Of a DNA stretch of 64,000 bases, positions 1-64,000 are shown in pieces. The stretch covers positions 1 through 64,000 of the forward strand of contig PBNP01000024.1 in the NCBI GenBank assembly GCA_002723295.1, given 5' to 3'. Below the pieces are notes generated by a model. It was given only the letters and a program-made list of their open reading frames with translations. It searched no databases and had not been told where the DNA came from. A program made the translations under genes and the position numbers. Numbering within the stretch: position 1 is the stretch's first letter; each line of letters opens with the position of its first letter. Source of the DNA: Flavobacteriaceae bacterium (GTDB lineage Bacteria; Bacteroidota; Bacteroidia; Flavobacteriales; Flavobacteriaceae).

Positions 1-2
1 CT

Positions 3-563
3 TTAAACAAAAAATTTCTCCTAGTTGGCTTGGGCAATTTTGGTTCTGAGTATTTGGACACTAGACATAATATTGGTTTTAAAGTACTTGATAAAGTAAT
101 TGAAGAAAATGAAGCGAAATTTGAAGTTGATAGATTAGCTTTTAAAAGTTCATTTAGCCATAAAGGAAAACTCCTTATATGCATTAAACCAACAACTTAT
201 ATTAATCTAAGCGGAAAAGCTGTTAGGTATTGGATGAAAAAAGAAAAAATTAAACTAAAAAACATTCTAATTATTACTGATGATTTAAATCTTCCTTATG
301 GAAAACTTAGGCTTAAACCTAAAGGTAGTTCTGGGGGACACAATGGGCTAAAAAACATAGAGGAGTGTCTCAATACTTCTGACTATACTAGATTGCGAAT
401 TGGTATAGATAATGGTCGAAAAAAAAATATGGTTAATTTTGTTCTAAGTAAATGGACAAAAGAAGAACTAAAGAATTTGGATCGTATACTTAATCAAAGC
501 TCTGATATAATTTTAAGTTTTATTACTGATGGTTTAAATGAAACCATGAATAATTTTAACTAA
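3..563 (+). CDS. pth: Peptidyl-tRNA hydrolase, 5' end probably truncated by window edge
   Basis: Frame is open upstream of the listed TTG start (LNKKFLLVGLGNFGSEYLDTRHNIGF); Pth motifs GLGNxGxxYxxTRHNIGF, PxTYxNxSG, GxxGGHNGL and RxRIGI. Confidence 0.95.
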   Translation, partial: LNKKFLLVGLGNFGSEYLDTRHNIGFKVLDKVIEENEAKFEVDRLAFKSSFSHKGKLLICIKPTTYINLSGKAVRYWMKKEKIKLKNILIITDDLNLPYGKLRLKPKGSSGGHNGLKNIEECLNTSDYTRLRIGIDNGRKKNMVNFVLSKWTKEELKNLDRILNQSSDIILSFITDGLNETMNNFN

Positions 564-1237
564 GGAATCGTTTGAAATTGATTTACACCTGAAGATGCAG
601 AGTTATCTTGTTGATCAAATGTAATGACCTGCCAGTAATAAGTATTGTTTTCCTGTAATTCCTGAGAAAAAGTATTTTGAGAGATTTTGTCTCCTGTTTT
701 AACTAAATTATCTAAGCTAGTTCCTATATAAAAATCATACCCTGAAATGTTATTATCCTGATCATTACTTAACCATGAAAATGAAACCAGATTTGAATTT
801 GATAAGGAAATAATCTCTTCATTTGCAGGTGAAACGAGTATAGCTGGCTGAGGTAAATAATCCCCATCTATATTACCTTCAATATAAAACTCCCAGGTTT
901 CACTATCCGTTGTTACAGCTGTTGCATTAGAAATTGAAACAATCTTCCATGAATATGCAAATCCTTTTTGAAGTGTAAGTTTTTTTGTAAATGTTTTTGT
1001 AGTATCTGAAAACTTAGAATTTGTGTTCTTATTAGTAGCTATTAATTGATAATAATCTGTATTTGCAGCTTTTGACCAAGAAAAAACAACTTGACTTTGA
1101 TCGACACTTATACTTGTTGCAGTAGTACAATTGTTGCCGTTTTCTGGAGATATAAGAATTGCAGGACTTGGATCTGGAATGGGATCTTTTCCGCAACCTA
1201 TAAACAAAAAGAATAATATTGCAAGTCTAGTTTTCAT
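560..1237 (-). CDS. Lipoprotein with two fibronectin/Ig-like modules
   Basis: Lipobox-like FIGC near N-terminus; repeated LISPENG / LVSPANE...YYWQV modules. Confidence 0.7.
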   Translation of the reverse strand: MKTRLAILFFLFIGCGKDPIPDPSPAILISPENGNNCTTATSISVDQSQVVFSWSKAANTDYYQLIATNKNTNSKFSDTTKTFTKKLTLQKGFAYSWKIVSISNATAVTTDSETWEFYIEGNIDGDYLPQPAILVSPANEEIISLSNSNLVSFSWLSNDQDNNISGYDFYIGTSLDNLVKTGDKISQNTFSQELQENNTYYWQVITFDQQDNSASSGVNQFQTIP

Positions 1238-4200
1238 CTTTTTACAATTTTAATTGTTTCAGTTCTTTTATTTGATTTTATTTTCATAAAATAAATTCCT
1301 GATGGAAAGTCTCCCATTGCCCATTTAAAGGTTTTAGTATCATTCAAATTAATTTTTGCAGATTTAAGATATCCTCCCTCCATACTATAAAAATCTATTG
1401 TTAATTTTTTAGTATTATAATCAACAAAAATGTTGGCTTCATTATTGACAGGATTTGGGCTTACATATGCTTTTTCCCCTATATAAATATTTTCAGAATA
1501 CGATCCTTGACAATCTAAATCTGTAATAACTGTAAACTGATTTATTCCCCTTTTTAAGGGTAATTTTACTATATCCAAATCATGAAAGTTATATTCTCTA
1601 CCATTTAAATTAACTTTATAACTAGAACCTCCATTTAAAACTAATCTTAATTCACTATTATCATAATTAACTAAACTACTTACTTGTAAAGATTCTGGTT
1701 CATTTACAACAGCAGTAAAACATCTCTCTAAATCCTCCCCATTATTTGAATTAACACATAAAGTATAGGAGCCACTTTGAAGATTATTGAAGTCAACTCC
1801 TGTTGAATTAATAAATGTGCCTTGATTATTAAAACCATTTGGACCAGTTAAGGAATAGCTATAATTAAAATCTGCAAAAGCTGAAACAGAAATTCTTCCA
1901 TTATTTTTATTCCTACAACTTTCATCATATTTAAGTATTTGAAAATTACTTTGATCATCAAAATCGCAAATATCTCCTTCTCCATCTGAATCACCATCTG
2001 ACTGATTTTCATTAGTAATTTCAGGGCAATTATCATTGATGTCTGGAAAACTATCTAAATCACTATTCATCAAAATTTCACCTTTAATCGTAAGCTTCAA
2101 TTGAAAATCTATCAATTCTCCTGAATCAAAAGGATAGTTGTCTTTAATTTTTAAAGTCCAGTTTCCAAAAGATGAAATTCCAATCAACGGATCAAAAGGT
2201 TGATTTGGTCTAAAGCTTCCAGTAAATGGTGGAGATCCAGAATTTATTGAGTTCTGAGCATTTGAGCTAAATATAGTATTTGTAAAATTGTCTCCATCAA
2301 GACCTACTCCATCTGCTAAGGTATATGATGAACCATCTGGAGCAATTAGAGTCAAAGTAAGATCTGAAACCCAAGTATGGGTTAGATTAACTAAAACTTC
2401 AATTTCACTTATTGAATTAACATCACTTATAAAAATAGTTGCATTTGTAAAACCAGGAGATTGTTGACCTTGAGCATCATTTAAATCAACAGGTAAATCA
2501 TTAGCAACATAATTATTATAACTGATTTGAGCAGTTTTAAATGTAAAAGTATCTGACAAGATATATTGATCACATGAGTTTTCTGCTCGTACTCTCCAAT
2601 AATACGTTTTATCTGGGTCAAGCAATTCAATATTTACATAATTATTTTCTGTTTGAATTTCATGAGTTAAAGTATCCCAAAACTCGTCTTGGGTAATTTG
2701 AAAGGTATAGGTTGAAACATTTGGATTGATTTCCCACTGAAAATTAAATTCTTCAACTTCCTGATTCCCATTTGATGGATTTAAAAGTATGGGTGTATCA
2801 TTGGAGAAATTCATTTCAGTATACTTTTTAATCTTAAGTGGGAAAATTGCTGAAACATTTCCTGATTGGGCTTGTATTGAAATTTCATTAGAACCAACAG
2901 GTAAACTTGACAGACCTGTTAATGTTAACTGGCCATTTAAAAAAGTTGAGTTAAAAGTATTTTGATTAAAAGATCCATCAACACCATTTGGTAAATTTAT
3001 TAGCTCAATAGAAATTGGATCAGAAATACTAGTATAAACATTTACATCAAAATCGATTATCTCATCTGAAGGCTCGCAAAGATCAATAGAATAATTATCA
3101 TAAGAAATAGCAAAAGACCTTTCTTCTATAGAAAACTTAACATCATTTACAGTGTAATAAATAGAATTTGTAGGTTGAATTTTTAAACGCACATTCTCAG
3201 AAACACTTTCAGAAATTCCATTTGGAACAATATATTCATAGACTCCATCATTTAGGGTAGAGCTTACAATATTATAATCAAAGTTTTGTCCAGAATCTAA
3301 AGACATTGAAATTGAAACTTCAGACGTATTTATTGGAGAAAGATTTGTGTTTGCAACTGACCATTCAATTATTACTAAATCTCCTGTTCTCCATATAATA
3401 CCATTTTCTGATTGAGATGTTAATTTAAATGGTCCTGCTCCACTTATAACAGATAGTGTCATGGAATCTGTAGAGGATTGCCCTCCTAATCCAGTTGATA
3501 AAGGGTCTCTATCTCTTACTGTAAGGCCCCAGTTTAATTCTCTAGAAATATTACTTACTGTTTCCCACGCAGAGCCTGAGGTTGGATTTGTCTGAATTAA
3601 TTCTCCATTCAAAACAGAATTTAGGTTAGGGATACTTCTTTTTGGATTTGAAGTTGGAGGAAGAGATCTCGCAGTTGAGGCTGAATAATTGTCAGGACCA
3701 AATTGTGTATATGTCATTAATCCACTATCAATTTGTTCCCAGCAGTATGTAAGTTGGTCAGAGCTATCCAAATCTGTAGCTGATCCAACAAGTTCATATG
3801 CTGTCCCCTTTGGAATTGTATAATTAACACCTGCATTAGCAACTGGAGGATTATTTGTTATTTCTGATGAAGTATAACAAGATTGCGTAGCTATATATTC
3901 TGTTATGTCTTCAATGCTTTTGTAATTGAAATATGGATCACTATGAGGCTGAACATCATCAGGTCCAGTTATACCTGCATATCCCATTATAGTACTTCCG
4001 CTTCCTGGTTCAACATTAGTTCCAGTTCCCTCAACATTAAATGCAAAGGTGTGAGTAGCTCCAAATTGATGACCAATCTCATGAGCTACGTAGTCAATAT
4101 CAAACCAATCATTTAAAAAACCTAAATTAGAGTTTGCAAAACCATGAGATGTAAACCCACTACCCTTAGATCCATTTACACATATACAACCAATACATCC

Positions 4201-5115
4201 AGCACTACCATTATTTGATCCAAAAGCAAATAAATGTCCTATATCATAGTTTTCTTCCCCTATATTAGTTGTAAGATCTATCTGAACTTCAGAATTATAA
4301 TTGCCAGTGAATGGATCTGTTTCAGGATCAGTATAAATAATCTCAGTCCCTGAAACAAGCTGCATAGTAATTCCTAAGTCTGTTTCATAAACGCTATTAA
4401 CCCTATTCATAGTTGAAACAATAGCTGCTAATGCATCTTGTTGCGCATTTCCATTTTCATCATTGTCATCATCCCAATATATGGTGTATTCACCAGTTGT
4501 TGCAATGGCAATTCTAAAAGTTCTAAGGATTTGATCATTATTTATTGGGCTTCTTTCATTTTGTAAATTAGATTTTTTACTTCTAGATTTAGGATTAAAT
4601 TCGCTAACTGTTTCACAAATCCAGTTTTTGTTAACCTTTTCAGTTCTTCTGTAAAGAATATGTTTTCCTAAATTATTTTTTAAAGGCTGAATAAAAATGT
4701 CATCTTCCCCAGGAATATTAATCCATGCGCTAACTCCAAGTGGACTTGTTGTTAATCTTAATTTTAAATTAGAACGTTTAGCACTGTATCCTTTATAGGT
4801 TTTGATTAATGGGTGTTTTAAAGACATTTCATTAGAAAGCAATTGAATTTCATTAATGACAAATTTTTCCAATTCTTCATTTTCATTTGGAAGCAGAATT
4901 GATGTTTTAGATATTCGATTAAATTGATTCTTAAAAATGATATTATTAAAACTATATGTTGTAATTGGAGTATTATCAATTTGATTAATTTGACTTTTAT
5001 CAATAACCCAATATTCTTGAGATTTTAATTGATTTGATAACAAAAAAAATATAGCAAATCCCAAAAAATTAATTCTAAAACATAAATTTTTCATTGAATA
5101 AGAATTGTTGAGCAT
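1234..5115 (-). CDS. Secreted reprolysin-like zinc metalloprotease with P-domain, thrombospondin-type-3-like Ca-binding segment and T9SS type A sorting domain
   Basis: HEIGHQFGATH zinc motif; DxDxDGxGDxCD repeat segment; C-terminal SPNPVNNEANI...GIYFMKI...ETIKIVKR. Confidence 0.9.
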   Translation of the reverse strand: MLNNSYSMKNLCFRINFLGFAIFFLLSNQLKSQEYWVIDKSQINQIDNTPITTYSFNNIIFKNQFNRISKTSILLPNENEELEKFVINEIQLLSNEMSLKHPLIKTYKGYSAKRSNLKLRLTTSPLGVSAWINIPGEDDIFIQPLKNNLGKHILYRRTEKVNKNWICETVSEFNPKSRSKKSNLQNERSPINNDQILRTFRIAIATTGEYTIYWDDDNDENGNAQQDALAAIVSTMNRVNSVYETDLGITMQLVSGTEIIYTDPETDPFTGNYNSEVQIDLTTNIGEENYDIGHLFAFGSNNGSAGCIGCICVNGSKGSGFTSHGFANSNLGFLNDWFDIDYVAHEIGHQFGATHTFAFNVEGTGTNVEPGSGSTIMGYAGITGPDDVQPHSDPYFNYKSIEDITEYIATQSCYTSSEITNNPPVANAGVNYTIPKGTAYELVGSATDLDSSDQLTYCWEQIDSGLMTYTQFGPDNYSASTARSLPPTSNPKRSIPNLNSVLNGELIQTNPTSGSAWETVSNISRELNWGLTVRDRDPLSTGLGGQSSTDSMTLSVISGAGPFKLTSQSENGIIWRTGDLVIIEWSVANTNLSPINTSEVSISMSLDSGQNFDYNIVSSTLNDGVYEYIVPNGISESVSENVRLKIQPTNSIYYTVNDVKFSIEERSFAISYDNYSIDLCEPSDEIIDFDVNVYTSISDPISIELINLPNGVDGSFNQNTFNSTFLNGQLTLTGLSSLPVGSNEISIQAQSGNVSAIFPLKIKKYTEMNFSNDTPILLNPSNGNQEVEEFNFQWEINPNVSTYTFQITQDEFWDTLTHEIQTENNYVNIELLDPDKTYYWRVRAENSCDQYILSDTFTFKTAQISYNNYVANDLPVDLNDAQGQQSPGFTNATIFISDVNSISEIEVLVNLTHTWVSDLTLTLIAPDGSSYTLADGVGLDGDNFTNTIFSSNAQNSINSGSPPFTGSFRPNQPFDPLIGISSFGNWTLKIKDNYPFDSGELIDFQLKLTIKGEILMNSDLDSFPDINDNCPEITNENQSDGDSDGEGDICDFDDQSNFQILKYDESCRNKNNGRISVSAFADFNYSYSLTGPNGFNNQGTFINSTGVDFNNLQSGSYTLCVNSNNGEDLERCFTAVVNEPESLQVSSLVNYDNSELRLVLNGGSSYKVNLNGREYNFHDLDIVKLPLKRGINQFTVITDLDCQGSYSENIYIGEKAYVSPNPVNNEANIFVDYNTKKLTIDFYSMEGGYLKSAKINLNDTKTFKWAMGDFPSGIYFMKIKSNKRTETIKIVKR

Positions 5116-5172
5116 AAAAATGATAAATGAAAATACTACTTTTACTTTTAATTTCTAATATACAGAATTTTA

Positions 5173-6117
5173 ATGAAGGTATTTCATGGAATTGAAAATT
5201 ACAGTAGTAAAAATAAATGCTTTTTAACTATTGGGACTTTTGACGGAGTGCATGTTGGACATCAGGAAATTATTAGAAAACTTGTATATGAAGCTCATTG
5301 TAATAATTCAATAGCAATAGTTTTGACCTTCTTCCCTCATCCAAGGTCTGTAATTCAAAAAGATGAAAATGTTAAGCTAATTGATACCATGGATGAAAAA
5401 AAACATCTATTAAAAAAATTAAATGTTGATGCATTAATAATTGAACCCTTTACAATAGATTTTTCAAATCTAAGTGCAATTAATTTTGCTAGAGATATTT
5501 TAGTTAAAAAAATCAATATTTCAAAATTATTTATTGGATATGATCATAGGTTTGGGAAAAATAGAACCGCCTCGGTTTCAGAGTTAATTTCATATGGTGA
5601 TACTTATGGGTTTGAGGTTTGTGTAATTCCAGCTCAAAACATTAACTCAGTTTCAGTAAGCTCAACTAAAATAAGAAAGGGATTGTCTGAAGGAAAAATC
5701 AGTCTTGTAAACAATTATTTAGGAAGAAAATATATGCTTGAGGGAAAAGTAATTCATGATCAAGGATTAGGTAAAAAGATTGGCTTTCCAACTGCTAATC
5801 TTGAAATCATTTCAAAAAACAAAGCTATTCCAAGAATGGGTGTATATTTTGTATCAATGCTATGGAAAAATAAATGTGTTTTTGGAATGCTAAATATTGG
5901 TAATCGCCCTACAGTTAAAAGCAAAAAGGAAAGCATTGAAGTACATTTTTTTGACTTCAATCAAAACCTATACAATCTCAAAATTAAATTGAATTTTATT
6001 AATAAAATTCGTGAAGAAAAAAATTTTAAATCAATTGAGTCCCTTAAAAAACAACTTATAAAAGATAGAGAGTTTTGTTTAAAGCAAAAACATCATCTTA
6101 ACATCATTAAAGAATAA
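5173..6117 (+). CDS. ribF: Bifunctional riboflavin kinase/FAD synthetase
   Basis: TIGTFDGVHVGHQ, SSTKIRKGLSEG, GKKIGFPTANL motifs. Confidence 0.95.
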   Translation: MKVFHGIENYSSKNKCFLTIGTFDGVHVGHQEIIRKLVYEAHCNNSIAIVLTFFPHPRSVIQKDENVKLIDTMDEKKHLLKKLNVDALIIEPFTIDFSNLSAINFARDILVKKINISKLFIGYDHRFGKNRTASVSELISYGDTYGFEVCVIPAQNINSVSVSSTKIRKGLSEGKISLVNNYLGRKYMLEGKVIHDQGLGKKIGFPTANLEIISKNKAIPRMGVYFVSMLWKNKCVFGMLNIGNRPTVKSKKESIEVHFFDFNQNLYNLKIKLNFINKIREEKNFKSIESLKKQLIKDREFCLKQKHHLNIIKE

Positions 6118-6148
6118 AAGACCTATTTTTGTTATTAAATAAAATTGT

Positions 6149-7417
6149 ATGCTAGGGTTAGCTTATATTAGAGAAAATAAAGATTCTATTATTGAAGGTT
6201 TGTCCAAAAGAAATTTTGATGCTGAAACTTTAATCAATCAAATAATTCAATTAGATATTTTAAAAAGAAGTGAACAAACAAAATTAGAACGTCAATTAGC
6301 AGAAGGAAATAAAATAGCTAAAAATATTGCTTCATTATTCAAGTCTGGTGATAATGAAGCAGCTAATAAGTTGAAAAATGAATCAGCTTCAATTAAATTA
6401 AAAACAAAAAAGTTTCAAGAAAAATTAAACGAAATAGAAAAAAAACTTTTCAGTTTACAAACTCAAATTCCAAATGTTCCTGATAAAAGTGTACAAAAAG
6501 GAATCTCTGAAAAAGATAATCAAGAAGTATATAGAAATAAAAAAGAAATTAATCTCCCTAAAAACTTTCTCTCTCATTGGGAATTAGCAAAAAAATACAA
6601 TATCATAGATTTCGAATTAGGAAATAAAATAACTGGATCAGGGTTCCCCGTGTATAAAGGAAAAGGTGCGCGACTTCAAAGAGGATTAATTCAGTTTTTT
6701 CTTGATAAAAATATTTCAGCAGGATATGAAGAATATCAAGTTCCTCTCCTTGTAAATTATGATTCTGGGTATGGGACAGGACAATTGCCAGATAAAGATG
6801 GTCAAATGTACCATTCAGAGTTAAGTGATTTATATTTAATTCCAACAGCTGAGGTTCCATTAACCAATTTATATCGAAATGTTTTACTTAATGAAAATGA
6901 TTTACCTATTTGTATGACAGCATATACCCCTTGCTTTAGAAGAGAAGCAGGAAGTTATGGGTCTGATGTGCGAGGATTAAATCGTTTACATCAGTTTGAT
7001 AAAGTAGAAATCGTTCGTCTTGAAACACCTCAAAAAGCAATGTCTGCATTAGATGAAATGGTCAATCATGTAAAAAACATTCTCTCGGACTTAGAACTTC
7101 CATATCGAATTTTAAAATTATGTGGTGCAGATTTAGGATTTACTTCTGCCCTTACTTATGACTTTGAAATTTATTCCGCTGCTCAAAATAAATGGTTAGA
7201 AGTAAGTTCTGTCTCCATTTTTAATAGTTTTCAAGCAGAAAGACTTAAACTAAGATTTAAATCTAATAAGGGGGTGAAAAAACCGGTATATACCTTAAAT
7301 GGAAGTGCATTGGCTTTACCAAGAGTTTTGGCTGGTTTATTAGAAAATTTTCAATCTGAAAACAAAATTAAAATACCAAAAACTCTAATTCCTTATGTAG
7401 GTTTTGATTCAATTTAA
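6149..7417 (+). CDS. serS: Serine-tRNA ligase
   Basis: N-terminal coiled coil; class II motifs LIPTAEVPLTNLY, FRREAGSYGSDVRGLNRLHQF, NGSALALPRVL. Confidence 0.97.
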   Translation: MLGLAYIRENKDSIIEGLSKRNFDAETLINQIIQLDILKRSEQTKLERQLAEGNKIAKNIASLFKSGDNEAANKLKNESASIKLKTKKFQEKLNEIEKKLFSLQTQIPNVPDKSVQKGISEKDNQEVYRNKKEINLPKNFLSHWELAKKYNIIDFELGNKITGSGFPVYKGKGARLQRGLIQFFLDKNISAGYEEYQVPLLVNYDSGYGTGQLPDKDGQMYHSELSDLYLIPTAEVPLTNLYRNVLLNENDLPICMTAYTPCFRREAGSYGSDVRGLNRLHQFDKVEIVRLETPQKAMSALDEMVNHVKNILSDLELPYRILKLCGADLGFTSALTYDFEIYSAAQNKWLEVSSVSIFNSFQAERLKLRFKSNKGVKKPVYTLNGSALALPRVLAGLLENFQSENKIKIPKTLIPYVGFDSI

Positions 7418-7437
7418 TTAAGTTTAATACTATTTTT

Positions 7438-8217
7438 ATGGAAAGTGTAACTCCAAAAAAACATCTTGGTCAACATTTTTTAATTGATTTAAATATTGCA
7501 AAAAAAATTTCTGATACACTCACTTATGATAATTATGAGAATGTTCTAGAAATAGGTCCAGGAATGGGTGTTTTAACTCAATTTATAATTCAAAAAAAAA
7601 TTCCTCATGTTGTTGAAGTAGACAATGAAAGCATTGAGTATTTAAAAAAAAAATTTCCTCAATTACAAGGTAAAATTATTCAAGAAAATTTTTTAACCCT
7701 TGACATAAAAAAAGTTTTCTCAAAACAATTAGCTGTAATTGGTAATTTTCCTTACAATATTTCTAGTCAAATAGTTTTTAAAATAATAAAACATAGAGCT
7801 CAAATACCATTTTTTTCAGGAATGTTTCAAAAAGAGGTTGCTAAAAGAATCTGTGAATCATCAGGATCAAAAAAATATGGTATTCTTTCCGTTTTATGTC
7901 AACTTTATTACAAAACTTCTTATGCTTTTTCAGTCCCTTCTTCAGTTTTTAAACCTAAACCAAATGTTGAATCTGGAGTAATTAAAATGATTCGAAAAGA
8001 AAATTTTTTACTCAATTGCGATGAAACTTTATTATTTAATATAGTTAAAATTAGTTTTCAACAAAGGAGAAAAACTCTGAGAAACAGTTTAAAAACTCTA
8101 ACTCTACCTAAAAATCTTACAGAAGATAGTATCTTTGATAAAAGGCCAGAATCGTTAAATTGCGATGCATTTGTCAAACTCACTAATATGATTGATAATG
8201 TCAAACTTTCAAGTTAA
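7438..8217 (+). CDS. rsmA: 16S rRNA dimethyladenosine transferase
   Basis: KKHLGQHFL, LEIGPGMGVLT, GNFPYNIS, QRRKTLRNSL. Confidence 0.97.
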   Translation: MESVTPKKHLGQHFLIDLNIAKKISDTLTYDNYENVLEIGPGMGVLTQFIIQKKIPHVVEVDNESIEYLKKKFPQLQGKIIQENFLTLDIKKVFSKQLAVIGNFPYNISSQIVFKIIKHRAQIPFFSGMFQKEVAKRICESSGSKKYGILSVLCQLYYKTSYAFSVPSSVFKPKPNVESGVIKMIRKENFLLNCDETLLFNIVKISFQQRRKTLRNSLKTLTLPKNLTEDSIFDKRPESLNCDAFVKLTNMIDNVKLSS

Positions 8218-9556
8218 TAATAGTTTTATTGAATCTATTCAGTTTTTAATAGATAATAATGATAATATTAAACTTAGAAAGAGTTTAAGAGATCTCCATT
8301 ATGCAGACATAGCTGAATTGGTAAATAATCTTACCTCTGATCAAGCGACTTATTTAATTAAATTACTTGATACAGAAAAAACAGCAGATGCTTTGCCTGA
8401 ATTAGATGAAGTTCAACGTGAGGCAATTTTAGAAAACCTCTCTGCTAAAGAAATTGCTGAAGAAGTTCAGGAGCTTGATACTGATGATGCTGCAGATTTA
8501 ATAGCTGAACTTCCTGAAGAAAGAAAAGAAAGGGTAATGTCAGAAATCACTGACACTTCGCATATAGAAGATATAAGAGAACTTTTAACTTATGGGGAAA
8601 ATTCTGCTGGAGGATTAATGGCTAAAGAATTAGTTAAAGTTGAAGAAAACCTTAGTGTCCTTAAATGCTTAAACACAATTAAGAGTCAAGCTGAAGAAAT
8701 CACCAGAATTCATTCTGTTTATGTTGTTGATAATAAAAATAGGCTTAAAGGTCGTTTGTCTCTTAAAGACCTTCTAACTGCTAATTCTAGGGATAAAGTA
8801 AAGGATATATATATTCCAAATGTAGATTTTGCTAATGTTGACCAAGATGGTGAAGAAGTTGCTAAAATTATGTCAAAATATGATTTAGAAGCGATTCCTG
8901 TAATTAATAATAAAAAAGAATTAGTAGGACGAATTACAATTGATGATATTGTTGACCTAATTAAAGAAGAGGCTGAAAAAGATTACCAGCTTGCTGCAGG
9001 TATTTCTACCGATGTTGAAGCTGATGACACAATATTCGAATTAACCAAAGCTAGATTACCTTGGCTTTTTTTAGGTTTAATCGGAGGATTAGGAGGTGTT
9101 TTTATACTTCAAGAATTTGAAGTCATAATGGCAAGACCCGAATTACGTAGTTTATTCTTTTATACCCCTCTTATTGCTGCAATGGCTGGTAATGTTGGTG
9201 TTCAATCATCAGCAATAATAGTACAAGGTTTAGCAAATAATAATCTTAAAGGATCTTTATTATCAAGATTATTAAAAGAAGTTGGATTAAGCCTAATTAA
9301 TGGATTGGCTCTGGCGATACTTCTAATTATTTTTGGGAAATTTATTAATCAAAATTTTACAATAAGTCTAACAATAGCAATCTCTATGATGGGTGTCATT
9401 GTTGTTGCAGCATTAATAGGAACTTTTACTCCTATAATACTTAACAAAAGGGGAATAGATCCGGCTATTGCAACTGGTCCTTTTATTACTACATGTAATG
9501 ATATTTTTGGAATTTTTCTTTTCTTCTATATTGCAAAAATATCATTAGGGTTTTAA
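8198..9556 (+). CDS. mgtE: Magnesium transporter MgtE
   Basis: MgtE N-domain, CBS pair, TM domain (GNVGVQSSAIIVQGLA); ATG at 8198 preferred over the listed TTG at 8192. Confidence 0.95.
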   Translation: MSNFQVNNSFIESIQFLIDNNDNIKLRKSLRDLHYADIAELVNNLTSDQATYLIKLLDTEKTADALPELDEVQREAILENLSAKEIAEEVQELDTDDAADLIAELPEERKERVMSEITDTSHIEDIRELLTYGENSAGGLMAKELVKVEENLSVLKCLNTIKSQAEEITRIHSVYVVDNKNRLKGRLSLKDLLTANSRDKVKDIYIPNVDFANVDQDGEEVAKIMSKYDLEAIPVINNKKELVGRITIDDIVDLIKEEAEKDYQLAAGISTDVEADDTIFELTKARLPWLFLGLIGGLGGVFILQEFEVIMARPELRSLFFYTPLIAAMAGNVGVQSSAIIVQGLANNNLKGSLLSRLLKEVGLSLINGLALAILLIIFGKFINQNFTISLTIAISMMGVIVVAALIGTFTPIILNKRGIDPAIATGPFITTCNDIFGIFLFFYIAKISLGF

Positions 9557-9583
9557 AATTTAATGTTGTCTGAGTTATAACAT

Positions 9584-10066
9584 CTAATTATCATTAATCA
9601 AGTTTTTCATTTGTTGTCTGGTCATTTGGAATGTTCTCCAATCTGGGAATATTTTTGCCCCACTTTCTTCATAAAATTTTATAGCGGGTATATTCCATTC
9701 TAAAACTGCCCATTCAACTCTATTTACGCCATAATTAATTGCTTCTCTAATAAATGACAAATACAAAGCTTTCCCTATACCTTTATTTCTTTGATTTTTT
9801 GTAACAATTAAGTCTTCTAAATGTAATGTTTGACCTTCCCATGTAGAATAACGAGGGTAAAATAATGCTAATCCAACAATTTCTTCATTTAATTCAGCAA
9901 CAAGACATTCAAATTTAGGATTAGGTCCAAAGCCATCATTTTTTATATCATCCTCTGATAAATTAACAGCATCTTCTTCTCTCTCATATTTAGCCAATTC
10001 CATAATTAAACTAATAATCGAGTTAGAGTCATTTATTTTAGCTTTTCTAATTTTAAAATTTTGCAT
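9584..10066 (-). CDS. GNAT family N-acetyltransferase
   Basis: EDLIVTKNQRNKGIGKAL acetyl-CoA binding motif; YEESGAK. Confidence 0.9.
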   Translation of the reverse strand: MQNFKIRKAKINDSNSIISLIMELAKYEREEDAVNLSEDDIKNDGFGPNPKFECLVAELNEEIVGLALFYPRYSTWEGQTLHLEDLIVTKNQRNKGIGKALYLSFIREAINYGVNRVEWAVLEWNIPAIKFYEESGAKIFPDWRTFQMTRQQMKNLINDN

Positions 10067-10089
10067 TTAATTTTTTTGAAAAATAATAA

Positions 10090-10875
10090 TTATGATTTTA
10101 AAAAACTTGATGTAATATCCATAAAATTAATAGGATTTTCAACATGTAACCAATGTCCAGAACTAGAAATCTCTTGAATTTTAAAAGAACCAAACTTTGT
10201 TTCTATCAATCTAATATCATCATTGGATATATAATCAGAAAATTCTCCTTTTAAAAACAAGGTGGAGGTTGTTATTTGTTTATTAATATATATTTCTTTT
10301 GCAACAGCTTCTGACTTATTAATAAGAACATTAATATTTAACCTTAAAGCCAATTTATTTGACGAGTTCCAATATAAATTTTTTAACAAAAATCGTCTCA
10401 TTTTAAAATCTTTCACATAATTAGACAAGAAAACATCTGACTCTTTTCTAGTTTCTATCTTTTTCAAATTCAACTTATAAAGTCCTTCCAAAATTTTTTT
10501 GTGCTTAGAAGGATATTCTCTTGGTGAGATATCAACTATGATAAGTTTATCTACTCTGTCATTGTAATTTAAAGCAAATTGCATTGCCGTCTTTCCTCCC
10601 ATTGAATGTCCCAAAATAATTGTTTTAGATATTTTTAAACTTTCTAAATAAAAAAATAAATCCTTAGATAAAACTTTATAATCAAAATTTTCATTCCAAA
10701 AACTTCTTCCATGGTTTCTTTGATCAATTAAATGAACTTTAAAGCCACTTTTTGCCCAATTTAATGCATGACTTTTCCAGTTATTCCCCATTCCTAGAAA
10801 ACCATGAAGAACTATCAAATTCCTATCTCCATTTCCTATTACATTTGAATAAAGGTTTCTCATATATTTAAACAT
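10090..10875 (-). CDS. Alpha/beta hydrolase (esterase-like)
   Basis: LHGFLGMGNNW, GHSMGGKTAM nucleophile elbow, C-terminal GHWLHVENP. Confidence 0.9.
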   Translation of the reverse strand: MFKYMRNLYSNVIGNGDRNLIVLHGFLGMGNNWKSHALNWAKSGFKVHLIDQRNHGRSFWNENFDYKVLSKDLFFYLESLKISKTIILGHSMGGKTAMQFALNYNDRVDKLIIVDISPREYPSKHKKILEGLYKLNLKKIETRKESDVFLSNYVKDFKMRRFLLKNLYWNSSNKLALRLNINVLINKSEAVAKEIYINKQITTSTLFLKGEFSDYISNDDIRLIETKFGSFKIQEISSSGHWLHVENPINFMDITSSFLKS

Positions 10876-11576
10876 TCTTTATAAACACCAATAACGTTTT
10901 CAAATCCAAGATATAGAGATTCTGAAATTAGAGCATGTCCAATTGAAACTTCCTTAAGTTTAGGAATTTTTTTTGCAAAATAATTTAAATTGCTTGAATT
11001 AAGATCATGACCAGCATTAATTTCTAATCCCAATCTTGCAGCATGCTCAGCTGCTTGTATATAAGGCAAAATAGCATTTGATCTATTATTAAGGTATTCT
11101 GAAGCATATTTTTGAGTATATAATTCAATTCTGTCTGTGCCTGTCAGGCTAGCAAAATGAATTATTTCAGGTATTGGTTCTACAAATATCGATGATCGAA
11201 TTCCAGCATGTTTTAATTTAGAAATTATGTTTTTTAAAAAGCTCAAGTTTGTTTTTGTATCCCAACCAGCATTTGATGTGATTACATCATCTCCATCAGG
11301 CACTAAAGTAACTTGGGTTGGTCTAACACCTAAAACTAAATCCATAAACTTTATACTAGGGTTCCCTTCAATATTAAACTCAGTAGTAATTGTTTTTGAA
11401 AGTTCTAAGATATCTGAATAGCGAATGTGTCTTTGATCAGGACGAGGATGAACTGTAATTCCATCAGCACCATACTTTTCGATATCTTTTGCAACTTGAA
11501 CAACATCAGGTAAATTTCCCCCTCTGGCATTTCTCAATGTAGCAATTTTGTTGATATTAATACTTAATCTAATCAT
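10860..11576 (-). CDS. pdxJ: Pyridoxine 5'-phosphate synthase
   Basis: LSININKIATLRNARGG, GITVHPRPDQRHI, VTLVPD, INAGHDLN, SIGHALI. Confidence 0.96.
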   Translation of the reverse strand: MIRLSININKIATLRNARGGNLPDVVQVAKDIEKYGADGITVHPRPDQRHIRYSDILELSKTITTEFNIEGNPSIKFMDLVLGVRPTQVTLVPDGDDVITSNAGWDTKTNLSFLKNIISKLKHAGIRSSIFVEPIPEIIHFASLTGTDRIELYTQKYASEYLNNRSNAILPYIQAAEHAARLGLEINAGHDLNSSNLNYFAKKIPKLKEVSIGHALISESLYLGFENVIGVYKECLNI

Positions 11577-11683
11577 TGTTTGACAAAAATAGTCAACAAG
11601 AAATAAATAATTTATATTTTTTAGTCGATTTGAATCACTTTATTACCTAGTAAAGTTTTGTAATTTTGTGTTTATTTTTTAAA

Positions 11684-12571
11684 ATGAAAATTGGAATTTT
11701 TAGTACTTTATCAAAATCAGAGTCTTTGACTCATTATTTAAATGCAACTATTGAATATTTAAAGAATAATAATTATGAATTTATTATTGATCAAAGAGTA
11801 AAAAAAATTATTCCTGAAAATCAACAAAATCAATTTTTGTTCTTCGATCCATTTTCTGAAATTCATATTGAAATTGATGTCTTATTTACTATAGGAGGGG
11901 ACGGAACATTATTAAGAGCTATTCCATTTATAAAAAAAAGTGAAATTCCAATTTTGGGAATTAATACTGGTAGGTTAGGTTTTTTAACAAGTCTAAATAA
12001 AGAGTCACTAAATAAAGGTTTAGACCTATTCTTCAAGAAAAAATTTACTCTAGTTGACAGAAAACTATTAAAGGTTGAATCTTCTTTAAAACTTTCAGAA
12101 ATAAATAATTTTCCTTTTGCTATAAATGAATTAACTATAAATAGAAAAAATACATCTTCAATGCTTTCAATTAAAACAATAATTGATAATAAACTTCTAG
12201 CAACCTATTGGTCAGATGGATTAATTATATCAACTCCTACAGGATCAACTGGATATTCACTTAGTAGTGGCGGTCCAATTTTAACTCCTTCTACTAGTGC
12301 ATTTGTTCTAAATCCAATTGCTCCTCACAATATTAATATTAGACCTTTGGTTATTCCTGATTCTAGTAAAATTGAAATTCAAGTATTCGGTAGATCTAAA
12401 AAACATCTACTTTCTCTTGATGACAGGAAAACGTCTATAATGGATGGTTGTAAATTGTTAATCTCTAAAGCACCATTTATAATTAAAACTGTTCAGTTAA
12501 AAGGAGATGATTTTTTTAAAACCCTCCAAGACAAGCTTTTTTGGGGATTAGATAAGAGAAATAGGCAATAA
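11684..12571 (+). CDS. nadK: NAD kinase
   Basis: TIGGDGTLLRA, GINTGRLGFL, STPTGSTGYSLSSGGP; ATG at 11684 preferred over the listed start at 11666. Confidence 0.96.
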   Translation: MKIGIFSTLSKSESLTHYLNATIEYLKNNNYEFIIDQRVKKIIPENQQNQFLFFDPFSEIHIEIDVLFTIGGDGTLLRAIPFIKKSEIPILGINTGRLGFLTSLNKESLNKGLDLFFKKKFTLVDRKLLKVESSLKLSEINNFPFAINELTINRKNTSSMLSIKTIIDNKLLATYWSDGLIISTPTGSTGYSLSSGGPILTPSTSAFVLNPIAPHNINIRPLVIPDSSKIEIQVFGRSKKHLLSLDDRKTSIMDGCKLLISKAPFIIKTVQLKGDDFFKTLQDKLFWGLDKRNRQ

Positions 12572-12616
12572 ATCTTTGATTTTTTAGTTAGTGAAAGCAC
12601 ATAGTGCTTTTATAAA

Positions 12617-13330
12617 ATGAGAAAAATTATTTTACTTCTCTTATTTGTTTTTATTTCAGGATTCTCAAAATCACAATATCATGAACTGGGGATGTTTATA
12701 GGGGCAAGTAATTATGTGGGGGATATTGGTTCAGACTATTATATTATGCCTGAAACTGCAGCAATAGGATTAATTTATAAATGGAATGTTACGACTAGGT
12801 ATTCTCTCAGATTTAGCGCCATGACTTCAAAATTGGAAGGAACAGATTATAGGACTGACGATTTAAATAGATTTGGAAGAGCCTATAGTTTTTCTAACAA
12901 TTTAAAAGAAGGGAGCATTGGAATTGAATTTAATTTTTTGGATTTTAATCTACATGATCAAGAAACAATCAACTTTAGTCCATATTTATATTTAGGATTA
13001 AGTATTATTGAATACGACGAATTCTATTTTAATTCCACTCAAATCCCTGTTGCAAAGCAAATTAACTTTAATAAGACTCAAGGTCTCTCAATTCCTATTA
13101 ACTTTGGAGTTAAAATTAATCCTAGCCCATATTGGGTTTTAGGTGCTGAAATAGGTGCGCGATATGCATTAAATGACAATTTAGATGGCAGCTCACCAAA
13201 AGGACAAGGAGATAATCAAGGTGTAGAATATTTTTCCTTTGGCAGTAATAATAATGATTGGTATATTTTTACTGGAATAACAATTTCTTTTACCTTTGGC
13301 GACTTACCATGTTATTGCAAGGAAGAATGA
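12617..13330 (+). CDS. DUF6089-like outer-membrane beta-barrel protein
   Basis: Signal peptide; HELGMFIGASNYVGDIG start and position between nadK and uppS typical of this flavobacterial family. Confidence 0.75.
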   Translation: MRKIILLLLFVFISGFSKSQYHELGMFIGASNYVGDIGSDYYIMPETAAIGLIYKWNVTTRYSLRFSAMTSKLEGTDYRTDDLNRFGRAYSFSNNLKEGSIGIEFNFLDFNLHDQETINFSPYLYLGLSIIEYDEFYFNSTQIPVAKQINFNKTQGLSIPINFGVKINPSPYWVLGAEIGARYALNDNLDGSSPKGQGDNQGVEYFSFGSNNNDWYIFTGITISFTFGDLPCYCKEE

Positions 13331-14064
13331 AAAAAAATATTGATAAATACAAACTCCCTAAGCACTTGGCTATTATAATGGATGGTAATGGTAGGTGGGC
13401 TGAAAAAAAAGGTCTTAAAAGAATTTTGGGTCATACTAATGGGGTAGATTCTGTAAAAGAGATTGTGGAAGAAGTTCTTAATCTAGGAATTCCGTACCTA
13501 ACTCTTTATGCTTTTTCCACAGATAACTGGAATCGTCCTAAAAAAGAGATAGGGACTCTTATGAACTTATTAATCAAATCTCTAAGATCTGAGTTTGAAA
13601 AACTTTTAGAAAACAACATTAGATTAAATGCAATTGGTGATATTTCTGCATTACCAAAATCAGTTCAAAATGAAATTAATCACGTTAGTGAAAAAACAAA
13701 GAATAATACTAAATTGGTCTTAACTATAGCATTAAGTTATGGTGCTAGAGAAGAGCTTGAAAATGCAATAAAAAATATTCTAAGAGAAGTTAAAAATAAT
13801 ACAATTTCAATGGAAAAGGTTGACCAATCCATTATAAATAAGCATCTTTACACACGAAATTTGCCAGATGTTGATTTGCTTATTCGAACCAGTGGTGAAA
13901 AAAGAATTAGTAATTTTTTACTTTGGCAAATTGCTTATGCTGAGCTTTATTTCACTAAAGTTTATTGGCCTGATTTTAGAAAAAAAGAATTGCATAATGC
14001 ATTATTTAATTACCAAAACCGTGAAAGAAGATTTGGAAAAACAAGTAAGCAAATTAATATCTAA
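13327..14064 (+). CDS. uppS: Isoprenyl transferase (undecaprenyl diphosphate synthase)
   Basis: HLAIIMDGNGRWA, TLYAFSTDNWNRP, DLLIRTSGEKRISNFLLWQ; start reassigned to 13327 in an ATGA overlap with the upstream gene. Confidence 0.95.
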   Translation: MKKNIDKYKLPKHLAIIMDGNGRWAEKKGLKRILGHTNGVDSVKEIVEEVLNLGIPYLTLYAFSTDNWNRPKKEIGTLMNLLIKSLRSEFEKLLENNIRLNAIGDISALPKSVQNEINHVSEKTKNNTKLVLTIALSYGAREELENAIKNILREVKNNTISMEKVDQSIINKHLYTRNLPDVDLLIRTSGEKRISNFLLWQIAYAELYFTKVYWPDFRKKELHNALFNYQNRERRFGKTSKQINI

Positions 14065-16603
14065 AATAAATTTTGGTTTTAAAACTTATATAATTTCTCT
14101 TGTAGTTTTATTTTTTTCTGTTAATCTACAAGGTCAAGATCAGAAATTTGATAAAGGAAAAAAATATATCCTTGATTCGATTGTTGTGAAAGGCCTAAAA
14201 ACATTTAATGATAAAACGGTTATTTCATATAGTGGATTAAAAAAAGGACAATTAATTCAAATTCCTGGAGAAGAAATTAGTAGCACAATAAATAAACTAT
14301 GGAAATTAGAATTATTTAGTAATATAAATTTTTATGTTACCAATCTAAGATCTAATAGTGTTACTCTTGAAATTGAAATTGAAGAGCTACCTTCTCTTAC
14401 TGAAGTTAAAATAAATGGGCTAAGAAAGGGACAGGTAGAAACAATTATAACTGAAACTGAACTTACTGAGGGTAAAAAGCTTTCTGAAAGCTTTATCACA
14501 AATACAAAAAACTATATTATAAATAAATATAAAAAAGAAGGCTTTTTAAATACTAAAGTAAATTTAACTACCATTCCTGATTCAATTGGAAAGAATAAAT
14601 TAAAAATGCTTATAAATATTGATAAAGGAGATCGCATAAAAGTAAAATCAATAAACTTTTCAGGAAATGAAGTTATTAAAGGTTTTTGGTTAAGAAAAAA
14701 AATGAAAAATACTAAAACAAAGCTCCCAGGCAGGTTTTGGAAAAAATCAAAATACATTATTGCTAATTTTATTGAAGACAAACAAACTGTTATAGATTAC
14801 TATAAAGAAAAAGGCTATAGAGATGCCAGAATCCTATCTGACACAATTATTGTTAATTCTAATAACACTTTATCAATAAATATAGATGTTGAAGAGGGTA
14901 ATAGATACTTTTTTGGTGATATATCTTTTTTAGGAAATAGCGCGTATAATAATCTTCAACTTCAACAAGTTTTAGGAATAAAAAAAGGGGATCCTTATAA
15001 TGGAGTTTTATTAAAAAATCAAATAGCAAATGATGAAAAACCCGATGCTAATGATTTAACAAATCTTTATCAAAATAACGGATATTTGTTTTCTTCGATT
15101 AATGCAGTTGAGGTAAGTGCAATAAGCGATACCATTGATTATGAGATAAGAATCACTGAAGGAAAGTTAGCTCAATTTAACAAAATTTCTGTGATAGGTA
15201 ATACAAAAACTAATGATCGAGTAATATATAGGGAGTTAAGAACAAAGCCTGGCGAACTATATAGCAAAGATAAGGTTGTAAGAACGGTGAGAGAACTCGG
15301 TCAACTTGGTTTTTTTGATGCAGAACAAATTAGTCCAAATTTTAAAAATGTTGATCCTAATGCAGGTACAGTTGATATTGAATATGGTCTGGTAGAATCT
15401 GGAGCAAGTCAAATTGAGCTTCAAGGCGGTTATGGTGGAGGTGGTTTTATTGGAACTCTTGGTTTTTCATTAAACAACTTTTCATCCCGAAATATAAAAA
15501 ATAAATCGGCTTGGCAGCCCCTTCCAATGGGTGATGGTCAAACTTTAAGTATACGACTTCAAGCAAGTCAATTCTATAGTACTTATAGTTTTAATTTTGT
15601 TGAGCCTTGGCTTGGTGGTCGTCAACCATTTCAATTTTCAAGTTCTTTGTCTCATACTGTTCAATATAGGTTTGATTGGTTTACAGGAAGAGCAGATAAA
15701 TCACAATCCTTTCAAATAAGTGGTCTGAGTTTGGGGATTGCGAAACGTTTAAGAGTTCCTGATGATTATTTTACCCTTTCTCAAGCTTTGTCTTTTCAAT
15801 ATTTTGATCTGAACAACTATTATACAGGATTGTTCACTTTTGGAAATGGAAGGTCTAATAACTTAAGTTATACTATGGCTTTGTCTAGAAATAATACATA
15901 TACCAATCCTATCTTTCCAGTAGGTGGATCTACTTTTACTCTAAGTGCAAAATTTACCCCTCCATATTCTTTATTAACTGGTCAAAACTTTTCTAATATG
16001 GAAAATGATCCCCAATATCAACTTATTGATGGATCTCCTGATAGAGAAAAAATTGACCAAGAAAAATATCTTTGGTTGGAATATTATAAAATAAAATTTA
16101 ATGGAACATGGTATACAAGAATTGTAGACAAGCTTGTATTAAAAACTCAAACAGATTTTGGTTTTATTGGTGCTTATAATATTGATAGGGGAAATATTCC
16201 TTTCGAACGTTTTTATCTTGGTGGAGATGGCATGGCTAATACATGGGCAATGGATGGAAGAGAAATAATGGCTCTTCGTGGTTATCCTAATCAATCTTTA
16301 TCTTCAAGAGATGGGTCATTGCTTTATAATAAGTTTGCTCTTGAGTTGCGTTATCCAATAACTCTTAAACCATCTGCTTCTATTTATGCTCTAACTTTTC
16401 TAGAATCTGGAAATGGTTATAATAGTTTTAGACAATTTAATCCATTTGAATCAAAACGTTCAGGTGGTGCAGGTATAAGAATTTTCATGCCAGCATTTGG
16501 TCTATTAGGTATTGATTTTGGATATGGGTTTGATAATGTGAATCCTGGAAATACTGAACCAAATGGATGGGAAACCCACTTTATTATTGGACAACAGTTT
16601 TAA
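13997..16603 (+). CDS. bamA: Outer membrane protein assembly factor BamA
   Basis: POTRA repeats plus C-terminal Omp85 barrel; start uncertain (listed ORF begins at 13868 inside uppS; ATG at 13997 is in frame). Confidence 0.9.
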   Translation: MHYLITKTVKEDLEKQVSKLISKINFGFKTYIISLVVLFFSVNLQGQDQKFDKGKKYILDSIVVKGLKTFNDKTVISYSGLKKGQLIQIPGEEISSTINKLWKLELFSNINFYVTNLRSNSVTLEIEIEELPSLTEVKINGLRKGQVETIITETELTEGKKLSESFITNTKNYIINKYKKEGFLNTKVNLTTIPDSIGKNKLKMLINIDKGDRIKVKSINFSGNEVIKGFWLRKKMKNTKTKLPGRFWKKSKYIIANFIEDKQTVIDYYKEKGYRDARILSDTIIVNSNNTLSINIDVEEGNRYFFGDISFLGNSAYNNLQLQQVLGIKKGDPYNGVLLKNQIANDEKPDANDLTNLYQNNGYLFSSINAVEVSAISDTIDYEIRITEGKLAQFNKISVIGNTKTNDRVIYRELRTKPGELYSKDKVVRTVRELGQLGFFDAEQISPNFKNVDPNAGTVDIEYGLVESGASQIELQGGYGGGGFIGTLGFSLNNFSSRNIKNKSAWQPLPMGDGQTLSIRLQASQFYSTYSFNFVEPWLGGRQPFQFSSSLSHTVQYRFDWFTGRADKSQSFQISGLSLGIAKRLRVPDDYFTLSQALSFQYFDLNNYYTGLFTFGNGRSNNLSYTMALSRNNTYTNPIFPVGGSTFTLSAKFTPPYSLLTGQNFSNMENDPQYQLIDGSPDREKIDQEKYLWLEYYKIKFNGTWYTRIVDKLVLKTQTDFGFIGAYNIDRGNIPFERFYLGGDGMANTWAMDGREIMALRGYPNQSLSSRDGSLLYNKFALELRYPITLKPSASIYALTFLESGNGYNSFRQFNPFESKRSGGAGIRIFMPAFGLLGIDFGYGFDNVNPGNTEPNGWETHFIIGQQF

Positions 16604-16655
16604 ATTTTGATATCCTAATAAAGAATAAATTATAATTTTTAACGTTATTTAATAA

Positions 16656-17261
16656 ATGCTGATAATTATGAATTCAAAGAGTTTTTATTACTATAATATT
16701 GCTTTTGTTTTTTTATTTCTTTTTGCAACATTAAATTTATTAAATGCGCAAAAAGGTGTTAGAATTGGTTATATAGATATGAATGTTATTCTTGAAAATG
16801 TTTCAGAATATAAAAATGCAACGATTATTTTAGATAAGAGAATTCTTGAATGGAAAAAGGAAATTGAATTAAAAAAAATGCAGTTAAAAAAATTTCAAGA
16901 CCAACTGAATGCAGAAAGGGTTCTTATGACTCCTGAATTAATTGAAGATAGAGAAATTGAAATAAAAGATTATTCTAATGAGATTTTAGCACTTCAAGAA
17001 AAAAGGTTTGGACCTGGCGGAGATAGATTTAAACAACGGCAAAAACTAATAACCCCTATTCAAGATCAAGTACTGGCAATTGTCCAGCAAATTGCGGAAG
17101 AAAGGAAATATGATTTTATTTTTGACAGATCTTCTGATGTTGTTATGCTCTATTCAGCAAAAAATTACGATATTAGCGACCTAGTTCTCAAGAGAATAAA
17201 AGTTAAAGAAAAAATAAAAGCTAGAAACGAAAAGTTAAATGCTTTAAAAACAAAAAATTAA
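16656..17261 (+). CDS. OmpH/Skp family periplasmic chaperone
   Basis: Signal peptide, RIGYIDMNVIL, coiled coil, YDFIFDRSS; adjacent to bamA. Confidence 0.88.
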   Translation: MLIIMNSKSFYYYNIAFVFLFLFATLNLLNAQKGVRIGYIDMNVILENVSEYKNATIILDKRILEWKKEIELKKMQLKKFQDQLNAERVLMTPELIEDREIEIKDYSNEILALQEKRFGPGGDRFKQRQKLITPIQDQVLAIVQQIAEERKYDFIFDRSSDVVMLYSAKNYDISDLVLKRIKVKEKIKARNEKLNALKTKN

Positions 17262-17284
17262 TAACAAAGAAATTATTATAGAAA

Positions 17285-17794
17285 ATGAAACAATTAACTA
17301 GACTTTTTATCATTACATCTTTTGTAATAGCATCAATGAATTATACTAATGCTCAATCAAAAGTAGCTCATATAGATGTTCAAAAACTTATTAGTGAAAT
17401 GCCTGAAGTAATAGCTGCTCAAAAAGAATTAGAAAAATTAGAGAAAACTTATACTTCAGATATTGAAAACACTTACAAAGAATTTCAAACAAAAGCTCAA
17501 ACCTATGCAGCTGATGCTGCTAACCAAACTGAGATTACTAACCAAGCTCGTTCTAAAGAGTTAGAAGCAATGCAGCAAAATATTCAGCAGTTCCGTGAAA
17601 CAGCTGCACAAGATTTACAGAAAAAACAAGTAGATATGATGCGTCCTTTGTATGAAAAGGCTAGAACTGCTATAGAAAAGGTGGCTGAAGCTCAAGGATT
17701 TGATTATGTTTTAGATGCTACTCCTGGTGGAAGTGTCATTATGGCAAAAGGAAAAGATTTATTAGCTGATGTTAAAAAGGATTTAGGTTTTTAA
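17285..17794 (+). CDS. OmpH/Skp family periplasmic chaperone (second copy)
   Basis: Signal peptide, KVAHIDVQKLISEMPE, coiled coil, FDYVLDATPGGSVI. Confidence 0.9.
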   Translation: MKQLTRLFIITSFVIASMNYTNAQSKVAHIDVQKLISEMPEVIAAQKELEKLEKTYTSDIENTYKEFQTKAQTYAADAANQTEITNQARSKELEAMQQNIQQFRETAAQDLQKKQVDMMRPLYEKARTAIEKVAEAQGFDYVLDATPGGSVIMAKGKDLLADVKKDLGF

Positions 17795-17820
17795 TTTTTT
17801 ATTATTTGCATAACTATATA

Positions 17821-17847
17821 AACCCGTTATGATTTTAGCGGGTTTTT
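17821..17847 (+). terminator. Intrinsic terminator after the OmpH gene
   Basis: aacccg...cgggtttttt hairpin followed by T-run between convergent genes. Confidence 0.7.
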
Positions 17848-18357
17848 TCATTTAAACCAAGAAGAATAAGTAATATAGTTTCTTGCTATTCTTTCAATTT
17901 CCTGTTTTTGGAGTCTAGAATCTATTGATTTAATTTTTTTTCCAGGAACCCCAGCATAGACAGTTCCAGATTGAACTTTTGTTCCTTTTGGCAAAACACA
18001 TCCTGATGCAATTATACTATTACTTCCAATAATACAGTCATCCATTATAATACTTCCCATACCTATAAGGACATTATCCTCAAGAGTACATCCATGAACT
18101 ATTGCATTATGTCCTATTGAAACATCATTACCAATTTTAGTGCATGCTCGCTTATAAGTGCAATGTATAATTGCACCATCTTGAATATTGACTCTATCTC
18201 CAATTCTTATAGAGTTTACATCTCCACGAATAACTGTTTGAAACCAAACCGAACAATTATTGCCAAGAATTACATCTCCAATTATTGTAGAATTTTCAGC
18301 AAAAAAACAGTTTTTCCCATATTTAGGCACAAAACCATTTATTTTTTTTAATAACAT
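17848..18357 (-). CDS. Gamma carbonic anhydrase family protein (left-handed beta-helix)
   Basis: Hexapeptide repeats; VIRGDVNSIRIGDRVNIQDGAIIH, SIGHNAIVHGCTL, GMGSIIMD, YAGVPGK. Confidence 0.9.
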   Translation of the reverse strand: MLLKKINGFVPKYGKNCFFAENSTIIGDVILGNNCSVWFQTVIRGDVNSIRIGDRVNIQDGAIIHCTYKRACTKIGNDVSIGHNAIVHGCTLEDNVLIGMGSIIMDDCIIGSNSIIASGCVLPKGTKVQSGTVYAGVPGKKIKSIDSRLQKQEIERIARNYITYSSWFK

Positions 18358-18425
18358 ACTCTTTTTTAAACCTTACTAATGTATAAAATATCAAACTGAT
18401 GTGGTATTTTTGAGTAAAAAAATAG

Positions 18426-19316
18426 ATGGAACCATTCAGAATTAAAACAAAATATGAAACTGGAAATCCTATTGCTTATTTTTTATTAAATAAATCATTA
18501 AATATTGATAAATCAAAAGTATATAATAATATTGATGAGGCTCAAGAGATTCCAATTGTAAAAAAACTATTTTACCTGCCCTTTGTAAAATCAGTAAGAA
18601 TTACTCCTCAATCTATTGAAATAGAAAAATTTAACATTTTAGAATGGAACGAAGTCGTTGAAGAAGTTGAAAATCAATTAATAAATGATTTAAATGATGA
18701 AGAAATGACTTTAGAAACTCAAAGTTTTAAAAATAATAAAACTCCTCTAACTATTTATGCTGAAAGTACACCAAACCCGTCTGTAATGAAATTTGTGTGT
18801 AACCAAAAATTAGTAGAGGAAACTATTGAATACAAAAATATTAAAGAGGCAAATGGAGCTAGTTTAGCTCAGGATTTATTTAATTTTCCATTTATTAAAG
18901 AGATTTTTATTTCTGAAAATTATATTTCCTTAACAAAAATTGATTCTACTAAATGGGACGCTATTGTTTTAGAGCTTAGAGAATTTATTCTAGATGGTCT
19001 TAATAAAGATAAAGGATTAGTTAATAGTTTTTCTAAAAAAAGTTTACAGACTAAAGGCAAAATTTCAAAAAATACTAATATTGAAAAAAAGATTATTTCT
19101 ATTCTTGATGAATACATTAAACCTGCCGTTGCTTCTGATGGGGGAAATATTGTTTTTGAATCATATTTAGAAGAAAAGAAAATTGTAAATGTTGTTCTTC
19201 AAGGTGCTTGTAGTGGTTGTCCTTCATCAACACTTACTTTAAAAAATGGTATTGAAACTATGTTAAAACAAATGATTCCAGGAAAAATTAATGTTGTAAA
19301 TGCAATAAATGGATAA
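18426..19316 (+). CDS. NifU family protein with two N-terminal Nfu_N-like domains and a C-terminal Fe-S scaffold domain
   Basis: Internal repeat (residues about 1-95 vs 105-200); C-terminal LQGACSGCPSSTLTLKNGIE CxxC. Confidence 0.92.
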   Translation: MEPFRIKTKYETGNPIAYFLLNKSLNIDKSKVYNNIDEAQEIPIVKKLFYLPFVKSVRITPQSIEIEKFNILEWNEVVEEVENQLINDLNDEEMTLETQSFKNNKTPLTIYAESTPNPSVMKFVCNQKLVEETIEYKNIKEANGASLAQDLFNFPFIKEIFISENYISLTKIDSTKWDAIVLELREFILDGLNKDKGLVNSFSKKSLQTKGKISKNTNIEKKIISILDEYIKPAVASDGGNIVFESYLEEKKIVNVVLQGACSGCPSSTLTLKNGIETMLKQMIPGKINVVNAING

Positions 19317-19318
19317 AA

Positions 19319-19993
19319 TCAATTTTTAGTATTAAAAAACTCTTTCAAATAAAAAGGTTCAAAGTATGCAAGATCTTCAAGAATTTTATCCTCCCATTTT
19401 TTATGTGATAATAAAATCATATCCCTTGCAGATGGTTCAACCAATTTATTAATTAATTCAAAATTTGGATGATTTATCATCCCTTTAGTTTTTTTTGAGC
19501 CTACTCCAAAAGCAACAATTTTTGATTTAGAAAGATGCTCATTAAAGCTTTCTGGGGTTAATACTTCTGACCAAGTGGGTTTAACTACTTGGTGTTTATA
19601 ATCTAAAATTTGAGTATAAACTTCCATTCTTCTAGCATCAAACATAGGTGCCAAGAAAGTGTCTTTGTCAACAGACATCTGTTGAGCCAAAACAGAAAGA
19701 CTGTTTACTGATAGTAATGGAATGTTTAATGCATAACATAATCCTTTTGCTGCTGCAACTCCTATTCTAAGACCAGTATAAGAGCCTGGGCCTTTACTTA
19801 CAGATATACCTGATAGATCAGAAAAAGCAATATTTGAGTCGACAATTGTTTTATTTATAAAAACATGGAGTTTTTCACCATGACTATAATCTTTGCCACT
19901 AAACTCATTACAATTTATTAATTTTCCATTCAAACTAAGTGCTACAGAACAATTTTTAGTAGATGTTTCAATATGTAATAAATAACTGTTCAC
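19319..19993 (-). CDS. tsaB: tRNA threonylcarbamoyladenosine biosynthesis protein TsaB
   Basis: LHIETSTKNCSVAL, GPGSYTGLRIGVAAAKGLCYAL. Confidence 0.94.
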   Translation of the reverse strand: MNSYLLHIETSTKNCSVALSLNGKLINCNEFSGKDYSHGEKLHVFINKTIVDSNIAFSDLSGISVSKGPGSYTGLRIGVAAAKGLCYALNIPLLSVNSLSVLAQQMSVDKDTFLAPMFDARRMEVYTQILDYKHQVVKPTWSEVLTPESFNEHLSKSKIVAFGVGSKKTKGMINHPNFELINKLVEPSARDMILLSHKKWEDKILEDLAYFEPFYLKEFFNTKN

Positions 19994-20038
19994 GGATTAA
20001 AATAAATATATAGTAACTCTTTATATAATTTGGGTTGA

Positions 20039-21454
20039 TTATTCTGTTATTGGAATTCCAAAATAGAATTCTAGTACTTTCAGTTTAAAAATATAATCAA
20101 ATTTAGCTCTAACTCGATCTGAAATTGATTGCTCATATCTTTGCTGAGCCTGAACATAATCAAAGGCATTCATAGCTCCAGCTTCATATCTATTTTGAGC
20201 AACATTGAAGGCATCTTTTCTTGAAAATAGAGTTTTTTGAACTGCCTCATAAAATTTATAGGCTCCACGAGTATCATTAAACGCCTGATTAATAGTACTT
20301 TCTAAATTAAGTTTTTGTTCTTCAAATGCATTTTTATTTCTTTCAAGATTAATCTTAGCTTTCTTTACAGAGTTTCTAGCAGAAAAACCATTAAAAATTG
20401 GAATATTTAGACTTAATCCATAATTGTGTCCTTCATTATTTCTTAGTTGCTCTGCAAAAGACAAATGGGGAGCAATTGTAGTTTCTTCTATAGACCTAAC
20501 TACAGATTCTCCACTAGAAAGCACATACCCTATAGGTATTTCAGTAAAATCTCCAGAGCCAATTAATCTGTTAGAATATCCTAAGCGATTTGAATAACTA
20601 TAGAAAGCTCTTAAGGTTGGTTTTAGCGTACCCTTAGCTAGCTCAACATCCTTCTCTGCAATATTGATATTAATAATTCCTAGCTTTATATCACTACGGA
20701 AAGTAAGTGCTTTTTCAAAGATTGCTTTAGGATTTTTCTCTAATATTTGAGAAAATGGAATATCAAAATTTTGTTCTACTATATCAAAGTTTTGAAAATC
20801 TGTAATTTGTAATAATTGAGCTAAACTTATTTGTGAAAGAGCAAGATTGTTTTCAGCCTGTATTATAGATTGCTCTTGAGCTGCTTTATTTGCCTCTAAC
20901 TCAAAAATATCGCTATTTGTTAATACACCAGCTTGTATTAATGAAGTAGTTCTGTTTAATTGCTCTATTGTTATAATTAGTTGACTCTTTTGTGCCTTAA
21001 GAAGTTCTTTATTAAACAAAATTTGTAAATACCCATTAGCTACTAAAAGAAGAATATCATCAGTCATATCCTGTAATTGATATTGTCTAGCAAGGATACT
21101 AAGGTTAGCCCTATGTAGTTGATTTATATTTTGTAGCCCATTGTAAATATTCAAAGAAATATTTCCGCCCATGGATGAGAATTGTGTAGTCATATTTTCA
21201 ATTAGCCCTGTTGTTATATTCTGGTTAAGTCCAACATTCCAAGAGTGGGAAGATTGGGCATTAATATTAGGTAAAAAATTTCCTATAGCACTTGATTTAT
21301 CAATTGCAGCATTTTCTAATTCAAGTGTAGTTTGTTTAATTGATATGTTTTTATCTAAAGCCATTTTAACACATTCCTCCAAAGTCAATTTTTGTGACAA
21401 AACATAATTGCTAAGACATATAACCAATAAACCAAAAGTTAATTTTTTCCTCAT
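20039..21454 (-). CDS. TolC family outer membrane efflux protein
   Basis: LTLEECVKMALDKNISIKQ, long helices, RYEAGAMNAFDYVQAQQ. Confidence 0.93.
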   Translation of the reverse strand: MRKKLTFGLLVICLSNYVLSQKLTLEECVKMALDKNISIKQTTLELENAAIDKSSAIGNFLPNINAQSSHSWNVGLNQNITTGLIENMTTQFSSMGGNISLNIYNGLQNINQLHRANLSILARQYQLQDMTDDILLLVANGYLQILFNKELLKAQKSQLIITIEQLNRTTSLIQAGVLTNSDIFELEANKAAQEQSIIQAENNLALSQISLAQLLQITDFQNFDIVEQNFDIPFSQILEKNPKAIFEKALTFRSDIKLGIININIAEKDVELAKGTLKPTLRAFYSYSNRLGYSNRLIGSGDFTEIPIGYVLSSGESVVRSIEETTIAPHLSFAEQLRNNEGHNYGLSLNIPIFNGFSARNSVKKAKINLERNKNAFEEQKLNLESTINQAFNDTRGAYKFYEAVQKTLFSRKDAFNVAQNRYEAGAMNAFDYVQAQQRYEQSISDRVRAKFDYIFKLKVLEFYFGIPITE

Positions 21455-21482
21455 TTTATATTATTAAAAATTTTTATAAAGC

Positions 21483-22616
21483 CTATTTATCTTCATCAGA
21501 CTCTTCTTCTTTATCACCTATTTTTTTAGATTCTGTCTTGTTCCAGACTTTAATTTTATCCTCAATTGAAAGGCCAGAAATTATCTCAACATTTATTCCG
21601 TCAGAGATTCCAATTTTAATATCTCTTCGTTCAAATTTTTGATTATCTTCTTGAATTTCAACATAGGCTTCTTGTGTATCTTTATCAAACTGGAGTAAAG
21701 ATTCAGAAATTACCATTACATTTTCTTTTTTTTCTAAAACTATAGATGCATTAGCACTATATCCAGCCCTAACATTAATTGTGTCATTTAAAACTACATC
21801 TCCCTCAATTTTAAATTTCACCGCTCCTTGTTCTTCATTTCCTTTAGGTGCAATAAATTTTAATTTAGCCATAAATTCCTTGTCTTGTATTGCTCCCAAA
21901 TTTATAGTTAAAGGCATATTAATGCTTAGTTTTCCAACTTCTGCTTCATCAACTTTTCCTTCAAAAATCATTTTGGATAAGTCAGCAATAGTTGCAATTG
22001 TAGTTCCTGCATTAAAAGTATTACTTTCAACAACCTGATCTCCTTCTTTAACAGGAATTTCTAGTATAGTTCCAGAAACAGATGCTCTAATATTTGTGTT
22101 TGCCATTGAAGATCCTCTTGCAGTTCCTTGAAGAATTACCTGAAGATCACTTTTTGCATTATTTAAATCCTGACTAGATTGTTTTAATCTAAGTGAAGCA
22201 TTTTGGAATTCTTGTTCTGAAATGATATCTTTTTCATATAATGTCTTGTTCCTATTAAATTCAATTTTAGCATTTTCTAAAATAATTTTTAATGATGAAA
22301 CCCTTCCCTTTGCACTATTAAGGGAGCCTTCATTTGGAACAACTTTTACTTTTGCCAATAAGTCTCCTTCATTTACTTTATCTCCTTCTTCAACAAAAAT
22401 CTCTTGAATTATTCCAGATATTTGCGGTTTAATCTCAACTTCGTCCTCAGGAATTACCTTTCCAGTAACTACAGTTTTCTTTTCTATTGAACTAATAAAT
22501 GGAGTTCCTATTTCAAAATCAATTACAGATTTACTGTTGGTCTTTATAAAATAGGCTACAGCGAATAATCCTGCAAGTATAAATAGTGTAATTAATGTAT
22601 ATTTTAATGTTTTCAT
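21483..22616 (-). CDS. HlyD-type efflux periplasmic adaptor subunit
   Basis: Single TM, ISGIIQEIFVEEGDKVNEGDLLAKV lipoyl-like motif. Confidence 0.92.
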   Translation of the reverse strand: MKTLKYTLITLFILAGLFAVAYFIKTNSKSVIDFEIGTPFISSIEKKTVVTGKVIPEDEVEIKPQISGIIQEIFVEEGDKVNEGDLLAKVKVVPNEGSLNSAKGRVSSLKIILENAKIEFNRNKTLYEKDIISEQEFQNASLRLKQSSQDLNNAKSDLQVILQGTARGSSMANTNIRASVSGTILEIPVKEGDQVVESNTFNAGTTIATIADLSKMIFEGKVDEAEVGKLSINMPLTINLGAIQDKEFMAKLKFIAPKGNEEQGAVKFKIEGDVVLNDTINVRAGYSANASIVLEKKENVMVISESLLQFDKDTQEAYVEIQEDNQKFERRDIKIGISDGINVEIISGLSIEDKIKVWNKTESKKIGDKEEESDEDK

Positions 22617-22631
22617 TTTTTTAATTTTTAA

Positions 22632-23909
22632 TTATTCTTCTCTTAATGCATCAATTGGTTTTATGCTAACTGCTCTTTGTGCTGGAATTAGACCAATTAA
22701 TGTACCTAGAGTTACCATTATTAATAATGCGCCGATAACAAATGAAATAGGAACAGTAGGATTGGTATAGGGAAAATCTTTTAAATCAACCGTGAAATAA
22801 TTAATAGTTGCTAATACAAAAGCTCCTAAAATAATTCCAAGAATTCCAGCCACTACAGTTAAAAAAACTGATTCCAATATTATTTGTGCTCTAACTTCAC
22901 CTGGGGTAGCTCCTAAAGCTCTTCTTACACCTAATTCTCTAGTTCTTTCTTTTACAGATATTAACAGAATGTTTCCGATTCCAATTACACCAGCTATAAT
23001 TGTAGCTATTCCTACTATAAGTGATAAAAATGTCATCCCTCTTGCAAAACCTATGATGTTATTAAATACTTCACCTAAATTGAATGATCCAAATGCTCTT
23101 TTATCTATTGGAGAAACCCTATGAATCATTTTTAATGTTTGTTTAATATCTTCTTCAACTTTAATAACATCTGCATTTTCATATGCTGCGATATTAAACC
23201 AGCCTACCTCATCCCCAGTATTATATAAAGTTTTAAAAGTGGTGAATGGAATAAATACATCAGAATCAGAATCAAAAGGACTGCCTTGTCTGAAAACCAA
23301 AATTCCTATTACCTTAAAATAAACATTATCAATTCTGATATACTCACCTATTGCATTCTCATTAGATTCAAAAAGGTCAGTAAATGTTCTCTCACCAATA
23401 ACACAAACTTTACGATTGTTTTTTATATCCTCCTCATTAATAAATCTTCCGCCATCATATATTTGTTGAGTCGAAATTTTCCTAAATTCAGGAAAATCCC
23501 CATAAATAGCATAATTGCCCGAATTAGTTCCACGAACAATATTAGCTGGTGACCCCCCTGAAAAGCTTCCTCTAGAATTTCTAGGAACAATATATTTTAT
23601 CTCAGGAACTCTTTTTCTTAATAAATCAACATCTTGAATTTTTAAAGTAGGTCTTCTACCAATTTTAAATCCGTCGTAAGGAACACTTGTAGATTGAGCC
23701 CAAACAAAAAGAGAGTTCATGGCTACATTTTCAAATGCTCTTTCAAAACCATTATCTAATCCCTTAGCTGCTCCTGAAAGTGTAATGTAAATGAAAATCC
23801 CCCATAAAACTCCTATAATAGTAATAATAGTTCTAACTTTATTTTTTTGAATAGATCCAAAAATCTCTTGCCAAGTATCACGATCAAAAATTATTTTAAA
23901 ACTATTCAT
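22632..23909 (-). CDS. MacB-like ABC transporter permease
   Basis: MacB_PCD + FtsX domain; KERTRELGVRRALGATPGEV. Confidence 0.92.
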   Translation of the reverse strand: MNSFKIIFDRDTWQEIFGSIQKNKVRTIITIIGVLWGIFIYITLSGAAKGLDNGFERAFENVAMNSLFVWAQSTSVPYDGFKIGRRPTLKIQDVDLLRKRVPEIKYIVPRNSRGSFSGGSPANIVRGTNSGNYAIYGDFPEFRKISTQQIYDGGRFINEEDIKNNRKVCVIGERTFTDLFESNENAIGEYIRIDNVYFKVIGILVFRQGSPFDSDSDVFIPFTTFKTLYNTGDEVGWFNIAAYENADVIKVEEDIKQTLKMIHRVSPIDKRAFGSFNLGEVFNNIIGFARGMTFLSLIVGIATIIAGVIGIGNILLISVKERTRELGVRRALGATPGEVRAQIILESVFLTVVAGILGIILGAFVLATINYFTVDLKDFPYTNPTVPISFVIGALLIMVTLGTLIGLIPAQRAVSIKPIDALREE

Positions 23910-25131
23910 CTCTTAATGCAACTATTGGTTTAATTGAAGCAGCACGTTTAGCTGGAATATATCCTGCTATTGCTCCAAAAATTATTAGTATAATTGTAGC
24001 AAAAATTGCAGTTGTAGTATCTATGTATGGGTTTTTTATAAAATAATCCTCTAGTTTTGTTCCTAATGCTTTTAGAAGAAAAATGGCAGCAATCATTCCA
24101 AAATAACCTGAAATTGTTGTAATAAAAATAGACTCTTGAAGTATCATGGAAATTACTGCTCTTGGTGTAGCTCCAAGAGCCTTTCTAATTCCAAGTTCCT
24201 TTGTCCTTTCCTTAACTACAAAAACCATAATATTTGAAATACCAATAATTCCTGCAATTAATGTTCCTATTCCAACAAATGTTACAATAATTTGTAGAAT
24301 ACTTGCAAATTGCTGATTTTCTTCCAAACGTTTAGACACATTTCTAATAAATACACCTTTGGAGTCTTTTGGGTCAATATCTTTTCTGTCTTTCATAAAA
24401 AGTCTAAGTTGTTTTTCAAATCCAATAGCCCCAGCATAACCTAACTCTGGTTTAAAGGCAACAATAATTTGATCAACTTTATCATTATTTTTCTCTATTA
24501 GCTGTCTAGTTGTATAGGGAATATATATAATTCTTTCTTCATTATCTCCTCCAGAATCTTGAAAAACTCCAACTACTTTGAAGGCAATATCTCCTATTTG
24601 AATAAATTGCCCTAAAGGTTCCTCTTTTTTAAATAAATCTGTAACCACAAGTCTTCCTATTACAGCATGCTTTGTTCTTTCTATTAAATCATTCTCATTT
24701 AAGTATCTCCCTTTCATTATAACTGTTTTCTCAACAAATTGATGAGGAGGGGCAACTCCTCTAGTTGGGTAGTTGTTTGACTCACTTTTATACCTTGTAT
24801 CTGCATATCTAGAAATTCTAGGGGTAATATATTCTAAGAAAAAGGGGAAGTTAAGTTTAATTGCTTCTATATCATTGTTATTGAACTCAATTTGACGATT
24901 TGATTTAAAGCCTCTATATGGTTTTGAAGTTTTTCCAGCAAATAAAAACATGGTGTTTGTAGCGTCATCCAAAAAAAATTCTTTAAATGTGTTTTTAAGA
25001 CCATTTCCAAATCCAAATAAAATTATGAATATAAAAATTCCCAAAGCCACTGTGAATCCTGATAAAAATGTCCGAAGTTTATTTTTCCCTATTGTTTCAA
25101 ATATTTCCTGCCAAGTATCTCTTTTATACAT
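23902..25131 (-). CDS. MacB-like ABC transporter permease (second subunit)
   Basis: KERTKELGIRKALGATPRAVISMILQES; same architecture as neighbour. Confidence 0.92.
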   Translation of the reverse strand: MYKRDTWQEIFETIGKNKLRTFLSGFTVALGIFIFIILFGFGNGLKNTFKEFFLDDATNTMFLFAGKTSKPYRGFKSNRQIEFNNNDIEAIKLNFPFFLEYITPRISRYADTRYKSESNNYPTRGVAPPHQFVEKTVIMKGRYLNENDLIERTKHAVIGRLVVTDLFKKEEPLGQFIQIGDIAFKVVGVFQDSGGDNEERIIYIPYTTRQLIEKNNDKVDQIIVAFKPELGYAGAIGFEKQLRLFMKDRKDIDPKDSKGVFIRNVSKRLEENQQFASILQIIVTFVGIGTLIAGIIGISNIMVFVVKERTKELGIRKALGATPRAVISMILQESIFITTISGYFGMIAAIFLLKALGTKLEDYFIKNPYIDTTTAIFATIILIIFGAIAGYIPAKRAASIKPIVALRDE

Positions 25132-25825
25132 GTTTTAAAGCTTTGACTTGTTGTATTTTTTTATCTTCCACTATAATTCCATCCTTTAGCTTAACAACAC
25201 GTTTACACATTTTTGCAATGTCTCTTTCATGAGTAACTACTAAAATTGTTTTTCCTTCTTCATTTATTTTTTGAATTACATCCATGACTTCGTATGATGT
25301 TGTCGAATCTAAAGCGCCAGTAGGTTCATCAGCTAATAAAACTTTTGGCTGAGCGGCCATTGCTCTTGCTATTGCAACCCTTTGTTTTTGTCCTCCTGAC
25401 AATTCACTTGGAAGATGCTTTGCCCACTCAGTTAGTCCTACTTTTTCAAGATATTCTAATCCTGACTTTTGACGTTCTTTACGCCCAACTCCTTGGTAAT
25501 ACAATGGCAGAGAAACATTCTCTAAAGCATTCTTATAGTTGATTAAATTAAATGATTGAAAAACAAATCCTAAGAATTTGTTCCTGTATTTTGCAGCTTT
25601 GGTTTCATCTAAATCTTTTATCAAAACCCCATCAAGAGTATAGCTTCCTTTATCTAATAAATCTAACATCCCTATTATATTTAAAAGAGTAGATTTTCCT
25701 GATCCTGATGATCCCATAATTGCGACCAATTCACCTTCATTCACGTTAAAGTCGATGCCTTTTAAAACATGTAAAGAGTTTGATCCCATTTTGTATGATT
25801 TATGAAGGTTTTTTATTTGTATCAT
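25124..25825 (-). CDS. ABC transporter ATP-binding protein (MacB/LolD type)
   Basis: GSSGSGKSTLLNIIG Walker A, LSGGQKQRVAIARA signature, LLADEPTGALD Walker B. Confidence 0.96.
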   Translation of the reverse strand: MIQIKNLHKSYKMGSNSLHVLKGIDFNVNEGELVAIMGSSGSGKSTLLNIIGMLDLLDKGSYTLDGVLIKDLDETKAAKYRNKFLGFVFQSFNLINYKNALENVSLPLYYQGVGRKERQKSGLEYLEKVGLTEWAKHLPSELSGGQKQRVAIARAMAAQPKVLLADEPTGALDSTTSYEVMDVIQKINEEGKTILVVTHERDIAKMCKRVVKLKDGIIVEDKKIQQVKALKHV

Positions 25826-25863
25826 AAGGAAAATTTAAAACTGTGCAAATTTAATTTTTTTTA

Positions 25864-26151
25864 CTATTTATGTTGTTTAAGTGATTCAAGATTTTTAAAA
25901 AAGTTTTCAAAGGCTTTTCTGCCATTAAAAGTTATTCTGCATTTGGTTAAGGGATAATTATTTTCAAAGGATTTTTTAATTTTTATATATCCAGCACCAC
26001 TAAGTTTTTTTAACTGGATACTTAAATTTCCTTTTGAAGCACCTGAAACTTCAATTAACTTTTTAAAATTGGTGTTTTCAACAGAAAATAAAAATGAAAT
26101 TATTTTTAACCTTATAGGGTTAAAAAGTAATTTATCTAAATCTTTATTCAT
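25864..26151 (-). CDS. Winged-helix transcriptional regulator
   Basis: LFNPIRLKIISFLFSVENTNFKKLIEVSGASKGNLSIQLKKLSGAGYIKI HTH pattern; start moved from 26202 to the internal ATG at 26151. Confidence 0.8.
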   Translation of the reverse strand: MNKDLDKLLFNPIRLKIISFLFSVENTNFKKLIEVSGASKGNLSIQLKKLSGAGYIKIKKSFENNYPLTKCRITFNGRKAFENFFKNLESLKQHK

Positions 26152-26722
26152 TTTTTTTATTGTAATAAAGACTAAACCCAGGAATAAGACAACCAAAAAC
26201 AAGTGCTAAAATATTAAAGATAAAAATATTCAAGTCTGTAATTATATAAGTTAGAATATATAATATAAAAACTGATACGCCTCCTAAAGCCACAGGTTTT
26301 GATCTAATTATTAAACCTGTAGCTAGAACAGCTCCTCCAAGCAAAATAATTACATTTTGAATCATTGAATATGCCCCAGATTGAGAAACAAATGAAGTAA
26401 CCATAAGAATACACCAAGAGAAAATAAATACTCCCCAAAGAATCTTTATTGCCCTACCTAAATAGGTTTCATAACCAACTTTTTTTGAAGCTCTGAAATT
26501 GTAATAAGATGTATAACAGACTCCTAAAAGAGGAAAAATTGTCCAATATAAAAAAGCTGAATTTTCAAAATATTGAATAACTTCTGGAAACAAAAAATGA
26601 ATTAAGCTCATTATAATTATTAGGAACCCCCAAAAAATAAAATTGAACCCTAAAGGCCTTATACTTTCTTTGGTTTTAGAAATTGTGTTATTTATTAATC
26701 TAATTTGTTCTTCTGTATTCAT
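26144..26722 (-). CDS. Multi-pass membrane protein of unknown function
   Basis: About six hydrophobic segments; overlaps the start of the regulator gene. Confidence 0.7.
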   Translation of the reverse strand: MNTEEQIRLINNTISKTKESIRPLGFNFIFWGFLIIIMSLIHFLFPEVIQYFENSAFLYWTIFPLLGVCYTSYYNFRASKKVGYETYLGRAIKILWGVFIFSWCILMVTSFVSQSGAYSMIQNVIILLGGAVLATGLIIRSKPVALGGVSVFILYILTYIITDLNIFIFNILALVFGCLIPGFSLYYNKKNE

Positions 26723-26782
26723 TTTAAAATAATTTTTACAAATATAAACTAGTTTATTCTATAAACCAACTTTTTAAAAAAT

Positions 26783-27007
26783 TTATCTTTTATATATCTT
26801 GTAGATTCTCCATCCAACTAAAGCAACTAATATATAAGGTATTGCCATCAAATAAACTATTCCATTATTAATGCCTTCTGCAGTTTGCTGACCTTCCTCT
26901 GATTCTAAAACAGCTCTACACATAGAACATTGGGCATGAAGAAAATCAAAAGAAATTGTAACAATTATTGTAATTAATAATATTATTTTAATAGACTTAG
27001 ATAACAT
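26783..27007 (-). CDS. Small membrane protein with CxxC motif
   Basis: 74 aa; HAQCSMCRAVLESEEG followed by one TM helix; overlaps the DUF420 gene. Confidence 0.65.
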   Translation of the reverse strand: MLSKSIKIILLITIIVTISFDFLHAQCSMCRAVLESEEGQQTAEGINNGIVYLMAIPYILVALVGWRIYKIYKR

Positions 27008-27539
27008 AGTATGGTGATATCATTAAATAAACAATAACTCCCGTGATGGCTATATATAGCCATATTGGAAATGTTATTTTAGCAATTTTCTTATGATCTG
27101 CAAAAAGCTTTGATATTGCTCTAACATATGTGATTAAAACCATAGGAATGATACCAATGGACAAAACTATGTGAGTTATTAAAATAAAAAAATAAATATA
27201 CCTAACTAAACCTTCTCCTCCATATGGGGTTGGAACAGTTGTCATGTGATAAGCCACATACATTAACAAAAAAACTACAGATAGAGCAATTGCCATTTTC
27301 ATTAATTTTTCATGAAAATCTATTTTCTTTTTTTTGATGGCAAAATATGCAATTATTAAAATAAAAGATGTTAAGGCATTTATACCAGCATATATAGGCG
27401 GTAAAAAATGAAGAGGTTTTGCATTTGGCAATCTAACGCCAAATAAAATTGCAACAGCTACTGGAACAGCAACAGAAACAACAATAATCCACTTTTTATA
27501 TTTAAGTGTTTTGGATTCAGAATTTTGTGATTTTAACAT
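26997..27539 (-). CDS. DUF420 family membrane protein
   Basis: Multi-TM; HEKLMKMAIALSVVFLLMYVAYH...; sits in the cytochrome oxidase cluster. Confidence 0.8.
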   Translation of the reverse strand: MLKSQNSESKTLKYKKWIIVVSVAVPVAVAILFGVRLPNAKPLHFLPPIYAGINALTSFILIIAYFAIKKKKIDFHEKLMKMAIALSVVFLLMYVAYHMTTVPTPYGGEGLVRYIYFFILITHIVLSIGIIPMVLITYVRAISKLFADHKKIAKITFPIWLYIAITGVIVYLMISPYYVI

Positions 27540-27545
27540 AATATA

Positions 27546-28244
27546 TTATTCATTTAATAATAGCGGGATGTCTTCTATGAGCATTTCTGTCCCTTCTTGT
27601 ATATTAGAATCCTCTTGGTCAATTCCTAAGTAATATACTATAGGATTTCCATATGGGTCCAATCTTGATCTGATAAACCCTTGTTTGTCTATTAAAGCAA
27701 AATACCCTTGATGCTCAAAACCACCAGCAACCTCTGGGTTTATTGATGAAAATATATTAAACCCATTGTTAGATAAATCAAATACTGCTTCTTTTGTAGA
27801 AGTTAGAAAGTGCCAGTTTTTTGAAAACACTTCATATAGATTAGCATATTTTTTAAGGATGTTAGGTGTGTCATTTTCTGGATCAATAGTAAAAGATGCA
27901 ATACCAAAATCGGCTCTTTCACCAAAGGCGGTTTCCAATCTCTTCATGTTTTTATTCATAATTGGACAAATACTTGGACATCTTGTGAAGAAAAACTCAA
28001 CAATGTAAACTTTATTATAAAAATCCTCATTAGAAATTAACAAACTGTCTTGGTTAGTCATTAAAAACGAAGGCACTTTTTTTGCTTCACCATTAATAGA
28101 TATATATGATAAAGGTTTTGCTTTAGTTGATCTGTTGTTTTCTACTATTTTGGAGTTTTTAACCCTGTCTAAAATAGAAGGAACAATTATAATTGATAAA
28201 ACTAAAATTATCACACCTAGAAAAAAGTAGTACCATTTTTTCAT
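27546..28244 (-). CDS. SCO1/SenC family copper chaperone
   Basis: FFTRCPSICPIMNKNM CxxxC; FTIDPENDTP; distal GFEHQGYFALID histidine. Confidence 0.92.
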   Translation of the reverse strand: MKKWYYFFLGVIILVLSIIIVPSILDRVKNSKIVENNRSTKAKPLSYISINGEAKKVPSFLMTNQDSLLISNEDFYNKVYIVEFFFTRCPSICPIMNKNMKRLETAFGERADFGIASFTIDPENDTPNILKKYANLYEVFSKNWHFLTSTKEAVFDLSNNGFNIFSSINPEVAGGFEHQGYFALIDKQGFIRSRLDPYGNPIVYYLGIDQEDSNIQEGTEMLIEDIPLLLNE

Positions 28245-28255
28245 AATTGAAACCT

Positions 28256-28906
28256 TTATCTAATTGAATATTTTTTTAAAGCTAAACGATATTCAGCTAG
28301 TATAACTTTTATATCATCCTCCATCTTATTATTTATTTCAGCAACAGATCGTGCATCAAAACCATAAAGAGTTCCAATATCATCATCATCACGACCTCTT
28401 AGGTTCAAATTTCTATCAATAATAAAAGCATATGGTGAACTATTTTTAGAGTCTAAATTTAAAGGAGCGTTTAAACTTAAAAAGTGTTTATGAATTGCAT
28501 TGACAGATCCTTTTAAGAATTTCCAATTTATTAGATCAGTTCCAACGCCAGATTTGAGTTCTTCTTTTAATCCCATGACTTCATCTTCTTGATCTTCGGT
28601 AATTAAAATTACAAATTGAAAATCTTTAAACTTGTAAAATCGTTTATAAATTTTTTGATTTAAATTAAAAGCTTCACCTTTTTTTAAAGAAATATCTGAC
28701 CCCCAATAGCAAAGAACTGTTATATGCCCTTTTAGACTTACATCTTTTCCGTTAAGTGAAGTAAAATCAGATACTTCAAACACGTTTGTAGTTAGAACTG
28801 GAAGTTTTGCAAAATTGTTCTTTCCTGATGCAAAAAACAAATAAATAAATACAGGAAAAATAAATAGCACCCCAAGAACAAGAATCTTTTCTGTTTCCTT
28901 TTTCAT
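28256..28906 (-). CDS. Membrane-anchored thioredoxin-fold-like protein, no CxxC
   Basis: N-terminal TM; AFIIDRNLNLRGRDDDDIGTLYGFDARSVAEINNKMEDDIKVILAEYRLALKK; conserved-looking partner of SCO. Confidence 0.6.
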   Translation of the reverse strand: MKKETEKILVLGVLFIFPVFIYLFFASGKNNFAKLPVLTTNVFEVSDFTSLNGKDVSLKGHITVLCYWGSDISLKKGEAFNLNQKIYKRFYKFKDFQFVILITEDQEDEVMGLKEELKSGVGTDLINWKFLKGSVNAIHKHFLSLNAPLNLDSKNSSPYAFIIDRNLNLRGRDDDDIGTLYGFDARSVAEINNKMEDDIKVILAEYRLALKKYSIR

Positions 28907-28936
28907 ATAAAATTATAACGCTTTATAGCTCAGTTT

Positions 28937-29320
28937 TTAAAAGTTCCAGCTTACAAATCCTCTCTCCATAATATCATAAATATAGTCTCCCTCTATTAAT
29001 AAAATGAAAACCAAATAAGGTATAAGTATTATTAATGGTAAGATTATAGAGTTTTTCAATCCATCATTCTCATCACGAACATGCATAAAATCCCACGCTA
29101 TATAATAGGCTTTGACAATTGTTAAAAAAATAAAAATCCAATTGAGCAATTTCATTTTTAAAAAAGGAATCATTAATATTTGAGGCTTTGTAATTCCTAA
29201 AGCTACCTCAATTATTGTGACTATCGATAAAAAAATCAGTACCCCCCAAATTTTTTGTTCGTTAGACTTAAACTTTAGAAGTCCTTTAAAAATTGCGAGT
29301 TTTTGTGAATCGTGTCCCAT
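28937..29320 (-). CDS. Cytochrome c oxidase subunit IV family protein
   Basis: Three TM helices; IVKAYYIAWDFMHVRDE. Confidence 0.85.
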   Translation of the reverse strand: MGHDSQKLAIFKGLLKFKSNEQKIWGVLIFLSIVTIIEVALGITKPQILMIPFLKMKLLNWIFIFLTIVKAYYIAWDFMHVRDENDGLKNSIILPLIILIPYLVFILLIEGDYIYDIMERGFVSWNF

Positions 29321-29330
29321 AATTTATAAA

Positions 29331-30311
29331 TTAAACCAAGTAAAAGAAAGTAAAAACAAAAACCCAGACTAAATCTACAAAATGCCAATATAAACCAACT
29401 TTTTCAATCATTTCATAATGACCTCTTCTTTCATATGTTCCAAGCAAGACATTAAAAAAGATGATTATATTAATTATAACTCCTGAAAAAACATGAAAAC
29501 CATGGAATCCAGTTATAAAAAAGAAAAAATTTGCAAAAAGTCTATTGCCATATTCATTTCTAATTAAATTTGCACCCCTAACAATAATTTCTGCATCTTG
29601 AATTTTATTTAAAGAATCTTCTCTGTTAAGGATAGTCTTTTTGCCTTCTGAATTTATTAACTCTGTTCGAATTAATAAATCTGCGTTTTTTATAAAACCA
29701 CTTTTAACTTCAGAAAGAGAAATTTCTGAAATAGATGATTCAGAAGTAAACCATATGCCAGAACTTTTTGTGTGAGTAGTTCTTTGTGTAGGAATTTCAA
29801 TAGCAAAGTCGTCTATAGAAACTCGCTTTAAATCAGTATTTACAAATTGTAATATTTGACCTCCTCTGGTTTCTAATGCTCCATATTCTCCTTTTATGAA
29901 ATTTTTCCACTCCCAGGCCTGTGAGCCAACAAAAATAGCCCCTCCAATTATAGTTAAAAGCATATAAAATGCAACTTTTGACTTATTCATATTATGGCCT
30001 GCATCGACAGCTAGAACCATAGTTACTGAAGAAAAAATAAGTATAAATGTCATCAATGCAACATAATACATAGGAGCATCAACTCCATGAAGAAAAGGAA
30101 AATGAGTAAAAACCTCATCAGCAATTGGCCATGAATTGATGTTTTTAAAACGTGAAAAAGCATAAGAAACAAGAAATCCAGAAAAAGTTAAAGCATCTGA
30201 TACAATAAAAAACCACATCATTAATTTTCCATAACTAGCTTTTAATGGTTTTTTAGCCCCCCCCCAAAGAAGTTCATCATTATTATCATTCTTACTTGCA
30301 ATTACTTCCAT
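29331..30311 (-). CDS. Cytochrome c oxidase subunit III
   Basis: ITGFHGFHVFSGV, VGLYWHFVDLVWVFVFTFFYL; about 100-aa extramembrane insertion. Confidence 0.93.
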   Translation of the reverse strand: MEVIASKNDNNDELLWGGAKKPLKASYGKLMMWFFIVSDALTFSGFLVSYAFSRFKNINSWPIADEVFTHFPFLHGVDAPMYYVALMTFILIFSSVTMVLAVDAGHNMNKSKVAFYMLLTIIGGAIFVGSQAWEWKNFIKGEYGALETRGGQILQFVNTDLKRVSIDDFAIEIPTQRTTHTKSSGIWFTSESSISEISLSEVKSGFIKNADLLIRTELINSEGKKTILNREDSLNKIQDAEIIVRGANLIRNEYGNRLFANFFFFITGFHGFHVFSGVIINIIIFFNVLLGTYERRGHYEMIEKVGLYWHFVDLVWVFVFTFFYLV

Positions 30312-30347
30312 AAATATTTGAAATTAATTTTAGCAAATTTATTAATT

Positions 30348-30908
30348 CTAACGGTACAAAACCATAAATAAATACAAATAAAGCCAAAGAAAATCTAGGA
30401 AATGCCAAAAAATAACTCCAAGTTGAATACCAAGTTTATTTGACCCAATATATTTATTTGCTGAAATCTTATAAAAAACTTTAAGTAGCACAATTATTCC
30501 TGCAATTAAGTGAACTAAATGGACTATTACTAAAACATACAAAAAGGAGGTTGTAATTGAACTTTGAGCACCTGTAAAATAATATCCAGATTTTATAATT
30601 TCTTGAAACCCTTTAAATTGATAGAAAACAAAAAGAAAAGCTAAAAAAATAGTTGTGGAAACAAGAATTAAAGATTTAGGCTTATTATTTTTTAAAACAT
30701 AGTGTTTGGCTAAATGAAAAGTTAAACTGCTGATTAATAATAAAATTGTACTAATAGTAAATGCAAAAGGTATTTCAAATGAACTTAACCAATCTGATCT
30801 ATAAGAGCTAACAACATATGCACTTGTTAATCCTGCAAAGGTCATTGTAATGCTTATCATGCCAATTAACAGCATCATTTTTTTTGAATTCTCTTGTTTT
30901 CTATTCAT
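30348..30908 (-). CDS. Cytochrome c oxidase subunit III family protein (second)
   Basis: VLVIVHLVHLIAGI, GVIFWHFLDFLWLYLYLFM. Confidence 0.88.
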   Translation of the reverse strand: MNRKQENSKKMMLLIGMISITMTFAGLTSAYVVSSYRSDWLSSFEIPFAFTISTILLLISSLTFHLAKHYVLKNNKPKSLILVSTTIFLAFLFVFYQFKGFQEIIKSGYYFTGAQSSITTSFLYVLVIVHLVHLIAGIIVLLKVFYKISANKYIGSNKLGIQLGVIFWHFLDFLWLYLYLFMVLYR

Positions 30909-30912
30909 GATT

Positions 30913-31782
30913 TTAAATTATAATAATTTTGTCCATAATATATATTATCTGAACAAATGTTATATAGAAAATACTAGCATACATTAAATTTTTTGCAGAA
31001 GAGTCATCTCTGTTTTTCATAAGTCTTATACCAAAAAACAAGAAGAATAAGCCTAATAAAAGTACTACTAATCCTCCCATAAAAGAAAGACTTAAACTTC
31101 CAGTGTAAGAACTTATAGGTAATAAGGATATTACTATTGTCCAAACAGAATAAAAAACTATCTGAAAAGCGGTAGCTGTATCTTTTTTTCCTGTTGGCAG
31201 CATTTTAAATCCAGCTTTTTTATAATCCTCATCAAGCATCCACCCAATAGCCCAAAAATGAGGAAACTGCCAAAAAAATTGAAACATAAATAAAACTCCT
31301 GGTTCTATTCCAAAATTTCCTGAATATGCAACCCAGCCTAACATATAAGGAATTGCTCCTGGAATTGCGCCAATAAAAACAGATAATGGAGTTAAAGATT
31401 TTAAAGGAGTATATCCAAAGACATATATTATAATTGCTATTGTTCCAAAAACAGCAGTTTTTAGATTAAGAAAATATAAAGATGTAACTCCAATAATAGT
31501 TAATAGAATCGCAATAATAAGAGCTTGAATATAGGTCATCCTATTTGCTGGAAGTGGCCTATTTAAAGTTCTTTTCATTAGACTATCTTTATTTTTTTCT
31601 AATAATTGGTTGTATACATTTGAAGCCCCTACCATAGCATACCCTCCAATAAATAGAAGAAAAACTGAATTCCAATTAATTATTTCTGCAGCTAAAAAAT
31701 ATCCTGCAAGGGAAGAAAAAACTACACTTAAAGCTAGTCGCATTTTAGTTAGCTGAAAAAAATCACTAAGTGTTAGTTTCAA
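30913..31782 (-). CDS. cyoE: Protoheme IX farnesyltransferase (heme O synthase)
   Basis: GASNVYNQLLEKNKDSLMKRTLNRPLP, YTPLKSLTPLSVFIGAIPGAIPYMLGW. Confidence 0.95.
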   Translation of the reverse strand: MKLTLSDFFQLTKMRLALSVVFSSLAGYFLAAEIINWNSVFLLFIGGYAMVGASNVYNQLLEKNKDSLMKRTLNRPLPANRMTYIQALIIAILLTIIGVTSLYFLNLKTAVFGTIAIIIYVFGYTPLKSLTPLSVFIGAIPGAIPYMLGWVAYSGNFGIEPGVLFMFQFFWQFPHFWAIGWMLDEDYKKAGFKMLPTGKKDTATAFQIVFYSVWTIVISLLPISSYTGSLSLSFMGGLVVLLLGLFFLFFGIRLMKNRDDSSAKNLMYASIFYITFVQIIYIMDKIIII

Positions 31783-31819
31783 TTATTTTGAATTAAATCG
31801 TTTGCAAAGATAGTTCAAC

Positions 31820-31847
31820 AAAAAATCCCGACTATAATTGTCGGGAT
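31820..31847 (-). terminator. Intrinsic terminator downstream of tonB
   Basis: Perfect 8-bp stem atcccgac/gtcgggat followed by T-run on the minus strand. Confidence 0.8.
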
Positions 31848-31852
31848 AAATT

Positions 31853-32560
31853 TTAGTTTAATTTAAAGGTTATTGGAATTGAAAAGGGAACTCGAACTGC
31901 TCTCCCCCTCTGTTTGCCAGGTGTCATTCTTGGTAGTTTAGCAATTATTCTCTCTGCTTCATTTTCTAAATTTTTATCTGGACCTCTCATTCTAATGCTT
32001 CCTATAGTTCCATCCTTATTAATAATAAAGCTAACATAAACCCTTCCTTGAATACCCATTTCTTGAGCTATATCAGGGTATCTGAAGTTTTTTTTAATAT
32101 GTTTATTTATTTGTTGTTGAAAACAACTGCGTCTTTCAGATTTTTTCACTCCTTCACAACCAGGATAAATTGGAACATCTTCAATAACAGCAAAAGGAAC
32201 ATCAACATCATCAAACTCATCCTCTATCTCAATGTCCTCAATTTCAACAATTTCTTCTTGATCAGTCTCTGTAGATTCAATAACTGTTTCTTCTACTTCC
32301 TCCTCATCTTCAACAACTTCAATTACTTCTGGAGCAGGAGGTGGTGGAGGTGGAGGTGGTGGAGTCTTAATTTGTTCTGTTATAGGTATATCTTCATCAT
32401 CATCATCATCAACACTTAAAGCTTCGTAATCATATGTTCTTGCATAAGTTTTCCATTCAATAGCTCGCCATGTAATTAGTAATATTAAGCTTAGGCCTAT
32501 AACAAAAAATAATGAGCTATTTTTTGAAAGATCAGCTTTTGGATTTTTTTTGGGTTGCAT
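31853..32560 (-). CDS. tonB: Energy transducer TonB
   Basis: N-terminal TM, poly-Pro/acidic spacer, C-terminal GRVYVSFIINKDGTIGSIRMRGPD...VPFSIPITFKL. Confidence 0.9.
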   Translation of the reverse strand: MQPKKNPKADLSKNSSLFFVIGLSLILLITWRAIEWKTYARTYDYEALSVDDDDDEDIPITEQIKTPPPPPPPPPAPEVIEVVEDEEEVEETVIESTETDQEEIVEIEDIEIEDEFDDVDVPFAVIEDVPIYPGCEGVKKSERRSCFQQQINKHIKKNFRYPDIAQEMGIQGRVYVSFIINKDGTIGSIRMRGPDKNLENEAERIIAKLPRMTPGKQRGRAVRVPFSIPITFKLN

Positions 32561-32645
32561 GATTTAAGTGTTTAAAGATGCTAATCTAAAAAAAAATGTA
32601 AAAATAACCTCAATTAAACAAGTATTGTTACCAGATTTATTTATT

Positions 32646-33050
32646 TTAATCATGATTAATTAATTTTTTATACCCACTAGAATCCAAAAGTTCATTTATT
32701 TCTTCTGGATTAGAAATCTTTATTTTAATCATCCAACCATTAGTATATGGTTGACTATTAACTAGTTCTGGGTTCGATTCTAAGTCTTCATTCAAAGATT
32801 CTACAGTACCTGAAATGGGCATGAAAAGATCGGATACTGTCTTAACAGCTTCTACAGTCCCAAAAACCGCTTCTCTTTCTAATTTTTCACCTAGAGTTTC
32901 TATTTCTACGTAGACAATGTCACCTAATTCACTCTGGGCAAAATGAGTTATTCCAACCGTAGCAGTCTCTCCATCTATAGAAACCCATTCATGATCTTTT
33001 GTATATTTTAAATTTTCCGGAATATTCATTAATATAATTTTTGAAAACAA
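32646..33050 (-). CDS. gcvH: Glycine cleavage system H protein
   Basis: YTKDHEWVSIDGETATVGITHFAQSELGDIVYVE; lipoylation region FGTVEAVKTVSDL. Confidence 0.96.
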   Translation of the reverse strand: MFSKIILMNIPENLKYTKDHEWVSIDGETATVGITHFAQSELGDIVYVEIETLGEKLEREAVFGTVEAVKTVSDLFMPISGTVESLNEDLESNPELVNSQPYTNGWMIKIKISNPEEINELLDSSGYKKLINHD

Positions 33051-33079
33051 ATTTAATTGTTTAGTATTATTTTCATCAC

Positions 33080-36000
33080 TTAATTTCCAAAATTATATCT
33101 AATTGTTATACCAGATCGAATTGTAGTTTGAGGAAAAGCGGTAGATATTACAAATTCAGAAAAGTTGTGGTCATAAAATAATAAAGCAGTTAAATTTCTT
33201 GATAAAGAATAATCAGAACTAAATTTTATTGAAAGTTGAGTTTGACCAGCTGTAACTTGATTATTATTATACTCTAAATTCCTTAATACAGTTAGATTTT
33301 TACGATAAGAAACATCAGCTTTTATATTTAAATCTCCGCTTAAAGATGATCTTTTTCCACCTATTCGTGTGACCATTCTAACATCTTTAACCCTATAACC
33401 TAAGCCTAAAATAAATTCATTTCCAGATGATTCAGTTAATAAACTATTATCAAGGCTTAATGATAAGGCTCTATCTTTTTTGAATTCAGCTAGAAACCTA
33501 AATGAATTTTTAAATTCAAGATCTAATCGGATTAGCGGATTAAATTGTTCAACTAAATTAATATTTGAATATATTTTTTCTGTTATAATATTTCCTGCAC
33601 CATCTAATTTTTGAGGTAAAATAGGGTCAAAATCTAAGTTAGACTGAAAATTATTTAATGTAAAACTAGCTCTATATGCATGAGAAAGAGTAAATCTTTC
33701 AAACACCTTTTTAAATGATGATAAATTACTTAGTCCTGTATACTTTAAATTCCAATTAGGCAAAGGTTTTCTATTTATTGGATTTAAATCAATTTTATTT
33801 GGGTCTATCCCTGAATAAGCAGATATAAATGCTCCTATCAAAACTAATTGATGGTTCTTTCCAAAACCATATGGAAATCCATCTGAATCTACTTCATTAT
33901 TAGTAACTGAATTGATTTCAACTAATCTATTAGAAATAATGATTCTATTATTTCTAAATTTTTCAAAAATTGGATTGTTTACATCCTCCAATTTATCAAA
34001 AGCTGTCTTTATAAGAATTGTTGAAGTTCCAAAATTTCCGTAAATATTAGGATTCAATGGAATATAATCTGAATTTTCCAATCTAAAGTTTTCAGATTTA
34101 TTCTCGGAATAGTTTCTGTCAATATTTAAATCAACAACTAAATCTTTAAATGGAGACCATTGTGTAGAAATATTTAAACTGTAATTATGAATCTGATTGA
34201 AAGTCTGGTTAAAATTTGTGAAACTTGTTATCCATCCTTTTTTTGCAGATTCATATCTAATATCTGCCTGACTTCCAAAAGTAAAAGCTGTCGACGGCCT
34301 GTTTGTTCCAAAAAACCCTAAACTAGGTAAGAAGCCAGGTAAAACGGTTCCATTATTTTCAGAATAATTAAACTGTAAGCGTTTTATAGTATTTAGTAAA
34401 TCAACTATACGTTTAATCCTTTTTTTGTTTTTCTGTTTTCTAGATTCTTTTTTCTTGTCTTTAACAATATTATTACCTTGAATAGGCTTTTTATTATCAT
34501 TTAAACCTAGGGTAGAATATAGTTTTTGGAAAGATATTGCTCCTGAAAAAGTCTTGGTGTTAGCATTCTGGACAGTATTCACAATCCCTAGCTTTGATCC
34601 ATCCTCCGACATAACTTCTGCTTGTCCTTCAGGCCCTCTTTGCCAACTAAAATCTCCAGTATAATTATAATTTGCATCAAGAAAACTTAAAAAAGGTATA
34701 AATCTAAATGGTAATTTATAGTTTGCAGAAATAGATTGATTGTAATTATTTGCCTCACCAACATCCCATATATTATCCCATATAGCATTCTTTATTTTGT
34801 TTGATGCAGATGGGTCAAAATTTCTTATAATTCTATTATTATATGCGTTGAAACTAATTCTTAGAGACTTTGTGAGATTATGATTTATTCTATAATTCCA
34901 ATCAAATAAAAAGTTCCGCTGTTCTAGATTTGGAAGACTTAATTGGTTAATTGCATCAATCCCTTCAGTATAAATTTCTCTAAATCTTTGTGTTCTAAAA
35001 CTTCTATTAATATTTGTTGTAATTGACAAGCTACTTGGAATAGGGCTAAAGTTTAATTCTTTTAGCCATTGCCAATAATTCTTTTGGTTTAACTTCTTGA
35101 TTTTGGAAAATGGTTTAATTTCAAAAGAAGAAAAACTATATGAATAATTTACTGCAAGTAATAAGTCTAAATGTTTTTGATCTTCTATTTCATAATCATG
35201 ATGTAACATTTCATTATATGCATAGGAAAAGTCAAAATTCTCTGGACTATAAATACGTTTTTTGTTTTCATTGAAACTTATTTTTCTAACCCCTATTAAA
35301 CTTATACTTTTTCTCTTTGTATAATCAATTGCCTGACTTTTAATAGAATCTCTTTGAGAACTTCTTGTTGAAGTGTCTAATCTATCTTTCAATAGAATAT
35401 CTTGGTAAAATGGATCATATTCAGGCGTAATGTTTGTTTCTCCTAACCCTATATTTAATGGTAATATTATTCCCCATTTTTTTGGCAAAACTTTTCCTAA
35501 ATTAAATTCGGAGACTAAATCAAATTGAGAAATTGCCTCTCTATTACTCTGGTTAGGTGATTGATCAATATTGCCAAATCCTATAGTAGAGAATTTTCCA
35601 TTAGCTGAAAATGATCCTAAGTCAGTAATGTTTAAATCCATTGATCCCGTTGCAGCCCAGCCACCTTGTGATTCAATACCTGAAATACGGAGCTCATTAA
35701 ACCAAACTTCACCAGAGAGTGTTTCTGACAAATTCTCTGATGGATTTTTAACTCCTATCATAATATTCCTTATAGTACCAAGAGAGGGGTTCCCTTTAAC
35801 AACAAATTTATACTTCTTGATTCCTGGCAATTGACTAATTGGTTTAAATTCTTCAATTCTATTTAAGTTTTCATCAAAATATATTGCATCTCCAAAATTG
35901 TTGTATTGTAAAGATTTAGCTTTAAGTTTTGCTAAAAGATTCAGGGAAACCTCAATTGAATTACTCTCTGGTATCCAAACAGCTTCTGGACTAAATTTAT

Positions 36001-39000
36001 TAGAAGTCTCAGAGTTATATTCAGTAGGCTTAAGAGGTATTTCAATTTGATAATAATTGTCCTTATAATCAGTTCCTAGTCTAATGAATGCTACTATTCT
36101 ATTATCAAATGATTCTGAAGAACCTTCGCCTGGAAGCTTTGGTTCTCCTGGAATTGATTCTGCATGAAGGAACATTCTGATCTTTTCATATTGCCTCATA
36201 TCCAATTCTATATTTTTAAAAATTCCTCTATAATCCATAGGTTGCAAATCGAATACTCTAAATGAGAGTGATTGCTCATTTTGTCTAATTATAGTGTTAT
36301 TATTATTAATCTGTTCGCGTTGGATTGAAGGTGGTAAAACGTAATTGATTGGTATCCTGTTTTCATTCTCAAGAATGTTAACTGTACTTATATCAACTCT
36401 TGTATTATTATTATCAACAATTTTTTCATTTAGTGATTTATTAAATCTTCTCCAATCTCCCCTAACTAAGTCTAATGTTCCAAATCTAAAAACAACTGGC
36501 TGATCAAAGCCACTTAAAACCATTCTCATAAATCTCATTGACCTTAAATCTTGAATGTTATTTACTGCCTCAAAATAATCTGAAAAAGATGAAGATTGAT
36601 AATATTCCTTTCTAATAGGAATTTTGAATTGAATCCAGCGTGTTGTTAAATCTTTTCCATTTGGTAAATTTATTTTCACATTTTCTCTTACATCTGTTAT
36701 AAATGGATGATTTCCTACGGTCATTGAGCTTGAAATTGGTACTCTATATTCAAAATAGCTGTCTATAGTATTCATGCTTTGATCACGATTTATGTCCTCA
36801 GTATCTGGTTCAGTTGTATTCCCTCTTTCTGTATTTGAAAAAGCTATAGGGGAATTCCCTTCTGTCCCATTATAATTTTTGTATCTATCTAATATATTTC
36901 CTTCAGCAGAAACAAAAAATTGATAGTTATCCCCTGCAGGATCCTCTAAAGGTCCATTTGTATATATATTTCTTTCTTCAATATCATTCAAACCATCAAG
37001 GCCAACATCCTGTAAAACTCTATCTTGCTCAATAGTATTAAAGGCATATAAAAGTGATTGAACAGCCGGAACTTGTCCCCAACTTGTATTATGAATTAGA
37101 TTTCCATCATTAGATCCTGGAAGACCATTTTCATATTGTTTTCTTCCGTCTTTTAAAATATCTTCAGATATATTTCCTAAATGGAAAACTAATTGTCCCA
37201 ATTGACCAGTATTACTCTCTATTTCAGAAAAAGTGTCTAAAAGCCAAAACTCTATAAACTCAACATTAGATTGCTCAAAATTTGTAGAGCTTAGTGGCCT
37301 AGTAATACTTGCCCAATTTTGTTTTAAATCTAAATTAAATTCCTGATTACTAGAATTATTATAAGGTCCTTTTTCATCTGGATAATATGCCAAATCAAAT
37401 GTAGATTGAACAGTAGTTGTGCCTTGAACTAAATCTTGTTCTGGAAATATTTCATTTATAAATATTCTTCTAGTTTTGTTTAAAGAAATATCGTTATTAT
37501 TAATCCCTCCAGGTCTACTTTCTGTATAAAAGACAGGATCTATTGAATACCAAGCTAATTTTGCTCTTCCAAATCCAGCACTTATATCATTATTTATTTT
37601 TTCCGATCCCTTGTAATTTTTGAATGGAACGCTTCCTAATCTCCAGGAATTAAAACCTTTTATATCAATGTTTGTTTGAGCTCCTTCAAAATCATCAATA
37701 TAAACATTTGTCTCTCCATCTAACTTTGTGTTTCGAGGATTTCCAGAAATTAATGAAGCTACTTCTCCCCTAAAAGAAAGAATTGAAGGGATATCTGATT
37801 GAAGTGCTGGAATTTTATTTATTAATCTATTAATAAAAGGCATTTCTGTTGAAAAATTAGTATTAAAACCAATCATCGTGTTATTAACTGGCTCAGTCCC
37901 ATAATTGGCTTTTTGAGTTAATGGTCTTTCACTTAAATTCATTAAAGTTCCACCAACTGCAACATTTTCACTAATTTGATGATCAATATTTATTCCTGCA
38001 AAACGTCTATTTTGTTGATTAAAAAAAGAGTTATTCTCAACTGAAATAGAAATTGGTACATTTGAAGCTTTAAGACTAGGATCCAAAATATTTACTCTTC
38101 CAATCTCATAATTTACTGTATAGTCTATCCCTTCTGATAATATCCTACCACCTGCATTTACTACAACTGATCCTCTTGGAATATTAAATGCCCCAACAGA
38201 AATCCCATCACTTTCACTAGATGTATACCTTCCTTTTAATTGAAATTTGTTTTTCTCAGAATATTCAAATGCTGCAGCTTTTGTTAAAGAATACATTTCT
38301 TTAAATACATATTTCTTTTGATTTTCATTAAATGTTTGTTCTTGTTCATAATCCTCTAACGAATTAGAGATAAACAGTTTGAATAAAAATTCTCCAAAAG
38401 GCTCAACTTTAGGAAAAATAATACGTCCAGAATTAGGTTCAATTGTAATTCCAGGTATATAGTCAAAAAAACCATCTCCATCTGGTACCGGGTCTTTATA
38501 AATGTTAAGCTTATCTAAGCCAAAAGTTCTAATAAGGGTCTGATTGTCAATACTTTCTGGCCAAATGCTTTCATCAATAGGATTCAAATAATTAATTGGA
38601 GATGGGTCTGTATATAATATGTTTAACCTGAAATCTTCTTCTTCCAAATTAAAAGCACCTGTATTATATATATTTTTCATCATTAAATCCCATACTGGCT
38701 GTGTTACATCTGTCAAATTACTTTTCAATAATTTAGTTACTAAGCTATTATTTTGAATATTAGATTCAGAATTTTCAGAACTAGACAATGTTGTACCTGG
38801 TAAACTTCCATTAGCAAACTCACCAACTTGATAAACTTTTCCATTATAAGTATATTGGAAAGCAACCGCCAACACTTCATCATTACTTAGTCTTTGGTTT
38901 AATGATATATAACCTAATTGAGGATGAAAATTATATTCATTTGAATTTAATTTTCTTGCACTTTCTAAAACAGCATAGTCTATACCTTCTTTAAAAAAGG

Positions 39001-40459
39001 CTTGCTGATTACCAAAGCCTTCCTGAACAGATGAAATATCTCTAATTTCATCTGTTAAGATTCCACCGTTATTAATATTTTGAGGATTTAAATTATTTGA
39101 TTCATTGTCAGGTAAAATTCCAGAAGAACTTGGAGTGAAAAAATTTTCGAGCTCATTCCCTAACTTTGTGTTTTCTGGTATAGCCTCCCCCAAATCTTGA
39201 AAAGCAATAATATTCCTAATATTTTGAATCTGAGATCCTCTGTTAGTAACCCAGACTTCAATTCTATTAATTTGAACATTAGAATTTATGTATGGAAAAG
39301 ATTGAAGTGCATTATCATATTGATCTCTAAAAAATTGACTCAAAAAATAGTGCCTATCTTCCTCATAGTCTAAGGCAAAAACTTCAAAATTTTGAATTTT
39401 CCCCCCACCCTGGGTTACTATTTGCTGTGACTGAGATCGTTGTTCTGAAAACACACCAGTTACTTTTGTCTTTCCAAACTTCAAATCAGTTCGAACTCCA
39501 AATAAACTCTGTGCGCCCTGAATTAAATTACTATTTAAAGGCATACTTATATTACCTATATCAATATTTTGTAGTATTCCATCTTCAGTTACTTTTCCAT
39601 CTAAAAAGTCAGCAACATCATTACCCAATGCATTAGGATTATCTGAATATGTTTGACCTCTATTTCTAAGTTCTTGAATTTTTTGTTTAGCATCATCAAT
39701 CTGCATTTTAGCTCCTACAACTTGTTCTTCTAGATCTCCAAGACGATTTATTAATGAGTTTTGATTCCCTCTATTAATTTGTTCCGTAAATCTATATGCC
39801 TCTTCAATCTTTGGAGGATTAAACTGAATTTTAATTAAGTTTTGAAAATCAAATGTTGATTCAGTATCATAATTTGCAGTCAATAGTAATCGTTCTCCAA
39901 TTTCTCCTAAAAGACTTAAACTTATCCTTTGATCAAAATCAAATCCAAAATTACTTCTATTTTGAGGAGAAGCAGCAGGATTATCATTTTTTTGATATCT
40001 AACTCCTAAATCTATCCCTACAGAACCCTGGGGTTGAATATTTACAATATCACTTCCAAAAATAGACTGAAAATATTTGTTGTTAATATAAAGTTCCGGA
40101 AGAAGATTTTTTTGAGATTCTTCTAATTCAGATAAACCTCCAACTCCACTTATCGATAATATCTTCTGTTTAAAATATTCCTTTAAACTTTCTGATAATA
40201 ACCATTCTTCATACTCCTTAGGTGATAAAACTAAAGGAATGTCAATAGGATATTCTCCTATGGTTTCAGATAAATAATATTTATCGGTAATATAATCATA
40301 GGAGTACATTTTTTTAATTATAGAAGAAATAGGAAGACTTAGTTTACCCAAATCTTGATTTGAAGATTCTTTATCTATTTGACCATAAGAATTCATACCC
40401 ATTAATATTAGAAATATAAGGGTATACCTAATAAAATTACTAAACAAACGTGTATTCAA
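33080..40459 (-). CDS. sprA: T9SS outer-membrane translocon SprA/Sov
   Basis: 2459 aa; GFNSWRLGSVPFKN, repeated SprA modules; gene order with ruvA and malic enzyme. Confidence 0.95.
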   Translation of the reverse strand: MNTRLFSNFIRYTLIFLILMGMNSYGQIDKESSNQDLGKLSLPISSIIKKMYSYDYITDKYYLSETIGEYPIDIPLVLSPKEYEEWLLSESLKEYFKQKILSISGVGGLSELEESQKNLLPELYINNKYFQSIFGSDIVNIQPQGSVGIDLGVRYQKNDNPAASPQNRSNFGFDFDQRISLSLLGEIGERLLLTANYDTESTFDFQNLIKIQFNPPKIEEAYRFTEQINRGNQNSLINRLGDLEEQVVGAKMQIDDAKQKIQELRNRGQTYSDNPNALGNDVADFLDGKVTEDGILQNIDIGNISMPLNSNLIQGAQSLFGVRTDLKFGKTKVTGVFSEQRSQSQQIVTQGGGKIQNFEVFALDYEEDRHYFLSQFFRDQYDNALQSFPYINSNVQINRIEVWVTNRGSQIQNIRNIIAFQDLGEAIPENTKLGNELENFFTPSSSGILPDNESNNLNPQNINNGGILTDEIRDISSVQEGFGNQQAFFKEGIDYAVLESARKLNSNEYNFHPQLGYISLNQRLSNDEVLAVAFQYTYNGKVYQVGEFANGSLPGTTLSSSENSESNIQNNSLVTKLLKSNLTDVTQPVWDLMMKNIYNTGAFNLEEEDFRLNILYTDPSPINYLNPIDESIWPESIDNQTLIRTFGLDKLNIYKDPVPDGDGFFDYIPGITIEPNSGRIIFPKVEPFGEFLFKLFISNSLEDYEQEQTFNENQKKYVFKEMYSLTKAAAFEYSEKNKFQLKGRYTSSESDGISVGAFNIPRGSVVVNAGGRILSEGIDYTVNYEIGRVNILDPSLKASNVPISISVENNSFFNQQNRRFAGINIDHQISENVAVGGTLMNLSERPLTQKANYGTEPVNNTMIGFNTNFSTEMPFINRLINKIPALQSDIPSILSFRGEVASLISGNPRNTKLDGETNVYIDDFEGAQTNIDIKGFNSWRLGSVPFKNYKGSEKINNDISAGFGRAKLAWYSIDPVFYTESRPGGINNNDISLNKTRRIFINEIFPEQDLVQGTTTVQSTFDLAYYPDEKGPYNNSSNQEFNLDLKQNWASITRPLSSTNFEQSNVEFIEFWLLDTFSEIESNTGQLGQLVFHLGNISEDILKDGRKQYENGLPGSNDGNLIHNTSWGQVPAVQSLLYAFNTIEQDRVLQDVGLDGLNDIEERNIYTNGPLEDPAGDNYQFFVSAEGNILDRYKNYNGTEGNSPIAFSNTERGNTTEPDTEDINRDQSMNTIDSYFEYRVPISSSMTVGNHPFITDVRENVKINLPNGKDLTTRWIQFKIPIRKEYYQSSSFSDYFEAVNNIQDLRSMRFMRMVLSGFDQPVVFRFGTLDLVRGDWRRFNKSLNEKIVDNNNTRVDISTVNILENENRIPINYVLPPSIQREQINNNNTIIRQNEQSLSFRVFDLQPMDYRGIFKNIELDMRQYEKIRMFLHAESIPGEPKLPGEGSSESFDNRIVAFIRLGTDYKDNYYQIEIPLKPTEYNSETSNKFSPEAVWIPESNSIEVSLNLLAKLKAKSLQYNNFGDAIYFDENLNRIEEFKPISQLPGIKKYKFVVKGNPSLGTIRNIMIGVKNPSENLSETLSGEVWFNELRISGIESQGGWAATGSMDLNITDLGSFSANGKFSTIGFGNIDQSPNQSNREAISQFDLVSEFNLGKVLPKKWGIILPLNIGLGETNITPEYDPFYQDILLKDRLDTSTRSSQRDSIKSQAIDYTKRKSISLIGVRKISFNENKKRIYSPENFDFSYAYNEMLHHDYEIEDQKHLDLLLAVNYSYSFSSFEIKPFSKIKKLNQKNYWQWLKELNFSPIPSSLSITTNINRSFRTQRFREIYTEGIDAINQLSLPNLEQRNFLFDWNYRINHNLTKSLRISFNAYNNRIIRNFDPSASNKIKNAIWDNIWDVGEANNYNQSISANYKLPFRFIPFLSFLDANYNYTGDFSWQRGPEGQAEVMSEDGSKLGIVNTVQNANTKTFSGAISFQKLYSTLGLNDNKKPIQGNNIVKDKKKESRKQKNKKRIKRIVDLLNTIKRLQFNYSENNGTVLPGFLPSLGFFGTNRPSTAFTFGSQADIRYESAKKGWITSFTNFNQTFNQIHNYSLNISTQWSPFKDLVVDLNIDRNYSENKSENFRLENSDYIPLNPNIYGNFGTSTILIKTAFDKLEDVNNPIFEKFRNNRIIISNRLVEINSVTNNEVDSDGFPYGFGKNHQLVLIGAFISAYSGIDPNKIDLNPINRKPLPNWNLKYTGLSNLSSFKKVFERFTLSHAYRASFTLNNFQSNLDFDPILPQKLDGAGNIITEKIYSNINLVEQFNPLIRLDLEFKNSFRFLAEFKKDRALSLSLDNSLLTESSGNEFILGLGYRVKDVRMVTRIGGKRSSLSGDLNIKADVSYRKNLTVLRNLEYNNNQVTAGQTQLSIKFSSDYSLSRNLTALLFYDHNFSEFVISTAFPQTTIRSGITIRYNFGN

Positions 40460-40465
40460 ACGCGT

Positions 40466-41047
40466 TTATAATTTATTCAAGGCCAGCTTAATTAATTCTT
40501 CTATTGAAGTCTCAGAATGACTTTGAATTAGGTTATCAATAACTTTTTCAGAATTTCTTCGATTGTATCCAAGAACCTCTAAAGCTGATAACGTTTCTTC
40601 TTTAGTTGTATTGTTTGATTTTTGATGAATTTGTTCAATTCCATAAAGGTTATTTACCTTGTCTTTTAATTCAATTATTAAACGTTGTGAAGTTTTTAAC
40701 CCAATCCCTTTGACTCCTTTAATCCTATTAAAATCTTCATCTAATATTGCTCTCTTAACTTCTTCTGGAGTTAAAGAAGAAAGCATTGTTCTTGCTATAC
40801 TAGTGCCTATGCCAGATACACTAATTAATAATCTAAAAACTGATCGTTCTAATTCAGTTGCAAAACCAAATAAAACATGGGCATCTTCACGAATTTGCAA
40901 ATGAGTAAATAATTTAATTTTTTCTTCATCCTTAATTTGGCCAAAAGTATATAATGAAATGTTAACCTCATAGCCAACTCCTTGACAATCTATCACCAAA
41001 TGAGTTGGGGTTTTTTCAACCAAAGCTCCTTTTAATTGAGTTATCAT
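40466..41047 (-). CDS. ruvA: Holliday junction branch migration protein RuvA
   Basis: MITQLKGALVEKTPTHLVIDCQGVGYEV, GIGTSIARTMLSSL, GIGLKTSQRLIIELKDK. Confidence 0.96.
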   Translation of the reverse strand: MITQLKGALVEKTPTHLVIDCQGVGYEVNISLYTFGQIKDEEKIKLFTHLQIREDAHVLFGFATELERSVFRLLISVSGIGTSIARTMLSSLTPEEVKRAILDEDFNRIKGVKGIGLKTSQRLIIELKDKVNNLYGIEQIHQKSNNTTKEETLSALEVLGYNRRNSEKVIDNLIQSHSETSIEELIKLALNKL

Positions 41048-43317
41048 TATTTTTTTCTTTTTTGTTGAGCATCAACAGCTGCAACAGCAGCCATATTAAC
41101 TATTTCCTGAACTGAGGCGCCTAATTGTAATATATGAACTGGAGCACTCAATCCCATTAAAATGGGGCCTATTGATAAAACACTGTTTAATTCTTTCATT
41201 AATTTATAGGTGATATTCGCAGAATCGAGATTGGGAAAAATTAATGTATTTACATTTTTATTAGATAATCTAGAAAAAGGAAACCGAGTTTTTAATAATT
41301 TCTTATTTAAAGCAAAATCAGATTGCACAGGTCCATCTACATCTATTTCAGGGTAATGGCGATGGAGTATATTAATTGCATCTGTTATTTTTTTTGCCTC
41401 AATAAATTCTGATGATCCATAATTTGAATAGGATAATAAAGCTAGAACTGGATTTAAACCAAACATTTTTACTGTTTGAGAAGTCATTTGAGCAATAATG
41501 GCAAGTTCTTTAGCAGTAGGATTTACATTAATTGATGTATCTGATAAAAATATAGGTCCTCTTTGAGTAATCATTAAGTTTGTTGCTGCTACTCGGCTTA
41601 CTCCTTTTTCAGGTCCAATTACTTCTAAAATTGGCTTTATAACCGCAGGATAATTTCTTGAATAGCCCGAAATTAAAGCATCAGCATCTCCGTTTTTTAT
41701 CATCATGGCTCCAAAGTAATTTCTTTCTCTTAACAATCTTTCAGTATCATATAGGGTCTTTCCTTTTCTTTTTTGACTTTTCCAAAAAGCTTCAGCGTAT
41801 TTTTTTCTGATTTTACTTTGATTAATAGATTTAGGATCAATTATCTTAAGTTGTTCATCAAAATCTATGGTCTTCATCAAATCTTTAATAACAGGTTCAT
41901 GACCAAGTAAAACTGGTATTGCAATCTTTTCTTCAAAAACAATTTGTGCAGCCTTGAGTACATCAAGATGATCTGCTTCGGCAAAAACTAAATGCTTAAT
42001 TGAACGCTTAGCTCTATTATGTAATAATCTAACAATTTTTTGGTCATTCCCAAGTCTTGAAGCCAACTCTTCTTTATAATTTTTCCAATCTTCTATGGGT
42101 TCTTTAGCAACTCCAGATTCCATTGCAGCTTTAGCAACTGCAGGAGGAATTTCAGAAATTAATCTTGGATCAAAAGGCTTAGGTATAATGTAATCCTTCC
42201 CAAATGAAAGTCTAGTCTCATCATAAGCGATATTAACTTGTTCAGGAACTGGTTGTTTTGCTAAATCAGCTAAAGCTTTAACTGCTGCCATTTTCATCTC
42301 TTCATTAATTTTTGTTGCACGCACATCTAAAGCTCCTCTAAATATAAACGGAAAACCCAGAACGTTATTTACCTGATTAGGATGATCTGAACGACCAGTT
42401 GCCATTATAATATCTTCTCTAACTGAACATGCAAGATCATATTTTATTTCTGGATCAGGATTAGCCATTGCAAAAACAATAGGATTGTTAGCCATACTTT
42501 TTAGCATTTTTTTAGTTAAAATATTACCTTGTGAAAGACCAATAAAAACATCTGCATTTACTATAGCATCCTCTAAAGTGTTATAATCTAAATCAGTACA
42601 GAATTCAGATTTTTCTTTACTTAATTTTTTTCTGTTATTTTTAATGACACCCTTACTGTCAATCATTATAATATTCTTCCTTTTTGCTCCAAAAGACTTA
42701 TAAAGTCGAGCACATGAAATTGCAGCTGCACCAGCACCAGAAATAACAATTATAACATTTTGTATTTTTTTTTCTGCTAATTCTAAAGCATTAATTAGTG
42801 CTGCTGAAGAAATAATCGCAGTCCCATGTTGGTCATCATGCATAACTGGAATTTTAACTTCCTTTTTTAATCTCCTTTCTATTTCAAATGCTTCAGGCGC
42901 TTTAATATCTTCCAAATTTATACCTCCAAAAGTTGGGGAAATTGCTTTAACTGCTGAAACAAATGATTCAATATCAGTTGCATCAACTTCTATATCAAAA
43001 ACATCAATGTCTGCAAAAATTTTGAAAAGAAGTCCTTTTCCTTCCATAACTGGTTTTGAAGCTTCAGGGCCAATATCACCCAATCCAAGAACAGCAGATC
43101 CATTTGAAATTACAGCAACTAAATTCCCTTTATTTGTGTATTTATAAACATTGTCAATTTCCTTCTCAATTTCTTGACAAGGGATTGCAACTCCCGGAGA
43201 ATAGGCTAGAGCTAGATCTCTTTGAGTATTATAAGCTTTTGTTGGCACTGTGGCAATTTTGCCAGGTTTTGGCTTAGCATGATAAATTAAAGCTGCACGA
43301 CGATCCTTTTGAGACAT
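41047..43317 (-). CDS. maeB: NADP-dependent malic enzyme with C-terminal phosphotransacetylase-like domain
   Basis: LALAYSPGVAIPC, MHDDQHGTAIISSAALINALE, C-terminal PTA-like region. Confidence 0.95.
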   Translation of the reverse strand: MSQKDRRAALIYHAKPKPGKIATVPTKAYNTQRDLALAYSPGVAIPCQEIEKEIDNVYKYTNKGNLVAVISNGSAVLGLGDIGPEASKPVMEGKGLLFKIFADIDVFDIEVDATDIESFVSAVKAISPTFGGINLEDIKAPEAFEIERRLKKEVKIPVMHDDQHGTAIISSAALINALELAEKKIQNVIIVISGAGAAAISCARLYKSFGAKRKNIIMIDSKGVIKNNRKKLSKEKSEFCTDLDYNTLEDAIVNADVFIGLSQGNILTKKMLKSMANNPIVFAMANPDPEIKYDLACSVREDIIMATGRSDHPNQVNNVLGFPFIFRGALDVRATKINEEMKMAAVKALADLAKQPVPEQVNIAYDETRLSFGKDYIIPKPFDPRLISEIPPAVAKAAMESGVAKEPIEDWKNYKEELASRLGNDQKIVRLLHNRAKRSIKHLVFAEADHLDVLKAAQIVFEEKIAIPVLLGHEPVIKDLMKTIDFDEQLKIIDPKSINQSKIRKKYAEAFWKSQKRKGKTLYDTERLLRERNYFGAMMIKNGDADALISGYSRNYPAVIKPILEVIGPEKGVSRVAATNLMITQRGPIFLSDTSINVNPTAKELAIIAQMTSQTVKMFGLNPVLALLSYSNYGSSEFIEAKKITDAINILHRHYPEIDVDGPVQSDFALNKKLLKTRFPFSRLSNKNVNTLIFPNLDSANITYKLMKELNSVLSIGPILMGLSAPVHILQLGASVQEIVNMAAVAAVDAQQKRKK

Positions 43318-43409
43318 GTTTAAGGTTTATAACAAATGTAATATAAAAGCAGTGAATCCTAATTTTAATGAATAAAATCTTATATGTAAGGTCTTTCTTA
43401 TATTTTCCC

Positions 43410-44753
43410 CTACCTATTTTGACTTACAAATAATGAAAAAATACCCCCGGTAATTAATAGTACTCCTGCTAACCTTATAATATTAATCGGGTTTTGACCT
43501 AGGAGGTCATAGACAAAAAACTGAACACTAAAAATTTGAATAATCATTGGGATTACAATAAACATATTAAAAATACCCATATAAACCCCTGTTTTGTCTT
43601 TAGGTATGGATTCAGCTAACATTTGATATGGCATTGCCATCATACTTGCCCATGTTATTCCCATTCCAAAAGAAAACAAATAAATCTCTTCAATTCTAAA
43701 ATTCCCTAAAGAAAACAAAATATCATTATAATTTAAATATGGCATAATTAATAAACTTATACCTCCAATTAATAAACTAATAAAGTGCAAATACTTTGGT
43801 CCAAATTTTCTTGCAATAGGAATTAAAGCAAACGCTATTGAAAAACAAATTATATTATAAGTTCCATTAATATTGCCCGTTAAAAGTTGAGCTTGATTAA
43901 AAAAGGTAGAGCTTTCATCAAGAGTATTAAAAAGTGATAAAGATAAAGCAGAGGTTAAGTACTGCCAATAACAAAACATTGCAAACCATGGAAAGAACAT
44001 AACAGGAATAAGCTGAATCATAGGCTTAGGCATTTTCTTAATTGCATGGACTATTTCATTAGTTATTCTTTTAATTAAACTCCCTTTGGATTTTTGTAAT
44101 TTGATTTGAGCAATTTCTTCTTCTGTTGGGGGATATTCAGAAGTTGTAAGAACCGTAATTAATATTGTAATAATTGATGCCGCCGCACCAATACTAAAAG
44201 CCCAATATGTATAAACAGGTATACCATTTTCCATCTTATCTGTTAAAGCTAATATTCCAAAAGCAACCAAAATGGCAGGGGTGAAATTTGCCAATGTAGT
44301 TCCTAATCCAGTAAAGAAACTTTGCATTAAAAACCCTAATGAATATTGTTTTTCATTTAATTTATCAGAAATAAATGCACGATAAGGCTCTAGGGCAATA
44401 TTGTTCGCTGCATCTAAAATCCAAAGTAACCCTGCTGCCATCCATATTGAACTTGAATAAGGCATTGCAATAAGTGCTATACTTGCAATTATTGCACCTA
44501 TTAAAAAGAATGGTTTTCTCCTTCCAAATTTTGGATGCCAAGTTCCATCAGAGATTGCGCCAACAATTGGTTGAACTATAAGTCCAGTAACCGGTCCTGC
44601 TAACCAAAGAATTGGGAGTTCTCCTTCAGATGCGCCAAGGTATCTGTATATAGCACTCATATTACTTTGTTGCAATCCAAAACTAAACTGGACCCCAAAG
44701 AATCCAAAATTCATTGTAAGAATTTGCCAAAAATTTAACCGCTTTTTTACCAT
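43410..44753 (-). CDS. SLC45/GPH-like MFS transporter
   Basis: PVTGLIVQPIVGAISDGTWHPKFGRRKPFFLIGAI; 12 TM pattern. Confidence 0.88.
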   Translation of the reverse strand: MVKKRLNFWQILTMNFGFFGVQFSFGLQQSNMSAIYRYLGASEGELPILWLAGPVTGLIVQPIVGAISDGTWHPKFGRRKPFFLIGAIIASIALIAMPYSSSIWMAAGLLWILDAANNIALEPYRAFISDKLNEKQYSLGFLMQSFFTGLGTTLANFTPAILVAFGILALTDKMENGIPVYTYWAFSIGAAASIITILITVLTTSEYPPTEEEIAQIKLQKSKGSLIKRITNEIVHAIKKMPKPMIQLIPVMFFPWFAMFCYWQYLTSALSLSLFNTLDESSTFFNQAQLLTGNINGTYNIICFSIAFALIPIARKFGPKYLHFISLLIGGISLLIMPYLNYNDILFSLGNFRIEEIYLFSFGMGITWASMMAMPYQMLAESIPKDKTGVYMGIFNMFIVIPMIIQIFSVQFFVYDLLGQNPINIIRLAGVLLITGGIFSLFVSQNR

Positions 44754-44762
44754 TATTAAAGC

Positions 44763-46124
44763 CTATTTATTAGATGAAATGGCAAGTTCTGATTTATTTG
44801 ATTTTGTAGATATTTTATTAACAATATATTTGCCAATTTTATCTCCCTGTAAAACTCCCTCTTCAATTGCCATCATGTAATGAATTCCTCCATACAATCT
44901 AGAAATAGCTGCTTCTTCTGAAGCTCCAATAAAAGAATCAAATTTACGGTCAGAAAGTCCATATTTTCTTTCTGTTGTATCAATAAAAGCAAATTTTTCA
45001 CCATAAATTGAAGTCAAGGTTATTGCTGCTGCTCTTGAAATTACAGAATGTCCACTTGTATATTCGGGAAATGGTGGTGTTTGAAGTTTTGGGAGCCATT
45101 CTTCATCATAGTATTTATTTATAATGGTTTCAGGTCTAACAACTATTGTCTTCCATTTTTCATCCCAACAGCTAATAAAAGCATCAAAAAGGGCAATTGA
45201 TACATTAGCATATGCGTTTATTGTCATTGCAAAATCACTTTTTGTCTGCCGTGTTGCAACACCAGTTATTCCAATCCAATGACCTCCAGGAGTTATTTTT
45301 TTTGTAGCAAACATTGCATGTCCTCTATGATGAGTTACATAGGGATTGCAATCCCAAAATTTTGCCATTTCTAATTGTTCATCAGTAAGTGAGTTCCCAT
45401 ATTGATAAACTTCCTTAAGTTGCATCTGAAATGGACTTCCTTCTTTTAAATTAAATTCTAAAGGGGGTTTAGCAGGAAACATATCTGCAGACTCTAAAAC
45501 AAGAGTTCTTATTTTGTTCCAATGTGGCTCAATACCATCCATATAATCAGGAGGAGTTGGTTTCCAATATTTTTCTGGCTCTAAAATTGTGTACTTAGGA
45601 AAAGTACGTGTTTGGTCATAATTATCATTTTTTGCCCATTCAATAATATGATTTGCTACAGTCTTTGCATATTGTCTTGAAGCCTTTCTAACTTTAGATG
45701 GAACATTAAAATTATCTAACTTTTCTTCAAAGTAAGCTTCAAATTCATCATACTTGTCTTCAGAAAAAATCAAAGTGCGTCCAACTATATTAAAAGAATA
45801 AATTGCAGCTAAGTTTAAATTAATATTTTCATTATAAGGTTTTTTTATTTGATTAAGATCCTTTAATTGACCACTTAATGACAAATATTCTAAAGGGTCT
45901 GAAAAACGAATTATTTCGTATGCAGCAATGGAGGGATAAACATAAACCCTAGAGGCTACAGGTGGAGAAAAAATGTCATATACAACTATATCTGTTAAAT
46001 TTTGCATTGACATTTGGAAAAGCTCAGGATTTTCAATTTTTTCAATATAATCATCATTTACAGAACATCCAATACAAATTAAAAATGGGAAGAAAAAAAA
46101 TTTTAAAAGTGTATTCTTTTTCAT
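44763..46124 (-). CDS. Vanadium-dependent haloperoxidase/PAP2-superfamily lipoprotein
   Basis: Lipobox CIGC; KWKTIVVRP (KX6RP), EYTSGHS, SRLYGGIH (SRX5H). Confidence 0.85.
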   Translation of the reverse strand: MKKNTLLKFFFFPFLICIGCSVNDDYIEKIENPELFQMSMQNLTDIVVYDIFSPPVASRVYVYPSIAAYEIIRFSDPLEYLSLSGQLKDLNQIKKPYNENINLNLAAIYSFNIVGRTLIFSEDKYDEFEAYFEEKLDNFNVPSKVRKASRQYAKTVANHIIEWAKNDNYDQTRTFPKYTILEPEKYWKPTPPDYMDGIEPHWNKIRTLVLESADMFPAKPPLEFNLKEGSPFQMQLKEVYQYGNSLTDEQLEMAKFWDCNPYVTHHRGHAMFATKKITPGGHWIGITGVATRQTKSDFAMTINAYANVSIALFDAFISCWDEKWKTIVVRPETIINKYYDEEWLPKLQTPPFPEYTSGHSVISRAAAITLTSIYGEKFAFIDTTERKYGLSDRKFDSFIGASEEAAISRLYGGIHYMMAIEEGVLQGDKIGKYIVNKISTKSNKSELAISSNK

Positions 46125-46130
46125 TATTAA

Positions 46131-49100
46131 TTACTTTGACAAAATATATATATAGTCATTATTTGTAATAAAATATAACTTATTTTTATATTCAACTAGT
46201 CTTCTAACATTAAGTTTAGCGGGTAAAGGTAAGAACTCTTTGTGAACTATTTTATTTTCTTGAAAATTTTTAAAATTTATTATTCCTCCTGGATTTGCTG
46301 TTTGACTACCTAATTCTGTTACAAATTTTTCTGAATTGCCAACATAAAATAATTCTTTAGTTTCACTATTCCAATGAAAATCTTGAATAATACTCCATTG
46401 AGCTTCTTGAGGCAAAGGATATGATGAAAAATCAGTTTCATTATTAATAAAAAGCATAGATCTTAAATCTGTAATCTTTTTAACTTCTAGCACTTTACTT
46501 TCTTTAAAACCAGTTAAATCAAATATGTTTTTAACCTTGGCAAATTTTTTGTATTTACTAAATTTTTTCTTAATCATAGGCATTTGAGATCCTAAATTAT
46601 CTTTAGAATTAAACGGTCTATAATTTCCAAAATAATTATAAAAAATTATTGGATCTGATTGTTCGTTATTATCAAAATCATCAATGTATAAATAAACTGG
46701 CTTCTTGTTTTCTGGTTGCCATTTAAAGTTTTGCCCTGCATTTCCTGCTAAAATATCTAACCTACCATCATTATTTATATCAGCTAATTCAATTGAATTC
46801 CATAACCCTGATATATTTTCAGCCCCTTTTAACTTGGAGGCAACAAATTTTCCTTCATCATTTTGATTAATTACAATTATAGAAGTCTAATCACCTACAA
46901 TTATCAATTCTTTTTGGGTGTCTGAATCAATATTTCCCCATTTAGCATCTGTAATCATTCCCAAACGAGCTTGAACAATTGGCTCAAAATTTCCATCCTT
47001 ATTATTTCTTATTATAAAACTATTTGGGCTCAATCCATAACCGCCAGGAATGGATCTACTTCCTACAAAAAGATCATCAAATCCATCATTATCAATATCA
47101 TGAGCAGCTACAACACTACCATTTGTAGAAGGCAACGACACATCTAGTCTTGAAAAGTTGCCTTTCCCATCATTTATATAAATTCTATCCATCATATATT
47201 CTTCGTCATTTTCCTTATAATCATTTCCTCCACTTACTACATAAATATCTGGATCACCATCATTATCAGCATCAAAAGATGTTGCAGAAACATCTTCAAA
47301 TTTTTGATCAATTCTAAAATCTTTAATGTCACCTAAGTCAAATCCATTATTTTCATTTCCAAACAAAATTTGAGATGGTCTATATCTTGCTCCTCCTATA
47401 AAAATGTCTAGAAAATTATCATTATTGAAGTCTTCTAAAATAAAAGCTGGTCCTTCCGAGGATAATAATTCTGGGACTAATTTTTCTCTTTCATAATCAT
47501 AATATTTATTTTCTTCATGCTTATAAGGTAAAACTGATAATTTATAATCATTACTCTCCTTCTTAGAAATTTTACTTTCTTTTGGATTAGCAATAGTTCT
47601 AATTATTTTAATTCTTTTTTCAAAGGGAGGTTTAACTGTTTGATTAATCCCATCAGGCCATCTAACCAATATAGAATCAACGCTATTTTGACCTAAACCA
47701 AAATGTAGTTTAGAGGTTGACGAAGATAAAAACCCTCTTGTCGTAATTGCTTCTTGAACTGAAATCTCTCCATTATTTTTAAATACTAAAACCCTAGAAC
47801 CTTTTATAATGCTAGCATTTAATTCAACTGTTAAGCTGTTATTTTCTTTTGAAGTTTTGTTTTCTAAAATAGTAGCTAAAGCATTTATGTTATTTAGAAT
47901 TAAATCTAAATCTCCATCATTATCTAAATCACTATATGCCGATCCATTAGTGTATGATGGTTGCCCAATGAAAGATTCCTGAATTGATCCAAAATCAAGT
48001 TTTCCATTATTTTTAAAAAGCATATTTGAAATTTTCAGTTCTGGCATTTGTTTAATTAATTCTTTTTTCATCTCGTTTTGTTTAGTTAAAACAAAACTGC
48101 TATAGTTACTATTACTTAAATAATTTATATAGTCCAAGTCATTTGGTCTTTTAGCAATTCCATTAGAAATAAAAATATCATTCTTGCCATCATTATCAAA
48201 ATCTTGTAGAAGAACAGACCAACTCCAGTCTGTGGCATAAGTTTTTGTCAATAATCCAACTTCAGAATAATCACCATAAGCTCTTTTTAAATAAAGATTA
48301 TTTCTAGAATATTGAGGCTCAAATCCAAAATCACTCTTTATTCGTGTTAGTTTATCTGAGTCCTCTCCACCTGATTTTAAAGCTATTTCAGAATCAAATG
48401 GCATCATGTCCGTTGTAAAAATATCTAAGTTTCCATCATTATTTAAATCTGCTATATCAACCCCCATTGTGAATCTTGAACAATATGTAAAATATTCACT
48501 AAAGGATTCTGTGAATGTTTTGTCTTTATTGTTTATATATAAATAATCATTTTCATGAAAATCATTCCCAACATAAATGTCCAACCAACCATCATTATTT
48601 ATATCGGTAGTTGTTATTGCAAGACCATACCCTAATGGGCTATTGTATATTCCAGATTTCTCAGTTACCTCAACAAACTTGTTTATTCCTTCATTTAATA
48701 AATTCTCATAAAACCTATCACCTGAAATTGAGTCCTTTTCTATACGTTTTTTAATTGTACCATAACTGCGAACTGAATGAACTGAATGATTCATTAAATA
48801 CATATCTAAATCTCCATCATTATCATAATCAAGAAAAGTTGATTGAGTAGAAAATCCTGAAAAATCTAATCCATACTCTTTAGACATTTCTGTAAATGTT
48901 AAATCTCCATTATTAATAAATAGTAAGTTATTAGTCGTTTTGTTGTAAAAATCTTCAACTGCTCCTTTCATGGGAAGTTTGCTTATATAAATATCGAGGT
49001 GTCCATCATTATTTACATCTTCCATAGAAACTCCATTTGACCAAGAAGGTGATAAATCTAAATTTGCCTCCTCTGTAATATCTCTAAATCTAAAATCTCC

Positions 49101-49379
49101 CATATTTAAATATAGACGATCAGCTTTTTGATTGGCTGTAAAAAATATATCATCTAGTCCATCATTATTAATATCCCCTACAGCTACTCCTCCTCCATTA
49201 TAATAGTATAGGTACTCAATTATATTTAAATAAGGTTTATATTCCAATTCATTAATAAAATCAATTCCTATTAAATTATTGTCTAAAGCTTCAAATTTTA
49301 TTTTATGTGAGTCCTTTTTGTGTGGACTTTCACACATTATGAAAAAGAATACAATTAATATAAAGGGTAATCTATTCAT
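46131..49379 (-). pseudogene. FG-GAP/VCBS + ASPIC/UnbV (CRTAC1-like) lipoprotein, paralog C, interrupted by in-frame TAG at 46887-46889
   Basis: ORFs 46887..49379 (830 aa) and 46131..46583 lie in the same frame; translation between them is continuous and aligns with the C-termini of both neighbouring paralogs. Confidence 0.9.
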
Positions 49380-49383
49380 CCAA

Positions 49384-52300
49384 TTATTCTTTAATGATAA
49401 AATGAGCTAGTGTGTCTTTATTTCTAGCTACCCAGATATTTTTTTTATCTACAACAATTGACCTAACTTCTCCTTTTAAGTTAAATCCTTTCCCATTGGG
49501 ATAAAATTTTAACTCATTTGGTGTGTTTTCCAAATAAATTCCATAACTAGCATCATATATTCCAAATTCAGGTTTAACATTATATAAATTACCTCCCATT
49601 AATAAATCTAAGTCTCCATCTTTATCTGCATCTAGATGAGCTATAGAGTATATGGGGCTAAACTGAACTTGTATAGGTAATTTAATTTGGCTAAAATTAA
49701 AATTTCCTTCATTTTTTAAAGCAATAGTTGATAAGTAATTGACCTGACATTTATAGGAGTTGTTTATTGATTCAATTGAGAATATTGAATTTAAATCGGC
49801 ATTTTTAAAAGATTTAAAGTTTGGAAATTTTTTCTTTAAACTTTTCATTTGATCAATTAAATTATGTCTCAAAGCATAAGGATATTCTTTACCATTATCA
49901 GCAGTAAAAAACAAAACTCCTTCGCCTCTACCATTATTGTCAAAATCATTGTAATAACAAGTTATAGGCATGCTTTCTGATGCTTTAAATCTACTGTTTG
50001 TTCCGTGATTACCAATAACTATGTCCATATCCTTATCACCATCTATATCAAATAGATCTATAACATTCCACCAGCCATACTTATCGTTCCATTTATTATC
50101 GATTAATTTAAATTCACCATTTTTGTTTTCAAAAAAATTAACACCCATAAACTCTCCAACAATTAACAGATCTGGGTCTTTATCATTATCGAAATCCATA
50201 AAAACTGCATCAGTTATCATACCAATATCTATTAATTCAGGTGATAATATATGTGTCATATCTGCAAAATTTCCAAATCCATCATTTACCAGAAGATATC
50301 CTGATCCAGGTAGTCCATATTTTCCAATTTTTGATCTTTCTCCAACAAACAAATCTATATCTCCATCGGAATCAATATCAGAAAAAGCAACTGATTCTGA
50401 ACTAATTTTAGAGTCCTTAGAAGGTAATAATTGATTGCTCTTGGTAAAAATTCCAGTACCATCATTAATAAGTAAAACATCATATAAAGACAAAGTATAT
50501 ATTGAGTTTTCTACGCCTCCAGAAGTAAAATAAATATCTAAATCACCATCATTGTCTGCATCAAAAATTGCACTTTCAATATGTTCAATATCTTTTATTG
50601 ATTCTAAAAGCTTTTCGTTTTTCTTATCACTGGTATATCCAAAATCATTTGAAAATAAAATTTGCGATGGAATCCCTTTTGCACCTGGAAAAACTATATC
50701 ATTTTTTCCATCTGAATTTAAATCAGCCAAACTAATCTTTGGCCCTTGTGTACTTAACATATGATAATTCAATCGCTCTCTATGAAAATCTACAAAAATA
50801 TTTTCCTTGTGAATTGGATAATTTTTATTTTCAACTTTTTCAAAAAGCAAGATTTCAGAATATATATTCTCTTCTACATTTTTTTTTGAATCTGAAACAT
50901 TAAAAACATGTTTTTTATTTACTGTTAAATCTTTAAATACAGTAACTTCTCCTAAAGGCCAAGTTATTCTTAAGTCTACACTTTCTTCATTCCCAACACC
51001 AATTGTTGGAAGTAAATCCATACTTGATTGAAATCCTCTAACAGGTTGAAGCTCATGGAACAGTTTCATATTAGATGTAGTTATTTCAATCTTAGCTCCT
51101 ATTGCATTAGGATTTTGTTCTGAACCCTTTAAAGAAATTTTTATGTAATTATTCCCCAAAATTTCTGATTTATTTTTAAAAACAAACAAAGGCATATTTA
51201 CATTATTAACTACCAAATCGAGATCACCATCATTGTCTAAATCTCCATATGCCGAGCCATTAGAAAAGCTTGGTATATTTAATCCTGATTGATCATAATT
51301 CTTAAATCCTAAACCACCAATATTCTTATATGAATGATTAGGAACCATATTAGATGGAATTATATCAATAAGTCTTTTATAATCTACCTGATTATTCTTA
51401 ACTATTGACTTAACAACTTCTTCACTTGCTACATATTGAAGATAATCTTGATCTGTTAAATCTTGATAAATTCCATTGGCTATAAATAGGTCCTTATAGC
51501 CATCATTATCCATATCAAAAAATAATGCTCCCCAACTCCAATCTGAAGCCTCTACACCAGCCCAACGACCAATCTCACTAAATGAGTTATTTCCATTGTT
51601 AAGGTGTAACATGTTTCTAGTAAATTGATGGTGATATCCATTTTTTACAACATACTGATATTTATTCCAGTCTTCAAAAGTTGTAACTGATTTAAGTCTT
51701 TGATAATCAGAAGGCAACATTTCTGTAACAAAAATGTCATTCAATCCATCATTATTCAAATCAGCCATATCTGCTCCCATTGAAGCCCCACTAATTGAAT
51801 GCATTTGATCTGTTAATACTTCTTTAAAAGTTCCATCTTTTTGATTAATGTAAAGATAATCTCTTTCAAAAAAGTCATTAGAAACAAATATGTCTTCCCA
51901 GTTATCGCCATCTACATCTCCAACACTTACCCCTAATCCAAACCCTATTACACTCCCGTAAATCCCAGCTTTTTGACTAATATCAAAGAACTTACCATTT
52001 CTATTCTCCATTAATTTATCTCCCCCTAATGAATCTCGTTTTGGGCGCTCATTTCTTCTAAGATCAAAACTTCCAATTGCTTGATAGGAATTGTTTAAAA
52101 GATATGCATCTAAATCTCCATCTTTGTCATAATCAAAAAAAGTTACATGAGTAGAAAAGCCTTTGTCAGCTAAACCATAAGTTTCTGCCCTCTCCGTGAA
52201 TGTTAAGTCTCCATTATTTATGAACAATTCATTTTGTTTATTATCTCCTTTAACATCTCCAGAATTACAAACGTATATATCTAAAAAACCATCAGCATTA

Positions 52301-52665
52301 ATATCAACCATAGTAACACCAGTAGCCCAAGCTTTTTCTCCACTAACGCCAGCTTTTATAGTAATATCTTGAAAAGTAAAATTTCCAAGATTTAGATATA
52401 GCTTATTATGTTTTTGATTAGCAGTTAAATAGATATCTAGAAGTCCATCATTATTTATATCTCCCAAGGACACACCTCCTCCATTGTAATAATTCCTATA
52501 CTTGTATACATTAAAATCATTATTAAAGGTTAAGTCATTGGAAAATTTGATTCCAATCTTTTCTAAATCTTGAAGCTCAAAAAGTGTAGTTGATTCTTTT
52601 TCAGTACAACTAAAAAATATAAAAATACTGAATGAAACTAAGAGACATTGTTTGATAAAATTCAT
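49384..52665 (-). CDS. FG-GAP/VCBS repeat + ASPIC/UnbV (CRTAC1-like) lipoprotein, paralog B
   Basis: Lipobox FFSC; repeated DxNxDGxxDI motifs; VRGFQSSMDLLPTIGVG UnbV motif. Confidence 0.92.
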   Translation of the reverse strand: MNFIKQCLLVSFSIFIFFSCTEKESTTLFELQDLEKIGIKFSNDLTFNNDFNVYKYRNYYNGGGVSLGDINNDGLLDIYLTANQKHNKLYLNLGNFTFQDITIKAGVSGEKAWATGVTMVDINADGFLDIYVCNSGDVKGDNKQNELFINNGDLTFTERAETYGLADKGFSTHVTFFDYDKDGDLDAYLLNNSYQAIGSFDLRRNERPKRDSLGGDKLMENRNGKFFDISQKAGIYGSVIGFGLGVSVGDVDGDNWEDIFVSNDFFERDYLYINQKDGTFKEVLTDQMHSISGASMGADMADLNNDGLNDIFVTEMLPSDYQRLKSVTTFEDWNKYQYVVKNGYHHQFTRNMLHLNNGNNSFSEIGRWAGVEASDWSWGALFFDMDNDGYKDLFIANGIYQDLTDQDYLQYVASEEVVKSIVKNNQVDYKRLIDIIPSNMVPNHSYKNIGGLGFKNYDQSGLNIPSFSNGSAYGDLDNDGDLDLVVNNVNMPLFVFKNKSEILGNNYIKISLKGSEQNPNAIGAKIEITTSNMKLFHELQPVRGFQSSMDLLPTIGVGNEESVDLRITWPLGEVTVFKDLTVNKKHVFNVSDSKKNVEENIYSEILLFEKVENKNYPIHKENIFVDFHRERLNYHMLSTQGPKISLADLNSDGKNDIVFPGAKGIPSQILFSNDFGYTSDKKNEKLLESIKDIEHIESAIFDADNDGDLDIYFTSGGVENSIYTLSLYDVLLINDGTGIFTKSNQLLPSKDSKISSESVAFSDIDSDGDIDLFVGERSKIGKYGLPGSGYLLVNDGFGNFADMTHILSPELIDIGMITDAVFMDFDNDKDPDLLIVGEFMGVNFFENKNGEFKLIDNKWNDKYGWWNVIDLFDIDGDKDMDIVIGNHGTNSRFKASESMPITCYYNDFDNNGRGEGVLFFTADNGKEYPYALRHNLIDQMKSLKKKFPNFKSFKNADLNSIFSIESINNSYKCQVNYLSTIALKNEGNFNFSQIKLPIQVQFSPIYSIAHLDADKDGDLDLLMGGNLYNVKPEFGIYDASYGIYLENTPNELKFYPNGKGFNLKGEVRSIVVDKKNIWVARNKDTLAHFIIKE

Positions 52666-53264
52666 TGCTTTTTAAACTTCGAATTTAAATCCTCTATTAA
52701 TATCTCAACATATCTGATACTATAAACATATGCAGTAATTTGACGATTTCCATCAATTTTAACCATAACTGGAAGTCCATTAATTTCTTTATTGATTTCA
52801 AAAAATGAATTACCAGGAAATAATTGGTCCATAATATTCATTCCTTCTTCCAACAAAGAGTCTTTTTGTAGTTCTTTTACCCAAGGAGACCATCCAAGAT
52901 ATGATATTCTCATTTTCATTCCAGTTAAAATTCTTCTGTCATCAAAAATTCCATAAAATAAAAGTTCCATTCTGCTTTTTTTGGGATTGTATATTGGTGA
53001 TATAGAATCAAGAACGTGACGAACAAATTGATTCCCTGAGCCCTGATTTACAAGTTTTTTCCTGTTTAATTCCCAACAGTCCTTATAAAATTTTTGTTGA
53101 GATTGACCTATTTCCATACCAAAAATTAAATCTGTATAATTTTTATTTAATGACATCTCTTTTCTTACAGTTCTATCATATTCTGATAAACATGAAGACA
53201 AAAAAATGAAAATAAATAAGTAAAGAGATGTTTTAATTGATTTTATGAAATTTGACTGAATCAT
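52662..53264 (-). CDS. Lipoprotein of unknown function
   Basis: Lipobox LSSC; overlaps both flanking CRTAC1-like genes. Confidence 0.7.
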   Translation of the reverse strand: MIQSNFIKSIKTSLYLFIFIFLSSCLSEYDRTVRKEMSLNKNYTDLIFGMEIGQSQQKFYKDCWELNRKKLVNQGSGNQFVRHVLDSISPIYNPKKSRMELLFYGIFDDRRILTGMKMRISYLGWSPWVKELQKDSLLEEGMNIMDQLFPGNSFFEINKEINGLPVMVKIDGNRQITAYVYSIRYVEILIEDLNSKFKKQ

Positions 53265-56200
53265 TATTTATAGAAAAAATTAAATATTTTTTGTTTTCTT
53301 TTCTTAGAAACTCCATTTTACGAATTTGACCTTTAATCCCTAGACTTTTAGGAATAGTATTAAAAAATTTATTTTCGTTAAAACTAATAGGCAGCATCCA
53401 ACCTTTTGATGCATCATAACTTCCAAATTGAGGTTTGACCAAAAATTGATTTCCGCCCAAATATAAGGACTTTTGATTGGTTTTAAGATCATCTTTAATT
53501 AGTATACTATATATTGGACTATACTGAATTTCATCAGGAAGAATATGTTGTATAAATTTATTTTCCTCAGAGACAAATAAACTTGTTTTTAATTCATGTA
53601 ATTCAAAAATTGAAGATTCGATAAGCTGAGATTTATCAATTATTTCATCTATTGATTTTTTAGCATAATCTTTGTAAAAGACAATATTTTTTTTGAGATA
53701 AGGCAATTGATCAATTAACTCGTCCTTATCCAATGCAGGATAGAATTTGCCGTCAATCTTATAGCACAAAATTTGTTCCTCACTTCCATTTTTATCAAAA
53801 TCGTTAAGATACATTCTCATGTTTTCTTTAAGAAAAGAATTTGTTCCATGATTACCTGCAATAAAATCAATTATCCCGTCATTATTTGCGTCTACCAACT
53901 CAATAGTATTCCAAAGCCCAGAAGTCTTTTCAAGGCCATAATCTTTTGTTTTGTTTTCAAAAACGCCTTTATTATTAATTAAAATAGTAATTGGCATCCA
54001 TTCCCCAACTATGATTAAATCAGGCCATTGATCATTATTTATATCATGAAACTTGGCGTCTGTAATCATTCCTATGTTTTGCAACTCATTTTGAAAAATA
54101 TTTTTAAAAGTATTATTCCCTTTGTTTAACATTATAAACCCATCTCCTTTTTTACCATAAGTTTTAAGATTATATCTTTCTCCTATAAAAATATCATTGA
54201 ATCCGTCTAAGTTTATGTCTGCAACAGCAATTGCATTACTTGAAAAATTTCTTGGAAACTCCAATCCTTGAGGTTGTTTTTTAAAATTTCCATTTCCTTC
54301 ATTAATATAATATCTATCATTTAGCGAAAAACTAATTTCAGAAAAGGCCTTACCGCCACTTGCAACAATTAAATCTAAATCACCATCTTGATCACCATCA
54401 AAAAAAAGAGCATTGGTGTCTTCTGAGGCCATATCTTTATCAAATGGGGTTTCTTGCCTTTGATAATCTCCTTTTTTCGTAGAAACAAATAAAACTCCCT
54501 TTTGGTTTTTTCCGCCTCCTATATATACATCATCAATTTGATCATTGTTTAAATCTGCTACTGCCATAGCAGGGCCTTCATTATGATTCATTTGGGTTAA
54601 AAGCCTTTCACGGTTAAATTCAATAAACTCATTTTCAATATGTTTGAATTCAAATAGTTTTGGGTTTTTAACTACTGATATATTACTTGCTTTATTATCT
54701 ATTTTTATTCCAAAAGTTTTATTTAAGTTAATTAGCTTATTAGTAACTAAATTTTGATATAAGTGTTTGTCTCCATTGGGCCAAATAACAATTATGCTGT
54801 CTATCTGCTTCTTGTCTCCAACTCCAAAGTGTATGCGATGACTTATAGATGATTGAAACCCTCTTGAAGGAAATACCTCACTCATTGATTTCAAATCTTT
54901 ATCGTAAAGAATGATTTTTGAACCAATGGCTTTAGTGTTTAATTTATCTCCATTTAATGATAGCTGTATACTTCTATTTTTTAATGTATCTACATTATTT
55001 CTATATATAAAGACAGGCATATTTACATTATTAACAACTAAATCCATATCCCCATCATTATCTAAATCTGCATAAGAATTTCCATTGCTAAAACTTGGTT
55101 TATCTAGACCCCATTTAGTTGTCATATTTTGGAAATTAAATCCACCATTATTTTTGTATGCAAAATTGGGAACAGCAGCAGAAGGCATTATATCAATTAA
55201 ACTTTTTATTACCTTTTTCTTTTGCTCCATTAATATCCTCACCTGTTCTTCATTTGCCATATAGGCTAAATAATCTCTGTCTAATAAGTCTTTGTTTATT
55301 CCATTTGCAATAAAAATATCTCTTAACCCATCGTTATCCATATCAAATAGAAGAGAAGCCCAGCTCCATTCAGTAGCTGCTACTCCACTTTTTCTTCCAA
55401 TTTCAAAAAAACCAGCATTACCCATATTTCTCTGTAAAACATTTCGAGGATATTGCCTAGAATAACCATTGGATTCCATTAATTTAAATTTATCCCATGA
55501 ATCATATATTGCCTTTGTTTTCTTTCTCTCCAAAGATGCTGGCAACATTTCTGTAACTAGTAAATCAGAATTTAAATCATTGTCTAAATCTGCAGTGTCT
55601 GCCCCCATTGAGCCCATAGACAAGGCTTCAAAATATTTATCAGAAGCTTCAATGAAAGTTCCTGATTTAGAATTTATATACAAATAATCTTTTTCAAAAA
55701 AATCATTTGAAATAAACAAATCCGGCCATAGATCATTGTTAAAATCACTAACTGTTATTCCTAACCCAAAGCCTATTGCGCTATTAAACATTCCAACTTT
55801 TTCTGTTACATCTTCAAAATATCCATTTACATTTTCAAGAAATTTATTCCCATTATTATTTGGGTCAGGAATATTTCGTTGGTCTTTTATAATGTCATAT
55901 CCTCCAACTGAGCGAATTGAATTATTAAGAATATATACATCCAAATCACCATCTTTATCATAATCTAAAAAAGCGGCATGAACGGATAGTCCTTTAATAT
56001 CAAGTCCATATAATTTAGAACTTTCTTTAAAGGTTAAATCACCCTGATTTATAAAAAGCTCATTATGTCTATTTTGACCTTCAGGTTTTCCTGACTTACA
56101 TACATAAATATCTAATAAGCCATCTCCATTAATATCTACAAATGTAGCACCTGTAGACCAAATATTTGGACATGCTACTCCAGCTTTATCTGTTATGTCC

Positions 56201-56478
56201 TCGAACTCCCAGTTACCTTTGTTTAGATATAATTTGTTGTCTACAATATTACCTGTTAAATAAATATCAATTAAATTATCATTATTAATATCTCCTAGCG
56301 CAACTCCAGCCCCATTATAAAAATTTCTATATGTATAAGGATTAAACTCTTCAGTATACCTTAATGTGTTTTCAAATGAAATTCCAGTTGATTCTCCCAT
56401 TAATTCAAAAAGTTTCGGGTTATTATTTCTACAACCTAAAATCATCAAAACAGAAAAAGATAAAACTTTAAATTTCAT
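53233..56478 (-). CDS. FG-GAP/VCBS repeat + ASPIC/UnbV (CRTAC1-like) lipoprotein, paralog A
   Basis: Lipobox ILGC; DxNxDG repeats; SRGFQSSISHRIHFGVG...IVIWPNGD UnbV motif. Confidence 0.92.
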   Translation of the reverse strand: MKFKVLSFSVLMILGCRNNNPKLFELMGESTGISFENTLRYTEEFNPYTYRNFYNGAGVALGDINNDNLIDIYLTGNIVDNKLYLNKGNWEFEDITDKAGVACPNIWSTGATFVDINGDGLLDIYVCKSGKPEGQNRHNELFINQGDLTFKESSKLYGLDIKGLSVHAAFLDYDKDGDLDVYILNNSIRSVGGYDIIKDQRNIPDPNNNGNKFLENVNGYFEDVTEKVGMFNSAIGFGLGITVSDFNNDLWPDLFISNDFFEKDYLYINSKSGTFIEASDKYFEALSMGSMGADTADLDNDLNSDLLVTEMLPASLERKKTKAIYDSWDKFKLMESNGYSRQYPRNVLQRNMGNAGFFEIGRKSGVAATEWSWASLLFDMDNDGLRDIFIANGINKDLLDRDYLAYMANEEQVRILMEQKKKVIKSLIDIMPSAAVPNFAYKNNGGFNFQNMTTKWGLDKPSFSNGNSYADLDNDGDMDLVVNNVNMPVFIYRNNVDTLKNRSIQLSLNGDKLNTKAIGSKIILYDKDLKSMSEVFPSRGFQSSISHRIHFGVGDKKQIDSIIVIWPNGDKHLYQNLVTNKLINLNKTFGIKIDNKASNISVVKNPKLFEFKHIENEFIEFNRERLLTQMNHNEGPAMAVADLNNDQIDDVYIGGGKNQKGVLFVSTKKGDYQRQETPFDKDMASEDTNALFFDGDQDGDLDLIVASGGKAFSEISFSLNDRYYINEGNGNFKKQPQGLEFPRNFSSNAIAVADINLDGFNDIFIGERYNLKTYGKKGDGFIMLNKGNNTFKNIFQNELQNIGMITDAKFHDINNDQWPDLIIVGEWMPITILINNKGVFENKTKDYGLEKTSGLWNTIELVDANNDGIIDFIAGNHGTNSFLKENMRMYLNDFDKNGSEEQILCYKIDGKFYPALDKDELIDQLPYLKKNIVFYKDYAKKSIDEIIDKSQLIESSIFELHELKTSLFVSEENKFIQHILPDEIQYSPIYSILIKDDLKTNQKSLYLGGNQFLVKPQFGSYDASKGWMLPISFNENKFFNTIPKSLGIKGQIRKMEFLRKENKKYLIFSINNDSVKFHKIN

Positions 56479-56492
56479 ATTTAAACAAAGAT

Positions 56493-56526
56493 AAAAAGGC
56501 TGCTCAAATTATTGAGCAGCCTTTTT
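56493..56526 (-). terminator. Strong intrinsic terminator/attenuator between susD and the CRTAC1-like genes
   Basis: Perfect 15-bp inverted repeat aaaaaggctgctcaa / ttgagcagccttttt, 4-nt loop, A/T tracts on both sides. Confidence 0.85.
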
Positions 56527-56555
56527 AAAAACCTTATTTGATTTTCAACTATACC

Positions 56556-58178
56556 TTAGTACCCTGTGTTTTGAGTATATCCGGTAGAGGATTGAAGTAT
56601 ATCAAACGGAATCGGGTAAAGAGCTTTGTGAGCAGGAGAAGCTGATTTTTCCCACCAAGTACCACTCGAATATATTCCCCAACGTATTAAATCAGTACGA
56701 CGTGATGATTCTTGGAACATCTCACGTCCACGTTCTGCCAAAAACTCATCAGATGTCATAGAGCTATAAGTACCAACACCAGCACGAGTACGTAATTGAT
56801 TAACTACACTAAGAGCAGTTGCATCACTCCAGTTATTCTGGCGATATCTAGCCTCTGCATACATTAACATAACATCTCCATATCTTACAATTGGGAAGTC
56901 ATTATTTTGGTCAGGGCGTCCAAATTGTTGGAAACTAAACTTTCCAAGACGTGCTCCGCCTTCACGGAACGCATTGGGCTCTAACTCATTAATAAATGGT
57001 GTGTAATTTAACACAATTCCTCCTGGATCATCAGCAGCAAAATCATTCAAAGCACTTCCGCCATAATCTTTTTGAGGTCCCTGAATAAAATTATTTGCTC
57101 TACGTAGATCGTTAGTATCATATGAATTATAGAATTCTTCTAATGTAGCATAACCATTCCATGGCTGAGCTTCAAAATTCCAAGTAAGCTGACTAGAATA
57201 GTGTAAAGTCATCTTTGCAAAATTCATACCTCCAGCAGTTGCCTCATCATAATTCACAGAGAATATATGCTCTATATTATTATCATTATTAGGCGCAAAA
57301 ACAGCAGCATAACCTTCTAGATTATCTGGGTCCTCAGCTACTGCAGGACGTTTAGCAAGGTTTGAAACGCTACAACCCACACCACAAAGCTGATACTGTC
57401 CAGAATCCATGATAATTTGAGCTGCATATTCAGCTTTTTGATATATAGCCATATCCTCTGCACCCAAGTAAGTCTTGTGGTTTAGATAAAGCTTCGTCAA
57501 AAATCCTAAAGCAGCGTATCGATTTACACGATAAACGCTAGATGTCGCATTAAGTCCACTACCATCAAATGTAGTAGTTGCTGTTATCCCAGAAGTACCA
57601 AGAGCAGTTAATAATTCAGACTCAATAAAAGCGTATAATTCCGCTTGTGAAGCCTGAGCACCTGTAGCAGACTCTGTAACAATCTTAACTCTTCCATAAA
57701 GATCTAGAAGTCTCCAATAAAAATAAGCGCGTAAAGCTCTAAGTTGCATAGTTTCCTCTGCAGTAAGATTTTTTGTGGCATCTCCCAAATCGTTATTAAT
57801 TTGCTGAATGGCGTTATATTGACCATTCCAAGTATTACCAATAATACCATTAGTAGGGTCATATGTGTGACGGTGCATTTGAACTAACACTCCGCCATCA
57901 TACCAGTCACCACCTTTGGCAGCAATACACATTTCATCAGAAGGCAAACCTTGGATACTAAAGTAGCCAAAGTGATTAGCCGTACCTGAACCACGCAATC
58001 CGGCATAAGATCCAGCAAGCGCGTCACCACCTCCACCAGCAGCACCACCAACAGCAGGGGCTGTAACATCAAAAGTCTGATTAAGCTCTCCGACTAATTC
58101 TTCTTCTAAGTCAGTACAAGAAAAAATTAGCGCTGAAACCGATGTTGCTAGGAGCAATTTGTTTAAAATATTTTTCAT
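56556..58178 (-). CDS. susD: SusD/RagB family nutrient-binding lipoprotein
   Basis: Lipobox IFSC; YFYWRLLDLYGRV, YGDVMLMYAEARYRQN, ERGREMFQESSRRTDLIRWG. Confidence 0.94.
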   Translation of the reverse strand: MKNILNKLLLATSVSALIFSCTDLEEELVGELNQTFDVTAPAVGGAAGGGGDALAGSYAGLRGSGTANHFGYFSIQGLPSDEMCIAAKGGDWYDGGVLVQMHRHTYDPTNGIIGNTWNGQYNAIQQINNDLGDATKNLTAEETMQLRALRAYFYWRLLDLYGRVKIVTESATGAQASQAELYAFIESELLTALGTSGITATTTFDGSGLNATSSVYRVNRYAALGFLTKLYLNHKTYLGAEDMAIYQKAEYAAQIIMDSGQYQLCGVGCSVSNLAKRPAVAEDPDNLEGYAAVFAPNNDNNIEHIFSVNYDEATAGGMNFAKMTLHYSSQLTWNFEAQPWNGYATLEEFYNSYDTNDLRRANNFIQGPQKDYGGSALNDFAADDPGGIVLNYTPFINELEPNAFREGGARLGKFSFQQFGRPDQNNDFPIVRYGDVMLMYAEARYRQNNWSDATALSVVNQLRTRAGVGTYSSMTSDEFLAERGREMFQESSRRTDLIRWGIYSSGTWWEKSASPAHKALYPIPFDILQSSTGYTQNTGY

Positions 58179-58197
58179 AATTTCTTAAGTTTTAAAA

Positions 58198-61176
58198 TTA
58201 AAATTTAATATTCACGCCTAGAGTAAACGACCTAGAAGCATAGTAACTTCTACGACGATCAACCCCAAGAGATAAAACATCATATAATCCTCCATTATCC
58301 TCACCAATGTCAACCAATGATGGCTCTGGATCTAGACCTGTGTAACTTGTAAACACTAATGGATTTTGTGCATTAAGTGAAATCTGAAGTCCATCAATAC
58401 CATTTAGGTTACTTACATCCATATCACGAGTTACTGTTAAGTTGTCTAACTTAAAGAAGTCCGCTTTTTCAACATACAATGAGCTAAATCTTGCTGTAGT
58501 CAATCCAGCAGGGGCCAAAGATGTATTAACAAAGTTGTATGAACTCTGTGTTGAGATTCTAGGCTCATAGAAAGCTCGGAATGTGTTTACTAAACTATGA
58601 CCGAAAGCACCTCTAAAAAATGCATTTACTGACCATTTACCAAACGTCATTTGATTAGTCCAACCTACTTCTAAATCAGGAGTACCATTACCAAGAACAG
58701 TAAAATCAACATCTTCATTTAAAGCTTGATCTTGACCAACAGTTATAACTCCATCTCCATTTATATCTTCAAATTGAGGATCTCCATTAGCATCAACACC
58801 GTTAAAGATTGGGCCAAATATCGTACCAATCTCAGTTCCTACCTTAACTCTTATCGTTGCTGTACTATTTTGTCCAGGAGCACCTAAATTTGCTCTCATC
58901 TCAGCATCTCTAATATACTCATCTAGAGTAGTTTCATAGCTAGATAAAACAATACCGGTATTATAATTATCAGAAACTTGATAGTTTAAGGCCATTTCAA
59001 CACCGTTAGTTTTTAATTTACCAGCATTTTGGTACTGCGAACCTGATGGGTAATTGGCTGGGTCTACATCAACTTGTAAAATAAAGTCATTAATTTCTCT
59101 AGTGTAGATGTCTAAAGTTGCATCAAGCTTTCCTTTTCTCCATTCTATACCAAAATTAGTTTCTGCTTTTTCTTCCCATTTAAGATCTGGATTACCATCA
59201 CGAGCTGCATTTAGACCATCATTACCTCCATCAAGATTAAGTGTAGTAGATCCTCCAGCTTGTCCGCCACCATATTCAAAATCATATGCATTAGAAGACA
59301 ATCCATTAGGGCCAGGAAGTGCACCAGTTACACCGTAACCAACTCGCACTTTAAACTTATCAGCACCTAAATTTAAATACTTGTTTAAATCAACACCAAT
59401 TCCAGCAGCTGGAAAAACACCCCATTGATTCTCAGATCCTAATTTAGTTGATCCTTCACGACGAACAGAGGCATTAAGGAAAATTCCATTGTCAATAGTA
59501 TAGTTCATTCTACCAAAGAATGCTACAATTCTATCATCTGGAGATGCGTTAGAGTCAGCACCAATAAAACCAGCATTTAATAAATCCTGAGAGTGCTCAA
59601 CTGCATCAATAAAACTTACACCTGAATTTGATTCATCAGGAAAATCTCCCAAGGTAAATGAATGGTCATTAAAGTTTTGCTGTTGCCATGAATAACCAGC
59701 TGTAACAACTAATTCATTATCTCCTAATTGAGTGTTATAGCGCGCATACATCTCTGATAACTTAAAGCTATAAGTTTGATCATAAAAGTTTGCAGAACCA
59801 GAACGAATCGGAGAAGCAGCATTCCCACCACGAAGTAAAGTAGTAGGGTTATAAAGTTTATTAGAATATTTACTTACCTGACTTGCTGCATTTAAATTAA
59901 GGCTAAGATTGTCATTAAATGCATAAGCAGCATTTACACTGTAATTTAATTCAGTTTTATCTCCTTGATTAATTTGTTGTTTTGCAATAGAAACAGGGTT
60001 GTAACTATCAAATAATCCTAAGGTTTCAAAAAATCCACCATACTGTGGGCCATTAAAAACACCATCGTAATCTGCAGCATAAACTGGAGCAGTTGGGTTA
60101 TATAGCACAGCATATTTCATGGATTCCATGTCACCATTATTTTGTTTTCTACTTGTAAAAGCAGTATTCACCGTAATTGAAAGTTTATCATTTAGTGCTT
60201 TAGTAGAAAAATTCAAACGAGTATTGAACTGCGAAAAATCTGAACTTATAAGTATTCCTTGTATATCTCTAAAGTTAGCAGCAATACGATAACTGGTATT
60301 ACCTGAACCTCCAGATGCAGAAATATTATGAATTCGAGAAACCGCTTGACGAGTTACCTCTTCAGCCCAATTAGTAGCTGAACCTAAATCAGTACCTCCT
60401 GCAGCAACAAATTCTGTTGGATTCATAACATCTACTGTATTAAATGCTTCTGAAACACCTAATTGTCCAGTATAGTTAAGAGTCATTTTTCCCTCAGAAC
60501 CTGTCTTTGTTGTTACTAAAATAACACCTGCAGATCCTCGTGAACCATAAATTGCAGAAGCAGAACCATCTTTAAGTACGTTAATAGTTTGAATATCAGC
60601 AGGGTCAACATTAGCTAAAGAAGCACCGATAACTCCATCGATAACGACTAAAGGCTGAACGTTTGCACCAACTGTTGAAATACCTCTCAGACGAATTACT
60701 GCTGCAGCGTTTGGATCACCACCCCGGTTATAAACCTGGAGTCCTGCGACCTTACCCTGTAAAAGTTGTGAAGCATCAGAGATATTACCCTGATTGAAGT
60801 CTTCAGCATCAACTTTTACAACAGCTGCTGTAATTTCTTTTTCCCGTTGAGAACCATAACCTGTAACTACCACTTCCTCTAATTCACTATCCAGAGCCAG
60901 TGAGACATTTATTTGATCTTGATTTCCAACAGAAATTTCTTGAGTAGCAAATCCAACAAAGGAAATTACCAACACGTCAGATGATGAAGCCTGAATACTA
61001 TAGTTTCCATCAAAATCAGTACTAGTACCTACATCACTACCCTTTACTTGAACCGTTGCTCCTGGCAGCGGGCCATCTTCACTCGAAACAGTACCATTCA
61101 CTGTTTGAGCATACATCACTACACCAGCTAGTAAAAACAAGAGTGTAAGTAATGAAGTCTTGAAATTGTTTTTCAT
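58198..61176 (-). CDS. susC: SusC/RagA family TonB-dependent receptor
   Basis: Carboxypeptidase-like N-domain; plug VIRLRGISTVGANVQPLVVIDGV, VLKDGSASAIYGSRGSAGVILVTTK; C-terminal barrel. Confidence 0.96.
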   Translation of the reverse strand: MKNNFKTSLLTLLFLLAGVVMYAQTVNGTVSSEDGPLPGATVQVKGSDVGTSTDFDGNYSIQASSSDVLVISFVGFATQEISVGNQDQINVSLALDSELEEVVVTGYGSQREKEITAAVVKVDAEDFNQGNISDASQLLQGKVAGLQVYNRGGDPNAAAVIRLRGISTVGANVQPLVVIDGVIGASLANVDPADIQTINVLKDGSASAIYGSRGSAGVILVTTKTGSEGKMTLNYTGQLGVSEAFNTVDVMNPTEFVAAGGTDLGSATNWAEEVTRQAVSRIHNISASGGSGNTSYRIAANFRDIQGILISSDFSQFNTRLNFSTKALNDKLSITVNTAFTSRKQNNGDMESMKYAVLYNPTAPVYAADYDGVFNGPQYGGFFETLGLFDSYNPVSIAKQQINQGDKTELNYSVNAAYAFNDNLSLNLNAASQVSKYSNKLYNPTTLLRGGNAASPIRSGSANFYDQTYSFKLSEMYARYNTQLGDNELVVTAGYSWQQQNFNDHSFTLGDFPDESNSGVSFIDAVEHSQDLLNAGFIGADSNASPDDRIVAFFGRMNYTIDNGIFLNASVRREGSTKLGSENQWGVFPAAGIGVDLNKYLNLGADKFKVRVGYGVTGALPGPNGLSSNAYDFEYGGGQAGGSTTLNLDGGNDGLNAARDGNPDLKWEEKAETNFGIEWRKGKLDATLDIYTREINDFILQVDVDPANYPSGSQYQNAGKLKTNGVEMALNYQVSDNYNTGIVLSSYETTLDEYIRDAEMRANLGAPGQNSTATIRVKVGTEIGTIFGPIFNGVDANGDPQFEDINGDGVITVGQDQALNEDVDFTVLGNGTPDLEVGWTNQMTFGKWSVNAFFRGAFGHSLVNTFRAFYEPRISTQSSYNFVNTSLAPAGLTTARFSSLYVEKADFFKLDNLTVTRDMDVSNLNGIDGLQISLNAQNPLVFTSYTGLDPEPSLVDIGEDNGGLYDVLSLGVDRRRSYYASRSFTLGVNIKF

Positions 61177-61310
61177 TCTTGATTAGTTTTTGTTAAATTT
61201 TTGATTTAATTAAATCTATAGGGGACAATTATACGAATTTTCTGACTTTTAACATAATTTTCACATATAAATATTACCGTATTATTCTTTAAAATAATTG
61301 AGTTAAAATT

Positions 61311-62246
61311 CTAGCTTTTTACTTTTTCCTTTAAAAAGGATATGTTTCTAACTAGTCCATCATATTTGGTCCGCTTAATAGCACTGTTTTTAAATACTTT
61401 ATTAAAAGTTTCTTTTGTTAATTCCTCCCATTCTTTTTTCCCCATATTCAAAATTTGATTATTAGCGTTAAATGCAGGTTCAAGATGGGGTTTGGAAAAT
61501 CTATTCCAAGGGCACACATCCTGACATATGTCACAGCCAAACATCCAGTTATCCATTTTTCCTGAAAAATCTTTTGGGATTTCAGATTTTAACTCAATAG
61601 TTAGGTAAGAAATGCATTTACTGCCATCTAATTTATATGGTTCAATTATTGCTTCAGTTGGACAAGCATCAATGCATGCAGTACAAGATCCACAATGATC
61701 AGTAACTGGTGGGTCTGGATATAAATCTAAGTCAATTATTAGTTCTGCTAAAAAATAATACGACCCCACTTCCTTAGTAATTACATTTGTATTTTTTCCT
61801 ACCCATCCCAATCCAGATTTTTTTGCCCATGCCCTCTCTAATATCGGTGCTGAATCAACAAAAACACGACCTTCTACATTTCCAATATTTTGTTTAATTT
61901 CTAATAATAATTTTCTAAGTTTTTCTTTTATAATAAAATGATAATCTTTTCCAAAAGCATATTTAGAAATCTTTGGCGCTTTTGGATCTTTCTGATTCTC
62001 TTTTGTATAATAATTATAACTCAAAGAAACAACGCTTTTTGCTCCTGGCACAAGCTTTCTTGGATCTAAGCGTTTATCAAAATTTCTCTCCATGTAGCTC
62101 ATTGAACCATGCATACCTTGATTTAACCATTTTTCAAGTCTTGGAGCTTCTTCTTCTAAAAATTCAGCTTTGGCAATTCTACATGACAAAAATCCAATTT
62201 TTTTGGCAATATTCTTGATTAATTTAGAGTGTTTTTCAGAATTCAA
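61311..62246 (-). CDS. queG: Epoxyqueuosine reductase
   Basis: [12 protein letters not shown]; two 4Fe-4S motifs [16 protein letters not shown] and [13 protein letters not shown]. Confidence 0.95.
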
Positions 62247-63262
62247 AATAATCCTTTTTGATTATTTTTTACTATCCCAAGATGTTTATATGCTTTAGCT
62301 GTAACTTCTCTCCCTCTAGGAGTTCTAACTAAAAATCCTTGTTGGATTAAAAAAGGCTCATAAACTTCTTCAATTGTTTCTCCATTTTCAGCAACCGCAG
62401 TTGCTAAAGTTGAAATCCCAACAGGACCACCTTTAAACTTTTCAATCAAAGTAGTAAGTATTTTGTTGTCCATTTCATCAAGACCGTAATCATCAACATT
62501 AAGTGATTTTAATGCATATTTAGTTATTTTAATATTTATTTTTCCATCACCTTTTATTTGTGCAAAATCTCTAATTCTTCTCAACAAACCGTTTGCAATC
62601 CTTGGAGTTCCTCTGCTCCTGCTTGCAATTTCTATTGCTGAAGGTTGATCTATTGATACTTGTAATATTTTTGCGCTTCTTTCAATTATAGTTGAAATAA
62701 GCTCTGTAGAATAATACTCTAAACGATTACCAATTCCAAAACGTGCTCTCATTGGGGCTGTTAAAAGTCCAGATCTTGTAGTGGCTCCAACTAATGTAAA
62801 TGGATTTAGTTTTATTTGGACTGTTCGAGCATTTGGCCCACTTTCAATCATAATATCAATTTTGTAATCTTCCATAGCAGAATAAAGATATTCCTCAATA
62901 ATTGGACTTAATCGATGAATTTCATCAATAAATAGTATATCTCTAGGTTGAAGATTAGTTAATAATCCAGCTAAATCTCCAGGTTTATCCAATACAGGCC
63001 CTGAAGTCATTTTGATATTTGCATTTAGTTCATTAGCTAAAATATATGCAAGTGTTGTCTTTCCTAAACCAGGAGGTCCATGAAATAATGTATGATCCAA
63101 AGCTTCATCTCTCTCATTTGCCGCAGCAACAAAAATTTTTAAATTATCTATAATACTGCTTTGTCCAGCAAAATCATCAAATGATAAAGGACGTAAAGCT
63201 CGATCGAAATCTTGCTCTTCTGATGTGAATTTGTCACCAGTTGGATCTAAATTTTCATTCAT
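62243..63262 (-). CDS. ruvB: Holliday junction branch migration helicase RuvB
   Basis: [52 protein letters not shown]. Confidence 0.97.
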
Positions 63263-63304
63263 TAAACAAAGGTATCAAAATTAGATGTCTATAAAATAAA
63301 CTAA

Positions 63305-64000
63305 CTAATGCTGTAATTCTTCTTCTCCCTTTTTAAGAGGAATATTCTGGGGAACAAAATCTTTATCATATCCGGGTTTTGAATAATCATATGCCCATCT
63401 ATGAACATGGGGTATTTCTCCATGCCAATTTCCATGGAAATGTTCAATTGGAGCTGTCCATTCTAATGTGTTTGAATTCCAGGGATTTTGAACTGTTTTT
63501 TTACCATAGAAAATACTATGAATAAAATTGTAAAGAAAAACCAATTGAGCTGCTCCTGCTATAAGTGCAAAAATTGTAATAATCACATTTATATCTGCTA
63601 AATCATCAAAAATGGGAAAAGCTGTGTTTGTATAATATCTTCTTGGCAAGCCAGCCATTCCAATAAAATGCATTGGAAAAAAAACTCCATATGCACAAAT
63701 TGCCGTAACCCAAAAATGAATATACCCAAGGTTTTTGTTCATCATACGCTTGAACATTTTTGGAAACCAATGATAAACACCAGCAAAAAGGCCATAAAGA
63801 GCAGAAATACCCATAACTAAATGGAAGTGAGCAACAACAAAATATGTGTCATGAACATTTATATCTAAAGTGCTATCTCCCAAAATAACACCAGTTAATC
63901 CTCCAGATATAAATGTCGAAACAAGTGCTATGGAAAAAAGCATTGCTGGATTTAATTGTAAATTTCCTTTCCAAAGTGTAGTAATATAATTAAATGCTTT
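63305..64000 (-). CDS. ctaD: Cytochrome c oxidase subunit I, C-terminal part, truncated by window edge
   Basis: DTYFVVAHFHLVMGISALYGLFAG; frame stays open upstream of the listed start to 64000 (KAFNYITTLWKGNLQLNPAM). Confidence 0.95.
   Translation of the reverse strand, partial: KAFNYITTLWKGNLQLNPAMLFSIALVSTFISGGLTGVILGDSTLDINVHDTYFVVAHFHLVMGISALYGLFAGVYHWFPKMFKRMMNKNLGYIHFWVTAICAYGVFFPMHFIGMAGLPRRYYTNTAFPIFDDLADINVIITIFALIAGAAQLVFLYNFIHSIFYGKKTVQNPWNSNTLEWTAPIEHFHGNWHGEIPHVHRWAYDYSKPGYDKDFVPQNIPLKKGEEELQH

Follow-up and report, generated by a model that had tools for sequence, protein, structure and literature searches.

What has become of a gene whose reading frame is broken by one amber codon and is otherwise whole? 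The genome of an uncultured Flavobacteriaceae bacterium (assembly GCA_002723295.1) raises this question on contig PBNP01000024.1, where the third of three tandem genes for CRTAC1-like proteins carries an in-frame TAG. The codon could reflect a recent nonsense mutation, a sequence error, a site of readthrough, or a new end of the protein. The window that we analyzed is the stretch of 64,000 nucleotides from position 1 to position 64,000 of the forward strand of this contig.

RESULTS

A single amber codon interrupts an open frame of 1,082 codons

The interrupted frame lies on the minus strand, from an ATG at 49379 to its natural end, a TAA at 46131, and, with TAG taken as Trp, is open over 1,082 codons before the TAA. 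The TAG (positions 46889-46887, minus strand) is in frame, is flanked by KELIIVGD before and TSIIVINQ after, and at codon 831 is the sole internal stop of the frame. The 830 codons upstream of it (46890-49379, minus strand) encode FG-GAP repeats, an UnbV_ASPIC domain (PF07593), and a probable lipoprotein signal, while the downstream part (46131-46886, minus strand) encodes the last FG-GAP repeat and a conserved C-terminal region. A sequence-only reading of this DNA had described an amber codon at a Trp position that splits the third CRTAC1-like gene and is followed by 251 codons without a further stop; its coordinates, translation, and codon count are correct, and the frame is open to the TAA.

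In the frame of the interrupted gene, 839 codons before the stop and 251 codons after it score as coding. Because the same frame scores as coding on both sides and there is no second such break in a 464-kb sample of the genome, the frame around the TAG is not a chance arrangement. Homology to same-genus orthologues also runs across the stop, over the full length, at about 74% identity. A single substitution, G to A on the coding strand (TGG to TAG), is sufficient for the break; a single step would turn any of 406 of the 1,082 codons into a stop, and therefore a nonsense hit needs no special cause.

The interrupted gene belongs to a conserved cluster

FG-GAP repeats and an UnbV_ASPIC domain, the domains underlying the name CRTAC1-like, are present in all three tandem genes, which are paralogue A (53233-56478), paralogue B (49384-52665), and the interrupted gene (46131-49379), all on the minus strand. 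Family membership is indicated by scores of 201.8 bits for the PF13517 repeats (gathering cutoff, 26.9) and 52.6 bits for PF07593 (gathering cutoff, 23.4); the NCBIfam search returned no family. Paralogues A and B are intact. The N terminus of the interrupted gene's product resembles a probable lipoprotein signal (FFIMCE), and by analogy with SusC/SusD systems the products of the tandem genes are probably surface lipoproteins that bind or handle a nutrient. A SusC/SusD-like pair (56556-61176, minus strand) lies upstream in the same cluster and consists of a SusD-like gene (56556-58178) and a TonB-dependent SusC-like gene (58198-61176). On the other side, a PAP2-superfamily gene (44763-46124, minus strand) starts 6 bases past the TAA of the interrupted gene, and the two are probably on one transcript.

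Same-genus genomes share the gene order SusC, SusD, three FG-GAP/UnbV genes, PAP2, malic enzyme/PTA, and RuvA, including a small gene that separates the first FG-GAP/UnbV gene from the second. Between paralogues A and B of the window, a 200-residue ORF (52662-53264, minus strand) overlaps the end of A; it occupies the same place in congeners at 60 to 65% identity and matches no Pfam or NCBIfam family. An MFS transporter gene (43410-44753, minus strand) sits between the PAP2 and malic enzyme genes. It is only about 46% identical to its counterparts in the congeners G003 and G005, and no match was found in its place in the congener G001, while the neighbors on either side are 72 to 85% identical; it thus marks a variable slot within the conserved neighborhood.

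Trp is the ancestral residue at codon 831

The residue aligned to codon 831 is Trp in 93 of 98 homologues, Phe in 3, and Tyr in 2, in a set of rows that includes some paralogues and some genomes present in two collections. The stop falls inside a conserved GDW motif, in which the Trp is replaced only by Tyr (L079 and L107) or Phe (e.g., L088) among the homologues read; an aromatic residue seems to be required there, judging from the alignment. All three same-genus orthologues (in G001, G003, and G005) carry TGG, are uninterrupted, are 73 to 76% identical to the interrupted gene, and lie in the same gene order. Four more distant orthologues carry TGG too. None of the other matches listed among 60 relatives has an internal stop, and none of the relatives compared has a stop at codon 831. 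Because the orthologues carry TGG and no listed relative has an internal stop, TAG is, on this comparison, the derived state; it is found in this genome only. The sequence-only reading had proposed a single recent TGG-to-TAG change in a gene that is otherwise intact, and both the TGG of the orthologues and the uninterrupted remainder bear it out.

The same comparison bears on two further ideas: that the 830-residue product is a functional form with a new C terminus, or that translation restarts in the tail to give a protein of its own. The upstream part retains most of the FG-GAP repeats and the UnbV_ASPIC domain, as a functional truncation would, but the stop cuts the conserved GDW motif and no relative is split here. 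The tail contains no ATG, GTG, or TTG before codon 933, which is more than 100 codons past the stop. We find either outcome extremely unlikely. A separate downstream gene was ruled out, there being no nearby start, and so was a natural gene end: no homologue in the comparison ends at codon 831, contrary to the possibility, raised in the sequence-only reading, that orthologues all end at this position.

Three of the six congeners (G002, G004, and G006) have only paralogues of about 36 to 37% identity and thus no close orthologue, and the interrupted gene looks like a dispensable, accessory one; these three genomes are 83 to 85% complete, and gaps in their assemblies could account for some of the absences. 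The interrupted gene still has two intact paralogues next to it.

The tail shows no detectable acceleration

With branch lengths estimated on a fixed tree, the window branch's share of change is 1.09 times as large in the tail as in the part before the stop (median of the bootstrap, with a 90% range of 0.76 to 1.75). The ratio of tail to upstream part is 1.33 for the tree as a whole, 1.50 for the window branch, and 1.70 for that of G001; the value of 1.50 is not exceptional, since the tail is faster throughout the family. In simulations of neutral drift, the share of runs in which the tail had gained no new stop fell from 61% at 0.01 substitutions per site to 13% at 0.05 and to 4% at 0.08, so that a second stop becomes likely by about 0.05 to 0.08 substitutions per site. 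Synonymous divergence from the congeners is greater than 1, near saturation. Because the tail shows no detectable acceleration, either the change is young relative to the split from the congeners or the real cell lacks it.

The latter alternative, a consensus or amplification error in which the real cell has TGG and an intact gene, is the main rival to a recent mutation. The lack of detectable decay in the tail is what it predicts, the assembly is an incomplete genome in 35 contigs, and C-to-T/G-to-A changes are a common type of artefact. Against it, the 464-kb sample yielded no interior in-frame stop besides codon 831, and stop-producing errors are thus not frequent, whereas a genuine nonsense change in one out of several hundred genes would be unremarkable. 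We regard such an error as unlikely, if still a serious contender.

UAG is an ordinary stop codon in this genome

The genome encodes RF1 (score above the curated cutoff), and TAG terminates 50 of the 348 long coding ORFs in the 464-kb sample. The scan of this sample covered in-frame stops and not frameshifts; interior stops were defined as those with long coding stretches before and after them and no start just downstream, and the resulting list was judged by eye. Its remaining candidates are adjacent genes that share a frame by chance or short antisense frames. RF1, the use of TAG as a stop, and the absence of other internal cases rule out codon reassignment and set this genome apart from those with genome-wide amber reassignment.

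The sequence-only reading had also listed amber suppression or readthrough, in which some full-length protein would be made. The tail stays open and constrained, as this idea would have it. Belinky et al. (PMC7918605) argued that many in-frame stops in bacteria are tolerated and reported that such stops with dN/dS below 1 are widespread in bacterial genes, and the case at hand resembles theirs in having an internal TAG flanked by conserved sequence. It differs in that they guarded against sequencing error by accepting only stops shared by two or more genomes, while here no relative has the stop. We detected no UAG-reading tRNA among 24 tRNAs in an assembly that is 68.8% complete, with about 31% of the genome missing. 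The tRNA-Trp (CCA) is ordinary, with a normal 5-bp anticodon stem as judged by eye. A suppressor tRNA motif search gave four matches, none of which ARAGORN called a suppressor tRNA, and six in the backwards control. No pyrrolysyl-tRNA synthetase (PylS) scored above the cutoff in the genome; the subthreshold matches are of a kind present in most control genomes, and pyrrolysine was rejected. The RNA 3' of the stop shows no unusual folding (z = -0.35) and matches no Rfam family, which rules out a readthrough hairpin and a known RNA element, respectively. Unlike conserved programmed readthrough, then, the stop is shared with no relative and has no stimulatory structure. With RF1 present and TAG used as a stop, suppression or readthrough found no support and is very unlikely. 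A species-specific switch with low-level readthrough, yielding mostly truncated surface lipoprotein and a little full-length protein, is hardly to be expected either.

DISCUSSION

We conclude that the interruption is probably a recent nonsense mutation (TGG to TAG), or a strain polymorphism, that inactivates an accessory gene. The single-base change would be real and recent and would have arisen in one lineage or strain. RF1 would end translation at codon 831, so that the third protein of the tandem FG-GAP/UnbV_ASPIC set would be cut to 830 residues and lack its last quarter. The gene may be entering pseudogene decay, or the TAG may be a loss-of-function allele in the population, and the PAP2 gene just downstream could be expressed more weakly. 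Two considerations count against a nonsense mutation: a consensus error predicts the same pattern, and the tail still looks constrained, as readthrough would also have it.

The locus shares with nonsense pseudogenes and segregating null alleles one stop-creating substitution, an accessory multicopy gene, and intact orthologues; we found no difference from them, in a comparison limited by the very recent age of the change and by a single genome. It likewise resembles the FG-GAP/UnbV_ASPIC (CRTAC1-like) proteins of SusC/SusD clusters in Flavobacteriaceae in its domains, its length of about 1,080 residues, and its tandem arrangement of three, except that one of the three is interrupted here. Nothing supports a novel reading of the genetic code, and the evidence points to an ordinary recent nonsense change or a sequence error. 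The observation is correct but ordinary.

The finding has little importance beyond annotation, where the locus is properly described as one interrupted gene (46131-49379, minus strand) and not as the two ORFs of a plain ORF list, one of 830 residues and a fragment of 150. If the stop is real, it would be a further case of loss in a redundant cluster of SusC/SusD-linked surface proteins.
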